From: Thermococcus henrietii
GTDB lineage: Archaea; Methanobacteriota_B; Thermococci; Thermococcales; Thermococcaceae
Assembly (NCBI RefSeq): GCF_900198835.1
Contig: NZ_LT900021.1
Span: 1,984,001 to 2,048,000, forward strand
Reading direction: 5' to 3'
Length of the DNA: 64,000 bases
The notes under the pieces are model-generated. The model was given only the letters and a program-made list of their open reading frames with translations. It searched no databases and was not told where the DNA came from. The position numbers were made by a program, and so were the translations under genes. Shown in pieces: positions 1 through 64,000 of this stretch (positions within the stretch are counted from its first letter, which is position 1; each line of letters begins with the position of its first letter).

Positions 1-874
1 TGACGTCGTTCCTCGCGAGGTCCACGAGCATGACGTGCTCCGCCCTCTCCTTCTCGTCGTTTAGGAGGCGTCTCCGGATTTCCTCGTCCTCCTCCGGGGT
101 TCTGCCGCGGGGGGCGGTGCCCGCTATCGGGTTTATCCTGAAGGTCTTTCCCTCGACGGAGCCCATCGTCTCGGGCGATGCCCCGACGACGGTCTTGCCG
201 AACTCGAGGAGGAAGGTGTAGGGGCTGGGGTTTATGGAAACGAGGCGCTCGTACACCTCCAGGGAGTCGAGGTCAGTCTCAACGCGGTATTCCCTGGAGA
301 GAACGACCTGAAAGACGTCGCCCGAGCGGATGTACTCCTTCCCCCTCTCCACCATCTCCACGAACTCCTCAATCCCGGCGTCGGTAGAGACGATGGAGGA
401 ACCACCTCCGGACCGCTTCCCCCTTCCTGCCCTCCGCACCACGGCCTCGGGGTCGAACGGCGGCTCCCGGAGGTAGAAGAACCCGAAGGTGTTCCTCACG
501 TGGTCGTACACGAAGACCCAGGGGTAGTAGCCGAAGACCGAAGGCTCCTCGATGTCCCCCTCAACGTAGTTGTGAACAGCGTCGTAGGCGATGTACCCAA
601 CGAAGCCGCCGAGGAAGCGGTTGCCCTCGACGCTGTCCCTCATGAGGCCCTTCAGGGCGCGGAAGGGGTTGGTCTCGTCCGACATCCTCTCGCCGTCCAC
701 TAACGTGCCCCCACCCGAGACCTCAACCCTGAACTCGGGCATCGCCGAGACGTAGGTGAACCTGGCCTTCCTGTCCCCCTTCTCGGCGGAGCGGAGGATG
801 AAGGGCATGTCGAAGTCCCTGAGGGCGGAGTACAGGTCAACGGGATCGACGTACCTCAGGACCTTGAAAGGCAC
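1..874 (-). CDS. trpE: Anthranilate synthase component I (partial, C-terminus outside window)
   Basis: This is the large subunit of anthranilate synthase, which makes anthranilate from chorismate with ammonia supplied by TrpG. The visible 291 codons translate without interruption into a chorismate-utilising enzyme: an N-terminal part with GGFVGYIAYDA, then RSGDVFQVVLSREY, NPSPYTF, and the chorismate-binding segment INPIAGTAPRGRTPEED followed by VMLVDLARNDV at the window edge. The proposed start is a GTG at 874, which overlaps the end of trpD by 19 bases. It is the third gene of a leftward trpC-trpD-trpE operon; trpG and the later genes would lie beyond the window. Identity is very secure; the exact start is an inference. 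Confidence 0.95.
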   Translation of the reverse strand, partial: MPFKVLRYVDPVDLYSALRDFDMPFILRSAEKGDRKARFTYVSAMPEFRVEVSGGGTLVDGERMSDETNPFRALKGLMRDSVEGNRFLGGFVGYIAYDAVHNYVEGDIEEPSVFGYYPWVFVYDHVRNTFGFFYLREPPFDPEAVVRRAGRGKRSGGGSSIVSTDAGIEEFVEMVERGKEYIRSGDVFQVVLSREYRVETDLDSLEVYERLVSINPSPYTFLLEFGKTVVGASPETMGSVEGKTFRINPIAGTAPRGRTPEEDEEIRRRLLNDEKERAEHVMLVDLARNDV

Positions 875-1836
875 GCTATCGCCCCCAGCCTCTCCAGCAT
901 TTTCTCCCCGAGGGCGCTCTCTGCAATCTCAACGCCTTCCCTGAAATCCCCGGCAACCCCAGCCGCGTACAGGGCGGCGGAGGCGTTCACCAGAACGAAG
1001 TTCCTGTCCTCCTCCCTCCCGCCCCCTGCCAGAACGGCCTTTATGCGCCGGGCGCTCTCCTCCGGGGAGGCGCAGGGGACGGGCTTCACCGGCTTCAGCC
1101 CGAAGTCCTCGGGCGAGACCGTGTAGGATTCCGCGCGTTTGCCCCTGACCTCAACGACGCTCGTTTCGGAGAAGGGACTCACCTCGTCCATCCCGCTTCC
1201 GTGGACGACGAGGGCCCGTTTGACCCCGAGGAAAGAGAGGGCCTCCGCCATGAGCTCCAGGAGGTCGGGGGAGTTCACGCCGACGATCTGGTATGCTGGC
1301 TCCGCTGGATTCGCGAGGGGGCCGAGGACGTTGAACACTGTCCTCACACCGAGGGCCCGCCGGACGGGCATTATGGGTCTGAGGGCCGGGTGGTACAGCG
1401 GCGCGAAGAGGAACGTAAAGCCCGTCTTCTCCACCATCTCCCTCGCCCTTTCCGGCCCGATCTCTGGGTTTATCTCGAGGGCCCTGAGGAGGTCGGCCGA
1501 GCCGCTCTTGGACGTTACAGACGTGTTCCCGTGCTTTGCGACGCGGGTGAATGAGGAGAGGATGAGGGCAGAGGCCGTGCTAACGTTTATCGTTGAGCTC
1601 CCGTCCCCGCCGGTGCCGGCGGTATCGGCCACCTCGCCGAGGTCAACCTTCACCGCAGCGTCGCGCATCGCCTTCGCGAGGCCCGCTATCTCCTCCCCCG
1701 TGTAACCCTTGGTCTGGAGCGCCGCTAGATAAGCCGCTATTCGAACCTCGCTCTCCTTCTCAAGCTCATGGAAGAGACCGTAGGCTTCCTCGAAGCTGAG
1801 GTTCTCTCCCGAGATTATTCTTTCAAGAAGGCTCAT
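856..1836 (-). CDS. trpD: Anthranilate phosphoribosyltransferase
   Basis: This 326-residue enzyme transfers phosphoribose from PRPP to anthranilate, the second step of tryptophan synthesis. It shows the family's PRPP-binding GTGGDGSSTINVST near residue 74, the KHGNTSVTSKSGSADLL segment and the HGSGMDEVSP motif. Length is normal for the family. Its ATG overlaps the trpC stop by four bases (ATGA), implying coupled translation, and its 3' end overlaps the trpE start. Confidence 0.97.
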   Translation of the reverse strand: MSLLERIISGENLSFEEAYGLFHELEKESEVRIAAYLAALQTKGYTGEEIAGLAKAMRDAAVKVDLGEVADTAGTGGDGSSTINVSTASALILSSFTRVAKHGNTSVTSKSGSADLLRALEINPEIGPERAREMVEKTGFTFLFAPLYHPALRPIMPVRRALGVRTVFNVLGPLANPAEPAYQIVGVNSPDLLELMAEALSFLGVKRALVVHGSGMDEVSPFSETSVVEVRGKRAESYTVSPEDFGLKPVKPVPCASPEESARRIKAVLAGGGREEDRNFVLVNASAALYAAGVAGDFREGVEIAESALGEKMLERLGAIACLSRS

Positions 1837-2516
1837 ACCTCCACCTCCACGAACTTCCTGAGGAGCTCCCCGGGATCCTCTGCCTTCATGAGCGCCGTGC
1901 CTATCAACGCCGCGTCCGTCAGCCTGAGGGCCCTCCTGAGGTCATCAACCGTGGATATGCCGCTCTCGCTGACCCTGACGTATTTCTTCGGGATCAGGGG
2001 GGCGAGCCTTTCGGTCAGGGAAACGTTCCCGTCGTCGAGCTCGAGCTTTCTTATGTCCCTGTTGTTGATGCCTATCATCGTCGTGCTGGTTTCCAGGGCC
2101 CCCCTCAGCTCCCCCTCGCTGTGCACCTCAACGAGCGTGTCCAGCCCGTGCTCCTTCGCCAGATCCACCAGCTCGGCCAGATCCTCCCCGAGGAGCCTTG
2201 CTATCAGGAGAACCGCGGACGCCCCCGCCTCTGCGGTCCTTTCAACGTCCTCCCCTGTCGTTATGAAGTCCTTCCTGAGAACCGGCAGTTCGGTCTCCCT
2301 GCAGAGCCTCCTGAGGAACTCGAAGCTTCCCCTGAAGTACCTCGGCTCGGTTATGTACGAAATTCCGACGGCCCCGGCACGTTCATACGCCCTCAGAATC
2401 TCAAAGGGATCGCGGCCTCTCAGAAGGTCGCCGTACTTCGGAGAATGGACCTTAAGCTCAGCTATTATGGCGTTTTTCTTTGAGCTTCTAATTGCCCTGC
2501 TCAGGCCAAAAGCCAT
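1833..2516 (-). CDS. trpC: Indole-3-glycerol-phosphate synthase
   Basis: This enzyme closes carboxyphenylaminodeoxyribulose phosphate to indole-3-glycerol phosphate. It is a short archaeal single-domain TIM barrel of about 227 residues. Visible motifs are IIAELKVHSPKYGDL (the family's catalytic Lys region), VLRKDFI, ASAVLLIARLL, LVEVHSEGEL, GINNRDI and SESGI. It is the first gene of the operon. A GTG precedes the ATG at 2516 by one codon; the ATG is preferred. The leader from the TATA element at 2555-2565 would be very short, so initiation may be nearly leaderless. Confidence 0.95.
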   Translation of the reverse strand: MAFGLSRAIRSSKKNAIIAELKVHSPKYGDLLRGRDPFEILRAYERAGAVGISYITEPRYFRGSFEFLRRLCRETELPVLRKDFITTGEDVERTAEAGASAVLLIARLLGEDLAELVDLAKEHGLDTLVEVHSEGELRGALETSTTMIGINNRDIRKLELDDGNVSLTERLAPLIPKKYVRVSESGISTVDDLRRALRLTDAALIGTALMKAEDPGELLRKFVEVEV

Positions 2517-2554
2517 CACCCGTCATTGGAAATCACCGGGATGGCGTGGGAGCG

Positions 2555-2586
2555 TGAATATTTAACAGTTTGGACAGGTGTGTCCA
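2555..2586 (-). promoter_or_regulatory. trp operon promoter with perfect palindromic operator
   Basis: On the minus strand a TATA-like TTAAATATT element lies at 2555-2565. Immediately upstream, at the position of the TFB recognition element, is the perfect inverted repeat TGGACA-GGTG-TGTCCA at 2571-2586. Its half-site differs at one base from the TGTACA boxes known for the methanogen tryptophan repressor TrpY. A role as repressor site for the trp operon is an inference from position and symmetry. Confidence 0.6.
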
Positions 2587-2639
2587 TCCAGCGGCCAAAA
2601 ATTATCACTCAACTCATAAGGAATATACAGGATTGCGGT

Positions 2640-3012
2640 GTGAAGATTGCGGAGGAAAAGCGGAGCATTGCCAAACTTGTCAAGGAACTCGTGGGGACAC
2701 AGCCGGCAGTTAAGGAGTGCATGAGCCTTGGGATAGTCAATGGAAGAACGCACTCTCTCCATCTTCTTGGAGGGCTCTTTGAGGTTGGGCCGAGACGGTA
2801 CCCTTCTCCGCGGTTATGGCCGTGAGATTCGATTGAGGTGAGATTACTGTTCTAGGTCCTCCTCTCAAGCTCGTCAGTGAAGAGCAAGGCCAGGTGCTGT
2901 AGGCTTACACAGGACGTTGAGACGTTCGTGATAACAGTTTCCAGAGAGGACAAGGACACCCCCTTGAAGCTACTAAGAGGGTGTCCTCAAGGTCATTGAG
3001 GATAGCCACTAG
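2640..3012 (+). pseudogene. Decayed HTH plus ACT-like amino-acid regulator, divergent from trpC
   Basis: No intact reading frame exists, but pieces in successive frames line up into one protein. From a GTG at about 2640 the sequence reads VKIAEEKRSIAKLVKELVG, then TQPAVKECMSLGIVN, which resembles the DNA-binding part of archaeal ACT-domain regulators. Further on come EITVLGPPLKLVSEE (about 2841-2885), VETFVITVSREDKDTPLKLL (2915-2975) and VLKVIEDSH followed by a stop at 3010-3012. At least two frame changes and one internal stop separate them. The place beside trpC suggests a former tryptophan-responsive regulator. The assignment rests on motif resemblance only. Confidence 0.5.
2954..2986. repeat. 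Inverted repeat GGACACCC / GGGTGTCC
   Basis: A perfect 8-bp inverted repeat with arms at 2954-2961 and 2979-2986 is separated by 17 bases. It lies inside the decayed regulator, so it could be coincidental. No oligo-T tract follows, which argues against a terminator. Confidence 0.3.
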
Positions 3013-3081
3013 TTCTGGTAAACCCAAAACTTTCATAACCTCTTCCCGCCTCCAACTGCATCAACACAACGTCAACATAAC

Positions 3082-3242
3082 GTGCAGGTCATCTCCTACC
3101 ACCGGGACACCATTCTCGTCCTCGACGCGAACTTGGCCTCGAGCTCTCAAAGGTCCTGCTGTGGAAGGTCGATAAGGCCTTCGGGGTCAGGGACTTTCGG
3201 AGTACCGGAGTCAGGCCAACAAAACCCGTTCGAGCTCCCTAA
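3082..3242 (+). pseudogene. Possible decayed coding fragment
   Basis: From a GTG at 3082 the frame reads VQVISYHRDTILVLDANLAS; after a one-base shift near 3137 it continues ELSKVLLWKVDKAFGVRDF and ends at 3240-3242, inside the 3' end of the convergent phosphatase gene. The composition looks protein-like, but no family was recognised and the fragment is short. It may be the remnant of an unknown gene or a chance open stretch. Confidence 0.25.
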
Positions 3243-3660
3243 GAACCTCAAGCTGCTCCCCGGTCTCAACCGCGCACGGTCTGAGCCTCCTGACGCGGTA
3301 GAGAGCTTCCCTGAGGGTCGAGCGCCGGGAGTACATCAACCACGCCACCGCAACCGTCCCACTCCGCCCGCATCCACCAAGGCAGTGGACGAGGACTTTC
3401 TTCCTCTCCCCAACCTTGGCTTCAATCCAGCGGAGGATTTCAAGGAGCTGACTCAAAGGAGGAGAGCTAAAATCCGGGATTGGGCTGTGGAAGACCTCAA
3501 CTCCCCGCCTTTTCCACTCCTCAAGCGAATACGGGAGCTCGAAGTCCTCAACGAGGACCACCACCGCGTCGAAGGTTTCGGCAACTTCGTCCAGCTCTTT
3601 CCCCATAGGCATCCGCGAGAAGGCGACGTCCTCATCGATGAAGACCACGGGGAGATACAT
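3211..3660 (-). CDS. Dual-specificity protein phosphatase (archaeal PTP)
   Basis: This 149-residue cysteine-based phosphatase removes phosphate from tyrosine and serine/threonine residues. The active-site loop HCLGGCGRSG fits the HCx5R consensus, with cysteine as nucleophile and arginine binding phosphate. The N-terminus, FIDEDVAFSRMPMGKELDE, resembles small Thermococcales phosphatases, and the fold fits a single catalytic domain without extensions. A GGTGAGAG ribosome binding site precedes the ATG. It stands alone between decayed sequence and a divergent lipoprotein gene. Substrates cannot be read from the sequence. Confidence 0.88.
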   Translation of the reverse strand: MYLPVVFIDEDVAFSRMPMGKELDEVAETFDAVVVLVEDFELPYSLEEWKRRGVEVFHSPIPDFSSPPLSQLLEILRWIEAKVGERKKVLVHCLGGCGRSGTVAVAWLMYSRRSTLREALYRVRRLRPCAVETGEQLEVLRELERVLLA

Positions 3661-3763
3661 GCTCTCACCGCTGAAAACTATACAGGAGAGTAGATAAACT
3701 TTTGGAAAACCGTTAAAAATTCGAACGTCGAAGTATTACAGGTGGAATCGAGAAACCAAAAGG

Positions 3764-3773
3764 TTTTTAAATA
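3764..3773 (+). promoter_or_regulatory. TATA box of the DUF2202 lipoprotein gene
   Basis: TTTTTAAATA preceded by a purine-rich recognition element (ACCAAAAGG) lies 58 bases before the start codon. A leader of roughly 25-30 bases with the ribosome site GGAGAGGTGA at 3804-3813 follows. Confidence 0.6.
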
Positions 3774-3821
3774 GAGAGACATATGTAATAATAAAGTTGC
3801 ATATGGAGAGGTGAAAGAACC

Positions 3822-4570
3822 ATGAGGAGATTCTTTGGCGTTCTGCTGGTTGGCATACTGCTCCTCAGCGTCCTGGGAGCAGGCTGCATAAGCACAGGGA
3901 CAACCACTGGAACCAAAACAAGCGGCGGAGGGGCTGGAAAGAGAAGCGCCGACCAGTTGCCCAACGCCGTCAACGAGAACGGCAACGTAAACACGGGGGA
4001 TTTGAAATCGTACATTGACTCGGTGCCAGCCGGTACCTTAACCCCGGAGGAGAAGGACGGCCTGCTTTACATGGTTGAGGAGGAAAGCTAGCACACGACG
4101 TTTACATTAAACTCTACGAGAAGTGGGGGCTTACGATATTCAAAAACATCGCCGAGAGCGAGAGCACACACGTGAACGCCGTTCGCTCGCTCCTTGAGAA
4201 GTACAACATAACCGACCCAACTGCCAACGAGCCCGTTGGAGTGTTCACCAATCCTGACTTACAGGCGCTTTATGACCAGCTGATTGAGATGGGTAGCAAG
4301 AGCGAGGTTGATGCACTCATGGTTGGAGCCCTGATAGAGGAGACAGACATCATCGACCTCCAGGAGAGAATTGACCAGACTAACAAGCTCGACATAATAG
4401 CGGTTTACGAGAACCTCATGAAGGGAAGCAGAAACCACCTCCGTTCGTTCGTCAAGACTCTCTCCAGTTATGGGGTGACCTACGAGCCCCAGCTCCTTAG
4501 CAAGGCCGAGTACGAGGAGATAATAGGCTCGGAGATGGAGACGGGGCAGGGAAAGGGCAAAGGGCACTGA
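3822..4570 (+). pseudogene. DUF2202 ferritin-like lipoprotein, broken by one-base frameshift
   Basis: The gene begins with a lipoprotein signal (hydrophobic LLVGILLLSVLGAGC, lipobox Cys at about residue 22) and a low-complexity T/G linker. It then enters a DUF2202 domain, a ferritin-like four-helix domain of unknown function. At 4084-4087 the sequence GGAAAGCTAG ends the frame in a stop. Adding one A to the A-run restores EEEKLAHDVYIKLYEKWGL, the expected domain core, which continues open to 4570. The two pieces of 89 and 132 or more residues are therefore one gene with a one-base deletion. It is either a recent pseudogene or a homopolymer error. Confidence 0.8.
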
Positions 4571-4599
4571 CGCAGTTCAGGTCCATGAGTCGTCCAAAA

Positions 4600-4645
4600 G
4601 ATTTTTCATGACTTTTTGAATATTTTTCGACAAAACTTTTCTATT
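4600..4645 (+). terminator. Oligo-T archaeal terminator region
   Basis: Three closely spaced T-runs (GATTTTTC, ACTTTTTG, ATTTTTCG) plus AACTTTTCT follow the DUF2202 gene. This is typical of intrinsic termination in Thermococcales, which depends on T-tracts rather than a hairpin. Confidence 0.5.
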
Positions 4646-4894
4646 ATGCAATATCAAATTGTTAGATTATTCCCCCCAGAAACGCCGTTAAAAGGCCCTA
4701 ATGACATGACATCTCGTCAAAAAAATATATGAAAGATTAGTCTAAAGTTATTCAAAGATAACAAAGGACAACAATATAACACAAAATAACAAAATAAGCT
4801 TTGATATAGACAGATGAACCAAAAGTAGTATAACACACAGTTACGAACATTTTTCGAAGGTTCCTCTGGAACAAATCGCACGGTGGTGGCAAAG
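4646..4894 (+). promoter_or_regulatory. A/T-rich upstream region of the ammonium transporter
   Basis: This gene-free stretch is very A/T-rich and contains several copies of ATAACA (about 4757-4800), a possible TATA element AGTATAACA near 4827, and the short palindrome GTTCC-TCT-GGAAC at 4860-4872 between promoter and start. Ammonium transporter genes are normally controlled by nitrogen supply, so the palindrome is a candidate operator. No known regulator motif was recognised. Confidence 0.35.
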
Positions 4895-6103
4895 ATGTTC
4901 AGTCCAGGTAGCGACGGTTTTATGCTGATAGCGGCTGCGCTGGTGTTTATAATGACCCCCGGTTTGGCTTTGTTCTACGGGGGTATGGTCAACAAGAAGA
5001 ACGCGGTAACGATGATGATGCAGAACTTCTTCTCTGCTGGGTGGACGACTGTAATCTGGGTCCTCTTCGGTTTCAGCCTAGCCTTTGGACCTGACGTCAA
5101 AGGTATAATCGGAAACGCCCACTACTTCTTCCTGAACAACATAACCCCGAGCACCCTCTACCCAGGGAACCATGTAATCAGCATGTACACATTCATGGTC
5201 TACCAGCTCATGTTCGCCATAATCACCCCGGTTCTCATGACGGGAGCCTTCGCCGACAGAATGCGCTTCAAGGCCTTCATCGTCTTCATGACCCTCTGGC
5301 TGTTCCTCGTGTACTTCCCCTTCGCCCACTGGCTCTGGGGCGGTGGCTTCCTGCAGAAGTGGGGCGTTGAGGACTTCGCCGGTGGAATAGTCGTCCACAC
5401 GAGCGCCGGTTTCGGTGCCCTTGCAGTGATAGCTTACCTCGGCGCGAGAAAGCACGTAAAGGAAGGGAACCACAGCCTCCCGCTGATACTCATCGGAACG
5501 GCCCTGCTCTGGTTCGGCTGGTTCGGCTTCAACGCTGGCTCGGCTTTGAGGGTCAACGTCGACACCAACGTGGCATTCGTCAACACGATGGAGGCGGCCG
5601 CCTTCGCCGCGGTTACGTGGATGTTCCTCGACTACTGGAGAACCGGAAAGTGGAGCGCCCTCGGTTTCATGACGGGCTCGATAGCGGGCCTCGCGACAGT
5701 TACCCCCACGGCGGGATTCATAAGCCCGCAGGCCGCGATGATTGTCGGCGTTCTCTCGGCAATAATCTGCCACCTGGCGGTTGACTTCAAGAACAAGAGA
5801 GGCTGGGACGATGCCCTCGACGTCTGGGGCGTTCACGGCATCGGTGGTTTCTCCGGAATAATCCTCCTTGGAATCTTCGGAAGCTCGGCGATACTCGGAA
5901 GCAACGGTTTACTCCATGGGGACGCCACTTTCTTCGCCAAGCAGGTCGCCGCGGCGGTCTTCTGTGCAATCTACGCCTTCGTGGTGACCTACATCCTGAT
6001 ATGGATAACTGACAAGATAACCCCCGTCCGCGTTCCCGAGGAGGCCGAGAAGACCGGTCTTGACGCCTACGAGTGGGCCGAGGCGACCTACGTGGACGCC
6101 TGA
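4895..6103 (+). CDS. amtB: Ammonium transporter
   Basis: This 402-residue integral membrane protein conducts ammonium/ammonia across the cytoplasmic membrane. Hydrophobic helices run through the whole length. Family signatures include TPGLALFYGGMVNKKN near the N-terminus, AGGIVVHTSAGFGAL with the first pore histidine, WFGWFGFNAGSAL, and DVWGVHGIGGFSG with the second pore histidine. Two GTG codons lie just upstream, but the ATG at 4895 sits six bases after GGTGGTG and starts a normal N-terminus. No glnK gene follows; the next gene is convergent and overlaps the 3' end by 16 bases. Confidence 0.95.
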   Translation: MFSPGSDGFMLIAAALVFIMTPGLALFYGGMVNKKNAVTMMMQNFFSAGWTTVIWVLFGFSLAFGPDVKGIIGNAHYFFLNNITPSTLYPGNHVISMYTFMVYQLMFAIITPVLMTGAFADRMRFKAFIVFMTLWLFLVYFPFAHWLWGGGFLQKWGVEDFAGGIVVHTSAGFGALAVIAYLGARKHVKEGNHSLPLILIGTALLWFGWFGFNAGSALRVNVDTNVAFVNTMEAAAFAAVTWMFLDYWRTGKWSALGFMTGSIAGLATVTPTAGFISPQAAMIVGVLSAIICHLAVDFKNKRGWDDALDVWGVHGIGGFSGIILLGIFGSSAILGSNGLLHGDATFFAKQVAAAVFCAIYAFVVTYILIWITDKITPVRVPEEAEKTGLDAYEWAEATYVDA

Positions 6104-6795
6104 CCCCTCTTTCTGTTCTTTTCACTTTCCTCAGAGTCGTAGAGGAGCATCCCTTCCCGTCGGGAAGAGGCCAGGAGCTCACCGTTCTTATCGAAGACCC
6201 ACGCGCCTCCCGGAGGGTAGCTGTTGACGATGAACGCCTTAACGCCGAGCAACTTTACCCGCTCCGCCATCGCCCTAACGTCATCTTCGTTAAGCTCCCC
6301 GTAGTCAGGCGAGTACTCCATCGGCACGAACAGGTAGTCCGGCCCCTTCCGCTTAACCCACTTCGCTATCCTCTTGTTGTAGAGGTCGCCACAGATGATT
6401 ACCGCCACCTTTCCGAACTCCGTCTTCGCGGTCCGGACGGTGTTGCCGGTGCAGAACTTCATCGGCTCCTGGAACTTCCTGTGCTTGAGGAGGACCTCGC
6501 CGTTGCGCCCGATGAGAAGGGCCGAGTTGTAGACGCAGTTCTTGTAGGGCTCGGGGAGGCCGAAGACGACGTAGACTCCCGCCTCCCGTGCGAGCACGCT
6601 CACCCTCTCGACTATCTCGCCGTAAAGCCCCGCCCCGCTGAAGTCCCACTCCTCAAAGCCTGTCAGGCAGTACTCGGGGAAGACGAGGAAGTCCGGCCCG
6701 CGTTTCAGCGCCTCGTTGAAGCGCCTCTCGAACTCCCTCCAGTTGGCCTCGAAGTTTCCGACTTCAACGCGCATCGGGATTAGCGCCACTTTCAT
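6088..6795 (-). CDS. Carbon-nitrogen hydrolase (nitrilase superfamily)
   Basis: This 235-residue enzyme has the nitrilase Glu-Lys-Cys triad: Glu in FPEYCLTG, Lys in KHRKFQEP and Cys in VIICGDLYN. Such enzymes hydrolyse amides or nitriles; the substrate cannot be deduced. The domain is a little shorter than the usual 260-300 residues and ends in a charged tail. It is the last gene of a leftward cluster, its start overlapping the methyltransferase stop by four bases. Its 3' end overlaps the amtB 3' end. Confidence 0.88.
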   Translation of the reverse strand: MKVALIPMRVEVGNFEANWREFERRFNEALKRGPDFLVFPEYCLTGFEEWDFSGAGLYGEIVERVSVLAREAGVYVVFGLPEPYKNCVYNSALLIGRNGEVLLKHRKFQEPMKFCTGNTVRTAKTEFGKVAVIICGDLYNKRIAKWVKRKGPDYLFVPMEYSPDYGELNEDDVRAMAERVKLLGVKAFIVNSYPPGGAWVFDKNGELLASSRREGMLLYDSEESEKNRKRGQAST

Positions 6796-7400
6796 TTTCT
6801 CACCCTCCCGAGAACGAGCAAGAAGGCGTCACACTCCCTGCCGTGGCTAAACGCCCGTCCAAGTGTCAGCTCCTCCCCAGCCTCCAGCCCGTAGTGCCCG
6901 GCAAGTCCCTTAACCTTTTCCCTAATGCCGTTGATGTCGAAATCGCCCACGATGATTCTGCCGTCTGGCTTCAACAGTTCAAGGGCTCTCTTGAGGAACG
7001 GCCCCGGTTCGATATCGTGGAGGATGTAGGAGAAAACGACGACGTCAAAGTCCCTGCCGACGTCATCTCTGAAAAAATCCGCGTTGATGAACCTCAGCCG
7101 TTCGTTCTCAAGCCGCCCGAGGAAGGGAAAGAAGTCCGGGGCTCTCTCAATCCCGATAACGGTTCCCCTCTCGGAGAGCGCGAGGGCAAGCAACCCGGAG
7201 CCGGAACCGACGTCGAGAATTCTTCCTTTCGCCCGCTTCACGATTTCTTCCATGGTCTTCAGCCTCAGCCTTATTTCCTCCCTGTGGGCCGGAAATAGCG
7301 CCAGCCTCGAGCCGACCAGCCACATCAGCTCTTCCTCGGTTCCGCCAGACTCCCTGAAGGCATCAAGAGCCTTGGAATAAAACGTCTCCATGACTTTCAC
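6792..7400 (-). CDS. Class I SAM-dependent methyltransferase
   Basis: This protein of about 202 residues has a Rossmann-fold SAM-binding site (ILDVGSGSGLLALAL, acidic IGIERAPDF) and a later FSYILHDIEPGPFLKRAL segment typical of small-molecule methyltransferases. The GTG at 7400 is chosen because a GGAGGTGAG site lies just upstream and the frame then begins right after the preceding gene's stop. The substrate is unknown. Its stop overlaps the start of the nitrilase gene. Confidence 0.82.
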   Translation of the reverse strand: MKVMETFYSKALDAFRESGGTEEELMWLVGSRLALFPAHREEIRLRLKTMEEIVKRAKGRILDVGSGSGLLALALSERGTVIGIERAPDFFPFLGRLENERLRFINADFFRDDVGRDFDVVVFSYILHDIEPGPFLKRALELLKPDGRIIVGDFDINGIREKVKGLAGHYGLEAGEELTLGRAFSHGRECDAFLLVLGRVRK

Positions 7401-7404
7401 GGTC

Positions 7405-7728
7405 TCACCTCCTCCCGTTTGTCCGGGCTTTTGCGTTGTGCCTCCTCCACAACCCCCTCGTGGCTTCGAGTCCGAGGAGAAGTAGCCCGAGCGCGAGCCC
7501 CTGCCACAGGGGTTCCCCAAACTTCTTCATGAGGAGACCCATCACCAGCAGGAAGAACGCCACGTCGATGACCGATTCAACCCTTTTAAGGCCCCTCCTT
7601 TCCACAGCGTAGAGCGCGAGGAGGTAGATGACAACGAGGAGGAAGTAGAGCGGCCCGATGTAGTAAGCTGGCAGAAAGAAGAGAGCGATGAAGAAAAGAA
7701 CCACGAGGACCGCCAGGGAGTCCCTCAT
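7405..7728 (-). CDS. Small integral membrane protein, unknown function
   Basis: This roughly 107-residue protein has four hydrophobic segments and a positively charged C-terminus (RRHNAKARTNGRR), with little soluble sequence. The ATG at 7728 follows GAGGTGGT and overlaps the TldE stop in an ATGA arrangement, so it is probably co-translated with the tldE/tldD pair. No family was recognised. Confidence 0.7.
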   Translation of the reverse strand: MRDSLAVLVVLFFIALFFLPAYYIGPLYFLLVVIYLLALYAVERRGLKRVESVIDVAFFLLVMGLLMKKFGEPLWQGLALGLLLLGLEATRGLWRRHNAKARTNGRR

Positions 7729-8927
7729 ACCACCACCTCTGTCCGGAGGAGGGGGAGCGATATGGAAAATCCCTCGTCGAACCATGCCCTCGTTAGCTCC
7801 CTCCCGATGCCCGTGGCGTTTTTGAGAAGCCCCCAGACGTTCCCCCTGAGCCCAAGGCGTGAGAAACCAACAACCTCGCCCCGCTCGACGACGAGAGCCG
7901 GCGTTACGACGACCGAGAAGTCGCCGGTGGCGCGGTCAATGGCGTTCGCGCCCCGGAGGCCGAGGGCAATAAAGCCCCTATCAATTTCCGAAATCAGCCC
8001 TTCCAGTGTCTTGTTTCCCGGTACAATGGTTAAGTTATGTGAACCGGCGATGATTCTCTCCTCGATTCTTATCCCGTCCCCAGTGCTCTCCCTACCAGCC
8101 TTCCATGCGCTGTGGCTGTCCCAGAGCAGACCCCTGACGATGCCATTCCCAATCAGGACGTTCTTCCTCGCCCTAACCCCCTCGTCGTCCGCCCTCACGT
8201 AGCGGAGGGAATTTTCATTGAGCGGGTCGTCGAGGAGCGTGACGAGCGGCGAGGCGATTGCTTCCCCCGGCTTTGCTGCCGTGCCTCCTTTCACCTCAAC
8301 GCTCCCGCAGAACTTCCGGAGGGCCGCGGGAAGGAGGAGGTCTGAGAGGGGCGACGGTGCTACGATGGCCTCCATTCTCCCCTCTGGAGGCTTGACGGCC
8401 CCGAGACCTTCGACGAGGTTGAGGTACGGGTTGAGGAGTTCTTCAAGCTCCATTCGTTTGGAAGAGCCCGCATAGACCTGAAACGGAGCCTTCCCTCCAA
8501 TTTCAAGCTCGGCCATCATGAAGGAGTATGAACCTTCAACGTCCGCCCCCGCGGTGCTCTCGACCGAGAAGCGCCTCGTTATAAGCTCAACCGTCCCGGA
8601 GAGCGAGAACCCCCGCTTTTCCAGTTCACCGGCCAGCGCGGAGAGCTCGCAGGCGAGGTCTTCTACATCTACCTCAAACGTCCTGTCCCAGCGAGCCCTG
8701 CAACCGGCCGGGAGGTGGTAGTCCTCCTCCTTTGAAAAGCGGAGCGTCTCGCGGGCGAGCCTCAAAGCCTCCCCCTCATCTTTACCTTCGGCGAGCGCCG
8801 AACCCACCTTCCCGTTCTCGATGAGCCTCACCGCTGTGAACTCCCTAACGCGGGCGAAGGGCTTGAGGCTCCCCTCGAGGGAAACGCCGGTCCGCTCCCC
8901 CCTCAGGCGGTAAACCTCGCGCTCCAT
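7725..8927 (-). CDS. tldE: TldE/PmbA-type metalloprotease subunit
   Basis: This 400-residue protein belongs to the TldD/PmbA family but lacks the HExxH zinc motif, which marks it as the non-catalytic TldE partner. In characterised systems TldD and TldE form a complex that degrades or trims peptides entering its cavity. Family-typical stretches include VRGLLWDSHSAWKAG and SHNLTIVPGNKTLEGLI. It starts one base after the tldD stop. In archaea the physiological substrate is unknown. Confidence 0.9.
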   Translation of the reverse strand: MEREVYRLRGERTGVSLEGSLKPFARVREFTAVRLIENGKVGSALAEGKDEGEALRLARETLRFSKEEDYHLPAGCRARWDRTFEVDVEDLACELSALAGELEKRGFSLSGTVELITRRFSVESTAGADVEGSYSFMMAELEIGGKAPFQVYAGSSKRMELEELLNPYLNLVEGLGAVKPPEGRMEAIVAPSPLSDLLLPAALRKFCGSVEVKGGTAAKPGEAIASPLVTLLDDPLNENSLRYVRADDEGVRARKNVLIGNGIVRGLLWDSHSAWKAGRESTGDGIRIEERIIAGSHNLTIVPGNKTLEGLISEIDRGFIALGLRGANAIDRATGDFSVVVTPALVVERGEVVGFSRLGLRGNVWGLLKNATGIGRELTRAWFDEGFSISLPLLRTEVVV

Positions 8928-10265
8928 TCACACCACCCGGATTCCCTTTTCGAAGAGGACGTGAGGTCCTCCCATGCTCACCCTCACCACCTGACCCTTT
9001 CCGCAGTAGCAGTTCTCAAAGTCGAGTTCCCTTCCAAGCCCCCTGATTCCGGGGAGCGCGTCGAGGGCTTTCCCGCTCGCCGTCGCGCCGAAGATTGGCT
9101 CGGCTATCTCACCGTCCCTGATGACGTAGCCCTCCAAAATTCCAACGGTAAACGAGGAGTCGAGGCCGGTCTGTCCCGGACCGGCGCTCACGAGGTAGTA
9201 GCCAAGCTTGATTTCCTCGAGCAGTTCCTCAAACGTCCAGTCCCCGGGTTCAAAGTAGGTGTTCCTCATCCTCACCATCGGCTCGAAGGCGTAGCTCTCG
9301 GCCCTCGCGTGGCCGTTCGGTTCGATGCCGAGCAGAAAAGCCCGCTCCCTGTCCACGAGGGGCTCGTTGAAAACTCCATCCTTCAGGATTTCGACCTTCC
9401 TAACTGGAACGCCCTCGTCGTCGTAGAGGTCGTTTCCGTGGCCGTCTTCAACGTTTCCGTCGCTCAAGCCCACGAACTCCGGTGCAATCCTCTCGCCGAG
9501 CTTATCAGCTAAAGGCGTGTTCGGCAGTTCGTCCGCCTCTGCGAGGTGTCCCAAAGCCTCGTGGGCAATCATCCCAGCGAAGCGCGGCGAGAGGAGAACC
9601 GGGACGTCTCCCAGCTTTGGCCTTCCTCCGCGGAGGAAGCAGTCCATCTGACCGCGGATTTCAGTGAGGATTTTCTCCGTCATGGCATCAACGGCCTCGA
9701 AGCCCCTCTCGATTGAGCCGGTTAGGCTGAAGAGCTCTGCACTTCGTCCGTTTGAGGAGGCCGTTAAATAGGTTATGAAGGAGATTCCCGCCAGCTCCCA
9801 CTCGATTTCGGTCCCTTCGCTCGTGATTAGCCTTTTGACGCCTGAGAAGTCGGAGTACCTGACGACCTTCCTCTGCGCCCCTGGAAGCCCGTTGAGGAGC
9901 CCCCGGACAGCCTCAACCTTTTCCTCGAGCGGCACTTCTGGAGGCTTAACCTTCATCCTGCTTCTTACCCTGTCTCTAACTGGTTTTATCTCGGCGAGCC
10001 TAACGCCCCCTTCCCCGACCCGTGCGAGCTTCACCGCTTTTCCAACGGCCCACTCAAGGTCCTCCCTGGAGTTCACCGAGACAAAGCCCCACGAACCGTT
10101 CGCAAGAACCCTAACGCCGAAGCCTCCAATGGAGCGGGTGGAGACGGTTACCTCCTCTGAACCCGTGATTTCGGTTCTGAGGAGCCGTTCCTCCCTCACC
10201 TCAGCATACTCCGCGCCGAGGGACAGCGCGAGCTCAACTGCTCCTTCAACGTCCACCTCAAACAC
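8928..10265 (-). CDS. tldD: TldD-type zinc metalloprotease
   Basis: This 445-residue catalytic partner of TldE carries the zinc motif HEALGH in MIAHEALGHLAEAD and the C-terminal ENCYCGKGQ segment seen in many TldD proteins. A GTG at 10265 starts the frame and has no clear ribosome site. The TATA element at 10289-10298 would place the transcript start within a few bases, so the mRNA is probably leaderless. It heads a leftward cluster tldD-tldE-membrane protein-methyltransferase-nitrilase. Confidence 0.93.
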   Translation of the reverse strand: MFEVDVEGAVELALSLGAEYAEVREERLLRTEITGSEEVTVSTRSIGGFGVRVLANGSWGFVSVNSREDLEWAVGKAVKLARVGEGGVRLAEIKPVRDRVRSRMKVKPPEVPLEEKVEAVRGLLNGLPGAQRKVVRYSDFSGVKRLITSEGTEIEWELAGISFITYLTASSNGRSAELFSLTGSIERGFEAVDAMTEKILTEIRGQMDCFLRGGRPKLGDVPVLLSPRFAGMIAHEALGHLAEADELPNTPLADKLGERIAPEFVGLSDGNVEDGHGNDLYDDEGVPVRKVEILKDGVFNEPLVDRERAFLLGIEPNGHARAESYAFEPMVRMRNTYFEPGDWTFEELLEEIKLGYYLVSAGPGQTGLDSSFTVGILEGYVIRDGEIAEPIFGATASGKALDALPGIRGLGRELDFENCYCGKGQVVRVSMGGPHVLFEKGIRVV

Positions 10266-10284
10266 CTGAATTCCAAATCAAGGA

Positions 10285-10300
10285 TAATCCTTAAAAACAA
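10285..10300. promoter_or_regulatory. Shared divergent TATA element
   Basis: The near-symmetrical CCTTAAAAAC at 10289-10298 sits about 25-30 bases from both the tldD GTG (minus strand) and the methyltransferase ATG at 10327 (plus strand). One A/T-rich box could therefore serve both divergent genes, with very short leaders. Confidence 0.45.
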
Positions 10301-10326
10301 TTCGGAGTTGTAAATACGGTGGTGGC

Positions 10327-11049
10327 ATGTTCCGGAACCTCGGGATAACCTTCGAGCCGACCTACGAGGAGAAACCCTGGCTCTACGATCCGAGGAGTGA
10401 AACCGGACGGAAGAGGCTCAAACGGATGAAGGAACTCCTCAGGGACGTTCTTCCCCGGCTTGGCGGGAAGGCCCTCGACGTAGGGTGCGGCATGGGGGTT
10501 TCAACCCTCACCCTCGAGGAGCTGGGCTTTGAGGTTGTGGGAATAGACACCCAAGAGGAGCTCGTAAAGAACGCGGGAGAAATCGCCCGGGAGCTCGGCT
10601 ATAGAGCGGAGTTCAGGGTCATGGACGCTAGGAACCTCGATTTTCCAGATGAGAGCTTTGACCTCGTTGCCTTCCTCGGCAATCTCCTACCACATATGAG
10701 CATCTACGACTTTGACTCAGCCGTGGGGGAGGCCTTCCGCGTTTTGAAGCGGGGAGGGGTTTTGGTCGTCGAGTACGCCGACTGGGTCAGGCTGCTCCAC
10801 GAGAACTACCGCGAGGTGCTGGTGGAAGAGCCCTTCACCTCGTTCCACGTTCGCCTCGACACGCTCACCGGGACCGCGGAGAGACTCTTTGTAAACTTCG
10901 AGAAAGGCTACTTCTTCAGGACTAAAATCAACGTCTGGGCCCCTTGGATAGTCGAGTTCGTTCTGAGGAAGGCCGGTTTCGACGTGAGAACCCACTACAG
11001 AAGTATTTTCAGCGTTGTGACCGTCGGGACAAAGCCGGGCAACATTTAA
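10327..11049 (+). CDS. Class I SAM-dependent methyltransferase
   Basis: This 240-residue protein has motif I ALDVGCGMGVSTLTL, an acidic loop VVGIDTQEE, and FDLVAFLGNLLPHMSIYDF before the VLKRGGVLVVEYAD strand. The C-terminal third, including KINVWAPWIVEFVLRKAGF, is shared with a decayed paralogue at 16703-17388. Expression starts from the divergent promoter beside tldD. The methyl acceptor is unknown. Confidence 0.82.
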   Translation: MFRNLGITFEPTYEEKPWLYDPRSETGRKRLKRMKELLRDVLPRLGGKALDVGCGMGVSTLTLEELGFEVVGIDTQEELVKNAGEIARELGYRAEFRVMDARNLDFPDESFDLVAFLGNLLPHMSIYDFDSAVGEAFRVLKRGGVLVVEYADWVRLLHENYREVLVEEPFTSFHVRLDTLTGTAERLFVNFEKGYFFRTKINVWAPWIVEFVLRKAGFDVRTHYRSIFSVVTVGTKPGNI

Positions 11050-11086
11050 ATACTCTCAAAAGTAAAGTTAGGCTCAGGGGTGAACC

Positions 11087-12181
11087 ATGGTTCGGGGTCG
11101 AAATCCGTTTAAGCTCAGAACGCTGAGTAGGAGAGCAGAGCTCTTTGGGGAAAGCCATAAAAAAGCGTTGGAGGAACTGGAGTCCCTCATCCTTGAAGGC
11201 GAGCCCGTAGTCTTGCTAGGACCGAGGAGGGTGGGAAAGACCAGCCTCCTAAACATAGCCCTGAACGAGAACAAAAACAGAATCTGCTACCTGTACTACG
11301 ACCTCAGCCCGTTCATGGGGCAGAGAGCGGTAAACGTTTCCCAGCTCGTCGTTACGAAGTCGAACCTGCTGGCTTTCAGTGAGAAAGCAGGCTTTCGCGT
11401 AAACCTCAAAATAATCGAAGGATGGAGGGAAAGGGTAACGACATCGGAGTACTCAAGGGAGCTTCTCAACCTCCTCAGGGAACTCCACGAGCGGTGTGAC
11501 CACGGGGCGATAATCTTCGATGAAGCCCAGACCCTGGCTTTTCTCAGGGGCCTTGACTTCAGGGGGGTCTTCCAGCTCATCATGAACTCCTACGATAATA
11601 TAAGCCTCGTTTTGACCGGTTCAATGCCCGGAATCCTCTCGAACTATCTCAATCCGGAGGCGGAAGAGGCGGGATTTTCGAGGTTTTTCAACGAAATATC
11701 TGTCAGCAGGTGGGATTCCAAGACAACCGAGGAATACCTCAGGAAGCACATAGACATTGATGAGGGCGAGGTTAGAGAAGTCTCCCTGAGTCTATCGAAC
11801 GTTCCCGGTTTCGTCGCCATGTACGGCCACCTCAGATGGAGGGGACTCAGCCACTCGGAGGCCCTTTCAAGGGTGTACGAAAAGGCGGTGAGCCTCTGGA
11901 AAAGCGACGTTAGAAAGTTCCTGACGGTCTACAGCTCCCACACCTACTACTACCTCCTCCTGGCATTGGCAGTTGGGCCGCCCATAGGGTTGAGGTACTC
12001 CGAGCTTATGGAAAGCGCGTTTGAAGTTGCCCAAAAAATGGGGGGCTCTTTCAGTGAATCGAGCTTTAAAAGGGCCCTGAGGCGCCTGAGGGACGCTGGC
12101 TTCATTGAAGAGACCGAAACGGGGAGGTATTTAATTCCCGAGCCCCCACTCAGAGAAGCCCTCAGGAGGCTGAGGTTATGA
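11087..12181 (+). CDS. Archaeal AAA-type ATPase with C-terminal winged helix
   Basis: This 364-residue protein matches the ATPases expanded in Thermococcales: Walker A GPRRVGKTSL (residues about 45-54), Walker B AIIFDEAQTL, a sensor-like LVLTGSMPG, and a C-terminal winged-helix region (residues about 290-360) ending in FIEETETGRYLIPEPPL. A TATA element ATTTAAATAC at 11044-11053 and GGGGTGAACC before the ATG support the start. It overlaps the next gene by four bases. Family function is poorly known. Confidence 0.85.
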   Translation: MVRGRNPFKLRTLSRRAELFGESHKKALEELESLILEGEPVVLLGPRRVGKTSLLNIALNENKNRICYLYYDLSPFMGQRAVNVSQLVVTKSNLLAFSEKAGFRVNLKIIEGWRERVTTSEYSRELLNLLRELHERCDHGAIIFDEAQTLAFLRGLDFRGVFQLIMNSYDNISLVLTGSMPGILSNYLNPEAEEAGFSRFFNEISVSRWDSKTTEEYLRKHIDIDEGEVREVSLSLSNVPGFVAMYGHLRWRGLSHSEALSRVYEKAVSLWKSDVRKFLTVYSSHTYYYLLLALAVGPPIGLRYSELMESAFEVAQKMGGSFSESSFKRALRRLRDAGFIEETETGRYLIPEPPLREALRRLRL

Positions 12182-13101
12182 GAACATACTCCTTCGGCAC
12201 CGAAACAGTCCCCGTCGCCCTCGCCGGCGACCTGCTCGTTGGAATCGTCCACGACGGGAAAAACTACCGGATAATGCTCGCAAGGCTCGACGGGGTAGAG
12301 ATAGTTGAGACTCGCTTTTTGGCTGGAGAGAACGACTGGGAGGGCCACAGCGGGGTTAAGCTCGACGACGGCTACCTCATCGGTGGGGCGGTTGAGGGAA
12401 TTGCAACGCCCGATGGCGGCGAGGGCTGGAAGGCATACCTCGCTAAGCTTGATGGGAACTTAAACGTTCTATGGGAGCTGAAGCTCGACGTTAGAAGCAA
12501 CGGGGCCGTTCACTCAATCCTGCCCGCGGGGGAGGGAATCATCATAGCGGACGAAACCGGGAGGCCGGGAAACAGGGGCTTCTTCATGGGAAAGGTCTCC
12601 CCGAAAGGCGAGCTCCTCTGGCTGAAGGATTTTGGGAGCTGGGACGACGTCCTCTTCACGGCCCTTCTTCCATCGGGGAACGGTCTAAAACTCATCGGGA
12701 GCGTCAAAGAGGGACGCTGGGAGGTCAGAGCCTTTGACTTCGATGAAAACGGCGAGCTTCGCTGGGAGGAAGCCCTCGCGGAGGGGATAGCGCTGACGGC
12801 CTGCTCCTGGAACGGAGAGCTCGTCCTGGCCGGCTACCGCGGGGAGAACTTCTGGCTCAGGATCGGTGAAAGAGACGTTGAGCTCGGGAAGGGTAGCGCG
12901 ACCTCGCTTCTGCCCCTCAAAAATAAGCTCCTCGTTGGCGGCGAGCTCGAAGGGAACGCGGTCGTCGTTGAAATCGTCGAGGGGAAAGAACCGAAGGTTC
13001 AGAAGCTCTGGAGGAACGGCTGGGTCGAGGTTTTGGGTGAGGGAATTGCAGCGGGCGTTACAAGGGAGTGGAAAATGGTCATCACCCGCCTTTCCCCTTG
13101 A
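12178..13101 (+). CDS. Beta-propeller-like protein, unknown function
   Basis: This 307-residue protein has no signal peptide. It is built from repeated short strands of the type AYLAKLDGNLNVLWELKL, GKVSPKGELLWLKDF and RAFDFDENGELRWEEAL, spaced like blades of a PQQ/WD-type propeller. Such folds usually bind other proteins. Its ATG overlaps the stop of the AAA ATPase gene, so the two are probably translated together and may work together. The 3' end overlaps the convergent CPBP gene by 20 bases. Confidence 0.65.
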   Translation: MRTYSFGTETVPVALAGDLLVGIVHDGKNYRIMLARLDGVEIVETRFLAGENDWEGHSGVKLDDGYLIGGAVEGIATPDGGEGWKAYLAKLDGNLNVLWELKLDVRSNGAVHSILPAGEGIIIADETGRPGNRGFFMGKVSPKGELLWLKDFGSWDDVLFTALLPSGNGLKLIGSVKEGRWEVRAFDFDENGELRWEEALAEGIALTACSWNGELVLAGYRGENFWLRIGERDVELGKGSATSLLPLKNKLLVGGELEGNAVVVEIVEGKEPKVQKLWRNGWVEVLGEGIAAGVTREWKMVITRLSP

Positions 13102-13921
13102 GGGCTATTATCCCGGCGTAGACGACGCCCAGCATGGCGAAGCCGAGTATAACACCCCACAGGAGGCTCGAGAGCGAGAAGACATCGCGGAGGTACGAGA
13201 TAAGCCCCGAGGTCACCTCCCAGAAGACCAGCGGAGAGAGGAGGGAAAGCGGTACAGCTACCGCGATGATCCTTCTCGCCCTCTCATACTTGATGTAGAG
13301 CTCAGGAAGCAGGTTGTCAAGCCAGTGGACGGCCATTACGACGAGCAAACTTTTCGTGTAAATGTAGCCGAGGCCGAAAACGAGTCCTCCAAGGGTCGCC
13401 GAAAGTAGCTTTCTCCAGCTCCAGGTGGAGTGGGAGAACCTGTGGCTCAGCCCGAAGAAAACCGAAATCGCAACCAGCCCGGCGAAGGGATTCCAGAGCG
13501 AGAGCAGGCCGAGGAAAACGTAGCGGAAGCTGAGCTCCTCTGGAAGGGCGGAGCTTATCACCTGAAGGAAGGCGAGCTTAGGGAGGCTTGAGTTTTCGAT
13601 GAACTCGACCACCTTCCTGTCTTCTTCCGTCTCCGGGTTGAGGAAGCGCCCCAACTCATCAATCGACGGCAGAAAGCTGAGGACTGAAAGGGCGAACAGC
13701 ACGAGGAAGGCCTTAACGGGGAAGTCCCAGCGGACGAAGTAAACCGCGGGACAGAGAAGCGTCACAAGAACCGCGAGGAGAACCTCGGCAGCGGAAACAA
13801 CGCCCCAGTAGGCCACTATCTCGTCCGTCCATCTGCTGAGGCTTTTCACCAGAGGGCTTAGGTAAAGCCCCTTGGAGAGCCAGAGGAGGAAGGCCAAGGC
13901 GAAGACCGCGAGCGGGTTCAT
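13082..13921 (-). CDS. CPBP family intramembrane metalloprotease
   Basis: This membrane protein of about 279 residues has several hydrophobic helices and the three CPBP motifs: EExxxR in LPEELSFRYVF, FxxxH in FFGLSHRF and HxxxN in HWLDNLL. These residues bind zinc in the bilayer in Rce1-like proteases. The ATG at 13921 is preferred over one eight codons upstream because GTGGTG precedes it and the TATA element at 13954-13961 would place the transcript start between the two. The substrate is unknown. Confidence 0.85.
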   Translation of the reverse strand: MNPLAVFALAFLLWLSKGLYLSPLVKSLSRWTDEIVAYWGVVSAAEVLLAVLVTLLCPAVYFVRWDFPVKAFLVLFALSVLSFLPSIDELGRFLNPETEEDRKVVEFIENSSLPKLAFLQVISSALPEELSFRYVFLGLLSLWNPFAGLVAISVFFGLSHRFSHSTWSWRKLLSATLGGLVFGLGYIYTKSLLVVMAVHWLDNLLPELYIKYERARRIIAVAVPLSLLSPLVFWEVTSGLISYLRDVFSLSSLLWGVILGFAMLGVVYAGIIALKGKGG

Positions 13922-13991
13922 CGGCACCACTGAAACCAACGTCATGGAAAACGCTTAAAACTCTTTCGCGTTGTAATAATTGGGGATTTTC

Positions 13992-14527
13992 ATGCGACCG
14001 GTAATCGTGAAGGGGGAGAGAGTGTCCCTTGCAGTTATCCTCAAAGAAGACCTTAGGAAAAGCTGGGAATGGTACAACGAGAGAAGCACGGTCAGGAACT
14101 TCTTTAACTCTGCTTACTTCACGCTCCCGGAGGAAGAGGAGGAATTCTATGAAGAGCTGAAGAAGAACAAGGAAAGGCGCCTGCATTTGCCGTCATCAAA
14201 AACGATGGAACCCTCATAGGCATCGCGGGCTTCAACTGGGTCAACTGGAGCGCGAGGTGGGGCGAGCTGTTCTACTACCTCGCACCGGAGGAGAGGGGAA
14301 AGGGTTATGGAACGGAAGTCGTGAGGCTCCTATGCGAATACGCCTTCAGGCACCTAAACCTGCGTAAGGTCTGGGCGAAGGTTCACAGCGACAACATTCC
14401 TTCAATCCGCGTTCTCGAGAAGAACGGCTTCTCATTGAGCGGACGGTTCCGGGAGCACGTCTGGAGCGACGAGAGGTACTTAGACGAGCTGATTTACGAG
14501 AAGTTCAGGAGGGATGAAAATGATTGA
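13992..14527 (+). pseudogene. RimJ/RimL-type GNAT acetyltransferase, broken by one-base frameshift
   Basis: The first part (from MRPVIVKGERVSLAVILKEDL) and the last part (LLCEYAFRHLNLRKVWAKV, SIRVLEKNGFSLSGRFREH) lie in different frames. Inserting one G in the GG at 14174-14175 gives KERAPAFAVIKNDGTLIGIAGFNW and APEERGKGYGTEVV, the acetyl-CoA-binding region, joining both parts into one GNAT of about 178 residues. So the gene carries a one-base deletion or a sequencing error at a short G-run. Its stop overlaps the next gene's start. Confidence 0.8.
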
Positions 14528-15665
14528 GCACTTGGAACTCCATCTAAACCTCGACTTCAAAAAGGGAGCGCTGGAAGGAAAGGCAACGTTAAAGCTGGCC
14601 GGAAAAGCGGGAATCTTCCTCCTCAACAGAGGCCTGAAAGTGGACTCCGCGAGCGTCCCGTTTTCATGGCGCTTGGAGGGTCTGAGGGGCTTTGAGGCTT
14701 TTGAGGTCGGCGTCGTTCGGCTTGAGAATCCCCTCAAGGAAGTCAAGCTTAGCTATTCGGGAAGGCTTGAGAGCTATGAAAGCGTCCTCCCCTACCTCAA
14801 GGACTCCATAAGCCGGGAGTACACCCTACTCAGAACGGACTCGCTCTTTTATCCAATCCCGTCGGAGCCAGACTTTGAAAGCCTCATAAAGTCGGTCGTG
14901 GGCTCCGAATTTAACGCGGAAATAACGGTTGAGGGCGTTCCAGAAGGGCTGGTAGTGGCGTTTGGCGGAGAAATTGGGGGAAACCGACTGAGAATCGATG
15001 GCACAAACAGGCTCGACATTGCGGTGGCACCTTTTAAGGTCATTGAAAAGGGCCCCTTCAGGCTCTTCGTTCTGGGCGAGGAAGGAATCGGCAGAACCCT
15101 CGAACTGCTTGAGAAGGCATACTGGTTTTATTCGTCCATCTTGGGACGCAGGACGAATAAGTTCACCGTCATCGAGACGCCAGAGAACTACGGCGGGCAG
15201 GCCGGGAAGGGCTATGCGCTCGTCTCCGGAAGCTCGCTCAGGGCTGAGATACCCGCAAACCTCTACCACGAGCTCGCCCACCTCTGGAACCCGAGGGCAA
15301 CACCCGAGGCGCACCTGAGCAGGTTCTTCGACGAGGCCTTCGCCAACTATCTAACGGCGCTTGCTATTGGGGAGATACACGGCGAGGAAGCGTTCAACCG
15401 CTTCATCGAGGGCCTGAGAAGGGACTACGAGGCCATCGTCGGGCGCTTTCCGGAGGCGGAGAAGCTCAGACCGTCGGAGTGGGGAAGGCTCGGCCTATGG
15501 GAGCTATCGTACACGAAAGGGGCCTTAATCCTTTACGACCTTCACCTGCTAATGGAGGATTCCTTCTACGACGTCCTGAGGGAGATTGTAGAGAAGGAAA
15601 GCGTAGATTTCGAGAGGTTCAGAGAAATAATCAAGGACGTATCAGGGATTGAAATCAATGTGTAG
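14520..15665 (+). CDS. Gluzincin (M1-like) zinc aminopeptidase
   Basis: This protein of about 381 residues has HELAHLW, followed 18 residues later by the third zinc ligand in FFDEAFANYL. It is therefore a gluzincin peptidase related to family M1 but much shorter. The N-terminal half (residues 1-180) is strand-rich, like the M1 beta domain. The M1 exopeptidase GAMEN motif is replaced by a sequence such as ENYGGQAGKGYALV. The ATG at 14520 follows AGGAGGG by five bases; another ATG lies two codons upstream. Confidence 0.82.
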   Translation: MIEHLELHLNLDFKKGALEGKATLKLAGKAGIFLLNRGLKVDSASVPFSWRLEGLRGFEAFEVGVVRLENPLKEVKLSYSGRLESYESVLPYLKDSISREYTLLRTDSLFYPIPSEPDFESLIKSVVGSEFNAEITVEGVPEGLVVAFGGEIGGNRLRIDGTNRLDIAVAPFKVIEKGPFRLFVLGEEGIGRTLELLEKAYWFYSSILGRRTNKFTVIETPENYGGQAGKGYALVSGSSLRAEIPANLYHELAHLWNPRATPEAHLSRFFDEAFANYLTALAIGEIHGEEAFNRFIEGLRRDYEAIVGRFPEAEKLRPSEWGRLGLWELSYTKGALILYDLHLLMEDSFYDVLREIVEKESVDFERFREIIKDVSGIEINV

Positions 15666-16054
15666 CTCCCAAAAAGCTTCCACGAGTGCTGGTCCCAAAT
15701 GAAAAAGACGTGTAAGGCACGGGGGTAAGTGTAGTCTATTTGGCTTTTATTTATTTGGTTTAATATGTACCCTTATTTATTATTTTAAAGAGAGTTAAAG
15801 GAAGATATAATAATTCCGTAGGTTTTAGAGGAGCTTGTAAGAGTGACTCCGTCTTGTTTGGAATACTATTTTTTATAAAGACAAAAAAAGTTTAAGAGGA
15901 TAAAATATTTAAAATTTCTATGCACAAGCTGTTAAGATGAGCTATCTTCAAATCTCCGACCACACCTTTGAACCAATGTCCTCCCTGTCCTGAAAGGAGG
16001 GAGTATCCAAAAAAAGGAAAAACAAGACGTGATAGTAAGAGGAGATGATGGATA
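15666..16054. other. Gene-free A/T-rich boundary of the 15.7-17.4 kb island
   Basis: Composition falls sharply after the peptidase stop. There are T-runs that could end transcription (GGCTTTTATTTATTTGG near 15741, CTATTTTTTATAAAG near 15867), a TATA-like AAAATATTTAAAAT near 15902, and a weak hairpin with CTCCC/GGGAG arms around 15980-16003. No protein fragment was recognised. The region probably contains the promoter of the TPR gene. Confidence 0.4.
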
Positions 16055-16702
16055 ATGAACAAGGCTGATAGTATTTTAAAACGTATTGAAAACATCTTGT
16101 GGTCTATTGAAGTCAAGGGAGACTTTTTGAAAGCAAGAGAAAAATACATGGAAGTGCTTGGGGAAATAAAAGAGCTCCCAGAAAGTGAAGAGAAATTTAA
16201 GCTTATGTCATTTTGTATGATGCGAATTGCGAATGTGGAAAATGCATTGGGAAACATTGAGGATGCAGAAGAGTTTGCAAGAGAGGCACTTAAATATGCT
16301 ACTAAGTCCGGAGAAAAAGTAAGTCAGGGACGAGTATTACTTGTTCTTAGTTCAATCCTCAATACAAAGCAGAAATTTGAAGAAGCCCTAACTTATGTCC
16401 AAAAAGCCAAACTTCTATTCAAAGAATCATATAAGGAGGTGCCGGAATTCGATGCTATACAAGGTTACGGATGGGCGCTTCTTCTGGAAGGGAGTATTCT
16501 TTTGAATATGGGGAAAATCCAAAAAGCGGAAGGCGCGGCAAAAGAAGCTTTGAAAGTTCTAGAAGGCATTAACAATATCCCCGGGATTATTAATGCATAT
16601 GAAGTTCTCGCTAGGGTATATGATAGGGCAGGTAGGCTAGAAGAAAAACGAAGAACTGAAGAAGAAATCAAGAGGCTGAAAGAAAATCTGGATGGGGGCT
16701 AA
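16055..16702 (+). CDS. TPR-repeat protein in an A/T-rich island
   Basis: This 215-residue helical protein has about three to four tetratricopeptide-like helix pairs, for example ARIANVENALGNIEDAEEFAREALKYA-type spacing around residues 68-95, QKFEEALTYVQKAKLLF near 110 and GKIQKAEGAAKEALKVL near 150. It ends in a charged helix. Such repeats mediate protein contacts. Codon use is far more A/T-rich than in neighbours, suggesting recent acquisition. The following gene starts directly at its stop (TAAATG). Confidence 0.7.
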   Translation: MNKADSILKRIENILWSIEVKGDFLKAREKYMEVLGEIKELPESEEKFKLMSFCMMRIANVENALGNIEDAEEFAREALKYATKSGEKVSQGRVLLVLSSILNTKQKFEEALTYVQKAKLLFKESYKEVPEFDAIQGYGWALLLEGSILLNMGKIQKAEGAAKEALKVLEGINNIPGIINAYEVLARVYDRAGRLEEKRRTEEEIKRLKENLDGG

Positions 16703-17388
16703 ATGTTTAGATATCTTAGGGAAGGTACTGATATGTACTACAAGGCCCTTCCTAATACATAGGATGCAACTACTGAAATTGGAGAGAAGAGGATTATAAA
16801 GCCAAAAAGAAGTCTTAAGGGATATTTGCCTATAAAAAGAGAAAAAGCTCCGGATGTTGGCTGTGGCACAGGAATTTCGACGTTTGCCTTAGAGGGACTC
16901 GGCTTTGATATTGTTGGAATAGATATTAGAGAAGAGACAATTCAAAAAGCCAAGGAAATTGCAAAGAGAAGAAGATCAAAGGCGAAGTTTTACTTTATGG
17001 ATGCCAAAATATTGGAATTTGAGCATGAAAGTTTTGATCTTGTAGCTTTATTGGTTCTCCCCTGCCACATTTTAGTGTTTATGAGTTTGACGAAATAATT
17101 AAGGAAGCCTACCGAGCGAGTCTTAAAGCCAGAGGAGTGCTTGTAGTTGAATACGCAGATACGGTAAAAGGACTTTATAACTGGCACAGAGATGTTTTTG
17201 TAGAGGGTTCGCTGATCTCTATTCACAAGAGCTTTAAGTTTATTGAAAGTTTGGAAGAAAGGTTTTTCGTAGATTTGGACAACGGGACAACTTTTAGTGT
17301 CAAGTTTTACATCTGGTCTCCGTGGATTGTGGAGTTTACTTTAAGAAAAGCTGGCTTTAAAGTGGAGAGTCATTACATAATTACATAA
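16703..17388 (+). pseudogene. Decayed SAM methyltransferase, paralogue of the gene at 10327
   Basis: Starting MFRYLREGTDMYYKALPNT and stopping at once, the sequence then matches the intact paralogue in pieces: PDVGCGTGISTFALEGLGFDIVGID, AKFYFMDAKILEFEHESFDLVAL, then after a frame change near 17051 SPLPHFSVYEFDEIIKEAYR, and finally GVLVVEYADTVKG and FYIWSPWIVEFTLRKAGFKVESHY. One defect is a CGAGCGAG duplication where a single CGAG is expected, near 17111-17118. Several independent lesions mean this is a true pseudogene rather than a sequencing error. It is A/T-rich, like the adjoining TPR gene. Confidence 0.85.
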
Positions 17389-17445
17389 GTGAGAGGATGG
17401 TTGTAACAGCGGGGATAAAATCGTAATTTAGATGGGGGGTATGGC

Positions 17446-17655
17446 TCATGTCTTTCTCCTCAAAAACTTCTTCCACTCAACGTCCGGGACAAGACCTTCA
17501 ACGAGGACTTCAATGATATCCTCTGGAAGACCCTCCTTTCTGAGGACCCTTCTAAAGCCCCGCCTCGCCCGGTTGGTTATCCTCACGAGCCCGGAGATTC
17601 TAAATGCAATCACCGGAAGGCGGAGAAAAAAGCGGAGAAAGGAAAGAGGGTTCAT
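17446..17655 (-). CDS. Small conserved basic protein
   Basis: This 69-residue protein is rich in Arg/Phe at the N-terminus (FLRFFLRLPVIAFRISGLVRITNRARRGFRRVLRK), followed by an acidic amphipathic segment LPEDIIEVLVEGLVPDVEW. It overlaps the stop of the upstream gene by four bases, so it is likely translated with it. The amphipathic basic helix suggests membrane or nucleic-acid contact, but no family is recognised. Confidence 0.6.
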   Translation of the reverse strand: MNPLSFLRFFLRLPVIAFRISGLVRITNRARRGFRRVLRKEGLPEDIIEVLVEGLVPDVEWKKFLRRKT

Positions 17656-18149
17656 TCACTGCCCCCGTCGGTCTTTCTCTCCCCCCCAAACCCCTGAGAA
17701 AAGCCCGGAATCTGGAACTTCCCGCCGTGTCCCTTTATAAGGCCGCCGAGCATCTCCATGAGCTTCTTACCTGGGTTTATCGAGTCCATGTACTCCTTGG
17801 TGAGCTCAAGCGCCGCCTCCTTGTCCATGCCCGCCTCGACGAGGTTCTTGTAGAACTCAGCCACGCTCTTCCCCATCGCCTGAACCCTCTCCGGGCTGTA
17901 GAGCTCGTTGAGGAGCTCCTTCAGCGGCTGGAGGATGTCCTCCACCATGTCGCCAACCTTCTCCATGAGGAGGGGTATCTTCTCCAAGTCCTTGTCGCCC
18001 TCGTAGGCCTCGATGAGGTCTTCAAGCACTCTCGCCTTCTTCCTGAGAACCTCAAGCTCCTCCGGCGTCTTCGCGTTCCTCATCTCTTCAACAATCTCGT
18101 TCAGGAGTTCCTCCAGCTTCTCAGGTGCTCCAACCTTCTCGTTCACCAT
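17652..18149 (-). CDS. Helical protein of unknown function
   Basis: This protein of about 165 residues is predicted to be almost entirely helical, with heptad-like stretches (EKLEELLNEIVEEM, EELEVLRKKARVLEDLIEAYEGDKDL) and a glycine-rich tail. The ATG at 18149 follows GAGGTGGTTGG. Its 5' end overlaps the 3' end of the upstream winged-helix regulator by 29 bases, so the regulator, this protein and the small basic protein form one operon. Function is unknown. Confidence 0.65.
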   Translation of the reverse strand: MVNEKVGAPEKLEELLNEIVEEMRNAKTPEELEVLRKKARVLEDLIEAYEGDKDLEKIPLLMEKVGDMVEDILQPLKELLNELYSPERVQAMGKSVAEFYKNLVEAGMDKEAALELTKEYMDSINPGKKLMEMLGGLIKGHGGKFQIPGFSQGFGGERKTDGGSE

Positions 18150-18597
18150 ACCAACCACCTCGATAATCATTAGCCCGGTCAAGGTTAATCGGGATTCCGA
18201 TTATTTCAAGCCACTTTTTGACCACTCGCCTGGAGAGGGCGTAGACCTTCCCCCTCTCACCCGGAACCTCAACGACGATTCCCATCTCCCGAAGCTCGGT
18301 CAGCCTTGCCCTCACGGTGTTCCGCGAGGCCTTTCCGCGCCTGCCCTTCAGCTCCCGCGCTATCTCGCTCACGTTTGCCCGCTTGAGGTCGAAGAGAATC
18401 CGGACGATTTCCCTCGATATCGGGTCTGTAACCTCGGGAACGGCCACCTCTATTCCCAGCCCACCGTACTGGGCATAGAGGTTGATAAGCCGAAGGTAAG
18501 CCTGTGCCAGCTGGGAAACGAGAGCAAAGCTCTCCCTGAGCTCTTCGAGCGCCTTCCTGAGCTCCTGCACTTCCCTAGCGAGTTCCTCATCGGGCAT
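18121..18597 (-). CDS. Winged-helix transcriptional regulator
   Basis: This protein of about 158 residues has an N-terminal helical region (residues 1-45), then TDPISREIVRILFDLKRANVSEIARELKGRRGKASRNTVRARLTELREMG, a helix-turn-helix with the recognition helix near RNTVRARL, followed by a basic wing (VVEVPGERGKVYALS). It probably binds DNA as a dimer through the N-terminal helices. The ATG at 18597 is chosen because the alternative TTG at 18618 would place a perfect palindrome inside the gene. Autoregulation through that palindrome is likely but inferred. Confidence 0.78.
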   Translation of the reverse strand: MPDEELAREVQELRKALEELRESFALVSQLAQAYLRLINLYAQYGGLGIEVAVPEVTDPISREIVRILFDLKRANVSEIARELKGRRGKASRNTVRARLTELREMGIVVEVPGERGKVYALSRRVVKKWLEIIGIPINLDRANDYRGGWYGEREGWST

Positions 18598-18601
18598 GGT
18601 T

Positions 18602-18623
18602 AATGATTGGGTGGTCAATCATT
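18602..18623. promoter_or_regulatory. Perfect palindrome AATGATTG-N6-CAATCATT
   Basis: Two perfect 8-bp half-sites (18602-18609 and 18616-18623) flank a six-base centre. The element fills the gap between the stop of the methyltransferase gene and the ATG of the winged-helix regulator. The centre-to-centre distance of 14 bp is suitable for a dimeric winged-helix protein; the regulator next door is the obvious candidate. Confidence 0.55.
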
Positions 18624-19225
18624 TAGCCTTTCCGGTCAGTGGTGAACAGTTCCGCAATCCAGACGTAGCGGTTGAGCCTTTCAAACCGGCACTCCAGCCC
18701 GAGCCCGGCGCATATCCTCCCCAGCCCCTCGACGGTGGTGAAGTACTCGTCCCCTATCTCCTCGGCAAGACCGTCCTCCTCGCCAATGAGCCTCTTCGCC
18801 TCCTCCGACTCGAACATTACGTCCGCTATTATGATTTTACCGCCGGGCCTCAGGACGCGGAGCATCTCCTTAATCGCGTCCCGCTTTTCCTCGTCGGGCA
18901 CGTGGTGAAAGGCATAGGTCGTTATCACGGTATCGACACTCCCGTCTGGGAGAGGAATCCTCAGGAAGTGCCCGCCGAGGGGCTCGAACCCGTGCTTCTC
19001 CCTGAACTTCCTGCGCATCCCCGCGGAGGGCTCGACGCCGATGTAGTTTTCCGGGTCGAGGAAGCGCAAAATATTGCCCGTTCCACAGCCGACGTCGAGG
19101 ACGAGCCCTTGGGCCCGCTCAGCAACAAGCCTCAGAACCCTCCAGTAGCCGCGGTGTATCCAGTCCTCCGTCTCGACGTCCTCGTCGTAGCTTTCGGCCC
19201 AGCCGTCGAAGTCCCAGCGCTCCAT
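18623..19225 (-). CDS. Class I SAM-dependent methyltransferase (UbiE/methyltransf_11 type)
   Basis: This protein of about 200 residues starts with the family-typical MERWDFDGWAESYDEDV. It has the SAM motif LVLDVGCGTGNILRFL, post-I acidic VEPSAGM, and ITTYAFHHVPDEEK followed by VLRPGGKIIIADVMFE. Downstream-type ATG at 19225 is supported by GGTGAGCTC just before it. The substrate is unknown. It is followed by the winged-helix regulator on the same strand. Confidence 0.85.
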   Translation of the reverse strand: MERWDFDGWAESYDEDVETEDWIHRGYWRVLRLVAERAQGLVLDVGCGTGNILRFLDPENYIGVEPSAGMRRKFREKHGFEPLGGHFLRIPLPDGSVDTVITTYAFHHVPDEEKRDAIKEMLRVLRPGGKIIIADVMFESEEAKRLIGEEDGLAEEIGDEYFTTVEGLGRICAGLGLECRFERLNRYVWIAELFTTDRKG

Positions 19226-19251
19226 GAGCTCACCAATGAAATCCGCTTCAC

Positions 19252-19268
19252 AATATCTTTTAAAACCC
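19252..19268. promoter_or_regulatory. Shared divergent TATA element
   Basis: TCTTTTAAAAC at 19256-19266 is nearly symmetrical and lies about 30 bases from both the methyltransferase ATG (19225) and the MFS ATG (19286), so it can serve divergent promoters. The plus-strand transcript would be nearly leaderless. Confidence 0.45.
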
Positions 19269-19285
19269 TCCCCCAAAGTCCGGCC

Positions 19286-20452
19286 ATGAAGCGAACCCTT
19301 TACCACCTCCAGCTCCTCACGTCAGCCCTTAGAACAGCGGGAGACGCCATCGAGAGCGTTGCCCTGCCCTGGGGCATCCTCCAGAACACCGGCTCGCTCC
19401 TCAGCATCGGCAGCTTCGCCCTCTTCTCCCACCTGCCCTGGGTTATCCTCCCGCCCCTCCTCGGAAGGGCGCTCGACAGGACGGCCAAGAAGGTCAGGCT
19501 GGCCTTCCTCGCGCTCATCCTCCAGTCTACTCTCGCGGTCCTTATAATTCCACTCTCATCGAACGTCACTGCGTTCTACCTCATCGTCTCCGGAATCTCC
19601 GCCCTCGACATCCTCCACCGCTACTATGGCTTCTCGCTGGTTGCTTCGATGACCCTCGACCCGTCGGAGCTCCAAAGCCTCAACGCAAAACTCGCCACCG
19701 TTGGAAACGCCGTTTCGCTGGTGGCTTTCCCGCTTGCCGGCTTTCTGTCATACCACTTTGGGATAAGAGCAATGCTCCTCGATGCGGTTCTCCTTCTCAC
19801 CGGTGCGCTCGCGCTGGTTCCCTATCTTAATGTTGAGGTGAGAGGGAAGAGCAGGGAACCCCCGCTGGAGAGCTCCAGTGGGAGGGTAACCATTGAGAGA
19901 CGGCTCGTCATCGGAGTTCTCGCCTCCGTGCTCCTCTTCAACTTCGCCCTCGGCTCGTTCAGGATTTTCATCTTCGCATCGCTGAGGAAGCTGAGCGCGG
20001 GGGAGTTCTTCTACGGCCTCCTGCAGTCGCTCACTACGGGTGGGAGCCTTATCGCCGTCGTGATTATTGCCCTTCTCGCAAAAAAGAGTGGCGTTGGTCT
20101 CAAGAGGCCGTTGATGGCTGGGATGCTCCTCCAGAGCATCGCGCTCCTCATCGTGGGCATTCCAGAGGTTATAGCGCTGTTCCCCGCGGTTCTGATCCTG
20201 GGCTTTGGCGGGGAGCTCCTCAACGTCTCGTTCGACAGCCTGATGCAGAGGTTCATTTCCCCGGAGAGCCTCGGGACCGCGAGGGGTCTCTTCGACGCCC
20301 TCGCGACGCTGGTCATCCCGCTGTCGCAACTGACGTTCGCGTGGTTGATTGGGAGGGCGACATGGCTGAACCTTCCGGTCGGTGCCTTCCTCCTTGGGGT
20401 TCTCGCGCTGGGAACCCTCGCGTTCACCACGAGAGGCCTTTCGTTAGGTTGA
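19286..20452 (+). CDS. Major facilitator superfamily transporter
   Basis: This 388-residue membrane protein has about 12 hydrophobic helices. The N-terminal half contains LPWVILPPLLGRALDRTAKKV, corresponding to the MFS loop 2-3 signature, and a cytoplasmic loop separates the halves (about residues 185-205). The frame is open far upstream but overlaps the divergent methyltransferase; the first ATG after the promoter, at 19286, starts a normal N-terminal helix. The substrate is unknown; drug or metabolite export is plausible. The 3' end overlaps the convergent gene by 29 bases. Confidence 0.82.
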   Translation: MKRTLYHLQLLTSALRTAGDAIESVALPWGILQNTGSLLSIGSFALFSHLPWVILPPLLGRALDRTAKKVRLAFLALILQSTLAVLIIPLSSNVTAFYLIVSGISALDILHRYYGFSLVASMTLDPSELQSLNAKLATVGNAVSLVAFPLAGFLSYHFGIRAMLLDAVLLLTGALALVPYLNVEVRGKSREPPLESSSGRVTIERRLVIGVLASVLLFNFALGSFRIFIFASLRKLSAGEFFYGLLQSLTTGGSLIAVVIIALLAKKSGVGLKRPLMAGMLLQSIALLIVGIPEVIALFPAVLILGFGGELLNVSFDSLMQRFISPESLGTARGLFDALATLVIPLSQLTFAWLIGRATWLNLPVGAFLLGVLALGTLAFTTRGLSLG

Positions 20453-20924
20453 CCAGCCGGTCCGTCTGGCTTCCGCTCAAACTGCCCTTCAGCTCCGCTT
20501 TGTAGGCCTCTGAAAAGGAGCTACCGAGGGCAACGAGGGCATCGACGTTTTTGAGGAGGAGCCCCCTCGGCTCTCCGCTGTTTCTCACGTGGCTGAAGAA
20601 AACCGCGAGGTTTGACGCGGCAACGTGGAGATTCCGGTAGCTTTCATCTCCCGTGAGTTCGTAGAGAGACTCGGAAGCCTCGCTGAGGGCCAGCGCGCAG
20701 TAGGCGTACCTTCCGGCGCGCTCCTTCAGCAGACTCGCGCTCGCGTTGTACTCAATCGCCGTCTTAAAGGCCCCCATGTCGCTCAGACAGAAGAGGGATG
20801 ACGCTGATATCGAGAGCAGGGCGGATTCCGAGTCCTTCACCTCAACGCTCTTTCTGTGGTAGGCGTATCCGAAGAAGGTGGAAACGAGAAGGAGAGCGAG
20901 GATGACCGCCAAGAGGCGCTTCAT
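20424..20924 (-). CDS. Signal-anchored extracytoplasmic protein, unknown function
   Basis: This protein of about 166 residues begins with MKRLLAVILALLLVSTFFGYAY, a signal or anchor segment. The rest is helical and Ala/Ser-rich (SESALLSISASSLFCLSDMG, YAYCALALSEASESLYEL). The ATG at 20924 follows GGTGGTGTTA. The frame continues upstream but would cross into the next promoter. No family recognised. Confidence 0.65.
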   Translation of the reverse strand: MKRLLAVILALLLVSTFFGYAYHRKSVEVKDSESALLSISASSLFCLSDMGAFKTAIEYNASASLLKERAGRYAYCALALSEASESLYELTGDESYRNLHVAASNLAVFFSHVRNSGEPRGLLLKNVDALVALGSSFSEAYKAELKGSLSGSQTDRLVNLTKGLSW

Positions 20925-20991
20925 TAACACCACCGGACGTAGTTGAGAAAGGGCCTTAAAAGGTTTCCCAAACTTAAGGACGGTGGGGTTC

Positions 20992-21795
20992 ATGCTCATA
21001 CGCGAGGCAAGGCCGGAGGATAGACCGTTCATTGAGGAGATAGCGAGGCTGACCTGGGACGGCGAGGACTACCTAGCGCGGGTCTTCGACGAGTGGCTCG
21101 GCGACAACTTCTACGTGCTCGAACTCGATGGCAGAGTCATCGGGACGGCAAAACTAACCGTTCTGCCCGGAAAGGTCGGCTGGCTCGAGGGGCTGAGAGT
21201 CCACCCGGAATACAGGGGCAGGGGCTATGGGAGGCTTTTGCACGACTTCCTGCTCGAACTCGGCGAGAGACTCGCGGAGGAAGGCAAAATCGGGGCCCTT
21301 AAGTTCGCGACCTACTTCCTCAACCGCGGGAGCGTCTCGATGGCACAAAAGACCGGCTTTCATGTGAAGGCGAAGTTCTTCGTCTTCGGGGCGAAAACCG
21401 AGGGATTCCAGCCGGAGAAGCCCGAGAAAATCGAGCCGGAGCTGAGCGACCTGACCCTCGGCCTCATTCCGGTCGGCTGGCGCTTCGTGGGGAGGAGCGA
21501 AGAGGCTTTAGAGTGGATTCGGGAAAACGCCCACTTTTACGACTTCAACGGCTTCCGCTTCCTCGTCTCGAAGAAGGGAGCGACGTTCACGCCCCTCGAC
21601 GTCGGCCTGGCCACGCTTAAGGCTATGCTCCCCGCCATAGCGTGGGTCGCCGAGGAGCGCGGGAGGGAGAGCTTCGACGTTATGCTCCCGAGCGGGATCA
21701 AGCCGCTCCTGCCCGGACTCAGAAGGCTCGGGCTTACCCTCTGGGACGAGACTGAGGAGCCGAACGTTCTGGTCTTCAGGAAGAGGCTGGTTTAG
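20992..21795 (+). CDS. GNAT family N-acetyltransferase with C-terminal extension
   Basis: Residues 1-145 form a GNAT domain: MLIREARPEDRPFIEEIARLTW, then VIGTAKLTVL, VGWLEGLRVHPEYRGRGYGRLLHDFLLELG with the acetyl-CoA loop RGRGYG, and SVSMAQKTGFHVKAKFFVFG. About 120 more residues follow without motifs, perhaps a substrate-binding part. The ATG follows GGTGGGG. It is followed after 13 bases by another GNAT gene; the two may be co-transcribed. The acceptor is unknown. Confidence 0.82.
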   Translation: MLIREARPEDRPFIEEIARLTWDGEDYLARVFDEWLGDNFYVLELDGRVIGTAKLTVLPGKVGWLEGLRVHPEYRGRGYGRLLHDFLLELGERLAEEGKIGALKFATYFLNRGSVSMAQKTGFHVKAKFFVFGAKTEGFQPEKPEKIEPELSDLTLGLIPVGWRFVGRSEEALEWIRENAHFYDFNGFRFLVSKKGATFTPLDVGLATLKAMLPAIAWVAEERGRESFDVMLPSGIKPLLPGLRRLGLTLWDETEEPNVLVFRKRLV

Positions 21796-21808
21796 GTGGC
21801 GGAGGGTA

Positions 21809-22270
21809 ATGTGGATTAAACCCCTTCAAACTGAAAATGAGAGGGAGAGCTGTCTCGAAATAGCCAGAGCTTTGCCGGAGTGGTTCAACGAGGCCGGCCT
21901 TAGGGCTATCGGGCGGGACTTAAAGACAGAGAAGACCTTCGTTGCCGTTGAGGGAAGCGACGTCCTCGGCTTCGTAACCGTAAAGCCCCTCAATGAAAAG
22001 GCCCTCGAAATCCTCTGGATGGCCGTTAAGAGGGAGCTGAGAGGCCAGGGGATTGGAACCAGACTGGTCGAGTTCGTTGAGGAGTGGGCGAGGGAAAGAT
22101 GCTTCGAGCTACTCGTCGTCAAGACGTCGGGTGATTTGAGCTACAGGCCCTACGACGAGACGAGGCGCTTCTACGAGCGGAGGGGCTTCGTGAGAATCGC
22201 GCTGATTGACCAGTATCCCGAGTGGAACGAGCCGGCGCTGATTTACGCCAAGTGTCCGAGAAACGTTTAA
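21809..22270 (+). CDS. GNAT family N-acetyltransferase
   Basis: This 153-residue single-domain acetyltransferase has the acetyl-CoA loop in AVKRELRGQGIGTRLVEFVEEWA and a C-terminal DETRRFYERRGFVRIALIDQY segment common in amino-acid or antibiotic acetyltransferases. A GGAGGG site precedes the ATG. It probably shares a transcript with the previous GNAT gene. The substrate is unknown. Confidence 0.85.
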   Translation: MWIKPLQTENERESCLEIARALPEWFNEAGLRAIGRDLKTEKTFVAVEGSDVLGFVTVKPLNEKALEILWMAVKRELRGQGIGTRLVEFVEEWARERCFELLVVKTSGDLSYRPYDETRRFYERRGFVRIALIDQYPEWNEPALIYAKCPRNV

Positions 22271-22302
22271 AAATTTCCGTTGTAATCTGAAAGGGGCTTC
22301 AA

Positions 22303-23487
22303 ATGCGCTGGAGCGAGATTCCCCGCGACGCCAAAGCCTACATGCTCTACCACACGCTCATCGCTCCCGGCCTGATAGTCTGGATACTCTTCCCTCTCTA
22401 CCTCATGGAGACCGGCTACTCAATCTTAGAGGTCGGGGCGTTCTTTACGGCGGTCAACATAATCGCGATTCCTCTAACTTACCTCTTCGGCCGGCTCTTC
22501 AACCGCTGGGACATCAAGAAGGGCCTCATCGCGATAGATGTCCTCGACGGCATCGCCTACGTTTTGTACGGCCTCGCGAAGGGAGCTATGGCTCCGCTGA
22601 TGCTCTTCGCAGGGAGGACAATCGAGAAGCTCTCAACGGTTCTCTACCCCCTCTATCGAGCTTACGAGCAGGTAATCTACCCGGAGGACAAGTACGAGGA
22701 AATCTTCGCCTGGCATCTCCGCCTTCCCGAGATATCAAGGTTGATTACATTTCCGATTATGGGTTACATCCTCGGCTACGTCTATCCTGGGCCGGAGAGC
22801 TACCGATGGGCGTTTCTGCTCTTCGGTCTCTTCTCGGCCGTCACGGTAGCGTACATCTGGCGGTTCCTTCCCTCCGTTGGCCGGGAGGAGCGGATAACGC
22901 CGGAGGGCTTCACCTTCAAGGCAGGCGAGTTCAAGGTCCTCCTCGCATTTGAAGCGTTGCTCACACTCGCCTGGTCCTTAGCTCCTGAAATCGTGCTGAT
23001 TAACTACGTCGTCTTCGTGCTCCATAAAACGGTCTTTGAGGTGACGCTGATAGCCTGTGCGAGCAGTCTGGCCTCAATAATAGGAACCTACGCGAGCGAG
23101 AGGGTTCCAAAGGGGAGGGGCTTCCAGGCGATAGGGGCCGGCATGCTGATTAACGCCTTCTACGCGCTGGTGATGGCCCTCTCGCCACCCTTCTGGCTCG
23201 CTCTCATCGTCTACGCGGTCGGCGAATTCGGGGGCACATTCTGGTTCCCCTTCTACCGCTCCTGGATGTTCAAACTCATTCCAAAGGAGAAGGCCAGCGA
23301 GTTCCACTCGGCGATATCAAGCTACCGGAAGCTCCTCGCCCTCTTCACTCCCTTCGTTGCGGGAGCGCTGGCGAGCATTCACGCTACACTGCCCTACGCG
23401 GCGAGCTTCGGGCTGTTCCTTCTGGCCGGGACGATGTTCTGGTGGCTGGCGCGCGGAACTCTAAAGAGAGAGCCCAAAACCAATTGA
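22303..23487 (+). CDS. Major facilitator superfamily transporter
   Basis: This 394-residue protein has about 12 hydrophobic helices, the loop-2/3 segment LFGRLFNRWDIKKG and a second-half motif ASERVPKGRGFQAIGAG. It ends in a basic tail. It has its own TATA element ACGTTTAAAAAT at about 22263-22274. It shares little obvious similarity with the MFS protein at 19286. The substrate is unknown. Confidence 0.82.
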   Translation: MRWSEIPRDAKAYMLYHTLIAPGLIVWILFPLYLMETGYSILEVGAFFTAVNIIAIPLTYLFGRLFNRWDIKKGLIAIDVLDGIAYVLYGLAKGAMAPLMLFAGRTIEKLSTVLYPLYRAYEQVIYPEDKYEEIFAWHLRLPEISRLITFPIMGYILGYVYPGPESYRWAFLLFGLFSAVTVAYIWRFLPSVGREERITPEGFTFKAGEFKVLLAFEALLTLAWSLAPEIVLINYVVFVLHKTVFEVTLIACASSLASIIGTYASERVPKGRGFQAIGAGMLINAFYALVMALSPPFWLALIVYAVGEFGGTFWFPFYRSWMFKLIPKEKASEFHSAISSYRKLLALFTPFVAGALASIHATLPYAASFGLFLLAGTMFWWLARGTLKREPKTN

Positions 23488-23504
23488 CGCCGTTTATCAT
23501 GAGA

Positions 23505-23520
23505 GCTCTAATCTTAGAGC
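23505..23520. repeat. Short perfect inverted repeat after the MFS gene
   Basis: GCTCTAA-TC-TTAGAGC has seven-base perfect arms. It lies 17 bases after the MFS stop in a 160-base convergent gap that holds no recognisable gene. It could fold at the mRNA 3' end or be a protein-binding site. No T-run follows it directly. Confidence 0.35.
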
Positions 23521-23648
23521 AAGAGTTGGAACTTTAGGGTCCCACTTTCTTATGTTCTTGGTACCTTAATTTTACCTCATCGGGGATTTTAGAGGAGCCG
23601 TCAGACGAAACCTTGCACTGGCGGGATATGGAACCAGATGCTAAATCG

Positions 23649-24404
23649 CTAAATCTTAACCCGAGTTCTCAGCCTCCAGCCGTCTATGTTGAAACCGCCC
23701 ATCTTCTCAAGGACGTGGGTTATCAAAGCCTCGGCGTTCCCGGTTCTGACGTCTTCAATGGCCCTGAGGAAGAGGGCAACGAATTCATCATCTGGAAAAT
23801 TTGGAAAGAGATAAGCCCTTCTGAAGGCCCCGTCGCTGAAGAGCCGATAAACTTTGTCCGCAGGGGGTATCTCGGCCTCCAAAAACCAGGCGTAGGACTC
23901 AAGCGCTCTCCTCAGAGCCAGATGGTAGAGGTAAGCGTAGCTCGGGTCTCCCCTCTCCTCGGCATCCTTCAGGCTATCGAGGGCGTCCCAGAGGAAGTAC
24001 TTGGCCAGCTCGACTTTCACCGGGTCTGGCTTTGGAAACGGCTTCCTCATGTACTCCTCGGCCTCGGCCCGGAGGGCCTCTGCGATACCCCTCTTGTCGA
24101 AGAGGACTTTTCCGGTTAGGATTATCCTCGCGGTGCTCCTGCTGTTCTGGGCCAGCTCCTCCTCGAGGTACCGCCTTATCTGCCTTACAGGATTCGCAAA
24201 ATATTCAATCAAAAAGCCGTCCACGAAAACGTTTCCCCTCTCCCGCCAGCCCACTTCATCGGAGAGGATAATGTAAACGTCCACGTCCGAGCGGGAAGTT
24301 TGAAGACTGAGGGCGTAGCTTCCAGTGAGGATAGCGGTCTCAACGACCTCGCTTTCTTCCCAGGGCTTGAGGAACTTTCCGAGGGCGACTTCCCAGGGAC
24401 GCAC
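23649..24404 (-). CDS. Nucleotidyltransferase-fold protein
   Basis: This 251-residue protein has the polymerase-beta-type motif ILTGSYALSLQTSRSDVDVYII, where GS and the DxD pair bind nucleotide and metal. A later helical half (about 120-235) resembles domains accompanying such enzymes. It starts at GTG 24404, preceded by GGGTGATTTGGG, and follows the ABC ATPase gene by six bases, so both are probably on one transcript. The substrate is unknown; tRNA, protein or antibiotic are all possible. Confidence 0.75.
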   Translation of the reverse strand: MRPWEVALGKFLKPWEESEVVETAILTGSYALSLQTSRSDVDVYIILSDEVGWRERGNVFVDGFLIEYFANPVRQIRRYLEEELAQNSRSTARIILTGKVLFDKRGIAEALRAEAEEYMRKPFPKPDPVKVELAKYFLWDALDSLKDAEERGDPSYAYLYHLALRRALESYAWFLEAEIPPADKVYRLFSDGAFRRAYLFPNFPDDEFVALFLRAIEDVRTGNAEALITHVLEKMGGFNIDGWRLRTRVKI

Positions 24405-24410
24405 CCCAAA

Positions 24411-25298
24411 TCACCCCTCGTGGAGCCTCGCGTAGACCTCCTCAAGGCTTGGCTCCGTCCGTTTAATCTCATCAACCCTCAGGCCGGCTTTCACAAGGAG
24501 GGCGTTCACCTCCGACGGCTCGGCGTTCTTCAGGGCTATGTAACCATTCACGACCTTTGGGGAATAGCCCTTCTCCCGGAGAACCGCGATGGCCCTCTCA
24601 ACATCGGCCACCTTCACGAGGACGGCCTCTTCCGTCGGCGCGCTCCTCCTGAACTCCTCCAGGCTCCCTGAGAAGAGAACCCGTCCTTCGCGGATTACCG
24701 TCACGGTGTCGCAGACCTCATCGACGTCGCTGAGGATGTGCGTCGAGAAAACGATGGAGGCGTCGTTCTTCCTTGCGTACTCCCTCAGGAACCGCTTGAA
24801 CCTCAGCCTCCACTCGGGGTCGAGGCCCCTCGTCGGCTCGTCGAGGATTAGAACCGCGGGGCTTCCGAGGAATGCACGCGCTATCGCGACCCTCCTCTGC
24901 GTCCCGCTGGAGAGGGAAGAAGCCTTTTTGCCTGTGTATTCGCGGAGTTCGAAGAAGTCGAAGAGTTCTCCAAGCTCCTTCTCGTCGTAAACCCCCTTCA
25001 GCAGGGCGTAGCGCCTGAGGTTGTCGAGGACGGTGATGTTTGGATAGAGGAGGTCGTACTCCGGGAGGTATCCAATTCTCGCCCTCACCTCCGGGTTCTT
25101 GAGCGGGTTGACGCCGAGCACCTCAACCCTGCCAGAGTCCGGGACGAGGAGACCGAGAACCAGCCGGAAGGTCGTTGTCTTGCCGGCCCCGTTGTGGCCG
25201 AGGTAGGCGTGGATTTGGCCCGGCTTTACGGTCAAGCTTACCCCGCGGAGGACTTCCTTTCCCTTTATGAACTTCCGGACGTTCTCAAGGACTATCAT
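24411..25298 (-). CDS. ABC transporter ATP-binding protein (ABC-2 exporter type)
   Basis: This 295-residue ATPase has all motifs: Walker A GHNGAGKTTTF, Q-loop region GYLPEYDLLYP, signature SSGTQRRVAIARA, Walker B VLILDEPTRGLDP and switch His STHILSD. A C-terminal extension of about 80 residues is usual for ABC-2 exporters. It lies directly downstream of its probable permease (25308-25987), which carries a frameshift, so the transporter may be non-functional or may use the paralogous permease at 28234-28902. Confidence 0.9.
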   Translation of the reverse strand: MIVLENVRKFIKGKEVLRGVSLTVKPGQIHAYLGHNGAGKTTTFRLVLGLLVPDSGRVEVLGVNPLKNPEVRARIGYLPEYDLLYPNITVLDNLRRYALLKGVYDEKELGELFDFFELREYTGKKASSLSSGTQRRVAIARAFLGSPAVLILDEPTRGLDPEWRLRFKRFLREYARKNDASIVFSTHILSDVDEVCDTVTVIREGRVLFSGSLEEFRRSAPTEEAVLVKVADVERAIAVLREKGYSPKVVNGYIALKNAEPSEVNALLVKAGLRVDEIKRTEPSLEEVYARLHEG

Positions 25299-25307
25299 GG
25301 AATCACC

Positions 25308-25987
25308 TCACACCAGTACCATCCTCTCAGCGAGCTCCTCTCCAGAGGTGTGGATGATTAAGTAAGAGATAATTAACGCCCCCGCCGACAGCAGGAGCGA
25401 TAACACCAGTGCGGTTTCCAGCGAGAGGCCAACTCCGAAGTACTTGGGGATGTACATTGGCCCAAAGAAAGCCACGAAGAAGATTATAGACTTCGCTATA
25501 TCAAGGTACTTTGACTGAAAGAGGAGCGTTATCAGGATTATGAGGAACGTAAAGCTTAGGAGGGGGAAATTGAAACCAGAATCCCAAAGAACATTGTTGT
25601 TAAGGGTATTGAATTGCCAGCATGCCCGACGAGGAAGCATCCCGCGGCACTCCCCAGTGCAATTCCCGCGATTCCGATAACGAAGCTCGCGAGGGTCTTA
25701 AGTAGCATGAGTTGAACGGGGCTAATGGGGAGACCTAGAAGCATCTCATGGATTCCGAGGAGTTTTTCTCTGACAACTGGACCGCTGAAGAAGAGGGAAA
25801 TCATAACCGCGATTGAAACGCTTGAGATTCCAACGATGGCATCGCTCGTAAGGGGAGTCCAGCTCGTGAAGAGGTAAATCACCGCCACCAACCCGGGAAT
25901 CCAGATGAGATTGAATCCAACTTGTTTTGCAGTGTACTTAACTTCGTACGTAACTTCCTCAATGAGCCGGGCTAGTGCCAATTTCAT
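25308..25987 (-). pseudogene. ABC-2 type permease, broken by a frameshift
   Basis: The N-terminal part (MKLALARLIEEVTYEVKYTAKQVGFNL onward) and the C-terminal part (FPLLSFTFLIILITLLFQSKYLDIA to SGEELAERMVLV) are in different frames that join at 25562-25569, where G5 and A3 runs adjoin. The intact paralogue at 28234-28902 shows the expected joining sequence (LLISMPLLFTF). A ribosome site GAGGTGAG precedes the ATG, which also overlaps the stop of a radical-SAM-like tail fragment. Either a recent lesion or a homopolymer error. Confidence 0.8.
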
Positions 25988-26097
25988 TTTCTCACCTCTA
26001 TGAATTCCTTCCATACTGGGCAAGAGTTTGGAGCGATATTGAGAGATCTAACCACAGCGCGGCACATAGTGCACGCTCCTTTTAGGGAACAATCTCC
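25984..26097 (-). pseudogene. C-terminal tail of a probable radical SAM/SPASM protein
   Basis: After a stop at 26098-26100 the frame reads GDCSLKGACTMCRAVV, then RSLNIAPNSCPVWKEFIEVRK, and its TGA overlaps the permease ATG (ATGA). Four cysteines in the order C-x5-C-x2-C, then C-P-x-W near the end, match the iron-sulphur tail of SPASM/twitch radical SAM enzymes. The rest of the gene is absent: the sequence upstream runs into the A/T-rich permease stop within 17 bases. The fragment indicates a lost peptide-modifying enzyme once coupled to this exporter. Confidence 0.55.
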
Positions 26098-26113
26098 TCA
26101 TGGCTCATTTAAT

Positions 26114-26824
26114 CTAAAAGGGTTTTTCTAGCATGTAGGGGTTTCTCAGCTGTTTGTCTGCATAGATGCACAACAAAATAGTTAAAACCACAGAGACTGC
26201 TAGAGATACCATGGAAAGTTTTTCAAGTGCCAAAGACGCCCTCAGAACGTTTAGAAGATGAGTCACTGGATTCAACAGCAATATTTTGGAGGATGATTTG
26301 TAATATGCAGGTGAAAGTAGTGTTAATATCCAGGGCAGAATACTTGTGAATGCCTGAACCTTATATGGGTTCCTGATTGTCGTTCCCAAAACTATTGCCA
26401 TACTTCCGAGCTCTCCAGCAATTAATGCAAGTGATATCAAGAGAAGCGGGATGTTAATGGCGCGGGAATATTTAATAAGCAGGAGTAGAGCAATAAGTGT
26501 CTGGGGCATCCCCAAGAGAACATATGTTAAAAACATTGATAATATAACTTTTTTAATACTCACAGGCAAGGTTGAATACAGCTCTAAAAACCTAGGTTCA
26601 AATACTGTACTGACTCTAATTGACAGCATCAGCAACAACACCCCAACAAAAGATATTACTATAAATCCCGAAATGAGATATGCCTTTAAGGTGTCTGGGG
26701 CACCCTTTGAATTTATGAGGATAAGCGCCAGAAAGGACAAAGGCACTACAAGTAGACTTACAATTATCTGCAGCATGTAAATCCTCATGCCCTTAAGTTC
26801 CATTGAGATCAGAGCTCTAATCAT
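26114..26824 (-). CDS. ABC-2 type permease of the A/T-rich cassette
   Basis: This protein of about 236 residues has six hydrophobic segments (for example IIVSLLVVPLSFLALILI, ISFVGVLLLMLSIRV, TLIALLLLIKY, VSVVLTILLCIYA), typical of a half-size ABC-2 permease. It overlaps the stop of the adjoining ATPase gene by eight bases and follows GGAGGG. Codon use is strongly A/T-biased compared with the flanking paralogues, indicating foreign origin. Its partner ATPase is frameshifted, so function is doubtful. Confidence 0.75.
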   Translation of the reverse strand: MIRALISMELKGMRIYMLQIIVSLLVVPLSFLALILINSKGAPDTLKAYLISGFIVISFVGVLLLMLSIRVSTVFEPRFLELYSTLPVSIKKVILSMFLTYVLLGMPQTLIALLLLIKYSRAINIPLLLISLALIAGELGSMAIVLGTTIRNPYKVQAFTSILPWILTLLSPAYYKSSSKILLLNPVTHLLNVLRASLALEKLSMVSLAVSVVLTILLCIYADKQLRNPYMLEKPF

Positions 26825-27739
26825 TATTTTTCCCTCCAATAAGCGTCATTATTGCTTTTTCGAATGACGGAGAATCAACCTCCAGATATTCAATCCCCGA
26901 AGTCTTCAAAATGTGTTGAATAGCATTTAAAGCACTTTCAAGATCTTCAAAAGCCATTTCATAAATGTTTCCTCTTTTTTCATATACGATGCTAAACTCT
27001 TCTAAAAGGTGCTTAAAATCTTGGGTCTCCTGAGGAATCAGTCTTATCTCTGTTGGCGTTTTTAATAGCTTTGAAATCTCCCCGGGTGTTCCACTTGCAA
27101 CAATTCTTCCGTTGGTTATAACATAGATTCTATCACAAATTTTCTTTACCTCATTTAGGTCATGGCTTGCTAAAAGAACTCCTTCCCTTCTGTTTTTCTG
27201 TATGGTTTCCCATATCCGGAACTTGGTATTTATGTCGACCATGCTCGTTGGTTCATCTAAAATTAAAAGCTGCGGTTCTTGTATTAGTGCCATAGATAAG
27301 AGAAGGGATTTCATCATCCCCCCTGAAAGCTGGTAACCGTAAAATTTTCTCGCTGAGTCAAGGTTTGTTAATTTCAAAACACTGTTTAGTCTTTTTTCAA
27401 GTTCTTTTTTATTTCTAATCCCTTTCATAAGCAAAATATAGTGTAGGATTTCCTCGACAGTTAGGGAAGGGTAATATAAAGGGTATTGGGGAACATACCC
27501 AACAATTCCCCTAATTTTTTCTGGTTTCTCTGAAACGTTAATTCCCATAACTTCTATCTTACCTCTTGTTGGCTTTAAAAGTCCCAGAATCTGTCGTATC
27601 AGGGTGGTTTTCCTGCTCCTTTTGGTCCGATTAAGCCTACTATTTCCCCTTTTCTTACAAATATTGCTATATTATCATTAGCTTTTTTGCCATTTGGATA
27701 AATTTTAGTGAGATTTTGGATATTAATAACCTCCTTCAT
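26817..27739 (-). pseudogene. ABC transporter ATPase, frameshifted within Walker A
   Basis: The gene starts MKEVINIQNLTKIYPNGKKAN and runs to GLIGPKGAGK, where GGAAAACCACCC leads to a stop. One more A in the T-run (plus strand 27608-27611) gives GAGKTTLIRQILGLLKPT and joins the long open part with SGGMMKSLLLSMA, LLILDEPTSMVD and LLASHDLNE. So a single-base loss destroys the ATP-binding loop. The Asn normally before GAGK is also changed to Lys. The ATG overlaps the stop of an upstream SPASM fragment. Confidence 0.82.
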
Positions 27740-27993
27740 TGTATTGCCTCCAGCTGCCTTTTGTACTTTGAATTAACATATATCTTCAAAAACTTTTGAA
27801 GATCTCTGAAGTGCTCAATGTTGCATACACCTTTAAAATCATTCATAATTCCCATCCATTTGCATCCCCCGTAGCACACCGGGGCAAATTTACATGTATT
27901 AACACAGGTAGGTTCAAAGTTTATTAATTTGTACCATCTTGGGTTCGTTATTATCAGCTTTCCATCGGGGGATATTTTGATCCTCTGGCATAC
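27736..27993 (-). pseudogene. SPASM-domain tail of a truncated radical SAM peptide maturase
   Basis: Directly after a TAG stop the frame reads VCQRIKISPDGKLIITNPRW, then FEPTCVNTCKFAPVCYGGCKW, then VCNIEHFRDLQKFLKIY, ending in TGA that overlaps the ATPase ATG. The spacing C-x3-C-x5-C-x3-C plus outer cysteines is the classic auxiliary-cluster pattern of SPASM enzymes that modify ribosomal peptides. The radical SAM core that should precede it is missing. With the ATPase and permease it forms the remnant of a peptide modification and export locus. Confidence 0.7.
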
Positions 27994-28233
27994 CTATTAC
28001 CTCCTTTCTTTTTTGCTATGCCTCATTGTTGCCCCGACATATTTTTTGAGAAATGTTTATACTTAAGCTTTTCTTAAACTGAGGGTTAATAATATAGAGT
28101 TAGTATATTCTCAAAAAAAAAGTAACTCTCAAAAGCCCCACTTCAAAAATACCAATTCAGAAATACTGAGAATGTAAAATTTTATAACTCTCAATAGTCC
28201 CACCGATTTTAGGGTTATCAAACATCGAAAGCG
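27994..28233. other. A/T-rich junction with a near-perfect direct repeat
   Basis: No gene is seen. An 18-bp segment beginning TAACTCTCAA occurs at 28123-28140 and, with two mismatches, at 28184-28201. These flank further A-rich sequence with CTCAAAA-like repeats and TATA-like elements (CTTAAGTATAAAC on the minus strand near 28060). The sequence marks the change from A/T-rich cassette to normal composition and may be an insertion or deletion scar. Confidence 0.35.
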
Positions 28234-28902
28234 TCACACCAGCACCATCCTCTCGGCGAGGCGGTCGCCCAGGGACCTCACGATTGTGAGTGAGGGAATT
28301 GAAATCCCAGCCGAGATGGCAAGGGACAATACGAGGGCGAGCTTCAAGGACAGAACGTTCCCGAAGTATCGCGGGACGTAGAGGGGAACGATGAACGCCA
28401 CGAAACCCACGGCAACTTTCACGGCGCTGAACCACGCGGACTGGAAGAGGAGCGTCGTTAGAATCACGAAGAAAGTGAAGGTGAAGAGCAGGGGCATTGA
28501 AATCAGCAGACCGGAGAACATGAGGGTCAACGGAATGTGAGCCCCGCTGTGCCAGGCGAGAAACAGTCCGACGAAGCTTCCCAGGAGGATTCCAGTCACT
28601 TCAATGACGAACCCGGCAAGCGTTTTGAGTAGAAGGAGGCGCGTGGGAGGAAACGGGAGCGAGAGAAGGAGCTCGTGAATGCCAAGGAGTTTCTCCCGGA
28701 AAACCGCCCCACTGAAGAAGAGCGGGAACATTATGGCGAGCGAAACGCTCGCAAGGCCGACGATTGTCCCGCTCGAAACTGGAAACCAGCTAGACAGCCA
28801 GTAGATTGTCGCCGTTACCCAGGGGATGGAAATAAGGTTAAGCCCTACCTGCTTCGCGGTGTACTTGACCTCCTCGCGGAGCTGGGTGAGTGTCAAAGCC
28901 AC
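28234..28902 (-). CDS. ABC-2 type permease (intact paralogue)
   Basis: This 222-residue membrane protein is closely similar to the broken permease at 25308-25987, sharing REEVKYTAKQVGLNLI, VFREKLLGIHELLLSLPFPPT and the terminal LAERMVLV. A GTG at 28902 preceded by GCAGGTGAGACT is chosen as the start. It has no ATPase beside it; the ATPase at 24411-25298 is a possible partner. The arrangement suggests a former tandem duplication split by an A/T-rich insertion. Confidence 0.78.
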   Translation of the reverse strand: MALTLTQLREEVKYTAKQVGLNLISIPWVTATIYWLSSWFPVSSGTIVGLASVSLAIMFPLFFSGAVFREKLLGIHELLLSLPFPPTRLLLLKTLAGFVIEVTGILLGSFVGLFLAWHSGAHIPLTLMFSGLLISMPLLFTFTFFVILTTLLFQSAWFSAVKVAVGFVAFIVPLYVPRYFGNVLSLKLALVLSLAISAGISIPSLTIVRSLGDRLAERMVLV

Positions 28903-29014
28903 AGTCTCACCTGCCCGAAAAGATGTGCTGAATTTCACGTTTGTCAATCGTGTTTTGTCCGGGAAGAGTTAAAAGATTAACCCTCCAGTAGAGAAAACAG
29001 AAAGGGAGAACTGG

Positions 29015-29581
29015 TCAGAACTCCGGAATCCTTATCGGCGCCTGCAACTCTTTCTCGTTCTTCTCAAGGTTGGTCGCGAGCATTCTGATTCTCTCGCAAC
29101 CCTTGATTTCCCGAATGAACTCGGCGACGCTCCTCGGCACCAAATCCTCCCATGGCTTCCCCTCGACCATGCGCTTCCTTATCTCCGTCGCCGAGAGGAT
29201 ATCCTTCCTGAACATCGGCTGAACGATGACCTCGTAGCCTTTCTCGCGGAAGAGCTGTGCAACCAGAGAGTTCCCGGTGAAGACGACGTCGAAGCGGGGC
29301 ACCATGCTAACCACATAGGTCGCCCAGATGGCGTTGAAGTTGATGTCCGGGAGCGGAATCAGGTAGTAGCGCTTCTTTGGGAACTCCGCCTCATCGAGGG
29401 CCCTTATCAGCATCTCCATCCTCTCGCTCGTCGTGAAGGGGTTCTTGAGCGTGTGGCTAGCCTGAGCGCTTCCGATTCCGATGATGACCTCGTCCACCTG
29501 CGAGAAGACGAACTCCAGAGCCTTCATGTGCCCGTTGTGGACGGGCTGGAAACGACCGACGAAGAGACCGCGTTTGACCAT
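29015..29581 (-). CDS. nadM: Nicotinamide-nucleotide adenylyltransferase
   Basis: This 188-residue enzyme joins NMN and ATP to give NAD. Motifs are GLFVGRFQPVHNGHMKAL with the HxGH nucleotide-binding site near residues 15-18, GSAQASHTLKNPFTTSERMEML, and ILSATEIRKRM near the C-terminus, all typical of archaeal NadM. The ATG at 29581 follows GAGGTGGTTGC. Length is as expected. Confidence 0.95.
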   Translation of the reverse strand: MVKRGLFVGRFQPVHNGHMKALEFVFSQVDEVIIGIGSAQASHTLKNPFTTSERMEMLIRALDEAEFPKKRYYLIPLPDINFNAIWATYVVSMVPRFDVVFTGNSLVAQLFREKGYEVIVQPMFRKDILSATEIRKRMVEGKPWEDLVPRSVAEFIREIKGCERIRMLATNLEKNEKELQAPIRIPEF

Positions 29582-29634
29582 GCAACCACCTCGTTCAACC
29601 TTTTTGAACAACCCGTTCAGTTTCGCCGAACGAA

Positions 29635-29841
29635 TCACGGAAAGAAGAAGAGCTCCTCATAGGCCTCAAGCCTCATTTCCTTGGCGGATTTATTGGTTGG
29701 CATCATACCAAAGACATCGTCAACGGTAACCTTAGGCTTCTCGGACAAACGCCTCAATCCCCTTACCAGTGCATCCAGTTCCTTCTCAAAAATCTCCTCA
29801 AGGCCCTCGGGAATTAGGACCTTAATCTTTATCTCCTCCAT
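29635..29841 (-). CDS. Small protein resembling an orphan VapB-type antitoxin
   Basis: This 68-residue protein begins IKIKVLIPEGLEEIFEKELDALV and ends NKSAKEMRLEAYEELFFFP. The basic strand-helix start and the K-S-A-x-E-x-R-x-E-A-Y tail resemble archaeal antitoxins that pair with PIN-domain toxins. No toxin gene overlaps or follows; nadM begins 54 bases downstream. It may be an orphan antitoxin or an unrelated small protein. Confidence 0.5.
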   Translation of the reverse strand: MEEIKIKVLIPEGLEEIFEKELDALVRGLRRLSEKPKVTVDDVFGMMPTNKSAKEMRLEAYEELFFFP

Positions 29842-29885
29842 TTTCTCACCAGATACCTTTTGTTTTTGCAGTTGATAACATTTTC

Positions 29886-30665
<780 letters not shown>

Positions 30666-30705
30666 CTAAAGCTTATTAACGGTTCGAGCTTTAAAGGGTT
30701 TGGAG

Positions 30706-32310
30706 ATGAAGGTGAGGAGAGAAGCCCTCGTTTTAAGTATCGTCATGATAATCTTCGCATCGGGATGCCTTGTAAGACAGCCCGCCAAGGTAACGTTCTC
30801 GATAGACAAAACCGTTGTTCAGCCGGGTGGTACAATCCACCTAATCGTGACGATAAACAATACGGGCAAGGTTGGATTGGTCGGCGCCACGCTTATCCTG
30901 GGCAACGACAACTTTCAAATCGTGCAGACCCCAACGTTCCCCTCGGTTCTTAAGGTCGGCCAGTCGGTTCAGCTCATATGGATACTCCGGGCCCCATCTA
31001 GGCCCGGCAAGTACTCCCTTCCCGTGTCCCTAGAGCTAAGGGACGAATTGAAGAGAACCTGGACCGGCTTCTACGGCCACTTCATGGTGGTCGTCTCGAA
31101 GAGCGGAACGCCCGCACCGGGCATAAACATCACGGTAAACGCCCCCGACACCGTTAGGGGTGGGGAGAACTTCCCGGTCACCGTTGAGATATCCAACAAC
31201 TACGATTCGGCCATAACCCTCGTTTCGGTATCGCTCAGGCTGCTCCCGGGGATGCGCGTCTTGAGCTCACCGACCGTACCAACCCAGCTCTCCCCCCACC
31301 AGAACGTCACGCTGACCTACGCCGTCTCCGCCCCGTACGCGTACAGAAGTGGCCTCGCCTCGGTGGTCGTCGAGTACATAGCTGATAACGTGAGGGAGAG
31401 CATGGTGAAGAGCTTCAACGTGACGGTTCTGTGGCAACCGTGGAAGGCCAAAGAAAGCACCCTAAAGGCCGCCTATGGAAAGTACTACGCTTTCGTAACG
31501 TCTCGCTACATAGTGGACGCCTACTGGAATGAAAAATTCAAATCGACATCCCATTTCAACCCCGAGGACCTGAAACCCAAGGCCCTCTCCATAATTCACG
31601 GGGCAAAATCCGCATCCGATGCGGGAGTACAGTTGTACGACTGGATTCTGTCAAGCTACTACCTCAACAACTACACGACAACACTGCAACCGAGCGAGAT
31701 ATTGAACAGGACTGAGATAAGCTACGCTGAGGCCCAGATTCTAATGACCGCGATGCTCCGCTCCCTGAACATACCGGCGAGGGTAGTCAGCCTCTTCAAC
31801 GGAACGGACTGCACGATTGACCCAATCACCGAGTTCTACACGGGCGGCGGATGGTACGTGGCAGATTTCCGCCACGGCTTCATAGGAACCCTCGACGAAT
31901 ACCTGGCAAGCCCGTACTTCCCGAGAATTTATCAGCGGGTTACCGTCGATGGATACCGCATAGTCGCCCAGGACCCCACTAAGCTGAGGGGACACGAACA
32001 CGTAGACGTCACCGACCAGTTCCTGAACGATTTAGAGGACAGGCTCACGAACGTCGTCATGAGCAGGCTAAAACCACAGCTCCGCTCAAAGCTTGACCTC
32101 GTACTCGCGGGAATGCCGCCGTCGGAACAGCTCTACGCCCTCTTCGTATTCGCGTCTGCGCCAAACGAGGCGAGCCTGAACGAAATCTTCGAGACGTGGA
32201 GTGTAAAGAGGATACAGGAAAATATAAAAGCCCTCTACGAGTTCTACCACAACCTACCCTGGAAGGACGACTTCACTTACTACTGGAGGGTCTTCACGGG
32301 TGAGGTGTGA
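30706..32310 (+). CDS. Lipoprotein with CARDB-like and transglutaminase-like domains
   Basis: This protein of about 534 residues has a lipoprotein signal ([10 protein letters not shown], lipobox Cys near residue 21), two immunoglobulin-like CARDB-type segments (about 30-125 and 140-240) and a transglutaminase-like region near 290-430 with [24 protein letters not shown]. At the place of the catalytic Cys, 12 residues before the MLR arginine, there is a Tyr, and the usual catalytic His-Trp context is absent. The enzyme core is therefore probably inactive. It is anchored outside the membrane. It overlaps trm56 by one base. Confidence 0.75.
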
Positions 32311-32846
32311 TGATAGCGGTGCTAAGACTCGGTCATAGGCCGGAGAGGGATAAGCGAATCACAACGCACGTGGCCCTGACGGCGAGGGCATTCGGAGCCG
32401 ATAAAATCATAATCTCGGCGGAGGAAGACGAGCACGTTAAGGAGAGCGTCGAGGACGTCGTGAGGCGCTGGGGCGGGCCGTTCGAGATAACCTTTGACCC
32501 CAGCTGGAAGAAAATCCTGAGGGAGTGGCGCGAGAAGGGCGTTATAGTCCACCTGACGATGTACGGGGTGCACATAGACGACGCGATGCCAAAGCTTAAG
32601 GAGGAGCTGAGGGCAGGAAAGGACTTCCTCATCGTCGTCGGCGCCGAGAAGGTTCCGAGAGACGTTTACGAGCTGGCCCACTACAACGTGGCAGTTGGCA
32701 ACCAGCCCCACAGCGAGGTGGCGGCGCTGGCGGTTTTCCTCGACAGGCTTCTTGACGGTGATGGCCTGAGGAGGGAATTCGAGGGAGCGAAGCTCAAAAT
32801 AATTCCGCAGGAGAGGGGGAAGAAGGTAATCCAGCTCGACGGGTGA
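32310..32846 (+). CDS. trm56: tRNA (cytidine-56-2'-O)-methyltransferase
   Basis: This 178-residue SPOUT-class enzyme methylates the ribose of C56 in the T-loop of archaeal tRNAs. It shows the expected N-terminus [29 protein letters not shown] and the knot region [42 protein letters not shown]. The ATG at 32310 follows GGTGAGGTG and overlaps the preceding stop; a GTG lies one codon upstream. Confidence 0.93.
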
Positions 32847-32851
32847 AGGAA

Positions 32852-33421
32852 ATGGTCCTCAACAGGTATCGAGAGAACGTCAGGGGCTACCTCGAGGCTA
32901 TAGTTAAACCCCTCGCGAGGGCAGGGCTGACGCCGAACGCGGTTACTGTGATAGGCCTTCTCATGAGTCTCCTCGCGGCCTACCTCTACTACCTCCACGA
33001 GCCGAGGTTAGCAGCTTTAACCCTCCTGATAGGTTCTCTCATTGACGCCCTCGACGGAACTTTAGCGAGGCTGACAGGGAAGACGAGCCGCTTCGGGGCC
33101 TTCCTCGACTCAACCTTCGACAGGATAAGCGACGGCGCGGTGCTCTTAGGAATAGCGCTCGGAAGTCTCGTCGACTGGCGCGTTGCCTTCCTAACGTTCA
33201 TGGGAAGCTACTTGGTGAGCTACGAGCGCTGTAGGGCCGAACTGGCCGGCTCCGGAAAGCTCGCAGTGGGGATAGCAGAGAGGGCGGAGAGGCTGATAAT
33301 CCTGATGGCTTTCTCGTTCCTCGGAATTAACTACGTCAAGTACGGCGTCTACATAGTCGGAATACTCGCGTGGATAACCGTCGTCCAGAGGTTTTACGCC
33401 GCCTACCAGCGGCTGAAGTGA
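32852..33421 (+). CDS. CDP-alcohol phosphatidyltransferase (archaetidylinositol phosphate synthase-like)
   Basis: This 189-residue membrane enzyme carries the CDP-alcohol phosphotransferase motif in DALDGTLARLTGKTSRFGAFLDSTFD, fitting D-x2-DG-x2-AR-x8-G-x3-D-x3-D. About six hydrophobic helices surround it. Close archaeal relatives join CDP-archaeol to inositol phosphate to make polar ether lipids. The ATG at 32852 follows GGTGAAGGAA, and the trm56 stop lies six bases upstream. A C/D-box sRNA begins right after its stop. Confidence 0.88.
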   Translation: MVLNRYRENVRGYLEAIVKPLARAGLTPNAVTVIGLLMSLLAAYLYYLHEPRLAALTLLIGSLIDALDGTLARLTGKTSRFGAFLDSTFDRISDGAVLLGIALGSLVDWRVAFLTFMGSYLVSYERCRAELAGSGKLAVGIAERAERLIILMAFSFLGINYVKYGVYIVGILAWITVVQRFYAAYQRLK

Positions 33422-33426
33422 AGAAG

Positions 33427-33490
33427 AGGGGAATGACGAAAATTTCGCTATCTGAGGCTCCGATGAAGAGCCCTGCCGTTGCCGACCCCC
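33427..33490 (+). ncRNA. C/D-box guide sRNA
   Basis: The 70-base gap between two converging genes is filled by a complete C/D-box architecture: C box ATGACGA (33433-33439), 12-nt guide AAATTTCGCTAT, D' box CTGA (33452-33455), spacer, C' box ATGAAGA (33463-33469), 12-nt guide GCCCTGCCGTTG, D box CCGA (33482-33485). Flanking GAGGGG and CCCCC can pair as the closing stem. Both guides have the length typical for archaea. It would direct 2'-O-methylation of rRNA or tRNA; targets are not known here. The C and D boxes each deviate at the position that normally forms the U-U pair. Confidence 0.75.
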
Positions 33491-33491
33491 A

Positions 33492-34196
33492 TCATTTTTC
33501 CATCAGACCCTTCACGATTTCAACGACGTCGCTGAGTTTCAAAACGACGAAGTCGCAGTTGCCCCAGAGCTCCCTCTTCTCGGCCTTCGGGTCGAGGAGG
33601 ACGCTCGTCATGCCGACGTTCTTGGCTCCGACGCAGTCTTTCCTCGGGTTGTCGCCGACGTAGAGGGCCTCCTCCGGCTTTACACCCGCCTTTTCAAGGG
33701 CCAGCTGGAAGGGCCTCGGGTGGGGCTTGAAGTAGCCGGCTTCCTCGCTGGTGGTTATCGAGTCGAAGAGGTCGTAGATTCCGAGTGCTTTTAGGTGGCT
33801 CTCGATGTAGTCGTTGTCCGAGTCGGTTATGATTCCCACGTGGAGGCCAAGCGCCTTGAGCGCCTCAATCGTCTCCACCGCATCGGGGAAGAGTTCACCG
33901 TATTTGGCGTGCATCTCGAGGCTGATTTCCCAGAATTCCTCGGGAACGCTGAAGCCGTATTTTTCAGCGACGCGCCTTAAAGCTTCCGTATCGACCTCAC
34001 GGATTTTCCTCGCCTCTTTACCGGCCAGCTCGCTGAAGAGCTTCGAGCTTTCCTCCTCGTAGGCCCTCCAGACTTCCTCGGCGTCAAGGTCGGCGTTGGC
34101 CCTCCTGAGGACCTCGCGGATTATGTTGAGGTGCGTCACGTTTTCGCCGTCCTTCGTTATGAGCGTCCCGACGAAGTCGAAGAAGACCGCCTTCAT
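33492..34196 (-). CDS. HAD superfamily hydrolase
   Basis: This 234-residue haloacid-dehalogenase-like protein starts MKAVFFDFVGTLITKDGENVTHL. The first Asp of motif I is present, but the second acidic position of DxD is Val, an arrangement also found in some Thermococcus HAD proteins. Other motifs are HVGIITDSDN, GYFKPHPRPFQLALEKAG with the motif III Lys, and ALYVGDNPRKDCVGAKN. The substrate is unknown. The ATG follows GGTGGTGAAA; its stop is next to the sRNA D-box stem. Confidence 0.85.
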   Translation of the reverse strand: MKAVFFDFVGTLITKDGENVTHLNIIREVLRRANADLDAEEVWRAYEEESSKLFSELAGKEARKIREVDTEALRRVAEKYGFSVPEEFWEISLEMHAKYGELFPDAVETIEALKALGLHVGIITDSDNDYIESHLKALGIYDLFDSITTSEEAGYFKPHPRPFQLALEKAGVKPEEALYVGDNPRKDCVGAKNVGMTSVLLDPKAEKRELWGNCDFVVLKLSDVVEIVKGLMEK

Positions 34197-34338
34197 TTTC
34201 ACCACCGTTTTTAGGTTCCATAAGGGCGTTAAAACGCTTCCCGCCGAGAAGACGAATTTCACCCGAAAATATTTCGAAGGGTTGTAGGTTTGACGGAAAA
34301 AGCTGAGAAAGGCTTTTATCGTAGGACAACCCCCTTTT

Positions 34339-34629
34339 ATGGCGGAGGTGAGGAAAATCGAGGCGGTACTCCTCGTCTGGGGCGTTAGGGACGAGGTTTT
34401 GGAGAAGCTCCCCGTGAGCGGCCAGTGGCTCTACGGGGAGTACGACTTCATAGCCAAGGTGGACTTCGCAGACGAGAAGGAGATGGAGGAGTTTGAGAAG
34501 ACCCTCAGGCGCCTCATCAACGGTAACACCTTCAAGCTCATGCCGGTTAAGCTCTCGGCCGTTAAGAGGGAGGTCGAAGGGGAGGAGACGATAGCGCTCC
34601 TCGAGAGCGTTAAAGCTTCGGCCCCATGA
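34339..34629 (+). CDS. Stand-alone Lrp/AsnC-type ligand-binding (RAM) domain protein
   Basis: This 96-residue protein begins with RKIEAVLLVWGVRDEVLEKL and GEYDFIAKVDFADEKEMEEFEKTLRRLI. That alternation of strands and helices is the RAM/ACT-like fold of Lrp regulators without a DNA-binding domain. Such proteins may bind amino acids or partner with full-length Lrp regulators. A TATA element GGCTTTTATC precedes the ATG by about 20 bases, so the mRNA is nearly leaderless. Its 3' end overlaps the convergent ASCH gene by 20 bases. Confidence 0.65.
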   Translation: MAEVRKIEAVLLVWGVRDEVLEKLPVSGQWLYGEYDFIAKVDFADEKEMEEFEKTLRRLINGNTFKLMPVKLSAVKREVEGEETIALLESVKASAP

Positions 34630-35179
34630 TTCCTTTCTTCTTCAGCTCCTCGTAGGCCCTCCTGAGGGCGTCCCTTATCAGGTAGCGCTTGTTTAGACCA
34701 CCGAGCCTGTAGGCGGCTTTCCTGAGGCTTCCCGTTTTGAGGAAAAGCTCTATCAGCTTCCTGTCCTCTTCGGGCAGGTCGAGGTACTTTAACGCCTTCT
34801 CGGCTATCTCAACCGGCAGGTTTCCCTCGTAGGCGTAGTCCGAGCTCATAACCGGTTTGTCAAACTTCTCCACGAGGCGGAAGACTATCACGTGGGCCCT
34901 GGAGTCGTCGTTTACGTACTTGTAGTGCTCCTTCAAAGCCCTAATCAGCTCCTCCCTGCTCGAGAAGCCGTCGAGGAGTGCATCTTCATCTGTGAGCTCC
35001 TTCACAGTTTTGCTCTCAACCCTCTCGATTACGGCCTTTCCAAGGGCGTAGCCGCCGGCGTGGATTAGAACCGTGTCCCCCTCCCTGAGGTTCGGTTTTC
35101 TGCCCAGTCTCACCGTCGCCCTCTTCTTCCCCTTCAGTATCGCATCAGCATAGCGACCATCGAACTCGAGGTGCTTCAT
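34610..35179 (-). CDS. ASCH domain protein with C-terminal helical region
   Basis: Residues 1-105 form an ASCH domain ([43 protein letters not shown], later [11 protein letters not shown]). ASCH folds resemble PUA domains and are thought to bind RNA. The remaining 80 residues are helical with a helix-turn-helix-like stretch [30 protein letters not shown]. Its start overlaps the stop of a second ASCH gene by four bases. Function is unknown; RNA binding is likely. Confidence 0.75.
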
Positions 35180-35514
35180 CGCCCCTCACCGATGAGCTTG
35201 AACTTTATGGCGATAACACCGTAGCGGTTCTCCTTCCACTTGGGGTAGAGGTTGTGGAACCTCTTTACCGCCCTCTCAAAGCTCGGCTCGTCGGGAAAGA
35301 TTTTCTTTATCGGCTCCTGCCGGAGAACCTGTCTAAATGTCTCGTAGCGCTTGACCTCGGTAACAACGGCCGGAACCGAGTCGTTGAAGATGAGCTTGTC
35401 CCCGGGCTGAATTTTCCTGAGTTGCGGGTAAGCGACGCGGACCTCTATCCTCTTCTGGCCGGACTTTATGAAGTCCAGGTACTCATCCCTGACGAACAGT
35501 CTGTAAACCTTCAT
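35176..35514 (-). CDS. ASCH domain protein
   Basis: This 112-residue single-domain protein has [29 protein letters not shown] followed by PGDKLIFND and [15 protein letters not shown], the ASCH core with the G-x-K-x-x-E-x-R signature. It is translationally coupled to the larger ASCH protein downstream. The pair may act together on RNA; this is inference. Confidence 0.75.
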
Positions 35515-35582
35515 CTCCGCTCCCGAAAAAAGTTCGGGGAAACTTTTAAAGGCTTTGGGGCGTAACCTTATTGGGAGGGACC

Positions 35583-35747
35583 ATGAGAAGGGCTCAAACT
35601 GCGCTGGAGTACCTGTTCATGCTGGCCGCGGTTCTCGTGCTCGTCCTCGTAGCCACGAGGGTCATCTTCAACTCAATGAAAGACCTCAACAGGAACGTCA
35701 ACAACTACGTTGACAGCGTCAGGAAACAGCTCCTCGAAAACCTGTGA
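35583..35747 (+). CDS. Class III signal peptide protein (type IV pilin-like)
   Basis: This 54-residue protein starts [23 protein letters not shown], matching the class III signal peptide used by euryarchaeal type IV pilins: short basic leader, Q at the mature N-terminus, E at +5 or +6 and a hydrophobic helix. The rest is a short polar tail ([25 protein letters not shown]), so it is more a minor pilin or pilus core peptide than a full pilin. It is followed nine bases later by a prepilin peptidase gene, a strong functional link. Confidence 0.8.
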
Positions 35748-35756
35748 GGTGAAAGT

Positions 35757-36974
35757 ATGGAAACGGTTCCACTTCTGGTTGGGCTAGTTATGGGTTTGGT
35801 CACCTCGTACACCGACCTGAAGACCGGCTTCATCTTCGACAACCACGTCTCGGTTCTTTTAGCGCTCATCGGAAAGTTCCTCGGCTGGGATGAGGGCGAA
35901 GAGGAGGTTCCCCTCTCGAAGTGGCTCGTCAAACTGCCGGTTCCGGCCGTTGAAATTGGAATCCTCTACTATCTTTACAAGGGACTGAGTGAGGGCAGCG
36001 TTTTGGTTGCCCTCTCAGGAATAATAGCCCTAGTCGTTGGGCTGATTCTCGGTCTGCTCCTATTCTACATCGGGGCATGGGCGAGCGGCGACGCGGTTAT
36101 ACTGGCCGGCTTCTCCGCGCTCCTGCCGTACCCGCCCGACACAGCCAAAATAACCGCCCCCTACTACCTCCACTACCCGCTCTACCCAATAGCAATCCTC
36201 CTCAACGGCCTCATCGCAGTGTTCCCGTTCATCTTCATCTACGCCTTTGGCGTCATAATCCTGAGGAAGCGCTTCTCGGAGCTCAGAGAGATATTCGTCT
36301 CGGGAGCGGGCCTCACCGTGGAGCTGTCCCTCTGGATTATGGGCGCCTTCGGCGTTCGGGTAATCCTCGAGAAAGGTCTCGGTCTCTCACTGAACCCCGT
36401 CGTCGGCTGGCTCCTCGCGATAGTTCTCATAACGGTCTTCGGCATGCTGAGAAAGGTCGGGGACGTTGTTGGAGCGCTCGTCCTGGCGTATCTCGTCTAC
36501 CTATCACCAGAGAGCACGATTTTCGCCTTCTTAAGGCTCCTCGCGTTTCTCTATGCCTTCAAGGTGTTCCTGGCACTCGTCAAGTTCATAAGGCGGGAGG
36601 TGCTCGTGGAGGAGGTGCCGGTTGAGGAGCTGAGGGAGTGGGACATACTGGGAGAAACAGTCTTCGAGAAGGACGGAGAAATCGGACGCGACAGAACCGA
36701 CCCCTTCGAGAGGCTCAAGGTCGCACTCCTGAAGGCGGACCTTTCGCTCCTCAAGCCGGACCACGGGAAGGTCATAGCATCACCAACGGCAGAGGGACTA
36801 ACGAAGGAGCAGATTGAGGAACTCAAGAGACTCGTGGAGGAAGGAAAGCTGGAGAACAGGTTCCTTAGAAAGAAGGCGATGCCCTTCGCCCCGGCGATAT
36901 TCCTCGGCTTCCTGATAAGCTACTTCATCGGCGACCTGTTCTGGCTCCTCGAGCTCAAGTTGATGGGCCTTTAA
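35757..36974 (+). CDS. Archaeal prepilin peptidase (A24 aspartic protease, EppA-like)
   Basis: This 405-residue membrane protein has about eleven hydrophobic segments. The two A24-type catalytic aspartates are visible in TSYTDLKTGFIFDNH near residue 20 and in YIGAWASGDAVILAG near residue 109. Such enzymes cleave class III signal peptides from pilins in the membrane. The gene directly follows a class III pilin-like gene and GGTGAAAGT precedes its ATG. A soluble segment lies at about 280-365. It is distinct from the archaellum peptidase, which is not seen in this window. Confidence 0.85.
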   Translation: METVPLLVGLVMGLVTSYTDLKTGFIFDNHVSVLLALIGKFLGWDEGEEEVPLSKWLVKLPVPAVEIGILYYLYKGLSEGSVLVALSGIIALVVGLILGLLLFYIGAWASGDAVILAGFSALLPYPPDTAKITAPYYLHYPLYPIAILLNGLIAVFPFIFIYAFGVIILRKRFSELREIFVSGAGLTVELSLWIMGAFGVRVILEKGLGLSLNPVVGWLLAIVLITVFGMLRKVGDVVGALVLAYLVYLSPESTIFAFLRLLAFLYAFKVFLALVKFIRREVLVEEVPVEELREWDILGETVFEKDGEIGRDRTDPFERLKVALLKADLSLLKPDHGKVIASPTAEGLTKEQIEELKRLVEEGKLENRFLRKKAMPFAPAIFLGFLISYFIGDLFWLLELKLMGL

Positions 36975-36984
36975 AGTTTTAAGG
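36969..36984 (+). promoter_or_regulatory. TATA box of the tandem guide RNA locus
   Basis: CTTTAAAGTTTTAAG overlaps the stop of the prepilin peptidase gene. A transcript starting about 25 bases downstream would begin at 37000-37005, exactly where the predicted H/ACA stem begins. Confidence 0.55.
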
Positions 36985-37002
36985 CCTTCCCCCAATTTTC
37001 CA

Positions 37003-37062
37003 CCGGCCCGGCGCCCGCCCTCCCTGGGGAATCGTGAACCGGGGGTTCCGGTCGGGCCGACA
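37003..37062 (+). ncRNA. Probable H/ACA-box guide RNA
   Basis: A G/C-rich segment without coding potential folds into one hairpin: a basal stem GGCCCG (37005-37010) with CGGGCC (37053-37058), an internal loop suited to a pseudouridylation pocket, an upper stem CTCCC with GGGGG, and an apical part containing GGGGA and GTGA elements that could form a kink. The trinucleotide ACA (37060-37062) follows the stem after one base, as expected for the ACA box. It would guide pseudouridylation of rRNA. The target is not assigned. Confidence 0.6.
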
Positions 37063-37122
37063 GGGGGATGACGAGCTTTTGCTTTGCCGAGCGGTGAGGA
37101 GCACGCCCTTCACCGACCCCCT
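37062..37122 (+). ncRNA. C/D-box guide sRNA, directly after the H/ACA RNA
   Basis: All elements are present in order: closing stem AGGGGG (37062-37067), C box ATGACGA (37068-37074), 12-nt guide GCTTTTGCTTTG, D' box CCGA (37087-37090), 3-nt spacer, C' box GTGAGGA (37094-37100), 12-nt guide GCACGCCCTTCA, D box CCGA (37113-37116), stem CCCCCT (37117-37122). It probably derives from the same precursor as the H/ACA RNA. Its 3' end overlaps the 3' end of the convergent HAD gene by 13 bases. Both D-type boxes have C instead of U at the second position. Confidence 0.75.
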
Positions 37123-37730
37123 ATTAAGCCCTCGATTATCTCCTGCACTTCCCTCAGGCTCTCGACGACGTGGTCGCCCTCAACACCCTCGTGCGGGTTT
37201 ATCGCTATCGCCACGTCTGCCTCGCGGAACATGCTAAGGTCGTTGAAGCCGTCGCCAACGGCCACCGTCAGCTCTGGCTTAAGCTCCTCCTTGAGCCTTC
37301 TGAGTATCGCGCCCTTCCCCTCGAAGTCCACAGCGGGAACGACGCCGGCAACTTTTCCGTCCTTGAAGACCAGCTCGTTGGCGAAAACGTAGTCCGCCTT
37401 AAGCTCCCTCGCGACCCTTCCGGCCAGGCACATCAGCCCGCTCGAGAGGAGGGCTATTTTGAAGCCGTTCTCGCGCAGAAAGTCCATCAGCTCAAAGGCG
37501 TAGTCGTTGTACTCAACCGAGTCCGCCCACTCGAGGATTTCTTCCTTTTTTCTGCCGAGCCAGAGGGAAGCGTCCAGCTCCGCCCACTTCGCGTAGTCTA
37601 TCTTTCCGGCAAAGAACAGCTCCGCGTACTCCTTCCCCTTCTCCCACGTGCCGAACTTCTTGTGGAGCTCAACCCAGCTCGAGCGCGCCTTTACGAGGGT
37701 TCCCTCGACGTCGAAAGCTATGAGCCTCAT
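37110..37730 (-). CDS. HAD phosphatase, phosphoserine-phosphatase-like
   Basis: This 206-residue HAD protein has MRLIAFDVEGTLVKARSSW, where the usual DxD is DxE, then IALLSSGLMCLAGRVARELKADYVFANELVF and VAVGDGFNDLSMFREADVAIAINPHEG. These match the SerB-like branch with a helical cap. Whether it acts on phosphoserine is uncertain because of the motif I change. Its 3' end overlaps the C/D sRNA. Confidence 0.78.
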   Translation of the reverse strand: MRLIAFDVEGTLVKARSSWVELHKKFGTWEKGKEYAELFFAGKIDYAKWAELDASLWLGRKKEEILEWADSVEYNDYAFELMDFLRENGFKIALLSSGLMCLAGRVARELKADYVFANELVFKDGKVAGVVPAVDFEGKGAILRRLKEELKPELTVAVGDGFNDLSMFREADVAIAINPHEGVEGDHVVESLREVQEIIEGLIGGR

Positions 37731-37769
37731 TCTATCACCGGGTTATGAAGAGGGACCGAACTTAAAAGC

Positions 37770-38438
<669 letters not shown>

Positions 38439-38461
38439 TTAGGAAGAAGGGAATAAAAGGG

Positions 38462-40435
38462 TCACGACGACCTGGCCTGATACCAGGCTATCGCTATTAT
38501 CGCACCGGCACCGATGAGGGACCCAAGGACCAGCCAGATTAACTTTGTCCTGAGCGGTGTGTAGGGGACGCTTGAGGTGGTCGTTGAGGTTACGGTCTTC
38601 GTTTTGTACTCGGTTTTGGTAACCGTGACTTCCTTCCCCGGAACCGTGGACGTTGTGACCGTGCCGTTGCAGGGGGCCGAGACCGTTACAACGCCCCCCT
38701 TCGGAGTACTCACGTTCAACGTTATGGAGGTCGTGTTCAGGAGGCCGGTCAGCGATGAAACCCGGGCGGTGATTTTTGCCGTTCCGTTGACGTATGGGAC
38801 AACGTTCAGTTTGAGCTTTCTGACCTCCCCCGGCTTCAGCTCGACCGCGAGGAGAACGCTGCCGTTCACAACCTTGAGCCCCGACGACGACTCGACCGCG
38901 AGGCCCGCGGGAATCCTGACGCTCACGTTCGCGGGAACCTTAACGTTGCCAGTGTTCCTAACGGTCACCACGAGGGGGAACGCCGACCCGACTTCTGCCT
39001 TGGGGGGAGCTGAGAGGGCAATCGAATACGCGAGGGCAGACGTTCTAACCCTCACCGCGGGGTCGTTGGAGGTGAAGTGGAGCACCGTACAGTGGCTGCA
39101 GGCAAGCTCGAAGGGCGCCAGCGCAACGGCCGTGGCCGTGCCGAGCTTAAGCGTCCCCCCCTTCATTGGAAGGACCCGGAGGTGTAGGACGAGCGTTTTG
39201 TTGGGTGGCAGTGAGGCTATCTCAAAGCTGTCGCTTCCCAGAACCCGGAAGCCCGCTCCTGGACTGAAAACCACGGAGATGTGCGACAGGGGAACCGTTC
39301 CTGTGTTCATCAGCGTCAGGTTCACGTTCATAGGCACGTACTGGCGGCCCTCCCCAACTTTCAGGGTCATGAGGAGGTTGGCGGTTTTGGTTACGTTCGG
39401 AAACTCGGACGGGTTCAGGAAGCCGTAGAACGTAGCCGTTCCATCAGAGGCAACTGAATCGAGCGCGATGACGACGCCGCCGTAGTAGAGAACGGCCGAT
39501 ATCGTGGAGTTCGTGAGCTTCGCTCCGGTAATCTTCTGCCCGCAGTTGTTCATGAGCTCAACTTGGGCGGAAGAGGAGAACGGGTAGAGGTACTTGAAGA
39601 GGTACGGCCCCACGTTCCTCGTCTGGCCGGGCTGGAGGGAGAACTCGAAGTCTGGAACTGTTTTGACGGCAAGGGAAGCCCCTATGAAGTTCACGGTTAC
39701 GTCGGCGTAGCTTGAACACGCGACGCAGGACTCGGACGTGGAGTTCGTGACGACGACCAAATCTTTCACATCGACGTGGAAAACCCCCACGTCCGCTTTC
39801 TCGCCCGCCGTCAGTGTGTAGTTCTTTCCATCCACGTTGAAGAGAAGCTTCTTAACGAGGGTTCCAGTCGAGTTCTCAACCCATGCCTTCTCGAACACGA
39901 GGTAGTGGCCATCAACGTGAATCTCCTCCCCGACCTTTAGGTAACCGTTAAAGACCTCTGGGTAAGCGGATACGGTAACGGAAACGTGGCCGACCTTGAA
40001 GCTGGAAGCCGTAAAATCCTTCTCAGTCCCTAGGTAGTACGCCCTTATCGTTGCTCCGTTTGGACCAACGGCGATGACCTGGAAGCGGTAGTATCCAAGG
40101 GTGACCGACTCCCCCACGGTCAGGTTCAGGAAGTCAAAGCCGACCAGAACTGCCATCTTAGAGCCAACGAAGGCCTTGTAGTAGTGGAGCACGACGTTGC
40201 CGACCTTGAACTCGGAGCCGGGTCTTAAGGCAAAGTCGCCGTAGTAGGTACCGTTAACGAAGGCCCTCCCCAGGAGCTCGCCAGTCAGGGATACGTCTTC
40301 AAAATGGAGCGTGACGTTGTTGGCGGAGACCGTTCCCGGGACGTAGACCCACCCGCTGAAGGATGACGCGCTGGCCCCGTGGAGCGTTACGAGGAACGCG
40401 AGCATGAGGAGTGAGAACAGAACGACCCGCTTCAT
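38462..40435 (-). CDS. Secreted, membrane-anchored beta-rich protein at the end of the archaellum operon
   Basis: This protein of about 657 residues has a signal peptide (RVVLFSLLMLAFLVTLHGASA), repeated domains with the pattern V-G-E-x-V-T-L-G-Y-Y in the first half (three similar strands-rich units between 30 and 260), and CARDB-like regions (MNVNLTLMNTGTVPLSHISVVF, FPLVVTVRNTGNVKVPANVSVRIP). A Thr/Ser-rich stalk follows, then a C-terminal membrane helix (LIWLVLGSLIGAGAIIAIAWY). The ATG follows GGTGATTCC and overlaps the flaJ stop, so it is co-translated with archaellum genes. No family name is assigned; a cell-surface role with the archaellum is inferred. Confidence 0.75.
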   Translation of the reverse strand: MKRVVLFSLLMLAFLVTLHGASASSFSGWVYVPGTVSANNVTLHFEDVSLTGELLGRAFVNGTYYGDFALRPGSEFKVGNVVLHYYKAFVGSKMAVLVGFDFLNLTVGESVTLGYYRFQVIAVGPNGATIRAYYLGTEKDFTASSFKVGHVSVTVSAYPEVFNGYLKVGEEIHVDGHYLVFEKAWVENSTGTLVKKLLFNVDGKNYTLTAGEKADVGVFHVDVKDLVVVTNSTSESCVACSSYADVTVNFIGASLAVKTVPDFEFSLQPGQTRNVGPYLFKYLYPFSSSAQVELMNNCGQKITGAKLTNSTISAVLYYGGVVIALDSVASDGTATFYGFLNPSEFPNVTKTANLLMTLKVGEGRQYVPMNVNLTLMNTGTVPLSHISVVFSPGAGFRVLGSDSFEIASLPPNKTLVLHLRVLPMKGGTLKLGTATAVALAPFELACSHCTVLHFTSNDPAVRVRTSALAYSIALSAPPKAEVGSAFPLVVTVRNTGNVKVPANVSVRIPAGLAVESSSGLKVVNGSVLLAVELKPGEVRKLKLNVVPYVNGTAKITARVSSLTGLLNTTSITLNVSTPKGGVVTVSAPCNGTVTTSTVPGKEVTVTKTEYKTKTVTSTTTSSVPYTPLRTKLIWLVLGSLIGAGAIIAIAWYQARSS

Positions 40436-42177
40436 GGAATCACCCCCGCGAGGCTTAGAAGGTATGCCACCATCTGACCGCTCGCCCCACCCGCGCCCAC
40501 GTTCATCATCTTGGCCATGAGGCTCTGGCCGAGGTACATTCCAACCGCGAATATCCATGCCAGTATGACGAAGTACCTTGAGGAGCCGAGGATGTGCCCG
40601 CCATCGGCGAGCTTGATAACCATGCTGGCGAGCAGGGAGTGAAGGACCATCAGGACGAGCATTATGTACGTTAGGAACGCCATCCCCGAGGGAGGAATCA
40701 CGTGAATGAGGTTGCCGATGTAGTTGTTGGCGACGTTTAAGTTCATCCCGGAGAACATCTTGCTTATCGAGACCGCAACCTGGAACGATGCAGCGAGGGA
40801 GAACGCGAAGGCACCGGTTAGACCGTAGATTATGCCTATGAAGCTCGCTATGCTCTGCTGTCTCTTCCTCCTGAGGCGGACGAGCCTCTCAAAGTTCCTG
40901 CTGATGATAAGGCCAACGTAATCCGGCTCCGCACCCATCCTGAGGCTCTCGCGGAATATCTCTGAGAATATACCGATTAACCAGCTCCCCGTTCCGGCTA
41001 TGAAGAAGTCCCAGGCCCTGTCCCTGTCAACACGGATGGCGAGCCTTCTGTACAGTGCCTTAATGTCGTCCGTGAGCGAACCGAAGTCGTGGGCGCTGAG
41101 GTACTTCAGGACGAGCACGAGTGAGGCACCGCTCGCGGCAAGGGACGAGCTCAGACTCCTAATGAAGGCCGGAAAGTTCTCGTCCTTCCTGAATATGGAC
41201 TTCTCCTCCTTATCCACAACCCGCCCGAGGTAATAGAGGGGGGTCAGGATTAGCGCGAGGGCGAAGGGAGAAGGCAGGGCAAAGCGGGGCTTTATGATGA
41301 GCACGTACACCAGCGCCGTAATGACCATTGCAATGAGAGAGTAAATCGCGGCGCGCTTTATACGCTCCCTGCGCGGGTCCTTTATCCCCCTGCTGTCCGC
41401 CCATATCGGGTCCTCGGGCATTCTGAACTTGACGACGAGCAGGATTCCCAGCTCGGCCGCGAGGGTCATGGCAACGGCGTAGAGGCCCATCCTGCCGATG
41501 TCCATACCGGTGATTATTGGACCGATGATAACGAACGAGGCTATGAAGACGACCGAGATGATGATTGACTCGTAAATCTCCTTGAAGATGTCGAGGTCGT
41601 AGAGGGCGCCTTCATAGAAGGTTTGATAGTCGTCCATGACCGTCTGCTGCTCCTGGAAGAGGTACTCCTTCAGGTCGACACCGCTGTCGAGGGAGTAAGC
41701 CAGCCTGTCAAGGAAGTCGGCGAACATCTGGCTCGGAGTTCTCCTAGCGAGGAAGCGGAACGCTTCCGGCATCGAAAGGTGGAGCTTGTTGACGATTGTG
41801 TGAACCTTCTTGAGCTCGCCGGCTATTGCACCGAGCTTCGGGTCCTGGGCGAGGATTCTTATGAGGTCGGAACGGCCCATCTCACTCGTTGAGAGCACCG
41901 CGAAGTACGTGATGAAGTAGGGCATCTTCGAGTTGATTGAAATCTTTTTGGAATCTGCCACGATGTAGGGGTAAACGGCCGCGTAGATGAGGAGGATAAG
42001 AGGAATCATGAAGAGGAGAACTTTAATGCCAGTTGGGACTGGAAAAAGCCTTGAGATTAGCCCAACGACGATGAACAGAACCGCGGAAATACCCAGGTAG
42101 GGCAGCAGGACCTTCCTGAGGTACGCCTCCATGTTTAGGTCGGCCTTTGTGAAGATGCTGATTTTCTCGTCGGCCAT
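40432..42177 (-). CDS. flaJ: Archaellum platform membrane protein FlaJ (ArlJ)
   Basis: This protein of about 581 residues is the polytopic membrane platform of the archaellum motor and partner of the FlaI ATPase. It has the TadC/GspF-like layout: N-terminal helices (LGISAVLFIVVGLISRL), cytoplasmic segment with MPEAFRFLARRTPSQMFADFLDRLAYSLDSG, and further helices, then a second repeat with FPAFIRSLSSSLAASGASL and RMGAEPDYVGLIISRNFERLVRLRRKR. The ATG at 42177 is favoured by GAGGTGATGGCA before it. It lies 10 bases after flaI. Confidence 0.92.
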   Translation of the reverse strand: MADEKISIFTKADLNMEAYLRKVLLPYLGISAVLFIVVGLISRLFPVPTGIKVLLFMIPLILLIYAAVYPYIVADSKKISINSKMPYFITYFAVLSTSEMGRSDLIRILAQDPKLGAIAGELKKVHTIVNKLHLSMPEAFRFLARRTPSQMFADFLDRLAYSLDSGVDLKEYLFQEQQTVMDDYQTFYEGALYDLDIFKEIYESIIISVVFIASFVIIGPIITGMDIGRMGLYAVAMTLAAELGILLVVKFRMPEDPIWADSRGIKDPRRERIKRAAIYSLIAMVITALVYVLIIKPRFALPSPFALALILTPLYYLGRVVDKEEKSIFRKDENFPAFIRSLSSSLAASGASLVLVLKYLSAHDFGSLTDDIKALYRRLAIRVDRDRAWDFFIAGTGSWLIGIFSEIFRESLRMGAEPDYVGLIISRNFERLVRLRRKRQQSIASFIGIIYGLTGAFAFSLAASFQVAVSISKMFSGMNLNVANNYIGNLIHVIPPSGMAFLTYIMLVLMVLHSLLASMVIKLADGGHILGSSRYFVILAWIFAVGMYLGQSLMAKMMNVGAGGASGQMVAYLLSLAGVIP

Positions 42178-42187
42178 TGCCATCACC

Positions 42188-43828
42188 TCAGACCCTGAAG
42201 CTGAGGCCCTCGAGACCCCTGAGGTAGAAGGCCTTGATTTCCTTGTAGACGTCCCAGTAGTTGGTTATGCCGAGCTCGACCATCCTCTGGAGAATTCTCG
42301 CGCGCAGGAAGAGCTCATTGTAGATGTCCTTGGGGTCTTCGTAGCCGGCAATCTCGGCTATCTTCCTCTCAAGGATGTAGGAGTTGTTGAAACCCCTGAA
42401 GATGTGCTTGTCCGCAACGGGGTCCCACTCGAAGACGTTCCTCGTCGCAACTCCTCCGAGCTCCTCGTAGTAGCCCTCAATCTCGACGACACTCACCGTT
42501 CTCCTCAGGAACTTACCCCTGACGTAGACCGCCTGCTGGAAGACCGCTATGTTGAGGTTGTCAATGAAGGTTATCGGGACGTTTATCGGATGGCCGGTGA
42601 AACGCTGTATCATCTTCTTGATGTCGCCCGCGTGGAAGGTGCTCATGACAGGGTGACCGGTCTGCATTGCCTGGAACGCGATGGCACCCTCGGCACCACG
42701 AATCTCACCGACGATGATGTAGTTCGGCCTCGAACGCAGGGCCGCCTTGAGGAGGTCGAACAGGGTAACACGGCTCTCCTCGGGACCGCGCTCACGCGTG
42801 ATGAGCCTCTGCCAGACGGGGTGGGGAACCTGAACCTCCGGCGTATCCTCAGCGGTGAATATCTTCGAACCGGGCTTGATGAAGGGAATAATCGAGTTGA
42901 GGAGGGTGGTCTTACCGGAAGCCGTCTCACCACAGACGAAGACGCTCATACCGTACTCGAGGGCTATCCAGAGGTAGGCGGCGACCTCGGCACTCAGCGT
43001 TCCCCACGCTATCAGCTGGGTGATGCTTATCGGCGTCGCCGAGAACTTACGGATTGTCGCGCTCGGACCCTTGATGGAGATGTCCGGCGAGTAGATTATG
43101 TTTATACGCGAACCGTCTGGCAGGGCACCGTCAACTATCGGGTTCCTGTCGCTGACGGGCCTTCCAATGCGCTCGGCTATGTTCTTGAAGTAGTCCGCGA
43201 GCTTCACGTCGTCGCCGAAGCTTATGTTGGTCTGCATCATCTCGAATATCTTGTGGACGAGGGAGATGTTGTTGGCGCCGATGATGTGGATATCCTCTAT
43301 GTACGGGTCCCTCGCGAGGGGCTCAAGGGGACCTATACCTATGATGTCTCTCTTGATGAGGTAGCGGAACTTCTCCATCTCCTCCTTGGTGATGACGAAG
43401 CCCTTTCCCTTTCCGAGCCCCTTCCTACCCCCAGACTTTACAAGGCCGAGGACTGCTTCATCGAAGAGTGCATCGAGGAATCTCTCGAACTCCTCCTGCT
43501 CCTCAGGGATGTCCCGGGTCGGAGCTATCTCAAGGATTTTGTCGCGAATCATGTTGTACTTCTCTTCCTCCTCCCTGCTCTCTATCCTTGGCTCGATGAC
43601 TATGTAGCGCTTTTCGGCGGTAGCCGGGTCGGCGTAGATGTGGATGAATATCGGGTCTCCCACCGGGTAGATGATGTTGGGGTACATTATGTCCTTCATG
43701 TCCCTGCTGAGCTGGGCGTAGAACTCCGGCATCTTGCCGTACTTCTTTCTAAACTGGTCAATGTACTTGCGAAGGTGGGGGTTCCTCGCCATTGCCTCCT
43801 CAAGGGTGTCGCTGACCACCTGCGCCAT
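42188..43828 (-). CDS. flaI: Archaellum motor ATPase FlaI (ArlI)
   Basis: This 546-residue secretion-type ATPase drives archaellum assembly and rotation. Motifs: Walker A CGETASGKTTLLNS near residue 300, Asp-box FTAEDTPEVQVPH, Walker B region NYIIVGEIRGAEGAIAFQAMQTGHPVMSTFHAG with the His box. The N-terminal half contains PIFIHIYADPATAEKRYIVIEPR. The gene order flaH-flaI-flaJ is standard. It starts one base after the flaH stop. Confidence 0.96.
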   Translation of the reverse strand: MAQVVSDTLEEAMARNPHLRKYIDQFRKKYGKMPEFYAQLSRDMKDIMYPNIIYPVGDPIFIHIYADPATAEKRYIVIEPRIESREEEEKYNMIRDKILEIAPTRDIPEEQEEFERFLDALFDEAVLGLVKSGGRKGLGKGKGFVITKEEMEKFRYLIKRDIIGIGPLEPLARDPYIEDIHIIGANNISLVHKIFEMMQTNISFGDDVKLADYFKNIAERIGRPVSDRNPIVDGALPDGSRINIIYSPDISIKGPSATIRKFSATPISITQLIAWGTLSAEVAAYLWIALEYGMSVFVCGETASGKTTLLNSIIPFIKPGSKIFTAEDTPEVQVPHPVWQRLITRERGPEESRVTLFDLLKAALRSRPNYIIVGEIRGAEGAIAFQAMQTGHPVMSTFHAGDIKKMIQRFTGHPINVPITFIDNLNIAVFQQAVYVRGKFLRRTVSVVEIEGYYEELGGVATRNVFEWDPVADKHIFRGFNNSYILERKIAEIAGYEDPKDIYNELFLRARILQRMVELGITNYWDVYKEIKAFYLRGLEGLSFRV

Positions 43829-43829
43829 A

Positions 43830-44537
43830 TCACACCACCGCCGCTATCTCTACTATCAGCCCCACCTTCGGCTCGACGCGGAAGGGTATAATCTTCTGGA
43901 AGACACCCTTGGCGTTGTTGTACTTGACTATCGTCGCCGAGTTCTTCAAATCCCCACCGAAGACCTTCACGCTCAGCCTCAGGAGCATCGTGGCCGCTTC
44001 TTCAAGGACGAAGAGAGAGTCGCGGTCAATTTCCTCGGTGTTCGCGGTGAGTATAATCACCTTGTCCAGGGAAGCCATCTTCTTCACGTAGAGGAGGAAG
44101 TCCCTAACGGCGGAAGGGTCCTGCTCGCGCGAGAGGAGGGATGAGAATGAATCGATTATCATTATATCCGGTTCCCAGAGGCGGGGCTCACCGAAAAGCC
44201 TGCTCAGGAACTTCCTCTTCTCACTCACACCGCTCAGGAGGGGGTAAAGGGAGACGAATATGAGCTTCTTCCTGATTAGAAAGGGGATAACGCTGTACCC
44301 GAGGGACTCCATCTGCTTTATGTACTCAACGGTGGTGTACTGGCTTGAGATGTAGCTCGCGGTGTAGCCGTTCATGAGGAACCCGTAGAGGAGCCTCTGG
44401 ACGAAGATGGATTTACCGCTACCCCTGTCGCCTTCGACGAGCATTATTGTTCCAGCGGGGATTCCGCCGCCGAGACGCCTGTGGAGCTCGTCGCCCTTGA
44501 GCTCTATCTTGAGCAGTTCCTCGACCAAGGTGACCAC
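43830..44537 (-). CDS. flaH: Archaellum KaiC-like protein FlaH (ArlH)
   Basis: This 235-residue RecA/KaiC-like ATP-binding protein has Walker A VEGDRGSGKSIFVQRL and Walker B IMIIDSFSSLLS. FlaH binds FlaI in the motor and is thought to work as an ATP-dependent regulator. Two starts are possible: GTG at 44537, or TTG at 44528, which has the better ribosome site (GGTGG five bases before). The stop precedes flaI by one base. Confidence 0.93.
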   Translation of the reverse strand: MVTLVEELLKIELKGDELHRRLGGGIPAGTIMLVEGDRGSGKSIFVQRLLYGFLMNGYTASYISSQYTTVEYIKQMESLGYSVIPFLIRKKLIFVSLYPLLSGVSEKRKFLSRLFGEPRLWEPDIMIIDSFSSLLSREQDPSAVRDFLLYVKKMASLDKVIILTANTEEIDRDSLFVLEEAATMLLRLSVKVFGGDLKNSATIVKYNNAKGVFQKIIPFRVEPKVGLIVEIAAVV

Positions 44538-44574
44538 CGCCTAGACAGTAGTTATCACTCCTCAAAGTAGGGTA

Positions 44575-45030
44575 TCAGATTTTAAACACTAGAGAGCGCT
44601 TTATGCCATTCTCAAGGACCACTGTAATAGTGTGGTAACCGGGGTTAAGGGCATACTTTATTTTTATCTCCCCCACTTGATAAGGACTAATGTACGTTGA
44701 GGGTTCAAACGTTAGATTAGCTGAAGGTACGAGTAGACCATCAATTAATACCTGAACTGAATTTGAGTTAAAGGGTATCGAAACTTGGCCGATGTTTTTA
44801 ATATAAAACGTGTAAGTATAAGGAGTGGTGGAGGTATTAACAGGTATATTGTTGGGGTCGTTTATTATCGCGAAATTTGTCCGAAGTTCATTCGAAAGCA
44901 TAGACCCCTTTATGTGTATTCCCTGGGCTATGTCGTTGGTAACGTAGGCCAGTGCCCCAGCAACGCTCCCAGCAACGAGCACGGCAACTATGAACATTAT
45001 GAGTTCGCTTGCAGGCCCACCTGCCCCCAT
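44575..45030 (-). CDS. flaG: Archaellum stator protein FlaG (ArlG)
   Basis: This 151-residue protein has an N-terminal membrane helix (ASELIMFIVAVLVAGSVAGALAYV) and a beta-sandwich domain. FlaG with FlaF forms the stator that contacts the S-layer. The ATG at 45030 follows GGAGGTGAGCTG and overlaps the flaF stop by one base. Position between flaF and flaH is canonical. Confidence 0.88.
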   Translation of the reverse strand: MGAGGPASELIMFIVAVLVAGSVAGALAYVTNDIAQGIHIKGSMLSNELRTNFAIINDPNNIPVNTSTTPYTYTFYIKNIGQVSIPFNSNSVQVLIDGLLVPSANLTFEPSTYISPYQVGEIKIKYALNPGYHTITVVLENGIKRSLVFKI

Positions 45031-45551
45031 CAGCTCACCTCCGTTGGACAGCCCCTCGATGTGGTAACGTACACCGAGTTCGTCGTTGTGTTGTAGTACC
45101 AGTTGAACCTGACCCAGCACCCATTGCCGAAGACTACGTTCAGCGTGTGGTGAGTGCTATCGAGGGGTATGTACGTAACGTTCAGCAGGACCTCACCGCC
45201 AGGGAGGAGATAGGTGTAATTGGAGAGGAAACCAACGTTATCGTCGTTAACGTTGTAAAGTGTAACCAGCTTTCCATCATACGTTCCGCTCCAGTGGGGA
45301 ACGTATAGGGTAATCCCATTGCTCCGAATTGCGAGGGTTATGTTGTAATATGTAGTCCCCGTACTGACACTACTGTTCTTAGCGTTTAGAGAGGACAGAG
45401 TGTTCAACTGTGAAAGCTTGAGGTTGTACCAATACTCGCGGGCGGCCTGAACGTTGGCGTAGGCGTTGTCCCAGGCTGTGTAGAGCGTCCCAGCCATCAT
45501 CAAAAATGAAATGAAGATTATCGCTGCACTCGCTGAGACGCTGAACCCCAT
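45030..45551 (-). CDS. flaF: Archaellum stator protein FlaF (ArlF)
   Basis: This 173-residue protein begins MGFSVSASAAIIFISFLMMAGTLYTAWDNAYANVQ, a single membrane helix followed by an extracellular beta domain rich in Asn-x-Thr/Ser sites, typical of FlaF. It binds S-layer protein in characterised archaea. Coupled to flaG through a TGATG overlap. Confidence 0.88.
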   Translation of the reverse strand: MGFSVSASAAIIFISFLMMAGTLYTAWDNAYANVQAAREYWYNLKLSQLNTLSSLNAKNSSVSTGTTYYNITLAIRSNGITLYVPHWSGTYDGKLVTLYNVNDDNVGFLSNYTYLLPGGEVLLNVTYIPLDSTHHTLNVVFGNGCWVRFNWYYNTTTNSVYVTTSRGCPTEVS

Positions 45552-45571
45552 AGGCCGCCCCCTCCAAGCCC

Positions 45572-47005
45572 TCAGATGCCGTAGAACTCATCGAGCGTCT
45601 TTTCCAGCATCTTGATTTCCCTTTCAAGTTTGTCAAGGACGTTTCTGTTAATCCTAAGTCCCCTGAGACGCTCGATGAACAGCAGGCTTATGAGGTGGTC
45701 CTGAACGGTGAGCTTCTCGGCCGGCTTCCACTCCGGGTCCCTGTGGTGCGGTCTGGTGCCCTTGGCGTAGCGGAGCAGCTGGTTGAGCACTTCCTCGCTT
45801 ATCCAGCCGATTTCGTAGTAGAACTCTAGAACCCTCTCGAGGTTCTGTATGCCGACCCTGTCGATGAGGAATCCGAGCCACTTGAGCGCTATCATGGTGG
45901 AAACGATGTCCTCGGGTAGCTTCTCAAGCCTGGCCTTCCTTGGCTCCTCCTCGAAGAGAAGGCTCGCGATGTCCTCGGGAATCTGAAGCTTTTCAGCCAT
46001 GCCAACACCACCTTCCTTCTTTTCTTCAACAACCTCATGAGCGGGAACTTCTTCAATCGAAATTTCCTCAACCCCCTCCTCGGGGACGACCTCAACTTCT
46101 TCGGGCGTTTCTTCTGTGGGAGCCTCAACTTCCTCAACTTTGACCTCTTCGGGTACTTCCTCGACGACCTCCTGTTGCCCCGCCTCTTCGGAAACCTCCT
46201 CCGCGGGTTTTTCCTCGACTTCTTCGACCTCCTCGACGGTCTCCGGCACCTCCTCAACCTTGAGTTCCTCGACCTCTTCCTCTTCGACAGGGGCCTCTTG
46301 GACCTCGGCTACTTCTTCAACCTCCGAAACCTCGGGAACTTCCTCGATTTCCACAACTGGCCCGGCCTCTTCGGCCTTCTCCTCCTCTTGGGCAAGCTCT
46401 GCCTGGGCCTCTGCAACGGCCTGCTCAGCCGCGGCGAGCTCCTCCTCGCTGACCTCTTCGCCGGCCTCAATCTTGGCCTGGAGCTCTTCAAGCCTCTCCT
46501 GAGCCTCCTCAAGCTTCTCACTTGCAGTCTTCTCCTCAACCTTCTCCGCGAGCTCCTCAACCTTCTTGTGGAGCTCCTCAAGCTTTTCGACGAGCTCGGA
46601 GGGAGTCTCTTCTTTCTCCTCCTCTTCAAGGAGCTCCTCAAGCTTGCCAATCTTCTCGTGGACTTCCTCAACCTTCTTCGAGACGGATTCGGCCTTTTTC
46701 TCATGAACATCGAACTTGGCCGTTTCAAGGGTCTCAACGAGCCTGCTCAGCTGCATACTGAGGTCCGTAAGCCTTTTGCCCAGCTCGTCAACGCGCTTGC
46801 TGAGCTGTTCGTACTTGGTAACCTGGTTGCCGTAGGTTTCGAGGACCTTCTGGATTATCTTCTCAAGCTGTTCGTAGGTGAGGTTCTCCTTTCTCGCTAT
46901 CAGCTTCTCCCGGAGGTCGTTTATGACGACGCTGGGAACCTTGCCCTTGAGCTCTGCGAGCTTTGCGTTGATGTCTGCCTCTGTGACCAGCCTTGCCATC
47001 TCCAT
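45572..47005 (-). CDS. flaD: Archaellum cytosolic protein FlaD/E (ArlD)
   Basis: This 477-residue protein has three parts. Residues 1-170 are coiled coil. Residues about 170-335 are a low-complexity acidic stretch dominated by Glu, Val and Pro. The C-terminal 140 residues (ASLLFEEEPRKARLEKLPEDIVSTMIALKWLGFLIDRVG to MLEKTLDEFYGI) are the conserved FlaD/FlaE domain. FlaC, D and E form the cytosolic ring that links the motor to the chemotaxis adaptor CheF in other euryarchaea. No separate flaE is present. Confidence 0.9.
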   Translation of the reverse strand: MEMARLVTEADINAKLAELKGKVPSVVINDLREKLIARKENLTYEQLEKIIQKVLETYGNQVTKYEQLSKRVDELGKRLTDLSMQLSRLVETLETAKFDVHEKKAESVSKKVEEVHEKIGKLEELLEEEEKEETPSELVEKLEELHKKVEELAEKVEEKTASEKLEEAQERLEELQAKIEAGEEVSEEELAAAEQAVAEAQAELAQEEEKAEEAGPVVEIEEVPEVSEVEEVAEVQEAPVEEEEVEELKVEEVPETVEEVEEVEEKPAEEVSEEAGQQEVVEEVPEEVKVEEVEAPTEETPEEVEVVPEEGVEEISIEEVPAHEVVEEKKEGGVGMAEKLQIPEDIASLLFEEEPRKARLEKLPEDIVSTMIALKWLGFLIDRVGIQNLERVLEFYYEIGWISEEVLNQLLRYAKGTRPHHRDPEWKPAEKLTVQDHLISLLFIERLRGLRINRNVLDKLEREIKMLEKTLDEFYGI

Positions 47006-47008
47006 GCG

Positions 47009-47488
47009 TCACACCTCCGCAAGCACCTCATAGATTATCGAGTCGAGGTCAACGCCGTAACCGGCGAGCACCTTTATGTCATTCTTTATCTGGGCAATCT
47101 CAAGCTTTAAGTCTTCCAGTTCCTTCCGGATTTCCTGTATCTCACTGGTGAGCGGGTTCTCCTGTCCCATCTGCTCCTTGAAGGGGTTTATCTCCTGACT
47201 GATGACCTCGTAGAGCATCATGACGTCCTTGATGGTCTTGTCAAGCCTGTCTATGTCGTCGCGGAGCTCCTGTATCTGCTTCTTGAGGGTGTCAATGCTT
47301 ATCTTTATCCTCGGGATGTCGTTCTCAATCTCGTTTATCCTCTCGAGTATCTGTGTAATCTGCTCGTTCTCCTGCCTGCTCTCAACCTCTTCTTCGAGCT
47401 CCTCAACTTCCAAGGGCTCTGAGGAGGGGGCAGGTTCTTCCTTGGTTTTTTTCTTTCCAAATAAAGATGAAAGGAACGCTAAGGCCAT
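47009..47488 (-). CDS. flaC: Archaellum cytosolic protein FlaC (ArlC)
   Basis: This 159-residue protein has a basic Lys-rich segment near the N-terminus (SSLFGKKKTKEE), an acidic linker, and a long coiled coil (NEIENDIPRIKISIDTLKKQIQELRDDIDRLDKTI) with a C-terminal LAGYGVDLDSIIYEVLAEV. It lies three bases before flaD. Its role is as for FlaD. Confidence 0.88.
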   Translation of the reverse strand: MALAFLSSLFGKKKTKEEPAPSSEPLEVEELEEEVESRQENEQITQILERINEIENDIPRIKISIDTLKKQIQELRDDIDRLDKTIKDVMMLYEVISQEINPFKEQMGQENPLTSEIQEIRKELEDLKLEIAQIKNDIKVLAGYGVDLDSIIYEVLAEV

Positions 47489-47500
47489 CGTCCCACCCCC

Positions 47501-48277
47501 TCACTGCAACTGTATGATGTTCTGTGTGTAAGTGTTGGGCGTTGTGAAGTCAATGACACCGCCTGCGCCGTTCTCTGGAATGACCTTTCCAGTGACTTTA
47601 GTGGCCGGTGGAAGGCCGAACTTGTCCCCTCCCTTGAAGGGCGTCATCCATATCAGGAGCGCCGCTATGTCACCCCAGCTCAAGGTGGGGTTGTCCGGGT
47701 TGTCGGAGATACTGCCATCGTAATCCTGAACGGCCACGATGCCGAAGATGAGGTGACCGTTTACAGTGGCGTTGTACAGGTTCTCCCAGAGCTGGGTGAT
47801 GTTGTCGGCAACCTTGAGGGTCGTCGATTTGTTGCCGTAGGGCAGGTATGAGGTGTTGTACTGGAAGATGTTCTCGATGTCGCCGGCGTAGTGGAAGTAT
47901 GTGGCGTTGACCTTCACGCCGCTGATGTTCTCGTCCTCGCTCGGGTTGTAGTACCTGAACACGGCCATCTGCTTGCCGTTGCTTATGACCACCTTAACGT
48001 GGGCGAGGTTTATGCCCCCACTTCCGGCGTTGGGACTGACGTAGATGACTAGGCGGGTTATGTTGTGGCCGGACGGCGGGTTGCCGTAAACGTAGCCGTA
48101 GATGTTCATTACCTTTATTCCACTCGCAACCTCCTGGGTGGTCTCCCTACCCGTCGCCATGGCTTTCTGTTGCAGGTAGCCGCTCGTGCTTATGAGCACA
48201 CCGGCGGCCACTGCGGCAACTAGGACCATTGCAATGAACACGATGAGCGTGCCAATACCAATCGCACCGCGTCTCAT
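47501..48277 (-). CDS. Archaellin (flagellin), fourth copy
   Basis: This protein of about 258 residues has the class III signal [28 protein letters not shown], cut by the preflagellin peptidase after Gly, and a conserved hydrophobic N-terminal helix that packs into the filament core. It is the largest of the four archaellins, with extra Asn-Ser/Thr sites. Start ATG 48277 follows GAGGTGATGGAG; an upstream GTG-ATG pair is less likely. It is the last flagellin before flaC. Confidence 0.93.
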
Positions 48278-48287
48278 CTCCATCACC

Positions 48288-48953
48288 TCACTGGAGCACC
48301 ATCACGTTGTAGTTGAACGTGGCTGGAGTGGTGAAGTCTATAACTCCCGCCGCACCGACCTCTGGTATGACTTTGCCCACTATCTTGGTCGCCGGGCCAA
48401 TGCCCGCCCTGCCATCCTCGGTCCTGAACACCGTTGTCTTGAGGAGCAACGCCACCATGTCGCCCCACTCGAGGTTCGGATGCCTTACGTCCATCTTGCT
48501 GCCTCCGTCGTGGATTACCGCTATTGCAAACGTTGTGTTCGTGAGGTTCGGGTTGTCCCAAACCTGCTTTGTGATGTTGGTGCCGTTGAAGAGGTCGTCT
48601 ATGATGCCCCGATACAGGATTTCGCTGTAGTTGTAGACGACGAGTCTAACACCGTCGCTTAGGACTATCTTGACGTTGCTGAGGTCTATGCCCTCGCTAC
48701 CCGAGTTGGGCGCTATGAATATCGCCATCTTCGTTATTGTCCCCTTGCTCGGTGGCGTTGTGTTCACGTAGCCGTAGATGTTAACGACCTTGAGACCGCT
48801 CGCAACCTCCTGGGTGGTCTGCCTCCCTGCAGCTTGAGCCTTCTGCTCGAGATAGCCCGCTGTGCCGATGATAACTCCTGCCGCCACTGCCGCGACGAGC
48901 ACCATTGCAATGAAGACTATCAGCGTGCCAATGCCTATTGCTCCCCTCCGCAA
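48288..48953 (-). CDS. Archaellin (flagellin), third copy
   Basis: This 221-residue archaellin starts at TTG, placed right after GGAGGTGATACC, and reads [29 protein letters not shown]. The central region diverges from the other copies, while the C-terminus ([21 protein letters not shown]) is conserved. The use of a TTG start may lower its expression relative to the first copies. It precedes the fourth copy by ten bases. Confidence 0.92.
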
Positions 48954-49007
48954 GGTATCACCTCCTGAAAATTGTCAAAGAACGAAAGCCAAAGGGGAAG
49001 AGAAGCG

Positions 49008-49643
49008 TCACTGGAGGTTGATGACCTCGGTAGTGTAGGTGCTTGGAGTGGTGAAGTCGATGACGCCCGGGGCACCAAACTCTGGGATAACCTTGCCGGT
49101 TATGTGGGTCCTAACGGGTATTCCGGTACCAAACACAGCGGTCGCGTTGACGAGGAGGGCCGCTATGTCGCCCTTGTTGAGCGTGGTTCCCTTGATGGCT
49201 GACTTGTCGTAGTCCTGTATTATCAGGGCAACGTACTTGGTGGAGCTGGTGTTGGTCCAGAGGTTCGGGTCGAACACGTTCGAGACGTCAGTGCCATCGA
49301 TACTGTTGTTGTACGTGAGGTAGACCTGGGTTGCGTTGTTGGCGAGGAGTATCTTGGTGGTCTTGAGGTCGATTCCGGCGCTGCCCGCGTTCGGAGTAAC
49401 GTAGATAGCGAGCTGGGTTATGAGGGTCTTGTCGGCGTTGGTGTGGCCGACCACGTGCAGGACCTGTATTCCGCTGGCGACCTGCTCAGTGCTCTCCCTG
49501 CCAGTGCTGGAAGCCTTCTGCTGCAGATAACCACTCGTGTTGATAAGCACTGCCGCGGCAACAGCCGCGACGAGGACCATGGCGATGAAGACTATAAGGG
49601 TGCCAATACCAACGGCACCCCTCCTCTTTCTAACGAGCCTCAC
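49008..49643 (-). CDS. Archaellin (flagellin), second copy
   Basis: This 211-residue archaellin starts at a GTG after GGGGGTGATGTGA and reads [27 protein letters not shown]. Its N-terminal part, nucleotide by nucleotide, is identical to the first copy over 102 bases (49461-49562), and further short identical blocks follow. The middle part differs. It probably contributes to the main filament. Confidence 0.93.
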
Positions 49644-49656
49644 TCACATCACCCCC

Positions 49657-50292
49657 TCACTGTAGCTGCACCACCGCGGTTGTGTAAGTGCTCGGAGTCG
49701 TGAAGTCGATAACACCCGGAGCTCCGAACTCTGGAACGACCTGTCCGGTGATGTGAGTCCTGACCGGTATCGCTCCAAAGAGGTCGCCAACGTCAACGGT
49801 AAGGACGACGATGTCACCGGCGTTCATGGTCGGGGAGTCCTTCTTAACGCTGTGGTCGTAGTCCTGTATGACGATGATACCAAAGTTGGTCTTGTAAGTA
49901 ACGTTCGGCCAAGCGGTGGAGCCGAAGATGTTGTTTGAGGTGTTGTCATAGAACTTCGAGTTGTACTTGAGAACCGCCTGAGCGGTACCGTTGCTGAGGA
50001 TTATCTTGGTGTTGTTGAGGTCGATTCCGGCGCTGCCCGCGTTCGGAGTAACGTAGATAGCGAGCTTGGTCAGTCCGTTGTCCGCCGCGTTGTAGTAACC
50101 AACCACCTGCATGACCTGTATTCCGCTGGCGACCTGCTCAGTGCTCTCCCTGCCAGTGCTGGAAGCCTTCTGCTGCAGATAACCACTCGTGTTGATAAGC
50201 ACTGCCGCGGCAACTGCCGCCACTAGAACCATTGCTATGAACACAATCAGGGTACCGATACCCACGGCACCTCTTCTGGTCCTGGCCTTCAT
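49657..50292 (-). CDS. flaB1: Archaellin (flagellin), first copy
   Basis: This 211-residue archaellin is the promoter-proximal gene of the operon. [29 protein letters not shown] contains the basic class III leader and processing site. The variable centre (about 75-150) contains several Asn-x-Ser/Thr sequons that could be glycosylated. The promoter with three ordered repeats lies 49-110 bases upstream. As first gene it is likely the major filament subunit. Confidence 0.94.
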
Positions 50293-50340
50293 TCACCACG
50301 CACCCCCATAGGGTTATTTGCGTTAGTGGTTACGCCCGAA

Positions 50341-50401
50341 AAATATAAAGCCCTTTTTTGTTCTTAGTAGTGTAGGTGATTGTGTAGGTGCATATGTAGG
50401 T
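50341..50401 (-). promoter_or_regulatory. Archaellum operon promoter with three 12-bp-spaced ACCTACA boxes
   Basis: Reading the minus strand, ACCTACA occurs at 50401-50395, 50389-50383 and 50377-50371, exactly 12 bp apart. A TATA box (CTTTATATTTTT, 50350-50341) lies 21 bp downstream of the proximal box. The distal box forms TACCTACATA, including TACATA, the sequence reported for the methanogen archaellum activator EarA. This looks like an activator site on one helix face slightly over one turn apart. Confidence 0.7.
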
Positions 50402-50438
50402 ACTAAAAAAAGAACCCAACGACAGCGGCTGGGGGGAG

Positions 50439-51392
50439 TTATAGTTTTTCAAGAACGAGGAGGCTCTTACCGGGCCGCTCAACGCGCACGGTGAAGCCCA
50501 ACTTTTCAACGGCCTTTAAAATCTCCTGAGTCATTGGAAAGCCCACGAAATCCCTGTTGAGGGCCTCAAAGAACTCAAGGGCCGAAACGTTCTCAAAGGC
50601 GTCCCTAAAGGGTTCCACTATCACCAGCTTACCCCCATCTTTCAAGGTTTCCAAAGCGTTCTTGAGGACTTTAGCCCTGTCCGGGATGTACTCGAGAACA
50701 AAGCTCATCAGAACGGCGTCGTACTCGTTGACGGGCCGTATAAGCCGAGCGTCGAGCTCTTTAAGGGAAATGGGGAGGTTTTTTTCCTCGGCCCTGGAGC
50801 GGGCTATCTCAAGGAGCGCCGGTGAGTAGTCGAGGCCGAGGTAGAGACCATCGTAGCCCACAATCCTGCCGAAGAACTCCGGTGAGACTGAACCACATCC
50901 TATATCGAGAACCGCCGAACCAGGCTTTAGGCCGGCAACGTCGGCCATGACCTCTCGGTAGGCCCTCGCGAAGGAGGTGCTCATCCTCATGTCCCAGAAG
51001 TCGGCGTCCTTGTCAAAGTCCATGAGGATGTGTGGATGGGTGGGAGTTATGAAGGCGTAGTCAACCATTCGATAAATCTCCTCGTGAATGGAAACCCAGT
51101 CCGGGAGAAGGAGGTCATACTTATCTGGAGGAATCTCGAGGGTATATGAAAAACCGTTGAGGTGGAGCCTCCCGGCGCGAACCTCGATGATTCGGAGGTC
51201 CTGCAACGTAGAGATGAACCTCACGAGCAGGGCCCTGTTTGGAAGACCTACTCCCTCAAGGAGCTCTTGGAGGGTGGGCTCCTTCGCAAGGAGGGAAAAT
51301 ATACCGTGTTTCGTACCGAGGGAAACAATCTGGAGTATGGCAATCCTGACCATGTGGTCTATGTTGGTGTCAACGACCCTTGGGGAGGTCAT
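50439..51392 (-). CDS. SAM-dependent methyltransferase with N-terminal winged-helix-like domain
   Basis: This 317-residue protein has an N-terminal helical region (DHMVRIAILQIVSLGTKHGIFSLLAKEPTLQELLEGVGLP) resembling the dimerisation domain of O-methyltransferases, and a SAM domain with VLDIGCGSVSPEFFGRI, YLGLDYSPALLEIARSRA, and LMSFVLEYIPDRAKVLKNALETLKDGGKLVIVEPF. It follows earA by nine bases, so both form one transcript directly upstream of the flagellin operon. A role in modifying archaellum parts or a regulator is inferred. Confidence 0.78.
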   Translation of the reverse strand: MTSPRVVDTNIDHMVRIAILQIVSLGTKHGIFSLLAKEPTLQELLEGVGLPNRALLVRFISTLQDLRIIEVRAGRLHLNGFSYTLEIPPDKYDLLLPDWVSIHEEIYRMVDYAFITPTHPHILMDFDKDADFWDMRMSTSFARAYREVMADVAGLKPGSAVLDIGCGSVSPEFFGRIVGYDGLYLGLDYSPALLEIARSRAEEKNLPISLKELDARLIRPVNEYDAVLMSFVLEYIPDRAKVLKNALETLKDGGKLVIVEPFRDAFENVSALEFFEALNRDFVGFPMTQEILKAVEKLGFTVRVERPGKSLLVLEKL

Positions 51393-51401
51393 CTCCCCAC
51401 C

Positions 51402-51731
51402 TCACAGGAACCGCCTGTAGTAGCGGTAGTATTCCTTCAGGTAATCCACGACCTTCTTGCCGTATTCTGTAAGGCGGTAGTACTTGAAGCCGTTGCTCGC
51501 TATCTCCTCAACGAGACCGAGGTAAACCAGGGAGCTCTCACCGTTGTAGCGGTTACCAAGACCAACAAGAGCCCCCCTCACGTTCGACGGGTCAGAGCCA
51601 ACGACCCTTGCAATCTCCGACAGGTACGTTGCGGACGGATATATCTCGTTCAGGTACATCAGTATCTTCTTCCTGAGCTCACTGCGGTGCAATGACCTGA
51701 GCACCTGCGGGTCTATCACCACCGAGTTCAT
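51402..51731 (-). CDS. earA: EarA-like archaellum transcriptional regulator
   Basis: This 109-residue winged-helix protein reads LRSLHRSELRKKILMYLNEIYPSATYLSEIARVVGSDPSNVRGALVGLGNRYNGESSLVYLGLVEEI, which closely resembles the euryarchaeal archaellum activator EarA described in Methanococcus. The recognition helix is about SDPSNVRGALVGL. It stands immediately upstream of the archaellum operon. The ATG follows GGTGGTGGAGG. Identity as EarA rests on remembered family resemblance plus gene context. Confidence 0.82.
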   Translation of the reverse strand: MNSVVIDPQVLRSLHRSELRKKILMYLNEIYPSATYLSEIARVVGSDPSNVRGALVGLGNRYNGESSLVYLGLVEEIASNGFKYYRLTEYGKKVVDYLKEYYRYYRRFL

Positions 51732-51774
51732 TCCTCCACCACCCCGGGTTTTTCTGAGCCTGATTGTAGCCCGC

Positions 51775-51802
51775 TGAAGTTTATGTAGCTAAGCGTGCAG
51801 GT
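51775..51802 (-). promoter_or_regulatory. earA promoter with two 12-bp-spaced boxes
   Basis: On the minus strand ACCTGCA (51802-51796) and AGCTACA (51790-51784) are exactly 12 bp apart and in the same orientation as the boxes of the flagellin operon. The second merges into ATAAACTT (51782-51775), a plausible TATA element about 45 bases before the ATG. The close overlap suggests feedback control of earA by its own product. Confidence 0.55.
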
Positions 51803-52027
51803 GCACCGTATTATTGTTAGCGCTTGGAAGATATATAACGTTTTCGCATGGAGAATGTCCCTTAACCAATACAAAACCCACTGAATTGAAAAATCATCAC
51901 AACATTTCGATGATGGTGGAATATTGGGCCCTTCACCCATCATCTTGGAAAAAATCTAAAGAGGGTTCAAAAAAGGTTTAAAACATCGTTGCCCATATTA
52001 GTTCCACGGGCTCCGCGGGTGGTAATC

Positions 52028-53074
52028 ATGTGGGAAGCGATTGCAGTAACGGCAGTGGTTGCAGTGGCGCTCGTTCTCTACGTTAGGGACGTCACGAACA
52101 AGGTTCTCGTGAGGTACTTCGAACTCAAGGACAACCTCATGGAGCTCGAAGAGAACTTCACCGGCTTCCGTTCTGCCATTGAAAAGAGAATTTCAGAACT
52201 GAGGAGCTCCGAGAGAGGTCCAACCCAGCTTCCGGAGCTGAAGGAGATTAGGGAAAAGATAACCTCGCTCGAGAAATCCCTGAGGGAGTTCAAGAAGTTC
52301 GAGACGAAGTTCGACTTCGAGATTGGGAGCGTTAAGAACGGTCTTGAGAGGCTCGAGAGCAGGGTTGACCGGCTCGAAAAGGAAGTTGAGGAGAGCAGGG
52401 AGCTTATAAAGGAGGAGCTCAGGGAGGAAATCATCAGGGAGCTTGAGGAGGAGATAGAGCACCTCGAAGAGGTCATCGAGAGGCGGAAGAACGAGGAAGT
52501 TGAGGAGTTCCTTGAGGTCATCAAGGCCGCGATAACACTACAACCAGAGAAGCTCCGCGAGGGCCTTCTTGAAGCCAAGCGCGCACTCCTCTCGCTCAGG
52601 GACATCGCGAAGGTCTACGTCCTGACCGGAAAGGGGCAGAAGGAGTTTAGGGAGCTCAAGGAGAACCTCGTAGAACTCCTCAAGAACCTGAGGAAGCTGG
52701 CAATCGTCTCCGTCCCGGACGAGAACGTTTACTCCAAGTTCAACGAGGTCATAGTCAAAACCAAGAGGCTCGAACTGCCAATGAAACGCGGGGATAAAGA
52801 ACTCTCGCCCGAGAAGAGCTTCATTGAGATACACAGGATAACCTACGAGCTGGCCGGGGAGATTGACAGGATTGCCGAGATGCTCGGAGAGCCCGTCCCC
52901 GTGACGCCCGTGGAGAAGGAGTTCTATGAGAAGCTGCGCTACCAGTTCGAGGAGCTGAGACGGCTGGAGGAGCAGGTGCAAAAGTTAATGCTCAAGCTCG
53001 GAGCCGTTAATAAGGAGCCCGAAGAGAAGAAAGACGACATAGAGGAAATTCTAAAGGACCTCAACCTCCTCTAA
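52028..53074 (+). CDS. Membrane-anchored coiled-coil protein, unknown function
   Basis: This 348-residue protein has one N-terminal membrane helix (AIAVTAVVAVALVLYVRDV), then a long coiled coil (residues about 20-160, rich in E, K, R and L), and a helical C-terminal domain (VIKAAITLQPEKLREGLLEAKRALLSLRDI and onward) ending in an acidic tail. The ATG at 52028 follows GGTGGTAATC. It lies between the archaellum and chemotaxis blocks; a link to motor or receptor arrays is possible but only inferred from place. Its 3' end overlaps cheW by four bases. Confidence 0.7.
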   Translation: MWEAIAVTAVVAVALVLYVRDVTNKVLVRYFELKDNLMELEENFTGFRSAIEKRISELRSSERGPTQLPELKEIREKITSLEKSLREFKKFETKFDFEIGSVKNGLERLESRVDRLEKEVEESRELIKEELREEIIRELEEEIEHLEEVIERRKNEEVEEFLEVIKAAITLQPEKLREGLLEAKRALLSLRDIAKVYVLTGKGQKEFRELKENLVELLKNLRKLAIVSVPDENVYSKFNEVIVKTKRLELPMKRGDKELSPEKSFIEIHRITYELAGEIDRIAEMLGEPVPVTPVEKEFYEKLRYQFEELRRLEEQVQKLMLKLGAVNKEPEEKKDDIEEILKDLNLL

Positions 53075-53511
53075 AACTCGTCGCCGAGGAGCTTGTCGAG
53101 GTCAATCATTATGAGAAGCCTTTCGCCGTCGTTTATCTTGGCGATGCCCTTTATGTAGCGTATGTCCACCCTGCTGGCGAGGGTCTTCGGAGGCTGTTCT
53201 ATCTGGTCCTCGGTGAGGGTTATGACATCCGAGACGGCGTCAACGATTATGCCGACAACCTCGTCCTTGACCTCGGCGATGATAATCTTCTTCTTGGAGA
53301 GGTCCTCGTCCGGGTCGTAGTAGCCGAGGAGCTTCTTGAGGTTGACGACGGTGGTAATCTGACCGCGCAGGTTTATGACGCCCTCAACGAAGTCCGGCGC
53401 GTTGGGAACGCGTGTTATGGGCATCATCTCCTTGATTTCCCTGACCTTGGAGATGTCAAGGCAGAACTCCTCGTTGCCGACCATGAAAGCCACAACCTGA
53501 ATCTCCCCCAA
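53071..53511 (-). CDS. cheW: Chemotaxis adaptor CheW
   Basis: This protein of about 146 residues couples receptors to the CheA kinase. It has the CheW fold signatures VVAFMVGNEEFCLDISKVREIKEM, VPNAPDFVEGVINLRGQITTVVNLKKLLG and KIIIAEVKDEVVGIIVDAVSDVITL. The TTG start at 53511 follows GGGGTGATACT; the frame is open further upstream but overlaps the receptor gene. It is transcribed with the upstream soluble-receptor-like MCP. Confidence 0.92.
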   Translation of the reverse strand: MGEIQVVAFMVGNEEFCLDISKVREIKEMMPITRVPNAPDFVEGVINLRGQITTVVNLKKLLGYYDPDEDLSKKKIIIAEVKDEVVGIIVDAVSDVITLTEDQIEQPPKTLASRVDIRYIKGIAKINDGERLLIMIDLDKLLGDEF

Positions 53512-53515
53512 AGTA

Positions 53516-54724
53516 TCACCCCCCAACCCTTTCAAGGAGTTCACGTGAACGCGAAACCGATTCGGCAAGCTCCTTAAGACCCTTTCTAATCTCCTCCAGC
53601 CTCGTCTGCACGTCGGAGATGAAGGCCGTGAAGTTATCAACCTCGGCGGAGAGGTCCTCCTGAACCTTGTAAACGCTGTCCAAAGTGTCCATCAGCATTT
53701 GAACAGACTGGGCCTGACCCTCAATGCTGTCGGAGAGCTCCTTTATCATGTTGGCCGTCTCGTTGGCGCGTCTCGCTATATCGTCGAAGGCCGCAATGAG
53801 CTCTTGAACGGCGTCCTTTATCTCCTCAGTGACCGTGAACTCTTTCTTTATTGAGCCGACGACCTTGTCAATGCTCTCCTGCATGTTCCTAATCAGCTCT
53901 GCAATCTGGTCGGTTGACTTCTTGGACTGGTCGGCCAGCTCGCGGATGTTCTCAGCCACCACCGCGAAGCCCCTTCCGTGCTCTCCGCTCCTCGCGGCCT
54001 CTATTGCGGCGTTGAGAGCCAAAAGGTTCGTCTGCTCCGCGATGTTGCCGATGACCTCGACGATTTCGCCAATTCTGCGTGAGTGCTCGACGAGTAGCGA
54101 CAGGGCCTTCTCCATATCCTGGTTGACCTCGTTGATGCTCGCGACGTTCAAAGCCACGTTGTCGGAAATCTGCTTGCCCTTCTCAGCCATGTTAGCCGTT
54201 TCGAGGGCGTAATCGGTCAGCGCCTGAGCTTGGGTGTTCATTTCCTCTATGCCCGCCGTAAGTGTCTGGATGTAGTCCCCGAGCTCTGCCACGCGGGAGC
54301 GCTCCTCTTGGATGAGCGTGAGCAGACCGTTGGAGTCAAGGGAAACCCCAAAGTCCGCGCTCTCCAGAAGCGACGTTGCCTTCTCGTCGGCGTTCTTGAG
54401 CTCTTCAAGGACATCACGAACTTCCTTCGGAACGCCTACCCTCTCAATCCTGACCTCCCTCTTTGACTTGGCTTTCTCAGCTATGCGGAGAAGACGGGAA
54501 GCGGTTTCCGAATCAAAGCCCTCAAGGGGGACGTGCTCTCCATCGATGAGCCTCTCAAGAACGTCGAGGAGGTCTTCCCTTCTGGGACTGGAAGAGAGGT
54601 AGAGTCCAACGACCAGAGCAGTGCCGATGCCCGCTATTGCACCCACCGCTAGAGAAACCGCAGAACCCGCGAGCGTGACCACTGGAACCGATAGCACCGA
54701 GGCGAGAGTTACTGACCTGCCCAT
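53516..54724 (-). CDS. Methyl-accepting chemotaxis protein without a sensory domain
   Basis: This 402-residue protein has one or two hydrophobic segments at the N-terminus (residues about 7-43), no recognisable extracellular ligand-binding domain, and then a full MCP signalling part: helical bundle with hairpin tip [46 protein letters not shown]. Signals must come from the membrane or the cytoplasm. It is translated just upstream of cheW, which it may recruit. Expression is from a promoter divergent to cheR. Confidence 0.88.
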
Positions 54725-54760
54725 GGGCGCACCCCCTGACTGGTACTTATTGTCACTTCA

Positions 54761-54787
54761 GGGATAAAAGACTTTCGTATGTATGTA
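54761..54787 (-). promoter_or_regulatory. MCP-cheW promoter with overlapping TACATA elements
   Basis: On the minus strand TACATACATA (54787-54778) lies six bases upstream of the TATA box CTTTTATCCC (54770-54761). Two overlapping copies of TACATA, the site reported for EarA in Methanococcus, suggest the same regulator as for the archaellum genes. The 12-bp box array of the cheR promoter is about 50 bp away on the other side. Confidence 0.45.
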
Positions 54788-54833
54788 ATAACCAAAGCTA
54801 CGAGTCACCATAATAACCCTTGGATTCGTAACG

Positions 54834-54898
54834 ACCTGCGTATGCACCTACACAACCATCTACACTAAAGGCTTTTTACGAGAAAAAGCCCATAAACT
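54834..54898 (+). promoter_or_regulatory. cheR operon promoter with three 12-bp-spaced boxes and a hairpin
   Basis: ACCTGCG (54834-54840), ACCTACA (54846-54852) and ATCTACA (54858-54864) are exactly 12 bp apart and in the direction of transcription, as upstream of the flagellins. A perfect inverted repeat GGCTTTTT-ACGAG-AAAAAGCC follows at 54870-54890. A TATA candidate CATAAACTT sits at 54891-54899, about 26 bp after the last box. Confidence 0.65.
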
Positions 54899-54969
54899 TG
54901 TAGGGAATTTCGTTGAGCCCCCAACGGGCTCGCCTTCATCCCGGACATTCACCAAGGTGAGTGAGCCGT

Positions 54970-55833
54970 ATGATGGACTACAAGGACCCCGGCTACCTGA
55001 AGATTAAGGAGGAGCTCTTTCGGCACCTCAAGGTTAGCAGTGACGCCTACAAGGATTCATACCTCATGCGAAGAATACGCGCGAGGATGAGAAAGCTGGG
55101 GATTACGAACTTCATGGAGTATTACCGCCTGATTAGGACCAACAAAAAGGAGCTAGACGAACTGCTCCTGACGGTGGCCATAAACGTGACCGAGTTCTTC
55201 CGGGACCCCGTCGTGTGGAAGACCTTCGAGAGAAAGGTCATACCCGAGCTCGTGAAGATAAAGAGGGAACAACACAGCTCCTCGCTCAAGATATGGAGCG
55301 CGGCCTGCTCCACGGGACAGGAGCCCTACTCAATAGCGATGACCCTCTACGAGGCCCTTGGAGAGAACCTCGGCGGCTTCAGGGTGCAGATACTCGCGAC
55401 CGACATAGACAGGGAAGCCCTTGCAGTCGCGATGCGCGGCGAATACCCGGTTGACGTCGTTGAGAAGCAGGTTCCGAGGCACATGATACCTAAGTACTTC
55501 ACGAGGGTCAGCGACGAGCGCTACCGCGTCTCACCGAAGGTGAAGAGGCTCGTTAAGTTCCAGCAGTTCAACCTCTTCAGCCCGAGGTATCCAACGGGTT
55601 TCGACGTCATATTCATCCGCAACGTGCTGATTTACATCAAGAGGGAGGCGCAGGAGGAGATATTTGCCAAGCTGTACGACTCCCTCGAAGACCACGGTTT
55701 CCTGATTCTGGGTAAAACCGAGACGATACTCGGAAACGCGGCAAAGCTGTTCAAATTGTACGACCTCGTCGCGAGGATTTATCGCAAGAACCTGGAGGTG
55801 AAGAAGCATGGCTCGGGTTTTGGTCGTAGATGA
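54970..55833 (+). CDS. cheR: Chemotaxis protein methyltransferase CheR
   Basis: This protein of about 287 residues methylates receptor glutamates using SAM. It has the N-terminal CheR helical domain (MRRIRARMRKLGITNFMEYYRLI) and the catalytic domain with SLKIWSAACSTGQEPYSIAM, LATDIDREALAVAMRGEYP and FDVIFIRNVLIYI. The ATG at 54970 is preferred to the GTG at 54961. It heads the rightward operon cheR-cheY-cheB-cheA-cheC-cheC-cheD-MCP. Confidence 0.95.
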   Translation: MMDYKDPGYLKIKEELFRHLKVSSDAYKDSYLMRRIRARMRKLGITNFMEYYRLIRTNKKELDELLLTVAINVTEFFRDPVVWKTFERKVIPELVKIKREQHSSSLKIWSAACSTGQEPYSIAMTLYEALGENLGGFRVQILATDIDREALAVAMRGEYPVDVVEKQVPRHMIPKYFTRVSDERYRVSPKVKRLVKFQQFNLFSPRYPTGFDVIFIRNVLIYIKREAQEEIFAKLYDSLEDHGFLILGKTETILGNAAKLFKLYDLVARIYRKNLEVKKHGSGFGRR

Positions 55834-56170
55834 CGCCGCCTTTATGCGCATGCTCCTGAAGAAGATACTGACCCAGGGCGGCCACCAGGTGGTTGGCGAA
55901 GCCAGCAACGGAAAGGAGGCCGTTCAGAAATACCAGGAGCTCAAGCCCGACGTGGTAACGATGGACATAGTCATGCCGGAGATGGACGGAATAACGGCCG
56001 TCCGCGAGATAAAGAAAATCGACCCCAACGCCAAGATAATCATGATTACCGCCGTCGGGCAGGAGAGCAAGGTCATGGAAGCCCTCAAGGCCGGCGCCTC
56101 TGGATACATCGTCAAGCCCTTCCAGGCCCCGAAGGTGCTTGAGGAAATCAACCGCGTACTGTCGAGTTAG
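55808..56170 (+). CDS. cheY: Chemotaxis response regulator CheY
   Basis: This 120-residue single receiver domain has acidic pair DD at residues 8-9, phospho-acceptor Asp53 in VVTMDIVMPEMDG, Thr81 in MITAVGQ and Lys103 in YIVKPF. Phospho-CheY signals to the archaellum motor through adaptors. Overlaps the cheR 3' end by 26 bases. Confidence 0.96.
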   Translation: MARVLVVDDAAFMRMLLKKILTQGGHQVVGEASNGKEAVQKYQELKPDVVTMDIVMPEMDGITAVREIKKIDPNAKIIMITAVGQESKVMEALKAGASGYIVKPFQAPKVLEEINRVLSS

Positions 56171-56178
56171 GGTGAGTG

Positions 56179-57291
56179 ATGATGCCCCTGAGCTCACCCA
56201 AGAAAAAGATTAGGGTACTCGTCGTTGATGACTCCGCCTTCATGCGCAAGATACTCAGGGATATAATCAACTCCGACCCCGAGCTAGAAGTCTGTTGCGA
56301 AGCCCGTGATGGAATCGAGGCCATAAACATGGTCAAGCTCCACAAGCCCGACGTGGTAACGCTCGACATTGAGATGCCACGAATGAACGGCCTCGACGCC
56401 CTCAGGGTTATAATGAAGCAGAGCCCGACGCCGGTAATCATGGTGAGCGCACTCACGCAGGAGGGGGCCGAGGCAACGATAAAGGCCCTCGAGTACGGGG
56501 CGATTGACTTCATCCCCAAGCCCAGCTCTTCCATTTCCCTCAGCATGAAGGAGATGAAGGACGAGATAATCGCGAAAATCAAGGAGGCAGCGAAGGTTCC
56601 AAGGAGATTCCTTGAGCTCAAGAGGACGAGACTGCTGAGGGCCCAGAAGAGCAAGGTCAAGAGGAAAGGGGTTCCCGCGAGGATTGCGGTTGCAATGGCG
56701 GCCTCAACCGGTGGACCGCAGTCCCTCCTCAAGGTTTTCCCCAAGTTCCCCGAGCACCTCGGCGCGGCAATCCTGCTCGTCCAGCACATGCCCCCCGGCT
56801 TCACGAAGTCCTTCGCCAAGAGGCTCGACAGCGTCAGCAAGCTCAACGTGAAGGAGGCGGAAGACGGCGAGCCCATCGAGGAGGACTGGGCCTACGTTGC
56901 ACCGGGCGACTACCACATGGAGGTCGAGCTGAGGCGCGGAAAGCCCGTGATAACCCTCAACAAGAAGCCGAAGATACACGGTGTAAGGCCTGCCGCCGAC
57001 CCGATGATGATTACCGCCGCGGAGGTCTTCGGCAGGAGAACCGTCGGCGTCGTCATGACGGGAATGGGACGAGACGGGGCCCAGGGAATAGTCGCCATCA
57101 AGAAGAAGGGCGGAATCACCATCGCGCAGGACAAGGAGACCTCGATAATCTACGGAATGCCAAAGGCGGCCGCCGAGACGGGCATGGTTGACTACATCGT
57201 GCCGCTCGATAAAATCGCCGACACCGTTGTGATGGCAGTGAACAAGATAAAGCGGGGTGGTGGCGGTGGAGGACCTTTCACAGTACCTTGA
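56179..57291 (+). CDS. cheB: Chemotaxis methylesterase CheB
   Basis: This 370-residue protein has a receiver domain ([15 protein letters not shown]; Asp in [18 protein letters not shown]) and a C-terminal methylesterase with the Ser-His-Asp triad in [29 protein letters not shown] and [14 protein letters not shown]. It removes receptor methyl esters. Several starts (GTG 56176, ATG 56179, ATG 56182) lie behind GGTGA; the exact one is uncertain. Confidence 0.95.
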
Positions 57292-59623
57292 TGAGTTCCT
57301 CGCCGACGCGAGGGATAGGATAGACAGCCTCAGCAACGCCATACTCACGCTGGAGAAGATAGTCAAGGAAGGTGGCAGTGAGGAAGAGAAGAAGGCAATG
57401 ATAGACCAGATTTTCCGCGACGCCCACACGCTCAAGGGTACGGCCGCGACGATGGGCTTCATGAAGCTCAGCGAAGTGGCCCACAAGATGGAGAACCTCT
57501 TCGACCTCGTCAGGAGCGGTAAGATTGAGCCAACTCCCGAGCTTATAGACGTTCTCCTCGAATTTCTCGACATAATAGAGGCGATGGTCGACAACATCGA
57601 GGAGACCGGGGAGGAGGGCGACTTCGACGTTGACGAGCTCTTCGAAAAGGCCCAGAAGTTCTTCGACCAGGCGGGGGCAGGCGGTGGAAAGAAGGAAGAG
57701 GAAAAGGAGGGGAAAGAGGAGAAAGCCCCCGAAGAGGGAGAATCTGAAGAAGCTGGGGCGCCAGAAGCTCCCCCCGCCGGCAACCGCTACCTCGTGAAGG
57801 TCTACTTCCAGAAGGACGCCCCCCTGAGGGGGGTCAGGGCTTTTCTCATTCTCTCCGACCTGGAGGAGCTTGGAGTCGTCGTCGAGACCAACCCCGAGAG
57901 GAAGGTCATCGAGGACGGAAAGGCAGACGTTGATGTGCTCGAGTTCGTCATAGAGACCGAAGAGGACCCGGAGAAGATTAAAACAGTCGTTTCTCGGCAT
58001 CCCGAGGTTGAGAAGGTCGAGGTTCAGACGCTCGGCGGCGAGACAGTTGCGAGCGGAGAGGGCGCAAAGGTTGAGGGAGGAGAAAAGAAATACGAGGTCA
58101 CCGTTTACCTCCAGAAGGACGCCCCACTCAAAGGTGTTCGCTCTTATCTCGTTCTCCAGGACCTTCAGAAGGTTGGCCTCGTTGAGAAGACCGAACCAAA
58201 TGAGATTGACATCCAGAACGGCGAGCTGATTGACGGTTACTACTTCAGGGTCATTCTGAGGACGAACCTCAACAAGGAGGACATAGTTAAGATAATCACC
58301 AAGCACCCGGACGTCGAGAGCGCCGACGTTAGGGAAGTAGGAGAGGGCGCTCCGGCCCAGGCCCAGCCCAAAGCCGAAAAGAAGGAGGCGAAAAAGGAAG
58401 AGAAGGCCGAAAAGAAAGGGAAAAAGGCCATAAAAGGCCCGATAAAGACGCCAAAGGTCAAGATTTCCAAGATAATCAAGGTGGACGTGGGGCACCTAGA
58501 CAGGCTGATGAACCTCGTCGGTGAGCTCGTCATCACCAAGGGAAGGCTTGAGCAGATAGCGGAGAGGCTCGGCGACAGGGAGCTTCTCGAGACGCTGTCA
58601 ACGCTCTCAAGGCTCCTCACCGAGCTGCAGGACGAGATAATGGAGATGCGTCTCACACCGGTCGCAGAGGTCTTCAACAAGTTCCCGAGGATGGTCCGTG
58701 AGCTCGCGAGGAAGATGGGCAAGGAAGTTGAGTTCATCATCGAGGGAGCGGACATCGAGGTTGACAGGACGATACTCGACAAGCTCGGTGACGTTCTCGT
58801 CCACCTCCTCAGGAACGCCATAGACCACGGCATTGAGCCACCGGAGGAGCGCGAGAAGCTCGGCAAGCCGAGGGCGGGAAGGCTTGAGCTCATAGCAAAG
58901 CGCGAGAGGAGCCACGTCGAAATAATCGTCAGGGACGACGGAAGGGGGATAGACCCTGAGAAGATTAAGAGGAAGGCCGTGGAGAAGGGCCTCATAACCC
59001 CGGAGCAGGCCGCGGAGATGAGCGACGAGGAGGCGATAAACCTAATCTTCCTGCCGGGCTTCAGCACCAAGGACCAGGTCACGGACGTTTCTGGAAGAGG
59101 AGTTGGTATGGACGTCGTCAAGGAGGTCGTCAAGAGCCTCAACGGAAGCATAGCCGTTTACAGCGAGGTCGGAAAGGGAACGACCTTCGTGCTCAAGCTG
59201 CCCGTGAGCATGGCCATCATCCAGGCGCTCCTCATCAAGGTGCAGGACGAGGTCTACGCGGTTCCGATAAACAACATCCTTGAGAGCATCGAGATAAAGC
59301 GCGAGAACCTCAAGAGCATCGGCGGAAAGGAGGTCATAGTTCTCCGCGGTGAGATTATACCTGTCATAATGCTCCACGAGCTCTTCGGCCTGCCGATGCC
59401 CGAGCTTGAGGAGTTCCCGGCCTTGGTTGTTGACCTCGGCGCCCAGAAGGTGGCCATAGGAGTTGACGAGCTTCTCCACAAGAAGGACATCGTCATCAAG
59501 AGCCTCGGCAAGATGCTCTCGCACATCAGCGGCTTCGCAGGAGCGACCATACTCGGTGACGGTAGCGTCGTGCTGATTATCGAGATTAACGGTCTCCTCG
59601 GAGGTGGGCGTGGTGGAATCTGA
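57266..59623 (+). CDS. cheA: Chemotaxis histidine kinase CheA with duplicated P2 domain
   Basis: This protein of about 785 residues has P1 with the phospho-His in [16 protein letters not shown] (about residue 54), an acidic linker, then two consecutive similar domains: residues about 172-255 ([22 protein letters not shown]) and 275-358 ([22 protein letters not shown]), both P2-like CheY/CheB docking modules. A Lys-rich linker, P3 dimerisation, P4 kinase ([31 protein letters not shown]) and P5 CheW-like ([15 protein letters not shown]) follow. The GTG at 57266 has the best spacing from GGTGG; others lie just upstream. Confidence 0.94.
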
Positions 59624-60245
59624 GAACTACGAGGAGTACATAAAGAACCTCGACGAGGTCGCAAAGAGCGCGCTGGTCGAGACCTTCAACATAGGTGCCT
59701 CCAGGGCGGCTGACGCGCTCAGCGAGATGACAGGTTTGACGGTGAACATCACGGTTCCGGAGATAGAGATAACCTCCATCAAGTCCGTCCCAGAGAAGGT
59801 CGGTGAGGACGTTAAGGTGGCAGTCTACATACAGCTCAGCGGGGGCTTCGAGGGCCACGCGTTCTTTTTCCTCGACTTTGAGGATGCTCTCAGGATATTC
59901 GACCTCATGATGGGCCAAGAACCCGGGACGACGACCGAGTTTGACGATATGGTTGCGTCGGCCGTCATGGAGATGGGAAACATCCTAATCTCTGCCTTCG
60001 CCAACGCCCTCAGCGAGTTTCTCGGAACGGAAATCAACCAGACGCCGCCGGACATTGCGATTGACTTCACCCCAGCGATACTGGACTTCGCGCTGGCCGA
60101 CGTTGCCCAGCACTGCGACTACACGATGCTCCTCAAAACCGAGATGAAGATTGAGGGAATAGAGTTCAAGGAGCACTTCACGATTATCCCGCATCCGGCC
60201 TCGATGAAGAAGATTGTTGATACCCTGCTGGGGGGATTCGTATGA
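59610..60245 (+). CDS. cheC: CheY-P phosphatase CheC
   Basis: This protein of about 211 residues has the two CheC phosphatase motifs, one in ALVETFNIGASRAADALSEMTG and one in AVMEMGNILISAFANALSEFLG, each with Glu and Asn that act on phospho-CheY. In other systems CheC is stimulated by CheD. It overlaps cheA and starts at one of several GTG codons after GGAGGTGG. Its stop overlaps the next CheC-like gene. Confidence 0.92.
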   Translation: MVESENYEEYIKNLDEVAKSALVETFNIGASRAADALSEMTGLTVNITVPEIEITSIKSVPEKVGEDVKVAVYIQLSGGFEGHAFFFLDFEDALRIFDLMMGQEPGTTTEFDDMVASAVMEMGNILISAFANALSEFLGTEINQTPPDIAIDFTPAILDFALADVAQHCDYTMLLKTEMKIEGIEFKEHFTIIPHPASMKKIVDTLLGGFV

Positions 60246-61015
60246 GCGGGCACAAGAACTGGTTTTCGGAGTGGTATCAGGACATATTTAGGGAAGCCTC
60301 CAACATAGCGATGAGCCACGCTCTCACGGCGCTCTCGAACATGATAGGCGAGATAGAGATGGAGCCCCCGACCGTCAGCGTAATTCCCAGGGCAAAGTTC
60401 CTCCACGAGCTCGCAAGCAAGGGAATAACGAACAGTTTCGTTGTGATGTTCGACATAACCGAGGGGCTCAGCGGTTTGACGATACTCCAGTTCCCCAAGG
60501 AGAGTGCCAAAGCGCTCGTCATGACGCTCCTTGGAATGGACCCCGGCGACGAGGGAATAGACGAGATGGGACGCTCGGCGATAATGGAGATAGGCAACAT
60601 ACTGATTTCGGTTTACACGGACATCCTCGCCAAGCTCATTGAGGAGCCGGTGTCGCTGAGCCCGCCAAAGCCAGCCGAGAGCCTCTACGACGTTGAAAAG
60701 GAGCTGTCAAGGCCCGACCTCAGGGATGTCACCGAGGTCATAATGTTCAAGACACGCTTCTATCAGAAGGACACGGGAATAGAGAGCCTGTTCTACCTTG
60801 TGCCAACCAAAGACGCCTTTGACAAGCTCGTCGGCAAGCTTGAGGCCCAGGTGAAGGACATCGAGCCCGAGATACCGCCCGAAGAGACGATAGAGCCCGG
60901 GGAAGAGGTAGGGGAGAGCAAGGTTGAGGAAACCACCGAAAGCCCCCAGGAGGAAGCCCAGGAAAGCACCACGGAAGGTTCCGAGCCTACAATCAACGAG
61001 CAGACAGAGGGTTGA
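60242..61015 (+). CDS. Second CheC family protein with acidic tail
   Basis: This 257-residue CheC paralogue carries REASNIAMSHALTALSNMIG and AIMEIGNILISVYTDILAKLI, again Glu-Asn motif pairs, so both sites may be active. Unlike the first CheC it has a 50-residue acidic, Thr/Ser-rich C-terminal tail (PEEETIEPGEEVGE-type), probably flexible. The role may be separate interaction with CheD or receptors. It overlaps cheC by four bases. Confidence 0.88.
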   Translation: MSGHKNWFSEWYQDIFREASNIAMSHALTALSNMIGEIEMEPPTVSVIPRAKFLHELASKGITNSFVVMFDITEGLSGLTILQFPKESAKALVMTLLGMDPGDEGIDEMGRSAIMEIGNILISVYTDILAKLIEEPVSLSPPKPAESLYDVEKELSRPDLRDVTEVIMFKTRFYQKDTGIESLFYLVPTKDAFDKLVGKLEAQVKDIEPEIPPEETIEPGEEVGESKVEETTESPQEEAQESTTEGSEPTINEQTEG

Positions 61016-61024
61016 ACCTTGCCG

Positions 61025-61510
61025 ATGGAGATAAAGGTCGGCATCGGCGACTACGCGGTCGGCAAGAAGGAGGGGATAATCAGCACCTACGGGTTAGGTA
61101 GCTGTGTCGGTATAACCCTCTACGACCGCCTAACCAAGGTTGGCGGTCTGCTCCACGCGCTCCTGCCGGAGGCGAGCTACTACGGCAACAAGGGAAACCC
61201 GGCCAAGTACGTCGATACCGGCCTGCAGTTGCTCATCAGGGACATCCAGAAGCTCGGCGGAAACCCGAGGAGGGCCGAGGCAAAGCTCTTCGGGGGGGCG
61301 CACATGTTCACCAACGTGACCAACGAGAAGCTGATGATAGGGCAGAGAAACGTCGAAGTGGCGAAGCGGGAGCTCAAGAAATACGGCATAAGACTGGTCG
61401 CGGAGGACACAGGCGGAAAGGGCGGAAGGACGATTTACCTCGACCTATCAACGGGTAAAGTCAGGATGAGGAAGGTTTCAGGTGGAAAAGTCATCGAGAA
61501 GATTTATTGA
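61025..61510 (+). CDS. cheD: Receptor glutamine deamidase CheD
   Basis: This 161-residue enzyme deamidates receptor glutamines and interacts with CheC. The catalytic Cys lies in [14 protein letters not shown], His in [11 protein letters not shown] and Thr in [10 protein letters not shown], as in other CheD proteins. A TTG two codons upstream is an alternative start; neither has a strong ribosome site. It follows the second CheC gene after three to nine bases. Confidence 0.94.
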
Positions 61511-61535
61511 ATCAGGAACACGAGGGGGTGATTCG

Positions 61536-63779
61536 ATGAACTTCAGGACGAAAATTGTTGGTATCGTTGTCGTTTCGCTGTTCCTCGTGGCAGTGATAGC
61601 CAGCGCCATGATGCTGTACACGGGAAACCACACAAGCGACATAATCCAGCAGAAGCTAGCACCAGAGGTGGACTACCAGGCCAAGGAAATGACTATGGCG
61701 CAGGCAAACGCACTCGCGGAACAGTTCAGCGGGTTCTTCAGGGAGGTCGAAGCCCTCGGACGGGCCACGCAACAGCTCACCATAATATCGCTGAACGACC
61801 TGAACAAGACTGGGACGCCATTTGGAAGTCCCGGCTACGCTGAAAAGCTGAAGCCCCTGCTCCTCGAACGCTTTTCAACGATAGCCAAAGCGGAGCCAAA
61901 GCTCAGCGCGGTGTACTTCGGCGACGTGAACGGCAACATGTACATTTATCCTGAGCAGAAGCTTCCGGCCGGTTACGACCCGAGGAAGAGGCCGTGGTAC
62001 CAGGAGGCAGTCCAGAAGAACGGACCGGTCTGGAGCCAGCCCTATCGCGACGCCTCAACCGGAAAGTGGGTCGTGACTTACGCCGTTCCAGTCTATTACA
62101 ACGGTAAACTCGTTGGTGTCATTGGTCTGGATGTGTTCATAGACACGCTCGCAAAGGCCGTTACAAGCGTTAAGATAGGAAAAACGGGCTACGCGTACGT
62201 CGTCGGTCCAAACGGCCTGATATACATCCACCCCGACCCCCAGATTGAGATGAAGCTCAATGTCTTCAAAGAGCCCAGCCTCAAACCCGTCGCCGAGATA
62301 ATCAAGAGCGGAGAACCAAACGCCACGACGATATACACATGGGAAGGGGTGCGCGCCGTCGCCGCGGGTGTTAAGATTCCCGAAACGGGATGGTACGTCT
62401 TCGCCAAGGTCCCAGTCAGCGAGATAAGTGCGGGCATAATAAAGGCGGTGGACGACACGAGGAAGACAACCCAGAGGGCGGCACTGTACATGACGCTCAT
62501 AATCCTCGCGATATCCGCCGTTCTCGTTGGCGCCGCATACAAGATTACCCAGAGCTCGATAAAGCCCCTGGAGGAGCTCAAGCGCGTGGCGCAGGCTTTG
62601 GCTGAGGGCCGGCTGAGTGAGGTGAATAGGGAGCTTAAGAGGATTCGGTACTTGGAGGACGATGAGATTGGTGCGCTCATCAAGGCCTTCGAGGCCGTAG
62701 GAAAGGACCTCGTTGGAACCTTAAACACGATAGCGACAAAACTCGAACGCCTCGCCGAGGGTGATTTAAGCAACGGCCTCAGCATGGAGGCCAAGGGTGA
62801 ACTCAAAGAAATCCTCGAAGACCTCAAAGACACCAACGAGAAACTCAAGGGACTAATCGGCGAAATAGTCAACGTTACCGACGAACTTGAAAAGAAGGCG
62901 AACACCCTCGCCCAGATTTCAAAGGATGTTACAGAGGCGATTAACCAGGTCAACGAGGCCGTTCAGCAGGTCAGCATTGAAGCGCAGAGACAGCAGGAGC
63001 ACATCAACGAAATAACCGAGGGAATGCGCTTCGTTGCAGAAACCAGCGCCGAAAGCGTCAGGGCAATGGAGGAGTTCGAAGGAGCCGTTGGAGAGGTAGT
63101 GAACATCGCCAACGAAGGCAGGGAGAAGAGCGAGGTCTCGGCCCAGCAGATAGAGAGCATCCAGGAGACCATGAGCAAGATTGAGCACGCCGTTACAAAG
63201 GTCGCGGAGATGAGCAGGAGTATTGAGGAGATTACGGATGTGATTACGAATATTGCCGAGCAGACGAACCTCCTTGCCCTCAACGCGGCTATTGAGGCGG
63301 CTAGGGCTGGGGAAGCTGGTAGGGGTTTTGCCGTCGTTGCCCAGGAGATTAGGAAGCTTGCCGAGGAGAGCAAGCAGGCTGCAGACAACATCAAGAACAT
63401 AATCGACCAAATAACCACCGAAATCAGGGACGCAGTGGAGAGCACGGAGAAGGGCGTTGAAGTGGTTGGCGAGAGTGCCGAGACCCTCAGGGAGACGATA
63501 ACCTACCTCGGCAACATCGCCGACCTCCTCCAGGAGGCCAGTGGTCGGATGGGTGAGGTGAAGGAGCAGATTATCCGCACGCAGGAGGAGGTTGATAAGG
63601 CGTTGCGTGCTTTGGAGAATTTGGCTGCGAGTGCTGAAGAAACTACAGCCAGTGCTGAGGAGGTTAGTTCTGCCGTTGAAGAGCAGACTGCTGCCACTGA
63701 GGAGCTTGAGAGGGCCGCTAACGACTTGAAGAGAATCGTCGAACAACTCAGGGAAATCATCAGCAAATTCAAACTGTGA
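61536..63779 (+). CDS. Methyl-accepting chemotaxis protein with Cache sensor
   Basis: This 747-residue receptor has an N-terminal membrane helix ([21 protein letters not shown]), an extracellular Cache-type sensor (about 30-290, with [38 protein letters not shown]), a second helix ([19 protein letters not shown]), two HAMP-like segments and the MCP tip [47 protein letters not shown]. Cache domains bind small molecules such as amino acids. GGGGGTGATTCG precedes the ATG. It ends the che operon. Confidence 0.93.
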
Positions 63780-63819
63780 CTTTCGTTGTTTCCCTTTCCC
63801 ACTTTGAGGGGGTGAGAAC

Positions 63820-64000
63820 GTGGACTGGGTAATGATTGCAGTCATCGCGGTCGTGGTGTTGCTCGGCATGGTGGTTACAGCGTACATCATCACCAACGCC
63901 ATTAGCAACCAGATGGGAGAACTCTACGCGGCGCTGCTCGAGCGGGAGCTGAAGAGCGAGAGCCCCGCCCCGAAAAGGGAGGAGCCCAAGAGAGTCCCCA
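63820..64000 (+). CDS. Membrane protein, 5' part only
   Basis: The last 181 bases contain a new reading frame starting at GTG after GGGGGTGAGAAC. It encodes MDWVMIAVIAVVVLLGMVVTAYIITNAI, one membrane helix, then QMGELYAALLERELKSES and a Pro/Lys/Glu-rich segment. It continues beyond the window. The signal-anchor plus charged linker resembles other single-pass proteins of motility clusters, but no family can be named from this part. Confidence 0.65.
   Translation, partial: MDWVMIAVIAVVVLLGMVVTAYIITNAISNQMGELYAALLERELKSESPAPKREEPKRVP

Follow-up and report, generated by a model that had tools for sequence, protein, structure and literature searches.

A Pab21/snoR9 orthologue in Thermococcus henrietii joins an H/ACA guide and a C/D guide RNA in one gene

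The window, meaning the whole 64-kb stretch of DNA that was analyzed, holds a tandem of two guide RNAs between two convergent protein-coding genes. The H/ACA hairpin spans 37004 to 37062 and the C/D sRNA spans 37062 to 37122, with base 37062 common to both. On sequence inspection, every element of the H/ACA and C/D tandem named in the first-pass annotation lay where that annotation had put it, and its claim that the C/D sRNA begins at the last base of the ACA (37062) was borne out. The convergent neighbor (37110 to 37730), which from its sequence we take to be a HAD phosphatase-like gene, reaches into the sRNA. Its stop codon lies within the D guide, and the codons just ahead of that stop run antisense to the D box and terminal stem (37110 to 37122). 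The features of the locus are as follows.

35757-36974, + strand: prepilin-peptidase-like ORF, the upstream neighbor, on the same strand as the sRNA (name from the first-pass annotation)
36976-36982, + strand: TATA-like box GTTTTAA, the best TATA-like motif, centered 25 bp before 37004, the H/ACA 5' end
37004-37129, + strand: whole gene, orthologue of P. abyssi Pab21 plus snoR9 (RF00065), from the Rfam match, the relatives, and PMC4652768
37004-37012, + strand: H/ACA lower stem P1, 5' strand, pairing with 37051-37059; 7 of 9 pairs changed on both sides, 97.6% of cells paired
37014-37019, + strand: H/ACA 5' guide CCCGCC, pairing with 16S GGCGGG (rRNA match; conservation)
37021-37027, + strand: H/ACA upper stem P2, 5' strand, pairing with 37039-37045 (covariation)
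37028-37038, + strand: K-loop GGAAUCGUGAA with tandem G.A / A.G of the L7Ae-binding type; GA and UGA invariant in 33 sequences
37039-37045, + strand: H/ACA upper stem P2, 3' strand (covariation)
37046-37049, + strand: H/ACA 3' guide UUCC, pairing with 16S GGAA (rRNA match; alignment)
37051-37059, + strand: H/ACA lower stem P1, 3' strand (covariation)
37060-37062, + strand: ACA box, whose final A also begins the C/D RNA (sequence; alignment)
37062-37067, + strand: C/D terminal stem, 5' strand, pairing with 37117-37122; the inner three pairs persist in 91-100% of relatives, unlike the outer pairs
37068-37074, + strand: C box AUGACGA (sequence, alignment, motif scan)
37075-37086, + strand: D' guide GCUUUUGCUUUG, 11 contiguous pairs with 23S 203-213, predicted Gm206 (rRNA match)
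37087-37090, + strand: D' box CCGA (sequence, alignment)
37094-37100, + strand: C' box GUGAGGA (sequence, alignment, motif scan)
37101-37112, + strand: D guide GCACGCCCUUCA, 10 contiguous pairs with 23S 52-61, predicted Gm55 (rRNA match)
37113-37116, + strand: D box CCGA (sequence, alignment)
37117-37122, + strand: C/D terminal stem, 3' strand (partial conservation)
37110-37730, - strand: HAD phosphatase-like ORF, the convergent neighbor

A covariance model search had been proposed in the first-pass annotation. An Rfam scan of the whole 64-kb window at the gathering threshold returned a sole match, to RF00065 (snoR9), at 37004 to 37129 on the + strand (118.7 bits, E 3.7e-27). The score lies above the 90-bit gathering score of the family, and the locus covers the model end to end (positions 1 to 128 of 128). 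Rfam labels the family C/D-box, yet the model takes in the H/ACA hairpin. In Pyrococcus abyssi, the H/ACA guide Pab21 (230,517-575) is the 5' end of the C/D transcript annotated as snoR9 (230,449-575, minus strand) (PMC4652768). We searched 94 family genomes with RF00065 and found a match at 230449-230575(-) in G004, where a second covariance model, built from the H/ACA half alone (the H/ACA-part model), matched at 230517-230575(-). These are the coordinates printed for snoR9 and Pab21 of P. abyssi in PMC4652768, and therefore the window locus is the orthologue. The helix P1 strand GGGCCCGGC quoted for Pab21 (PMC3726423) is found as P1 in the G004 locus (L007). In a reconstituted H/ACA RNP, Pab21 pseudouridylates a substrate in vitro (PMC3726423).

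The window gene and P. abyssi Pab21 plus snoR9 are alike in order, length, guides, K-loop, P1, and boxes, and both carry the H/ACA guide at the 5' end. However, the D and D' boxes of the window gene are CCGA, not CUGA as in P. abyssi and in most relatives. The neighbors also differ, because the P. abyssi gene lies beside an ORF that is presumably asparaginyl-tRNA synthetase-like, judged from its sequence, and not beside the prepilin-peptidase-like and HAD phosphatase-like genes. The locus is real but not new: it is an unexceptional orthologue of a dicistronic guide RNA gene that was already known, and its tandem arrangement of H/ACA and C/D guides has already been published for the P. abyssi orthologue. 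The first-pass classification, an H/ACA and a C/D RNA served by a single putative promoter, is correct; the D and D' boxes here read CCGA.

The H/ACA half has the build of an archaeal H/ACA RNA, with an internal pocket, a lower stem of about 9 bp, an ANA-type box directly behind it, and a K-loop at 10 layers. P1 consists of 9 bp, one of them G-U. Above the pocket there are 10 stacked layers (7 pairs plus G.A, G.A, and A.G), and the 3' side of the pocket has 5 nt. In the productive "10/5/9" fold of H/ACA RNAs, the K-turn or K-loop sits 10 stacked layers above the pocket (PMC4652768), and the window geometry is this fold. We aligned 33 distinct hairpins from relatives on a structure of P1 (9 bp) and P2 (7 bp). 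Across the Thermococcaceae, 96% of the stem cells were paired, and 9 of the 16 pairs had changed on both sides; none of 500 shuffles scored as high, and slid structures dropped to 29 to 58% paired. The pair 37027-37039, for example, reads G-C in the window gene but C-G in 18 of the 33 sequences. The pocket-closing pair 37021-37045 is unformed in 12 of the 33. The folding energy of the whole hairpin was not unusual for its composition when compared with shuffles (z 0.29), and we dropped it as evidence.

The C/D half has the C, D', C', and D boxes, 12-nt guides, and short D'-C' spacer of an archaeal C/D sRNA. The guide core CUUUUGCUUU is identical in 32 distinct C/D halves, and so is CACGCCCUUC, save for one base in one sequence. 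In relatives, the H/ACA stems show compensatory changes, and the C/D boxes and guides are kept. The AGGGGG/CCCCCT terminal stem of the C/D half is present with 6 bp, but conservation in relatives is confined to roughly the inner three pairs, and covariation in this stem was no better than in slid controls. In seven Thermococcus relatives' loci (L033, L034, L035, L070, L072, L073, and L075), the D'-C' spacer has an inserted G+C-rich hairpin-like stretch, which is unusual for archaeal C/D RNAs.

Motif scans of both strands placed each half at a single site in the window. A 9-bp stem followed by ACA with the spacing of an H/ACA RNA occurs once, and so does the C-D'-C'-D arrangement, which was found 0 times in 5 shuffles. 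Upstream, GTTTTAA is the putative promoter of the gene. A TATA-like motif matching at least 6 of 7 positions lies within 50 bp upstream in all 49 H/ACA-bearing loci, mostly at a distance of 23 to 30 bp. Among random 40-bp stretches of the window, 7.9% reached a 6/7 TATA-like match and 0.6% reached 7/7.

The pocket formed by UUCC and CCCGCC fits one rRNA site, 16S GGAA-UU-GGCGGG, around an unpaired UN. By the usual rule, the predicted target is 16S U869, which would be U879 in the matching P. abyssi rRNA. Most 5'-guide substitutions in relatives preserve the pairing as G-U, and the variants pair by G-C or G-U. A possible second register at 23S U1315 was set aside because the pocket base that it needs varies among relatives. 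In 23S rRNA, the D' guide pairs with 203 to 213 (11 contiguous Watson-Crick pairs) and the D guide with 52 to 61 (10 such pairs). The box+5 rule places the 2'-O-methylated nucleotide, and by this rule the methylated nucleotides would be 23S G206 (D' guide) and G55 (D guide). Shuffled guides gave a perfect 10-mer in 59 of 20,000 cases for D' (0.3%) and 282 of 20,000 for D (1.4%), and shuffled H/ACA pockets gave a match in 1.9% of trials. Taken by themselves, the target matches are modest evidence. All three target stretches are unchanged in about 40 Thermococcaceae rRNAs, and the genome encodes fibrillarin and a dyskerin-type domain (Cbf5). In the 23S DNA search, G002 (L118) was the sole genome with two full-length matches, and it apparently has two rRNA operons.

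The C/D half is present in every examined locus that has either half, but the H/ACA half is not. The latter is absent or a remnant in the examined g4, g2, and g6 loci, in G041 and G067, and in G054 and G064, and it is decayed in G091, G092, G056, and G066. A midpoint-rooted tree of 16S and 23S rRNA, which does not decide the state at the root, places G041/G067, G054, and G092, in which the half is absent or decayed, within groups of H/ACA-bearing genomes; therefore, at least three independent losses of the H/ACA half are needed. In several lineages without it, a TATA-like box precedes the C/D RNA by about 25 bp, a spacing that excision of the hairpin between the promoter and the C/D RNA would leave. 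The H/ACA-part model found no stand-alone copy of Pab21 in the family genomes. Weak extra matches to this model were rejected as Pab21 copies, since those examined were HgcE, HgcF, and HgcG (Pab105, Pab35, and Pab40); these archaeal H/ACA RNAs share the hairpin design, but they contain H/ACA motifs only, without a C/D half, and carry other guides. Neither half was found by model or pattern in three genomes of the same genus (G034, G046, and G055; 94 to 99% complete). The accessible part of the guide RNA literature yielded no description of the loss, which is a modest addition to a known gene. Relatives with and without the H/ACA half provide a natural experiment to ask if cells can dispense with a pseudouridine in a conserved part of 16S rRNA.

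We consider it very probable that the locus is a Pab21/snoR9 (RF00065) orthologue with one promoter and one transcript, comprising a single-hairpin H/ACA guide at the 5' end and a double-guide C/D sRNA at the 3' end. A pair of abutting sRNA genes that are independent and separately promoted would agree with the evolutionary separability of the halves and with the TATA-like box that some lineages lacking H/ACA have about 25 bp ahead of the C/D 5' end. However, because base 37062 is common to both halves, a C/D promoter would have to be sought within the G+C-rich hairpin, which shows none, and the published P. abyssi transcript covers both halves. We regard two separate genes as highly unlikely. 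It is scarcely credible that the hairpin is a regulatory or terminator stem ahead of an ordinary C/D sRNA and not an H/ACA guide. Its folding energy, unremarkable by itself, would suit such a stem, but P1 and P2 covary, the K-loop and ACA are invariant, the conserved guide letters match 16S rRNA, and the orthologous Pab21 is active in vitro (PMC3726423).

The first-pass annotation had further suggested that the fusion couples the two guide classes. An uncut RNA could act as a double-headed RNP that coordinates the 16S pseudouridine with the 23S methylations, in the manner of eukaryotic mixed scaRNAs, and both the abutment at the ACA in many genomes and the joint transcript in P. abyssi (PMC4652768) would fit this idea. 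But the abutment is not strict, with 2 extra bases in L011, L012, L019, and L021. Moreover, the predicted targets belong to different rRNAs, 16S and 23S, and hence to different subunits. In g4, g2, g6, and several further genomes, the H/ACA half has decayed or is missing, while the C/D half has been retained. That the halves are separable and their targets are on different subunits argues against obligatory coupling, and functional coupling of this kind seems improbable to us. We likewise doubt the broader proposition that the gene yields an uncut double-headed guide RNP, or else has a dispensable H/ACA module whose repeated loss alters 16S pseudouridine between related species. If true, it would amount to natural variation in archaeal ribosome modification.

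As a dicistronic guide RNA gene, the locus may work as follows. One promoter would give one transcript, with the H/ACA guide 5' and the double-guide C/D sRNA 3', and the two halves may be cut apart. The H/ACA hairpin would bind L7Ae at the K-loop and Cbf5-Nop10-Gar1 at P1 and the ACA, and would direct pseudouridylation of 16S U869 (local numbering). The C/D half would bind L7Ae, Nop5, and fibrillarin and direct 2'-O-methylation of 23S G55 by the D guide and G206 by the D' guide.

Eukaryotic mixed C/D-H/ACA scaRNAs also hold both guide classes in one RNA, but there the H/ACA part is nested in the C/D RNA, the targets are snRNAs, and the setting is the Cajal body. In the window gene, the halves stand head to tail and the predicted targets are rRNAs. 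The tRNA-C/D dicistrons of archaea and plants (PMC7994747, PMC4247193) similarly have a C/D sRNA directly behind a structured RNA in one transcript. In those dicistrons, however, the C/D RNA is released by 3' maturation of a partner tRNA, whereas the partner here is an H/ACA guide. C/D RNAs of P. furiosus in general occur in linear and circular forms (PMC7994747), and the T. kodakarensis transcriptome confirmed 69 predicted small RNAs (PMC4247193). The accessible parts of a circRNA paper (PMC12558985) and an archaeal methylation paper (PMC4644070) have no passage on the window RNA. The gene is a clear case of an archaeal transcript that combines two guide classes and should be useful for the study of C/D sRNA 5'-end formation.

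Outside g3, 62 of 63 loci have both flanking genes next to the sRNA, and the remaining locus (L062) has one of them. None of the nine g3 (Pyrococcus) loci has them. In L050, L052, L054, L055, L062, L063, L064, L067, and L071, the sRNA is reversed relative to the convergent flanks, so that the phosphatase gene is upstream and the peptidase gene downstream. The arrangement is suggestive of an inversion of the intergenic cassette in these loci.

Follow-up and report, generated by a model that had tools for sequence, protein, structure and literature searches.

Tandem copies of a heptamer close to ACCTACA, repeated every 12 bp and held against the core promoter, precede archaellum, chemotaxis and chemoreceptor genes across Thermococcaceae. 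We consider it likely that these repeats are operators for EarA, on which multimers of the protein would recruit TFB, making it a master activator of swimming and sensing, possibly with feedback on earA itself in the clade of the genome analysed here. In Methanococcus, EarA is known to bind the fla promoter, and binding at Thermococcales arl promoters has been inferred (PMC5512572, PMC10665913). In 2023, Stockl et al. gave the Thermococcales EarA motif as A(C/G)(C/G)TACA(T/C) and published the arlB0 array as EarA's, leaving open the control of chemotaxis by EarA (PMC10665913).

Within the window, the whole 64-kb stretch of DNA analysed, the pattern ACCTACA-N5-ACCTACA with at most two mismatches has five matches, all at the arlB0, cheR and earA promoters. 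Shuffled versions of the window gave a mean of 0.14 matches and never five, which agrees with the original prediction that a 12-bp pitch at three promoters is unlikely by chance. Across 94 Thermococcaceae genomes the near-exact tandem box was found 176 times, against eight for the reversed pattern, and arrays elsewhere are not randomly placed. Sites in the family comprise arlB0, cheR, dispersed MCPs, the ODP/MCP operon, a lone CheY, an AAA-ATPase, a DUF835 gene and a DUF5658 pair. When pitches from 7 to 27 bp were scanned, 68 of 79 pairs lay exactly 12 bp apart. Genome-wide, a wrong-pitch control at 11 bp gave 44 matches versus 50 for its reverse, and a degenerate pattern at 12 bp proved too loose, its 150 matches about equalling the reversed control.

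The archaellin gene arlB0 (flaB1; 49657..50292, minus strand; an ORF with homologs in relatives) opens the arl cluster. Upstream of it, the three perfect ACCTACA copies that had been predicted at a pitch of exactly 12 bp are all in place on the minus strand, as candidate EarA boxes 1 (50395..50401), 2 (50383..50389) and 3 (50371..50377), each an exact match. An alignment of 38 arlB0 promoters adds a fourth, degenerate box in the same 12-bp register beside the BRE, AAGAACA (50359..50365, minus strand), which reads ACCAACA in some relatives and had been overlooked before. It is followed by the weak, poly-A BRE AAAAAGGGC and the TATA TTTATATT (50341..50358, minus strand), both recovered in the alignment and already described (PMC10665913). 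TACA-core boxes are repeated upstream of the BRE, and the array is kept throughout the aligned promoters.

The che operon extends from cheR (54970..55833, plus strand; an ORF with orthologs in 33 of the 94 genomes) to an MCP gene ending at 63779. Its promoter, on the plus strand, carries a degenerate distal box, ACCTGCG (54834..54840), located by the tandem-pattern search; a conserved middle box, ACCTACA (54846..54852), matching exactly; and a BRE-proximal box, ATCTACA (54858..54864), supported by the same search and by comparison of cheR promoters, which also delimits the BRE CTAAAGGC and a TATA-like TTTTTAC (54865..54880). Of the predicted triple array, the position and 12-bp pitch thus stand, whereas three ACCTACA copies do not, the middle box alone being exact. 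The tandem box is present in 30 of 30 cheR loci examined across Thermococcaceae, with at most two mismatches in 29, a level reached by 0 of 600 shuffled cheR upstream regions; together with the arlB0 array found throughout the family, this bears out the expected conservation. Divergent from cheR, an MCP gene (53516..54724, minus strand; ORF) is followed by cheW. Promoter comparison identifies a single box there, ACATACA (54780..54786, minus strand), close upstream of the TATA. The overlapping ACATACA/TACATA elements noted earlier do exist but are confined to the window's own clade; relatives share a single ACCTACA/ATCTACA box near the TATA.

Elsewhere in the same genome, non-coding matches lie mostly at chemoreceptor or motility-associated promoters. 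Besides arlB0, cheR and earA, they mark MCPs at 14.8 kb, 828 kb, 1.44 Mb and 1.53 Mb, the ODP-MCP operon (408 kb) and the AAA-ATPase (1.64 Mb), and tandem arrays also stand at the DUF835 and DUF5658 genes. Seven of the eight MCP genes are linked to an array (hypergeometric enrichment at MCP promoters about 1e-10, a rough figure); at the MCP gene at 371,870 an array was looked for and not found. The many loci outside the window had escaped the original prediction. The array-bearing AAA-ATPase is Vps4-like and lies beside serS, and the DUF5658 gene pairs divergently with a 145-aa gene.

The last box abuts the BRE at a constant distance to the TATA. At the AAA-ATPase and many MCP promoters the order is ACCTACA, CAAAAGCGC, TATAAG, with 9 nt from box to TATA; at arlB0 it is AAGAACA, AAAAAGGGC, TTTATATT, likewise with 9 nt. 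The arl promoter has its box, pitch and BRE register in common with the other array-bearing promoters, except those of MDEK-type MCPs and of earA. One orthologous MCP group has the array reversed, about 45 bp above the TATA.

The same element had been met from another direction. Villain et al. (2021) reported a 23-bp motif in T. kodakarensis, with the consensus TTTGTGTABSTGBTTATGTAGGT, at the fla, che, two MCP, AAA-ATPase and a sixth promoter (fla, che, TK0156, TK2147, TK1139 and TK1605); they called its function unclear, and EarA is unmentioned (PMC8643681). Its reverse complement, ACCTACATAAVCASVTACACAAA, is the tandem box. Genome G011, which we take to be T. kodakarensis, has tandem boxes at promoters matching the 23-bp-motif genes, and no such site was identified there for TK2147. 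Gyrase expression in T. kodakarensis is followed by a joint rise of fla, che, TK0156, TK2147, TK1139 (the AAA-ATPase) and TK1605 (PMC8643681), and histone mutants show a joint drop of fla, che, TK0156, TK2147 and TK1139 (PMC8155482). A search of the T. kodakarensis primary-transcriptome paper found no passage on fla/che promoters.

The gene earA (51402..51731, minus strand) encodes the sole PF07381 protein that a profile search found in its own genome (E 1.4e-33), no second member being found; residues 10-98 cover profile positions 1-90, a whole-length match, with 115 bits against a cut-off of 22. The predicted order helix-helix-helix-strand-strand-helix is compatible with a winged helix-turn-helix, at a mean pLDDT of only 53, too low to compare folds. 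Among the relatives compared, the helix-turn-helix region is almost invariant, like its box. A scan of genome contigs for EarA returned only eight draft loci. The earA core promoter, with BRE CGAAAAC and TATA GTTATATATC (51830..51847, minus strand), is kept in most close relatives. The tandem-pattern search and promoter alignment place the earA boxes in the leader, 28 bp downstream of this TATA: ACCTGCA (51796..51802, minus strand) and, 12 bp from it, AGCTACA (51784..51790, minus strand). They are present in the window's own clade and absent in most relatives. Two ACCTACA copies upstream of earA had been expected; the 12-bp pair is real, but its members are neither exact copies nor upstream of the core promoter. 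We therefore rejected a general model of activation from upstream boxes, because the boxes follow the TATA and are missing in most relatives. Self-control by EarA is retained for the window's clade only, where the placement of the pair just after the TATA suggests negative feedback, that is, repression rather than activation.

We propose that the winged-helix activator EarA uses the repeats as half-sites of a tandem operator. Protomers would sit side by side on them at the 12-bp pitch and in the same orientation, the promoter-proximal one directly against the BRE at a fixed distance to the TATA, where EarA may help to load TFB on weak promoters. Dependence on EarA is known for arl only; for the other arrays we infer EarA as the bound protein, and likewise the multimer, the TFB contact and the feedback. 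The same array precedes the archaellum genes, the che operon, the majority of chemoreceptor genes, the ODP/MCP oxygen-sensor operon, the lone cheY and some uncharacterised genes, which would make EarA a master activator of swimming and sensing. The entire program is most likely turned on in one step by a single activator, very probably EarA. The original prediction of a single regulator for filament and sensors is accordingly supported by the shared array, its conservation and its non-random distribution.

Co-regulation could also arise if the che and MCP boxes were read by a different winged-helix regulator with EarA-like specificity, two proteins or a relay keeping the genes in step, which we regard as improbable. 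Three draft genomes with genuine-looking boxes and no detected EarA point in that direction: G076 (96% complete), with a boxed cheR promoter and no EarA-family match; G037, with boxed MCP and AAA promoters; and G029, with boxes at the DUF5658 pair. So does the deviating box orientation and position in MDEK-type MCP and ODP promoters. However, these genomes are drafts, the core sequence, 12-bp pitch and BRE register are identical to those of the arl array, and no other PF07381 protein was found in the window's own genome. Among genomes at least 90% complete, those with earA and cheR average 4.2 matches versus 0.55 in those with neither, a comparison in which EarA presence and gene content vary together; 4 of the 11 with neither gene have matches, partly in coding DNA.

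The discoverers of the 23-bp motif speculated that it is a topology- or chromatin-sensitive element (PMC8643681), so that supercoiling or histone wrapping, and no dedicated activator, would set expression. The rise of the motif genes in T. kodakarensis with gyrase and their fall in histone mutants fit such an element (PMC8643681, PMC8155482), but the high sequence specificity, the conserved BRE register and the consistency of the arl boxes with what EarA genetics has shown (PMC5512572, PMC10665913) leave it very unlikely. Topology could act via EarA, and the two readings are therefore not exclusive. Loose versions of the pattern do occur at chance level genome-wide, as they would if the repeats were fortuitous or a mere part of the core promoter; this is nonetheless refuted, with next to no probability left to it, by the stringent count of 176 against 8, the pitch peak at 12 and the 30 of 30 cheR loci, and the functional enrichment also speaks against it.

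A wider picture is held more tentatively, at somewhat below even chances: with EarA as the Thermococcales master activator of motility and sensing, the supercoiling and histone responses would reflect how active or abundant EarA is, and the AAA-ATPase, DUF835 and DUF5658/145-aa genes would be new archaellum or chemotaxis components. Few archaeal transcription activators have a defined genome-wide regulon. The EarA reading joins two unconnected publications, on the arl boxes and on the orphan 23-bp motif, and offers an answer from sequence to the question of chemotaxis raised in 2023. It also yields a predictive operator rule (a 12-bp tandem repeat, the last box against the BRE, a fixed TATA distance) and marks array-bearing genes as new motility-gene candidates. 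T. kodakarensis is genetically tractable, so these predictions are testable there.

FlhDC is a master regulator of bacterial flagella. It and Haloferax volcanii CsmR (PMC13286277) resemble the proposed EarA as single regulators over motility genes, by analogy only, but they are presumably unrelated proteins acting on another promoter type, and Haloferax is without EarA (PMC13286277). With the arl EarA sites of M. maripaludis and Thermococcales (PMC5512572, PMC10665913), the arlB0 promoter shares the same boxes, repeated beside a weak poly-A BRE. With its degenerate proximal box included, arlB0 has four EarA sites, as many as M. maripaludis. Villain et al. described their 23-bp motif at six promoters of one species; the present analysis links it to EarA boxes, follows it through the family and adds further targets. 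The EarA sites treated in PMC5512572 and PMC10665913 are those of arl, while the arrays described here also precede che, MCP, ODP, AAA and other genes, at an exact 12-bp pitch and in a common TATA register.

Tandem ACCTACA-type boxes mark a small set of promoters in the window, which spans C1:1984001-2048000 of a 2,155,760-bp genome of Thermococcus type (G000). A tandem search of these 64 kb allowing up to two mismatches returned exactly five pairs, all at the archaellin gene arlB0 (flaB1), cheR and earA, against 0.14 expected; no shuffle reached five. These are the same sites that the original prediction had placed at 50371-50401 (flaB1), 51784-51802 (earA) and upstream of cheR, and its coordinates are correct. 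Its description of three ACCTACA copies holds for arlB0, where three perfect boxes follow the direction of transcription at 12-bp pitch, and fails for cheR, whose array reads ACCTGCG (54834), ACCTACA (54846) and ATCTACA (54858). The earA pair consists of ACCTGCA and AGCTACA. Between earA and cheW, a 348-aa coiled-coil protein (52028-53074), weakly conserved among relatives, gave no Pfam match.

Across 94 Thermococcaceae genomes, ACCTACAYNNNNACCTACAC with one mismatch gave 176 matches versus 8 for the reversed pattern. The flanks of about 70 matched regions repeat the G000 target list and add one further soluble MCP and, in several genomes (cheR is absent from some of these), the promoter of a lone cheY. 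When spacings of 7 to 27 bp between exact boxes were scanned in 22 genomes, the pitch was 12 in 68 of 79 pairs, part of which lie in coding DNA, so that the true peak is slightly lower. Conservation at orthologous promoters, by which the prediction was to be judged, is evident at cheR: a tandem box stands upstream in all 30 loci examined, Pyrococcus-type genera included, and in 29 of them with at most two mismatches (0 of 600 shuffles). In one genome (G030; L219, L052), the arl cluster lies on another contig than earA and che and retains its full array, indicating that linkage does not account for the boxes they share.

Searching all of G000 for ACCTACA-N5-ACCTACA with up to two mismatches yielded 29 matches (reversed pattern, 14), about half of them intragenic. 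The non-coding ones are not randomly placed: apart from arlB0, cheR and earA, they mark the promoters of several further targets, among them three MCP genes (14.8 kb, 828 kb and 1.53 Mb) and a DUF835 gene (1.30 Mb). At 408 kb (408369-409963), a reversed array lies directly against the TATA box of an operon encoding an ODP-type di-iron oxygen-sensor-type protein and a soluble 250-aa MCP, likely an oxygen-taxis operon. The MDEK-type MCP at 1.44 Mb (1441019-1441130) and its orthologs differ from all other targets in that the array, again reversed, sits about 45 bp above the likely TATA box, at the 3′ end of the upstream gene. Conserved boxes also separate a divergent pair at 1.62 Mb (1623112), a DUF5658 membrane protein and a protein of about 145 aa (MLLTRHAEERL...) without a Pfam match; the pair and its boxes recur in G009, G011, G012 and G029, the last without detected EarA. 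Eight MCP genes score above the PF00015 cut-off. Seven of these carry an array at the promoter of the gene itself or of its operon or, in the case of the window MCP, a single box; no array was found upstream of the 488-aa MCP at 371.9 kb, which lies in an operon (369500-374000).

A Vps4/CdvC-like AAA-ATPase gene beside serS at 1.64 Mb (1640593-1641740) is preceded by a tandem array in perfect register. Its orthologs (at least 59% identity, nearly full length) occur in 17 genomes, and cheR is present in 16 of these (Fisher 3e-8, uncorrected for kinship); this near confinement to genomes with cheR speaks for a link with chemotaxis. Pyrococcus-type genomes showed no clear array directly upstream of the AAA-ATPase match where the flank was read in the right direction.

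In G011, which we take to be T. kodakarensis KOD1, tandem boxes precede arl, an RFRQK-type MCP, cheR, the AAA, ODP and DUF835 genes. Their positions fit TK0156, TK0631, TK1139 (probably the AAA-ATPase) and TK1605; no site for TK2147 was identified among them. Villain 2021 described a 23-bp motif at fla, che, TK0156, TK2147, TK1139 and TK1605, called its function unclear and did not mention EarA (PMC8643681). The reverse complement of that motif, ACCTACATAAVCASVTACACAAA, is the tandem box. In histone mutants, fla, che, TK0156, TK2147 and TK1139 drop together (Sanders 2021; PMC8155482); one straightforward interpretation is that EarA mediates the effects of gyrase and histone changes. The arlB0 boxes were given by Stockl 2023, who called for a test of the chemotaxis genes (PMC10665913). 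The arl boxes and the T. kodakarensis motif were already known, and our literature search found no paper joining the two; added here are the recognition that they are identical, their extension to the family, a register rule that includes a fourth arl box, and additional targets.

The conserved operator family is real, and it very probably marks an EarA regulon spanning archaellum and chemotaxis. The window gene encodes a clear EarA (PF07381, E 1.4e-33), the single one found in G000, and the HTH region is nearly invariant among 24 sequences. Among genomes at least 90% complete, stringent arrays average 4.2 with earA and cheR, 0.9 with earA alone, a value lowered partly because the pattern misses the second arl box of one clade (AGGTACA), and 0.55 with neither. 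Counting against EarA, three draft genomes (G076, G037, G029) have arrays and no detected EarA; the literature searched yielded no EarA binding test outside arl.

At earA itself, the boxes begin 28 bp past TATA, or 26 bp in one relative. In T. kodakarensis, transcription starts about 23 bp after TATA (PMC4247193), which puts the boxes at or beyond the predicted start, a place that would suit repression rather than activation. These leader boxes were found in only six related loci; in most other close relatives, the earA promoter retains the BRE/TATA and lacks the boxes. The earA 5′ leader also contains, here (51745-51783) and in many genomes, a conserved (A/T)(T/C)A(A/C)AATCAG-like element.

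In forward-oriented promoters of MCP and AAA genes, a constant CAAAAGCGC-type BRE comes after the last box, and TATA after the BRE; the box end and TATA are about 9 nt apart. The arlB0 array seems to lie one pitch farther away, but only apparently: the slot adjoining the BRE is occupied by a fourth, degenerate box, AAGAACA, in exact 12-bp register and 9 nt from TATA; in a second clade this box reads ACCAACA (one mismatch). The last EarA protomer would touch TFB at the BRE, in agreement with the TFB recruitment proposed for EarA (PMC5512572, PMC10665913). In M. maripaludis, four EarA sites lie immediately upstream of the BRE (PMC5512572), and arlB0 has four as well once the degenerate proximal box is counted.
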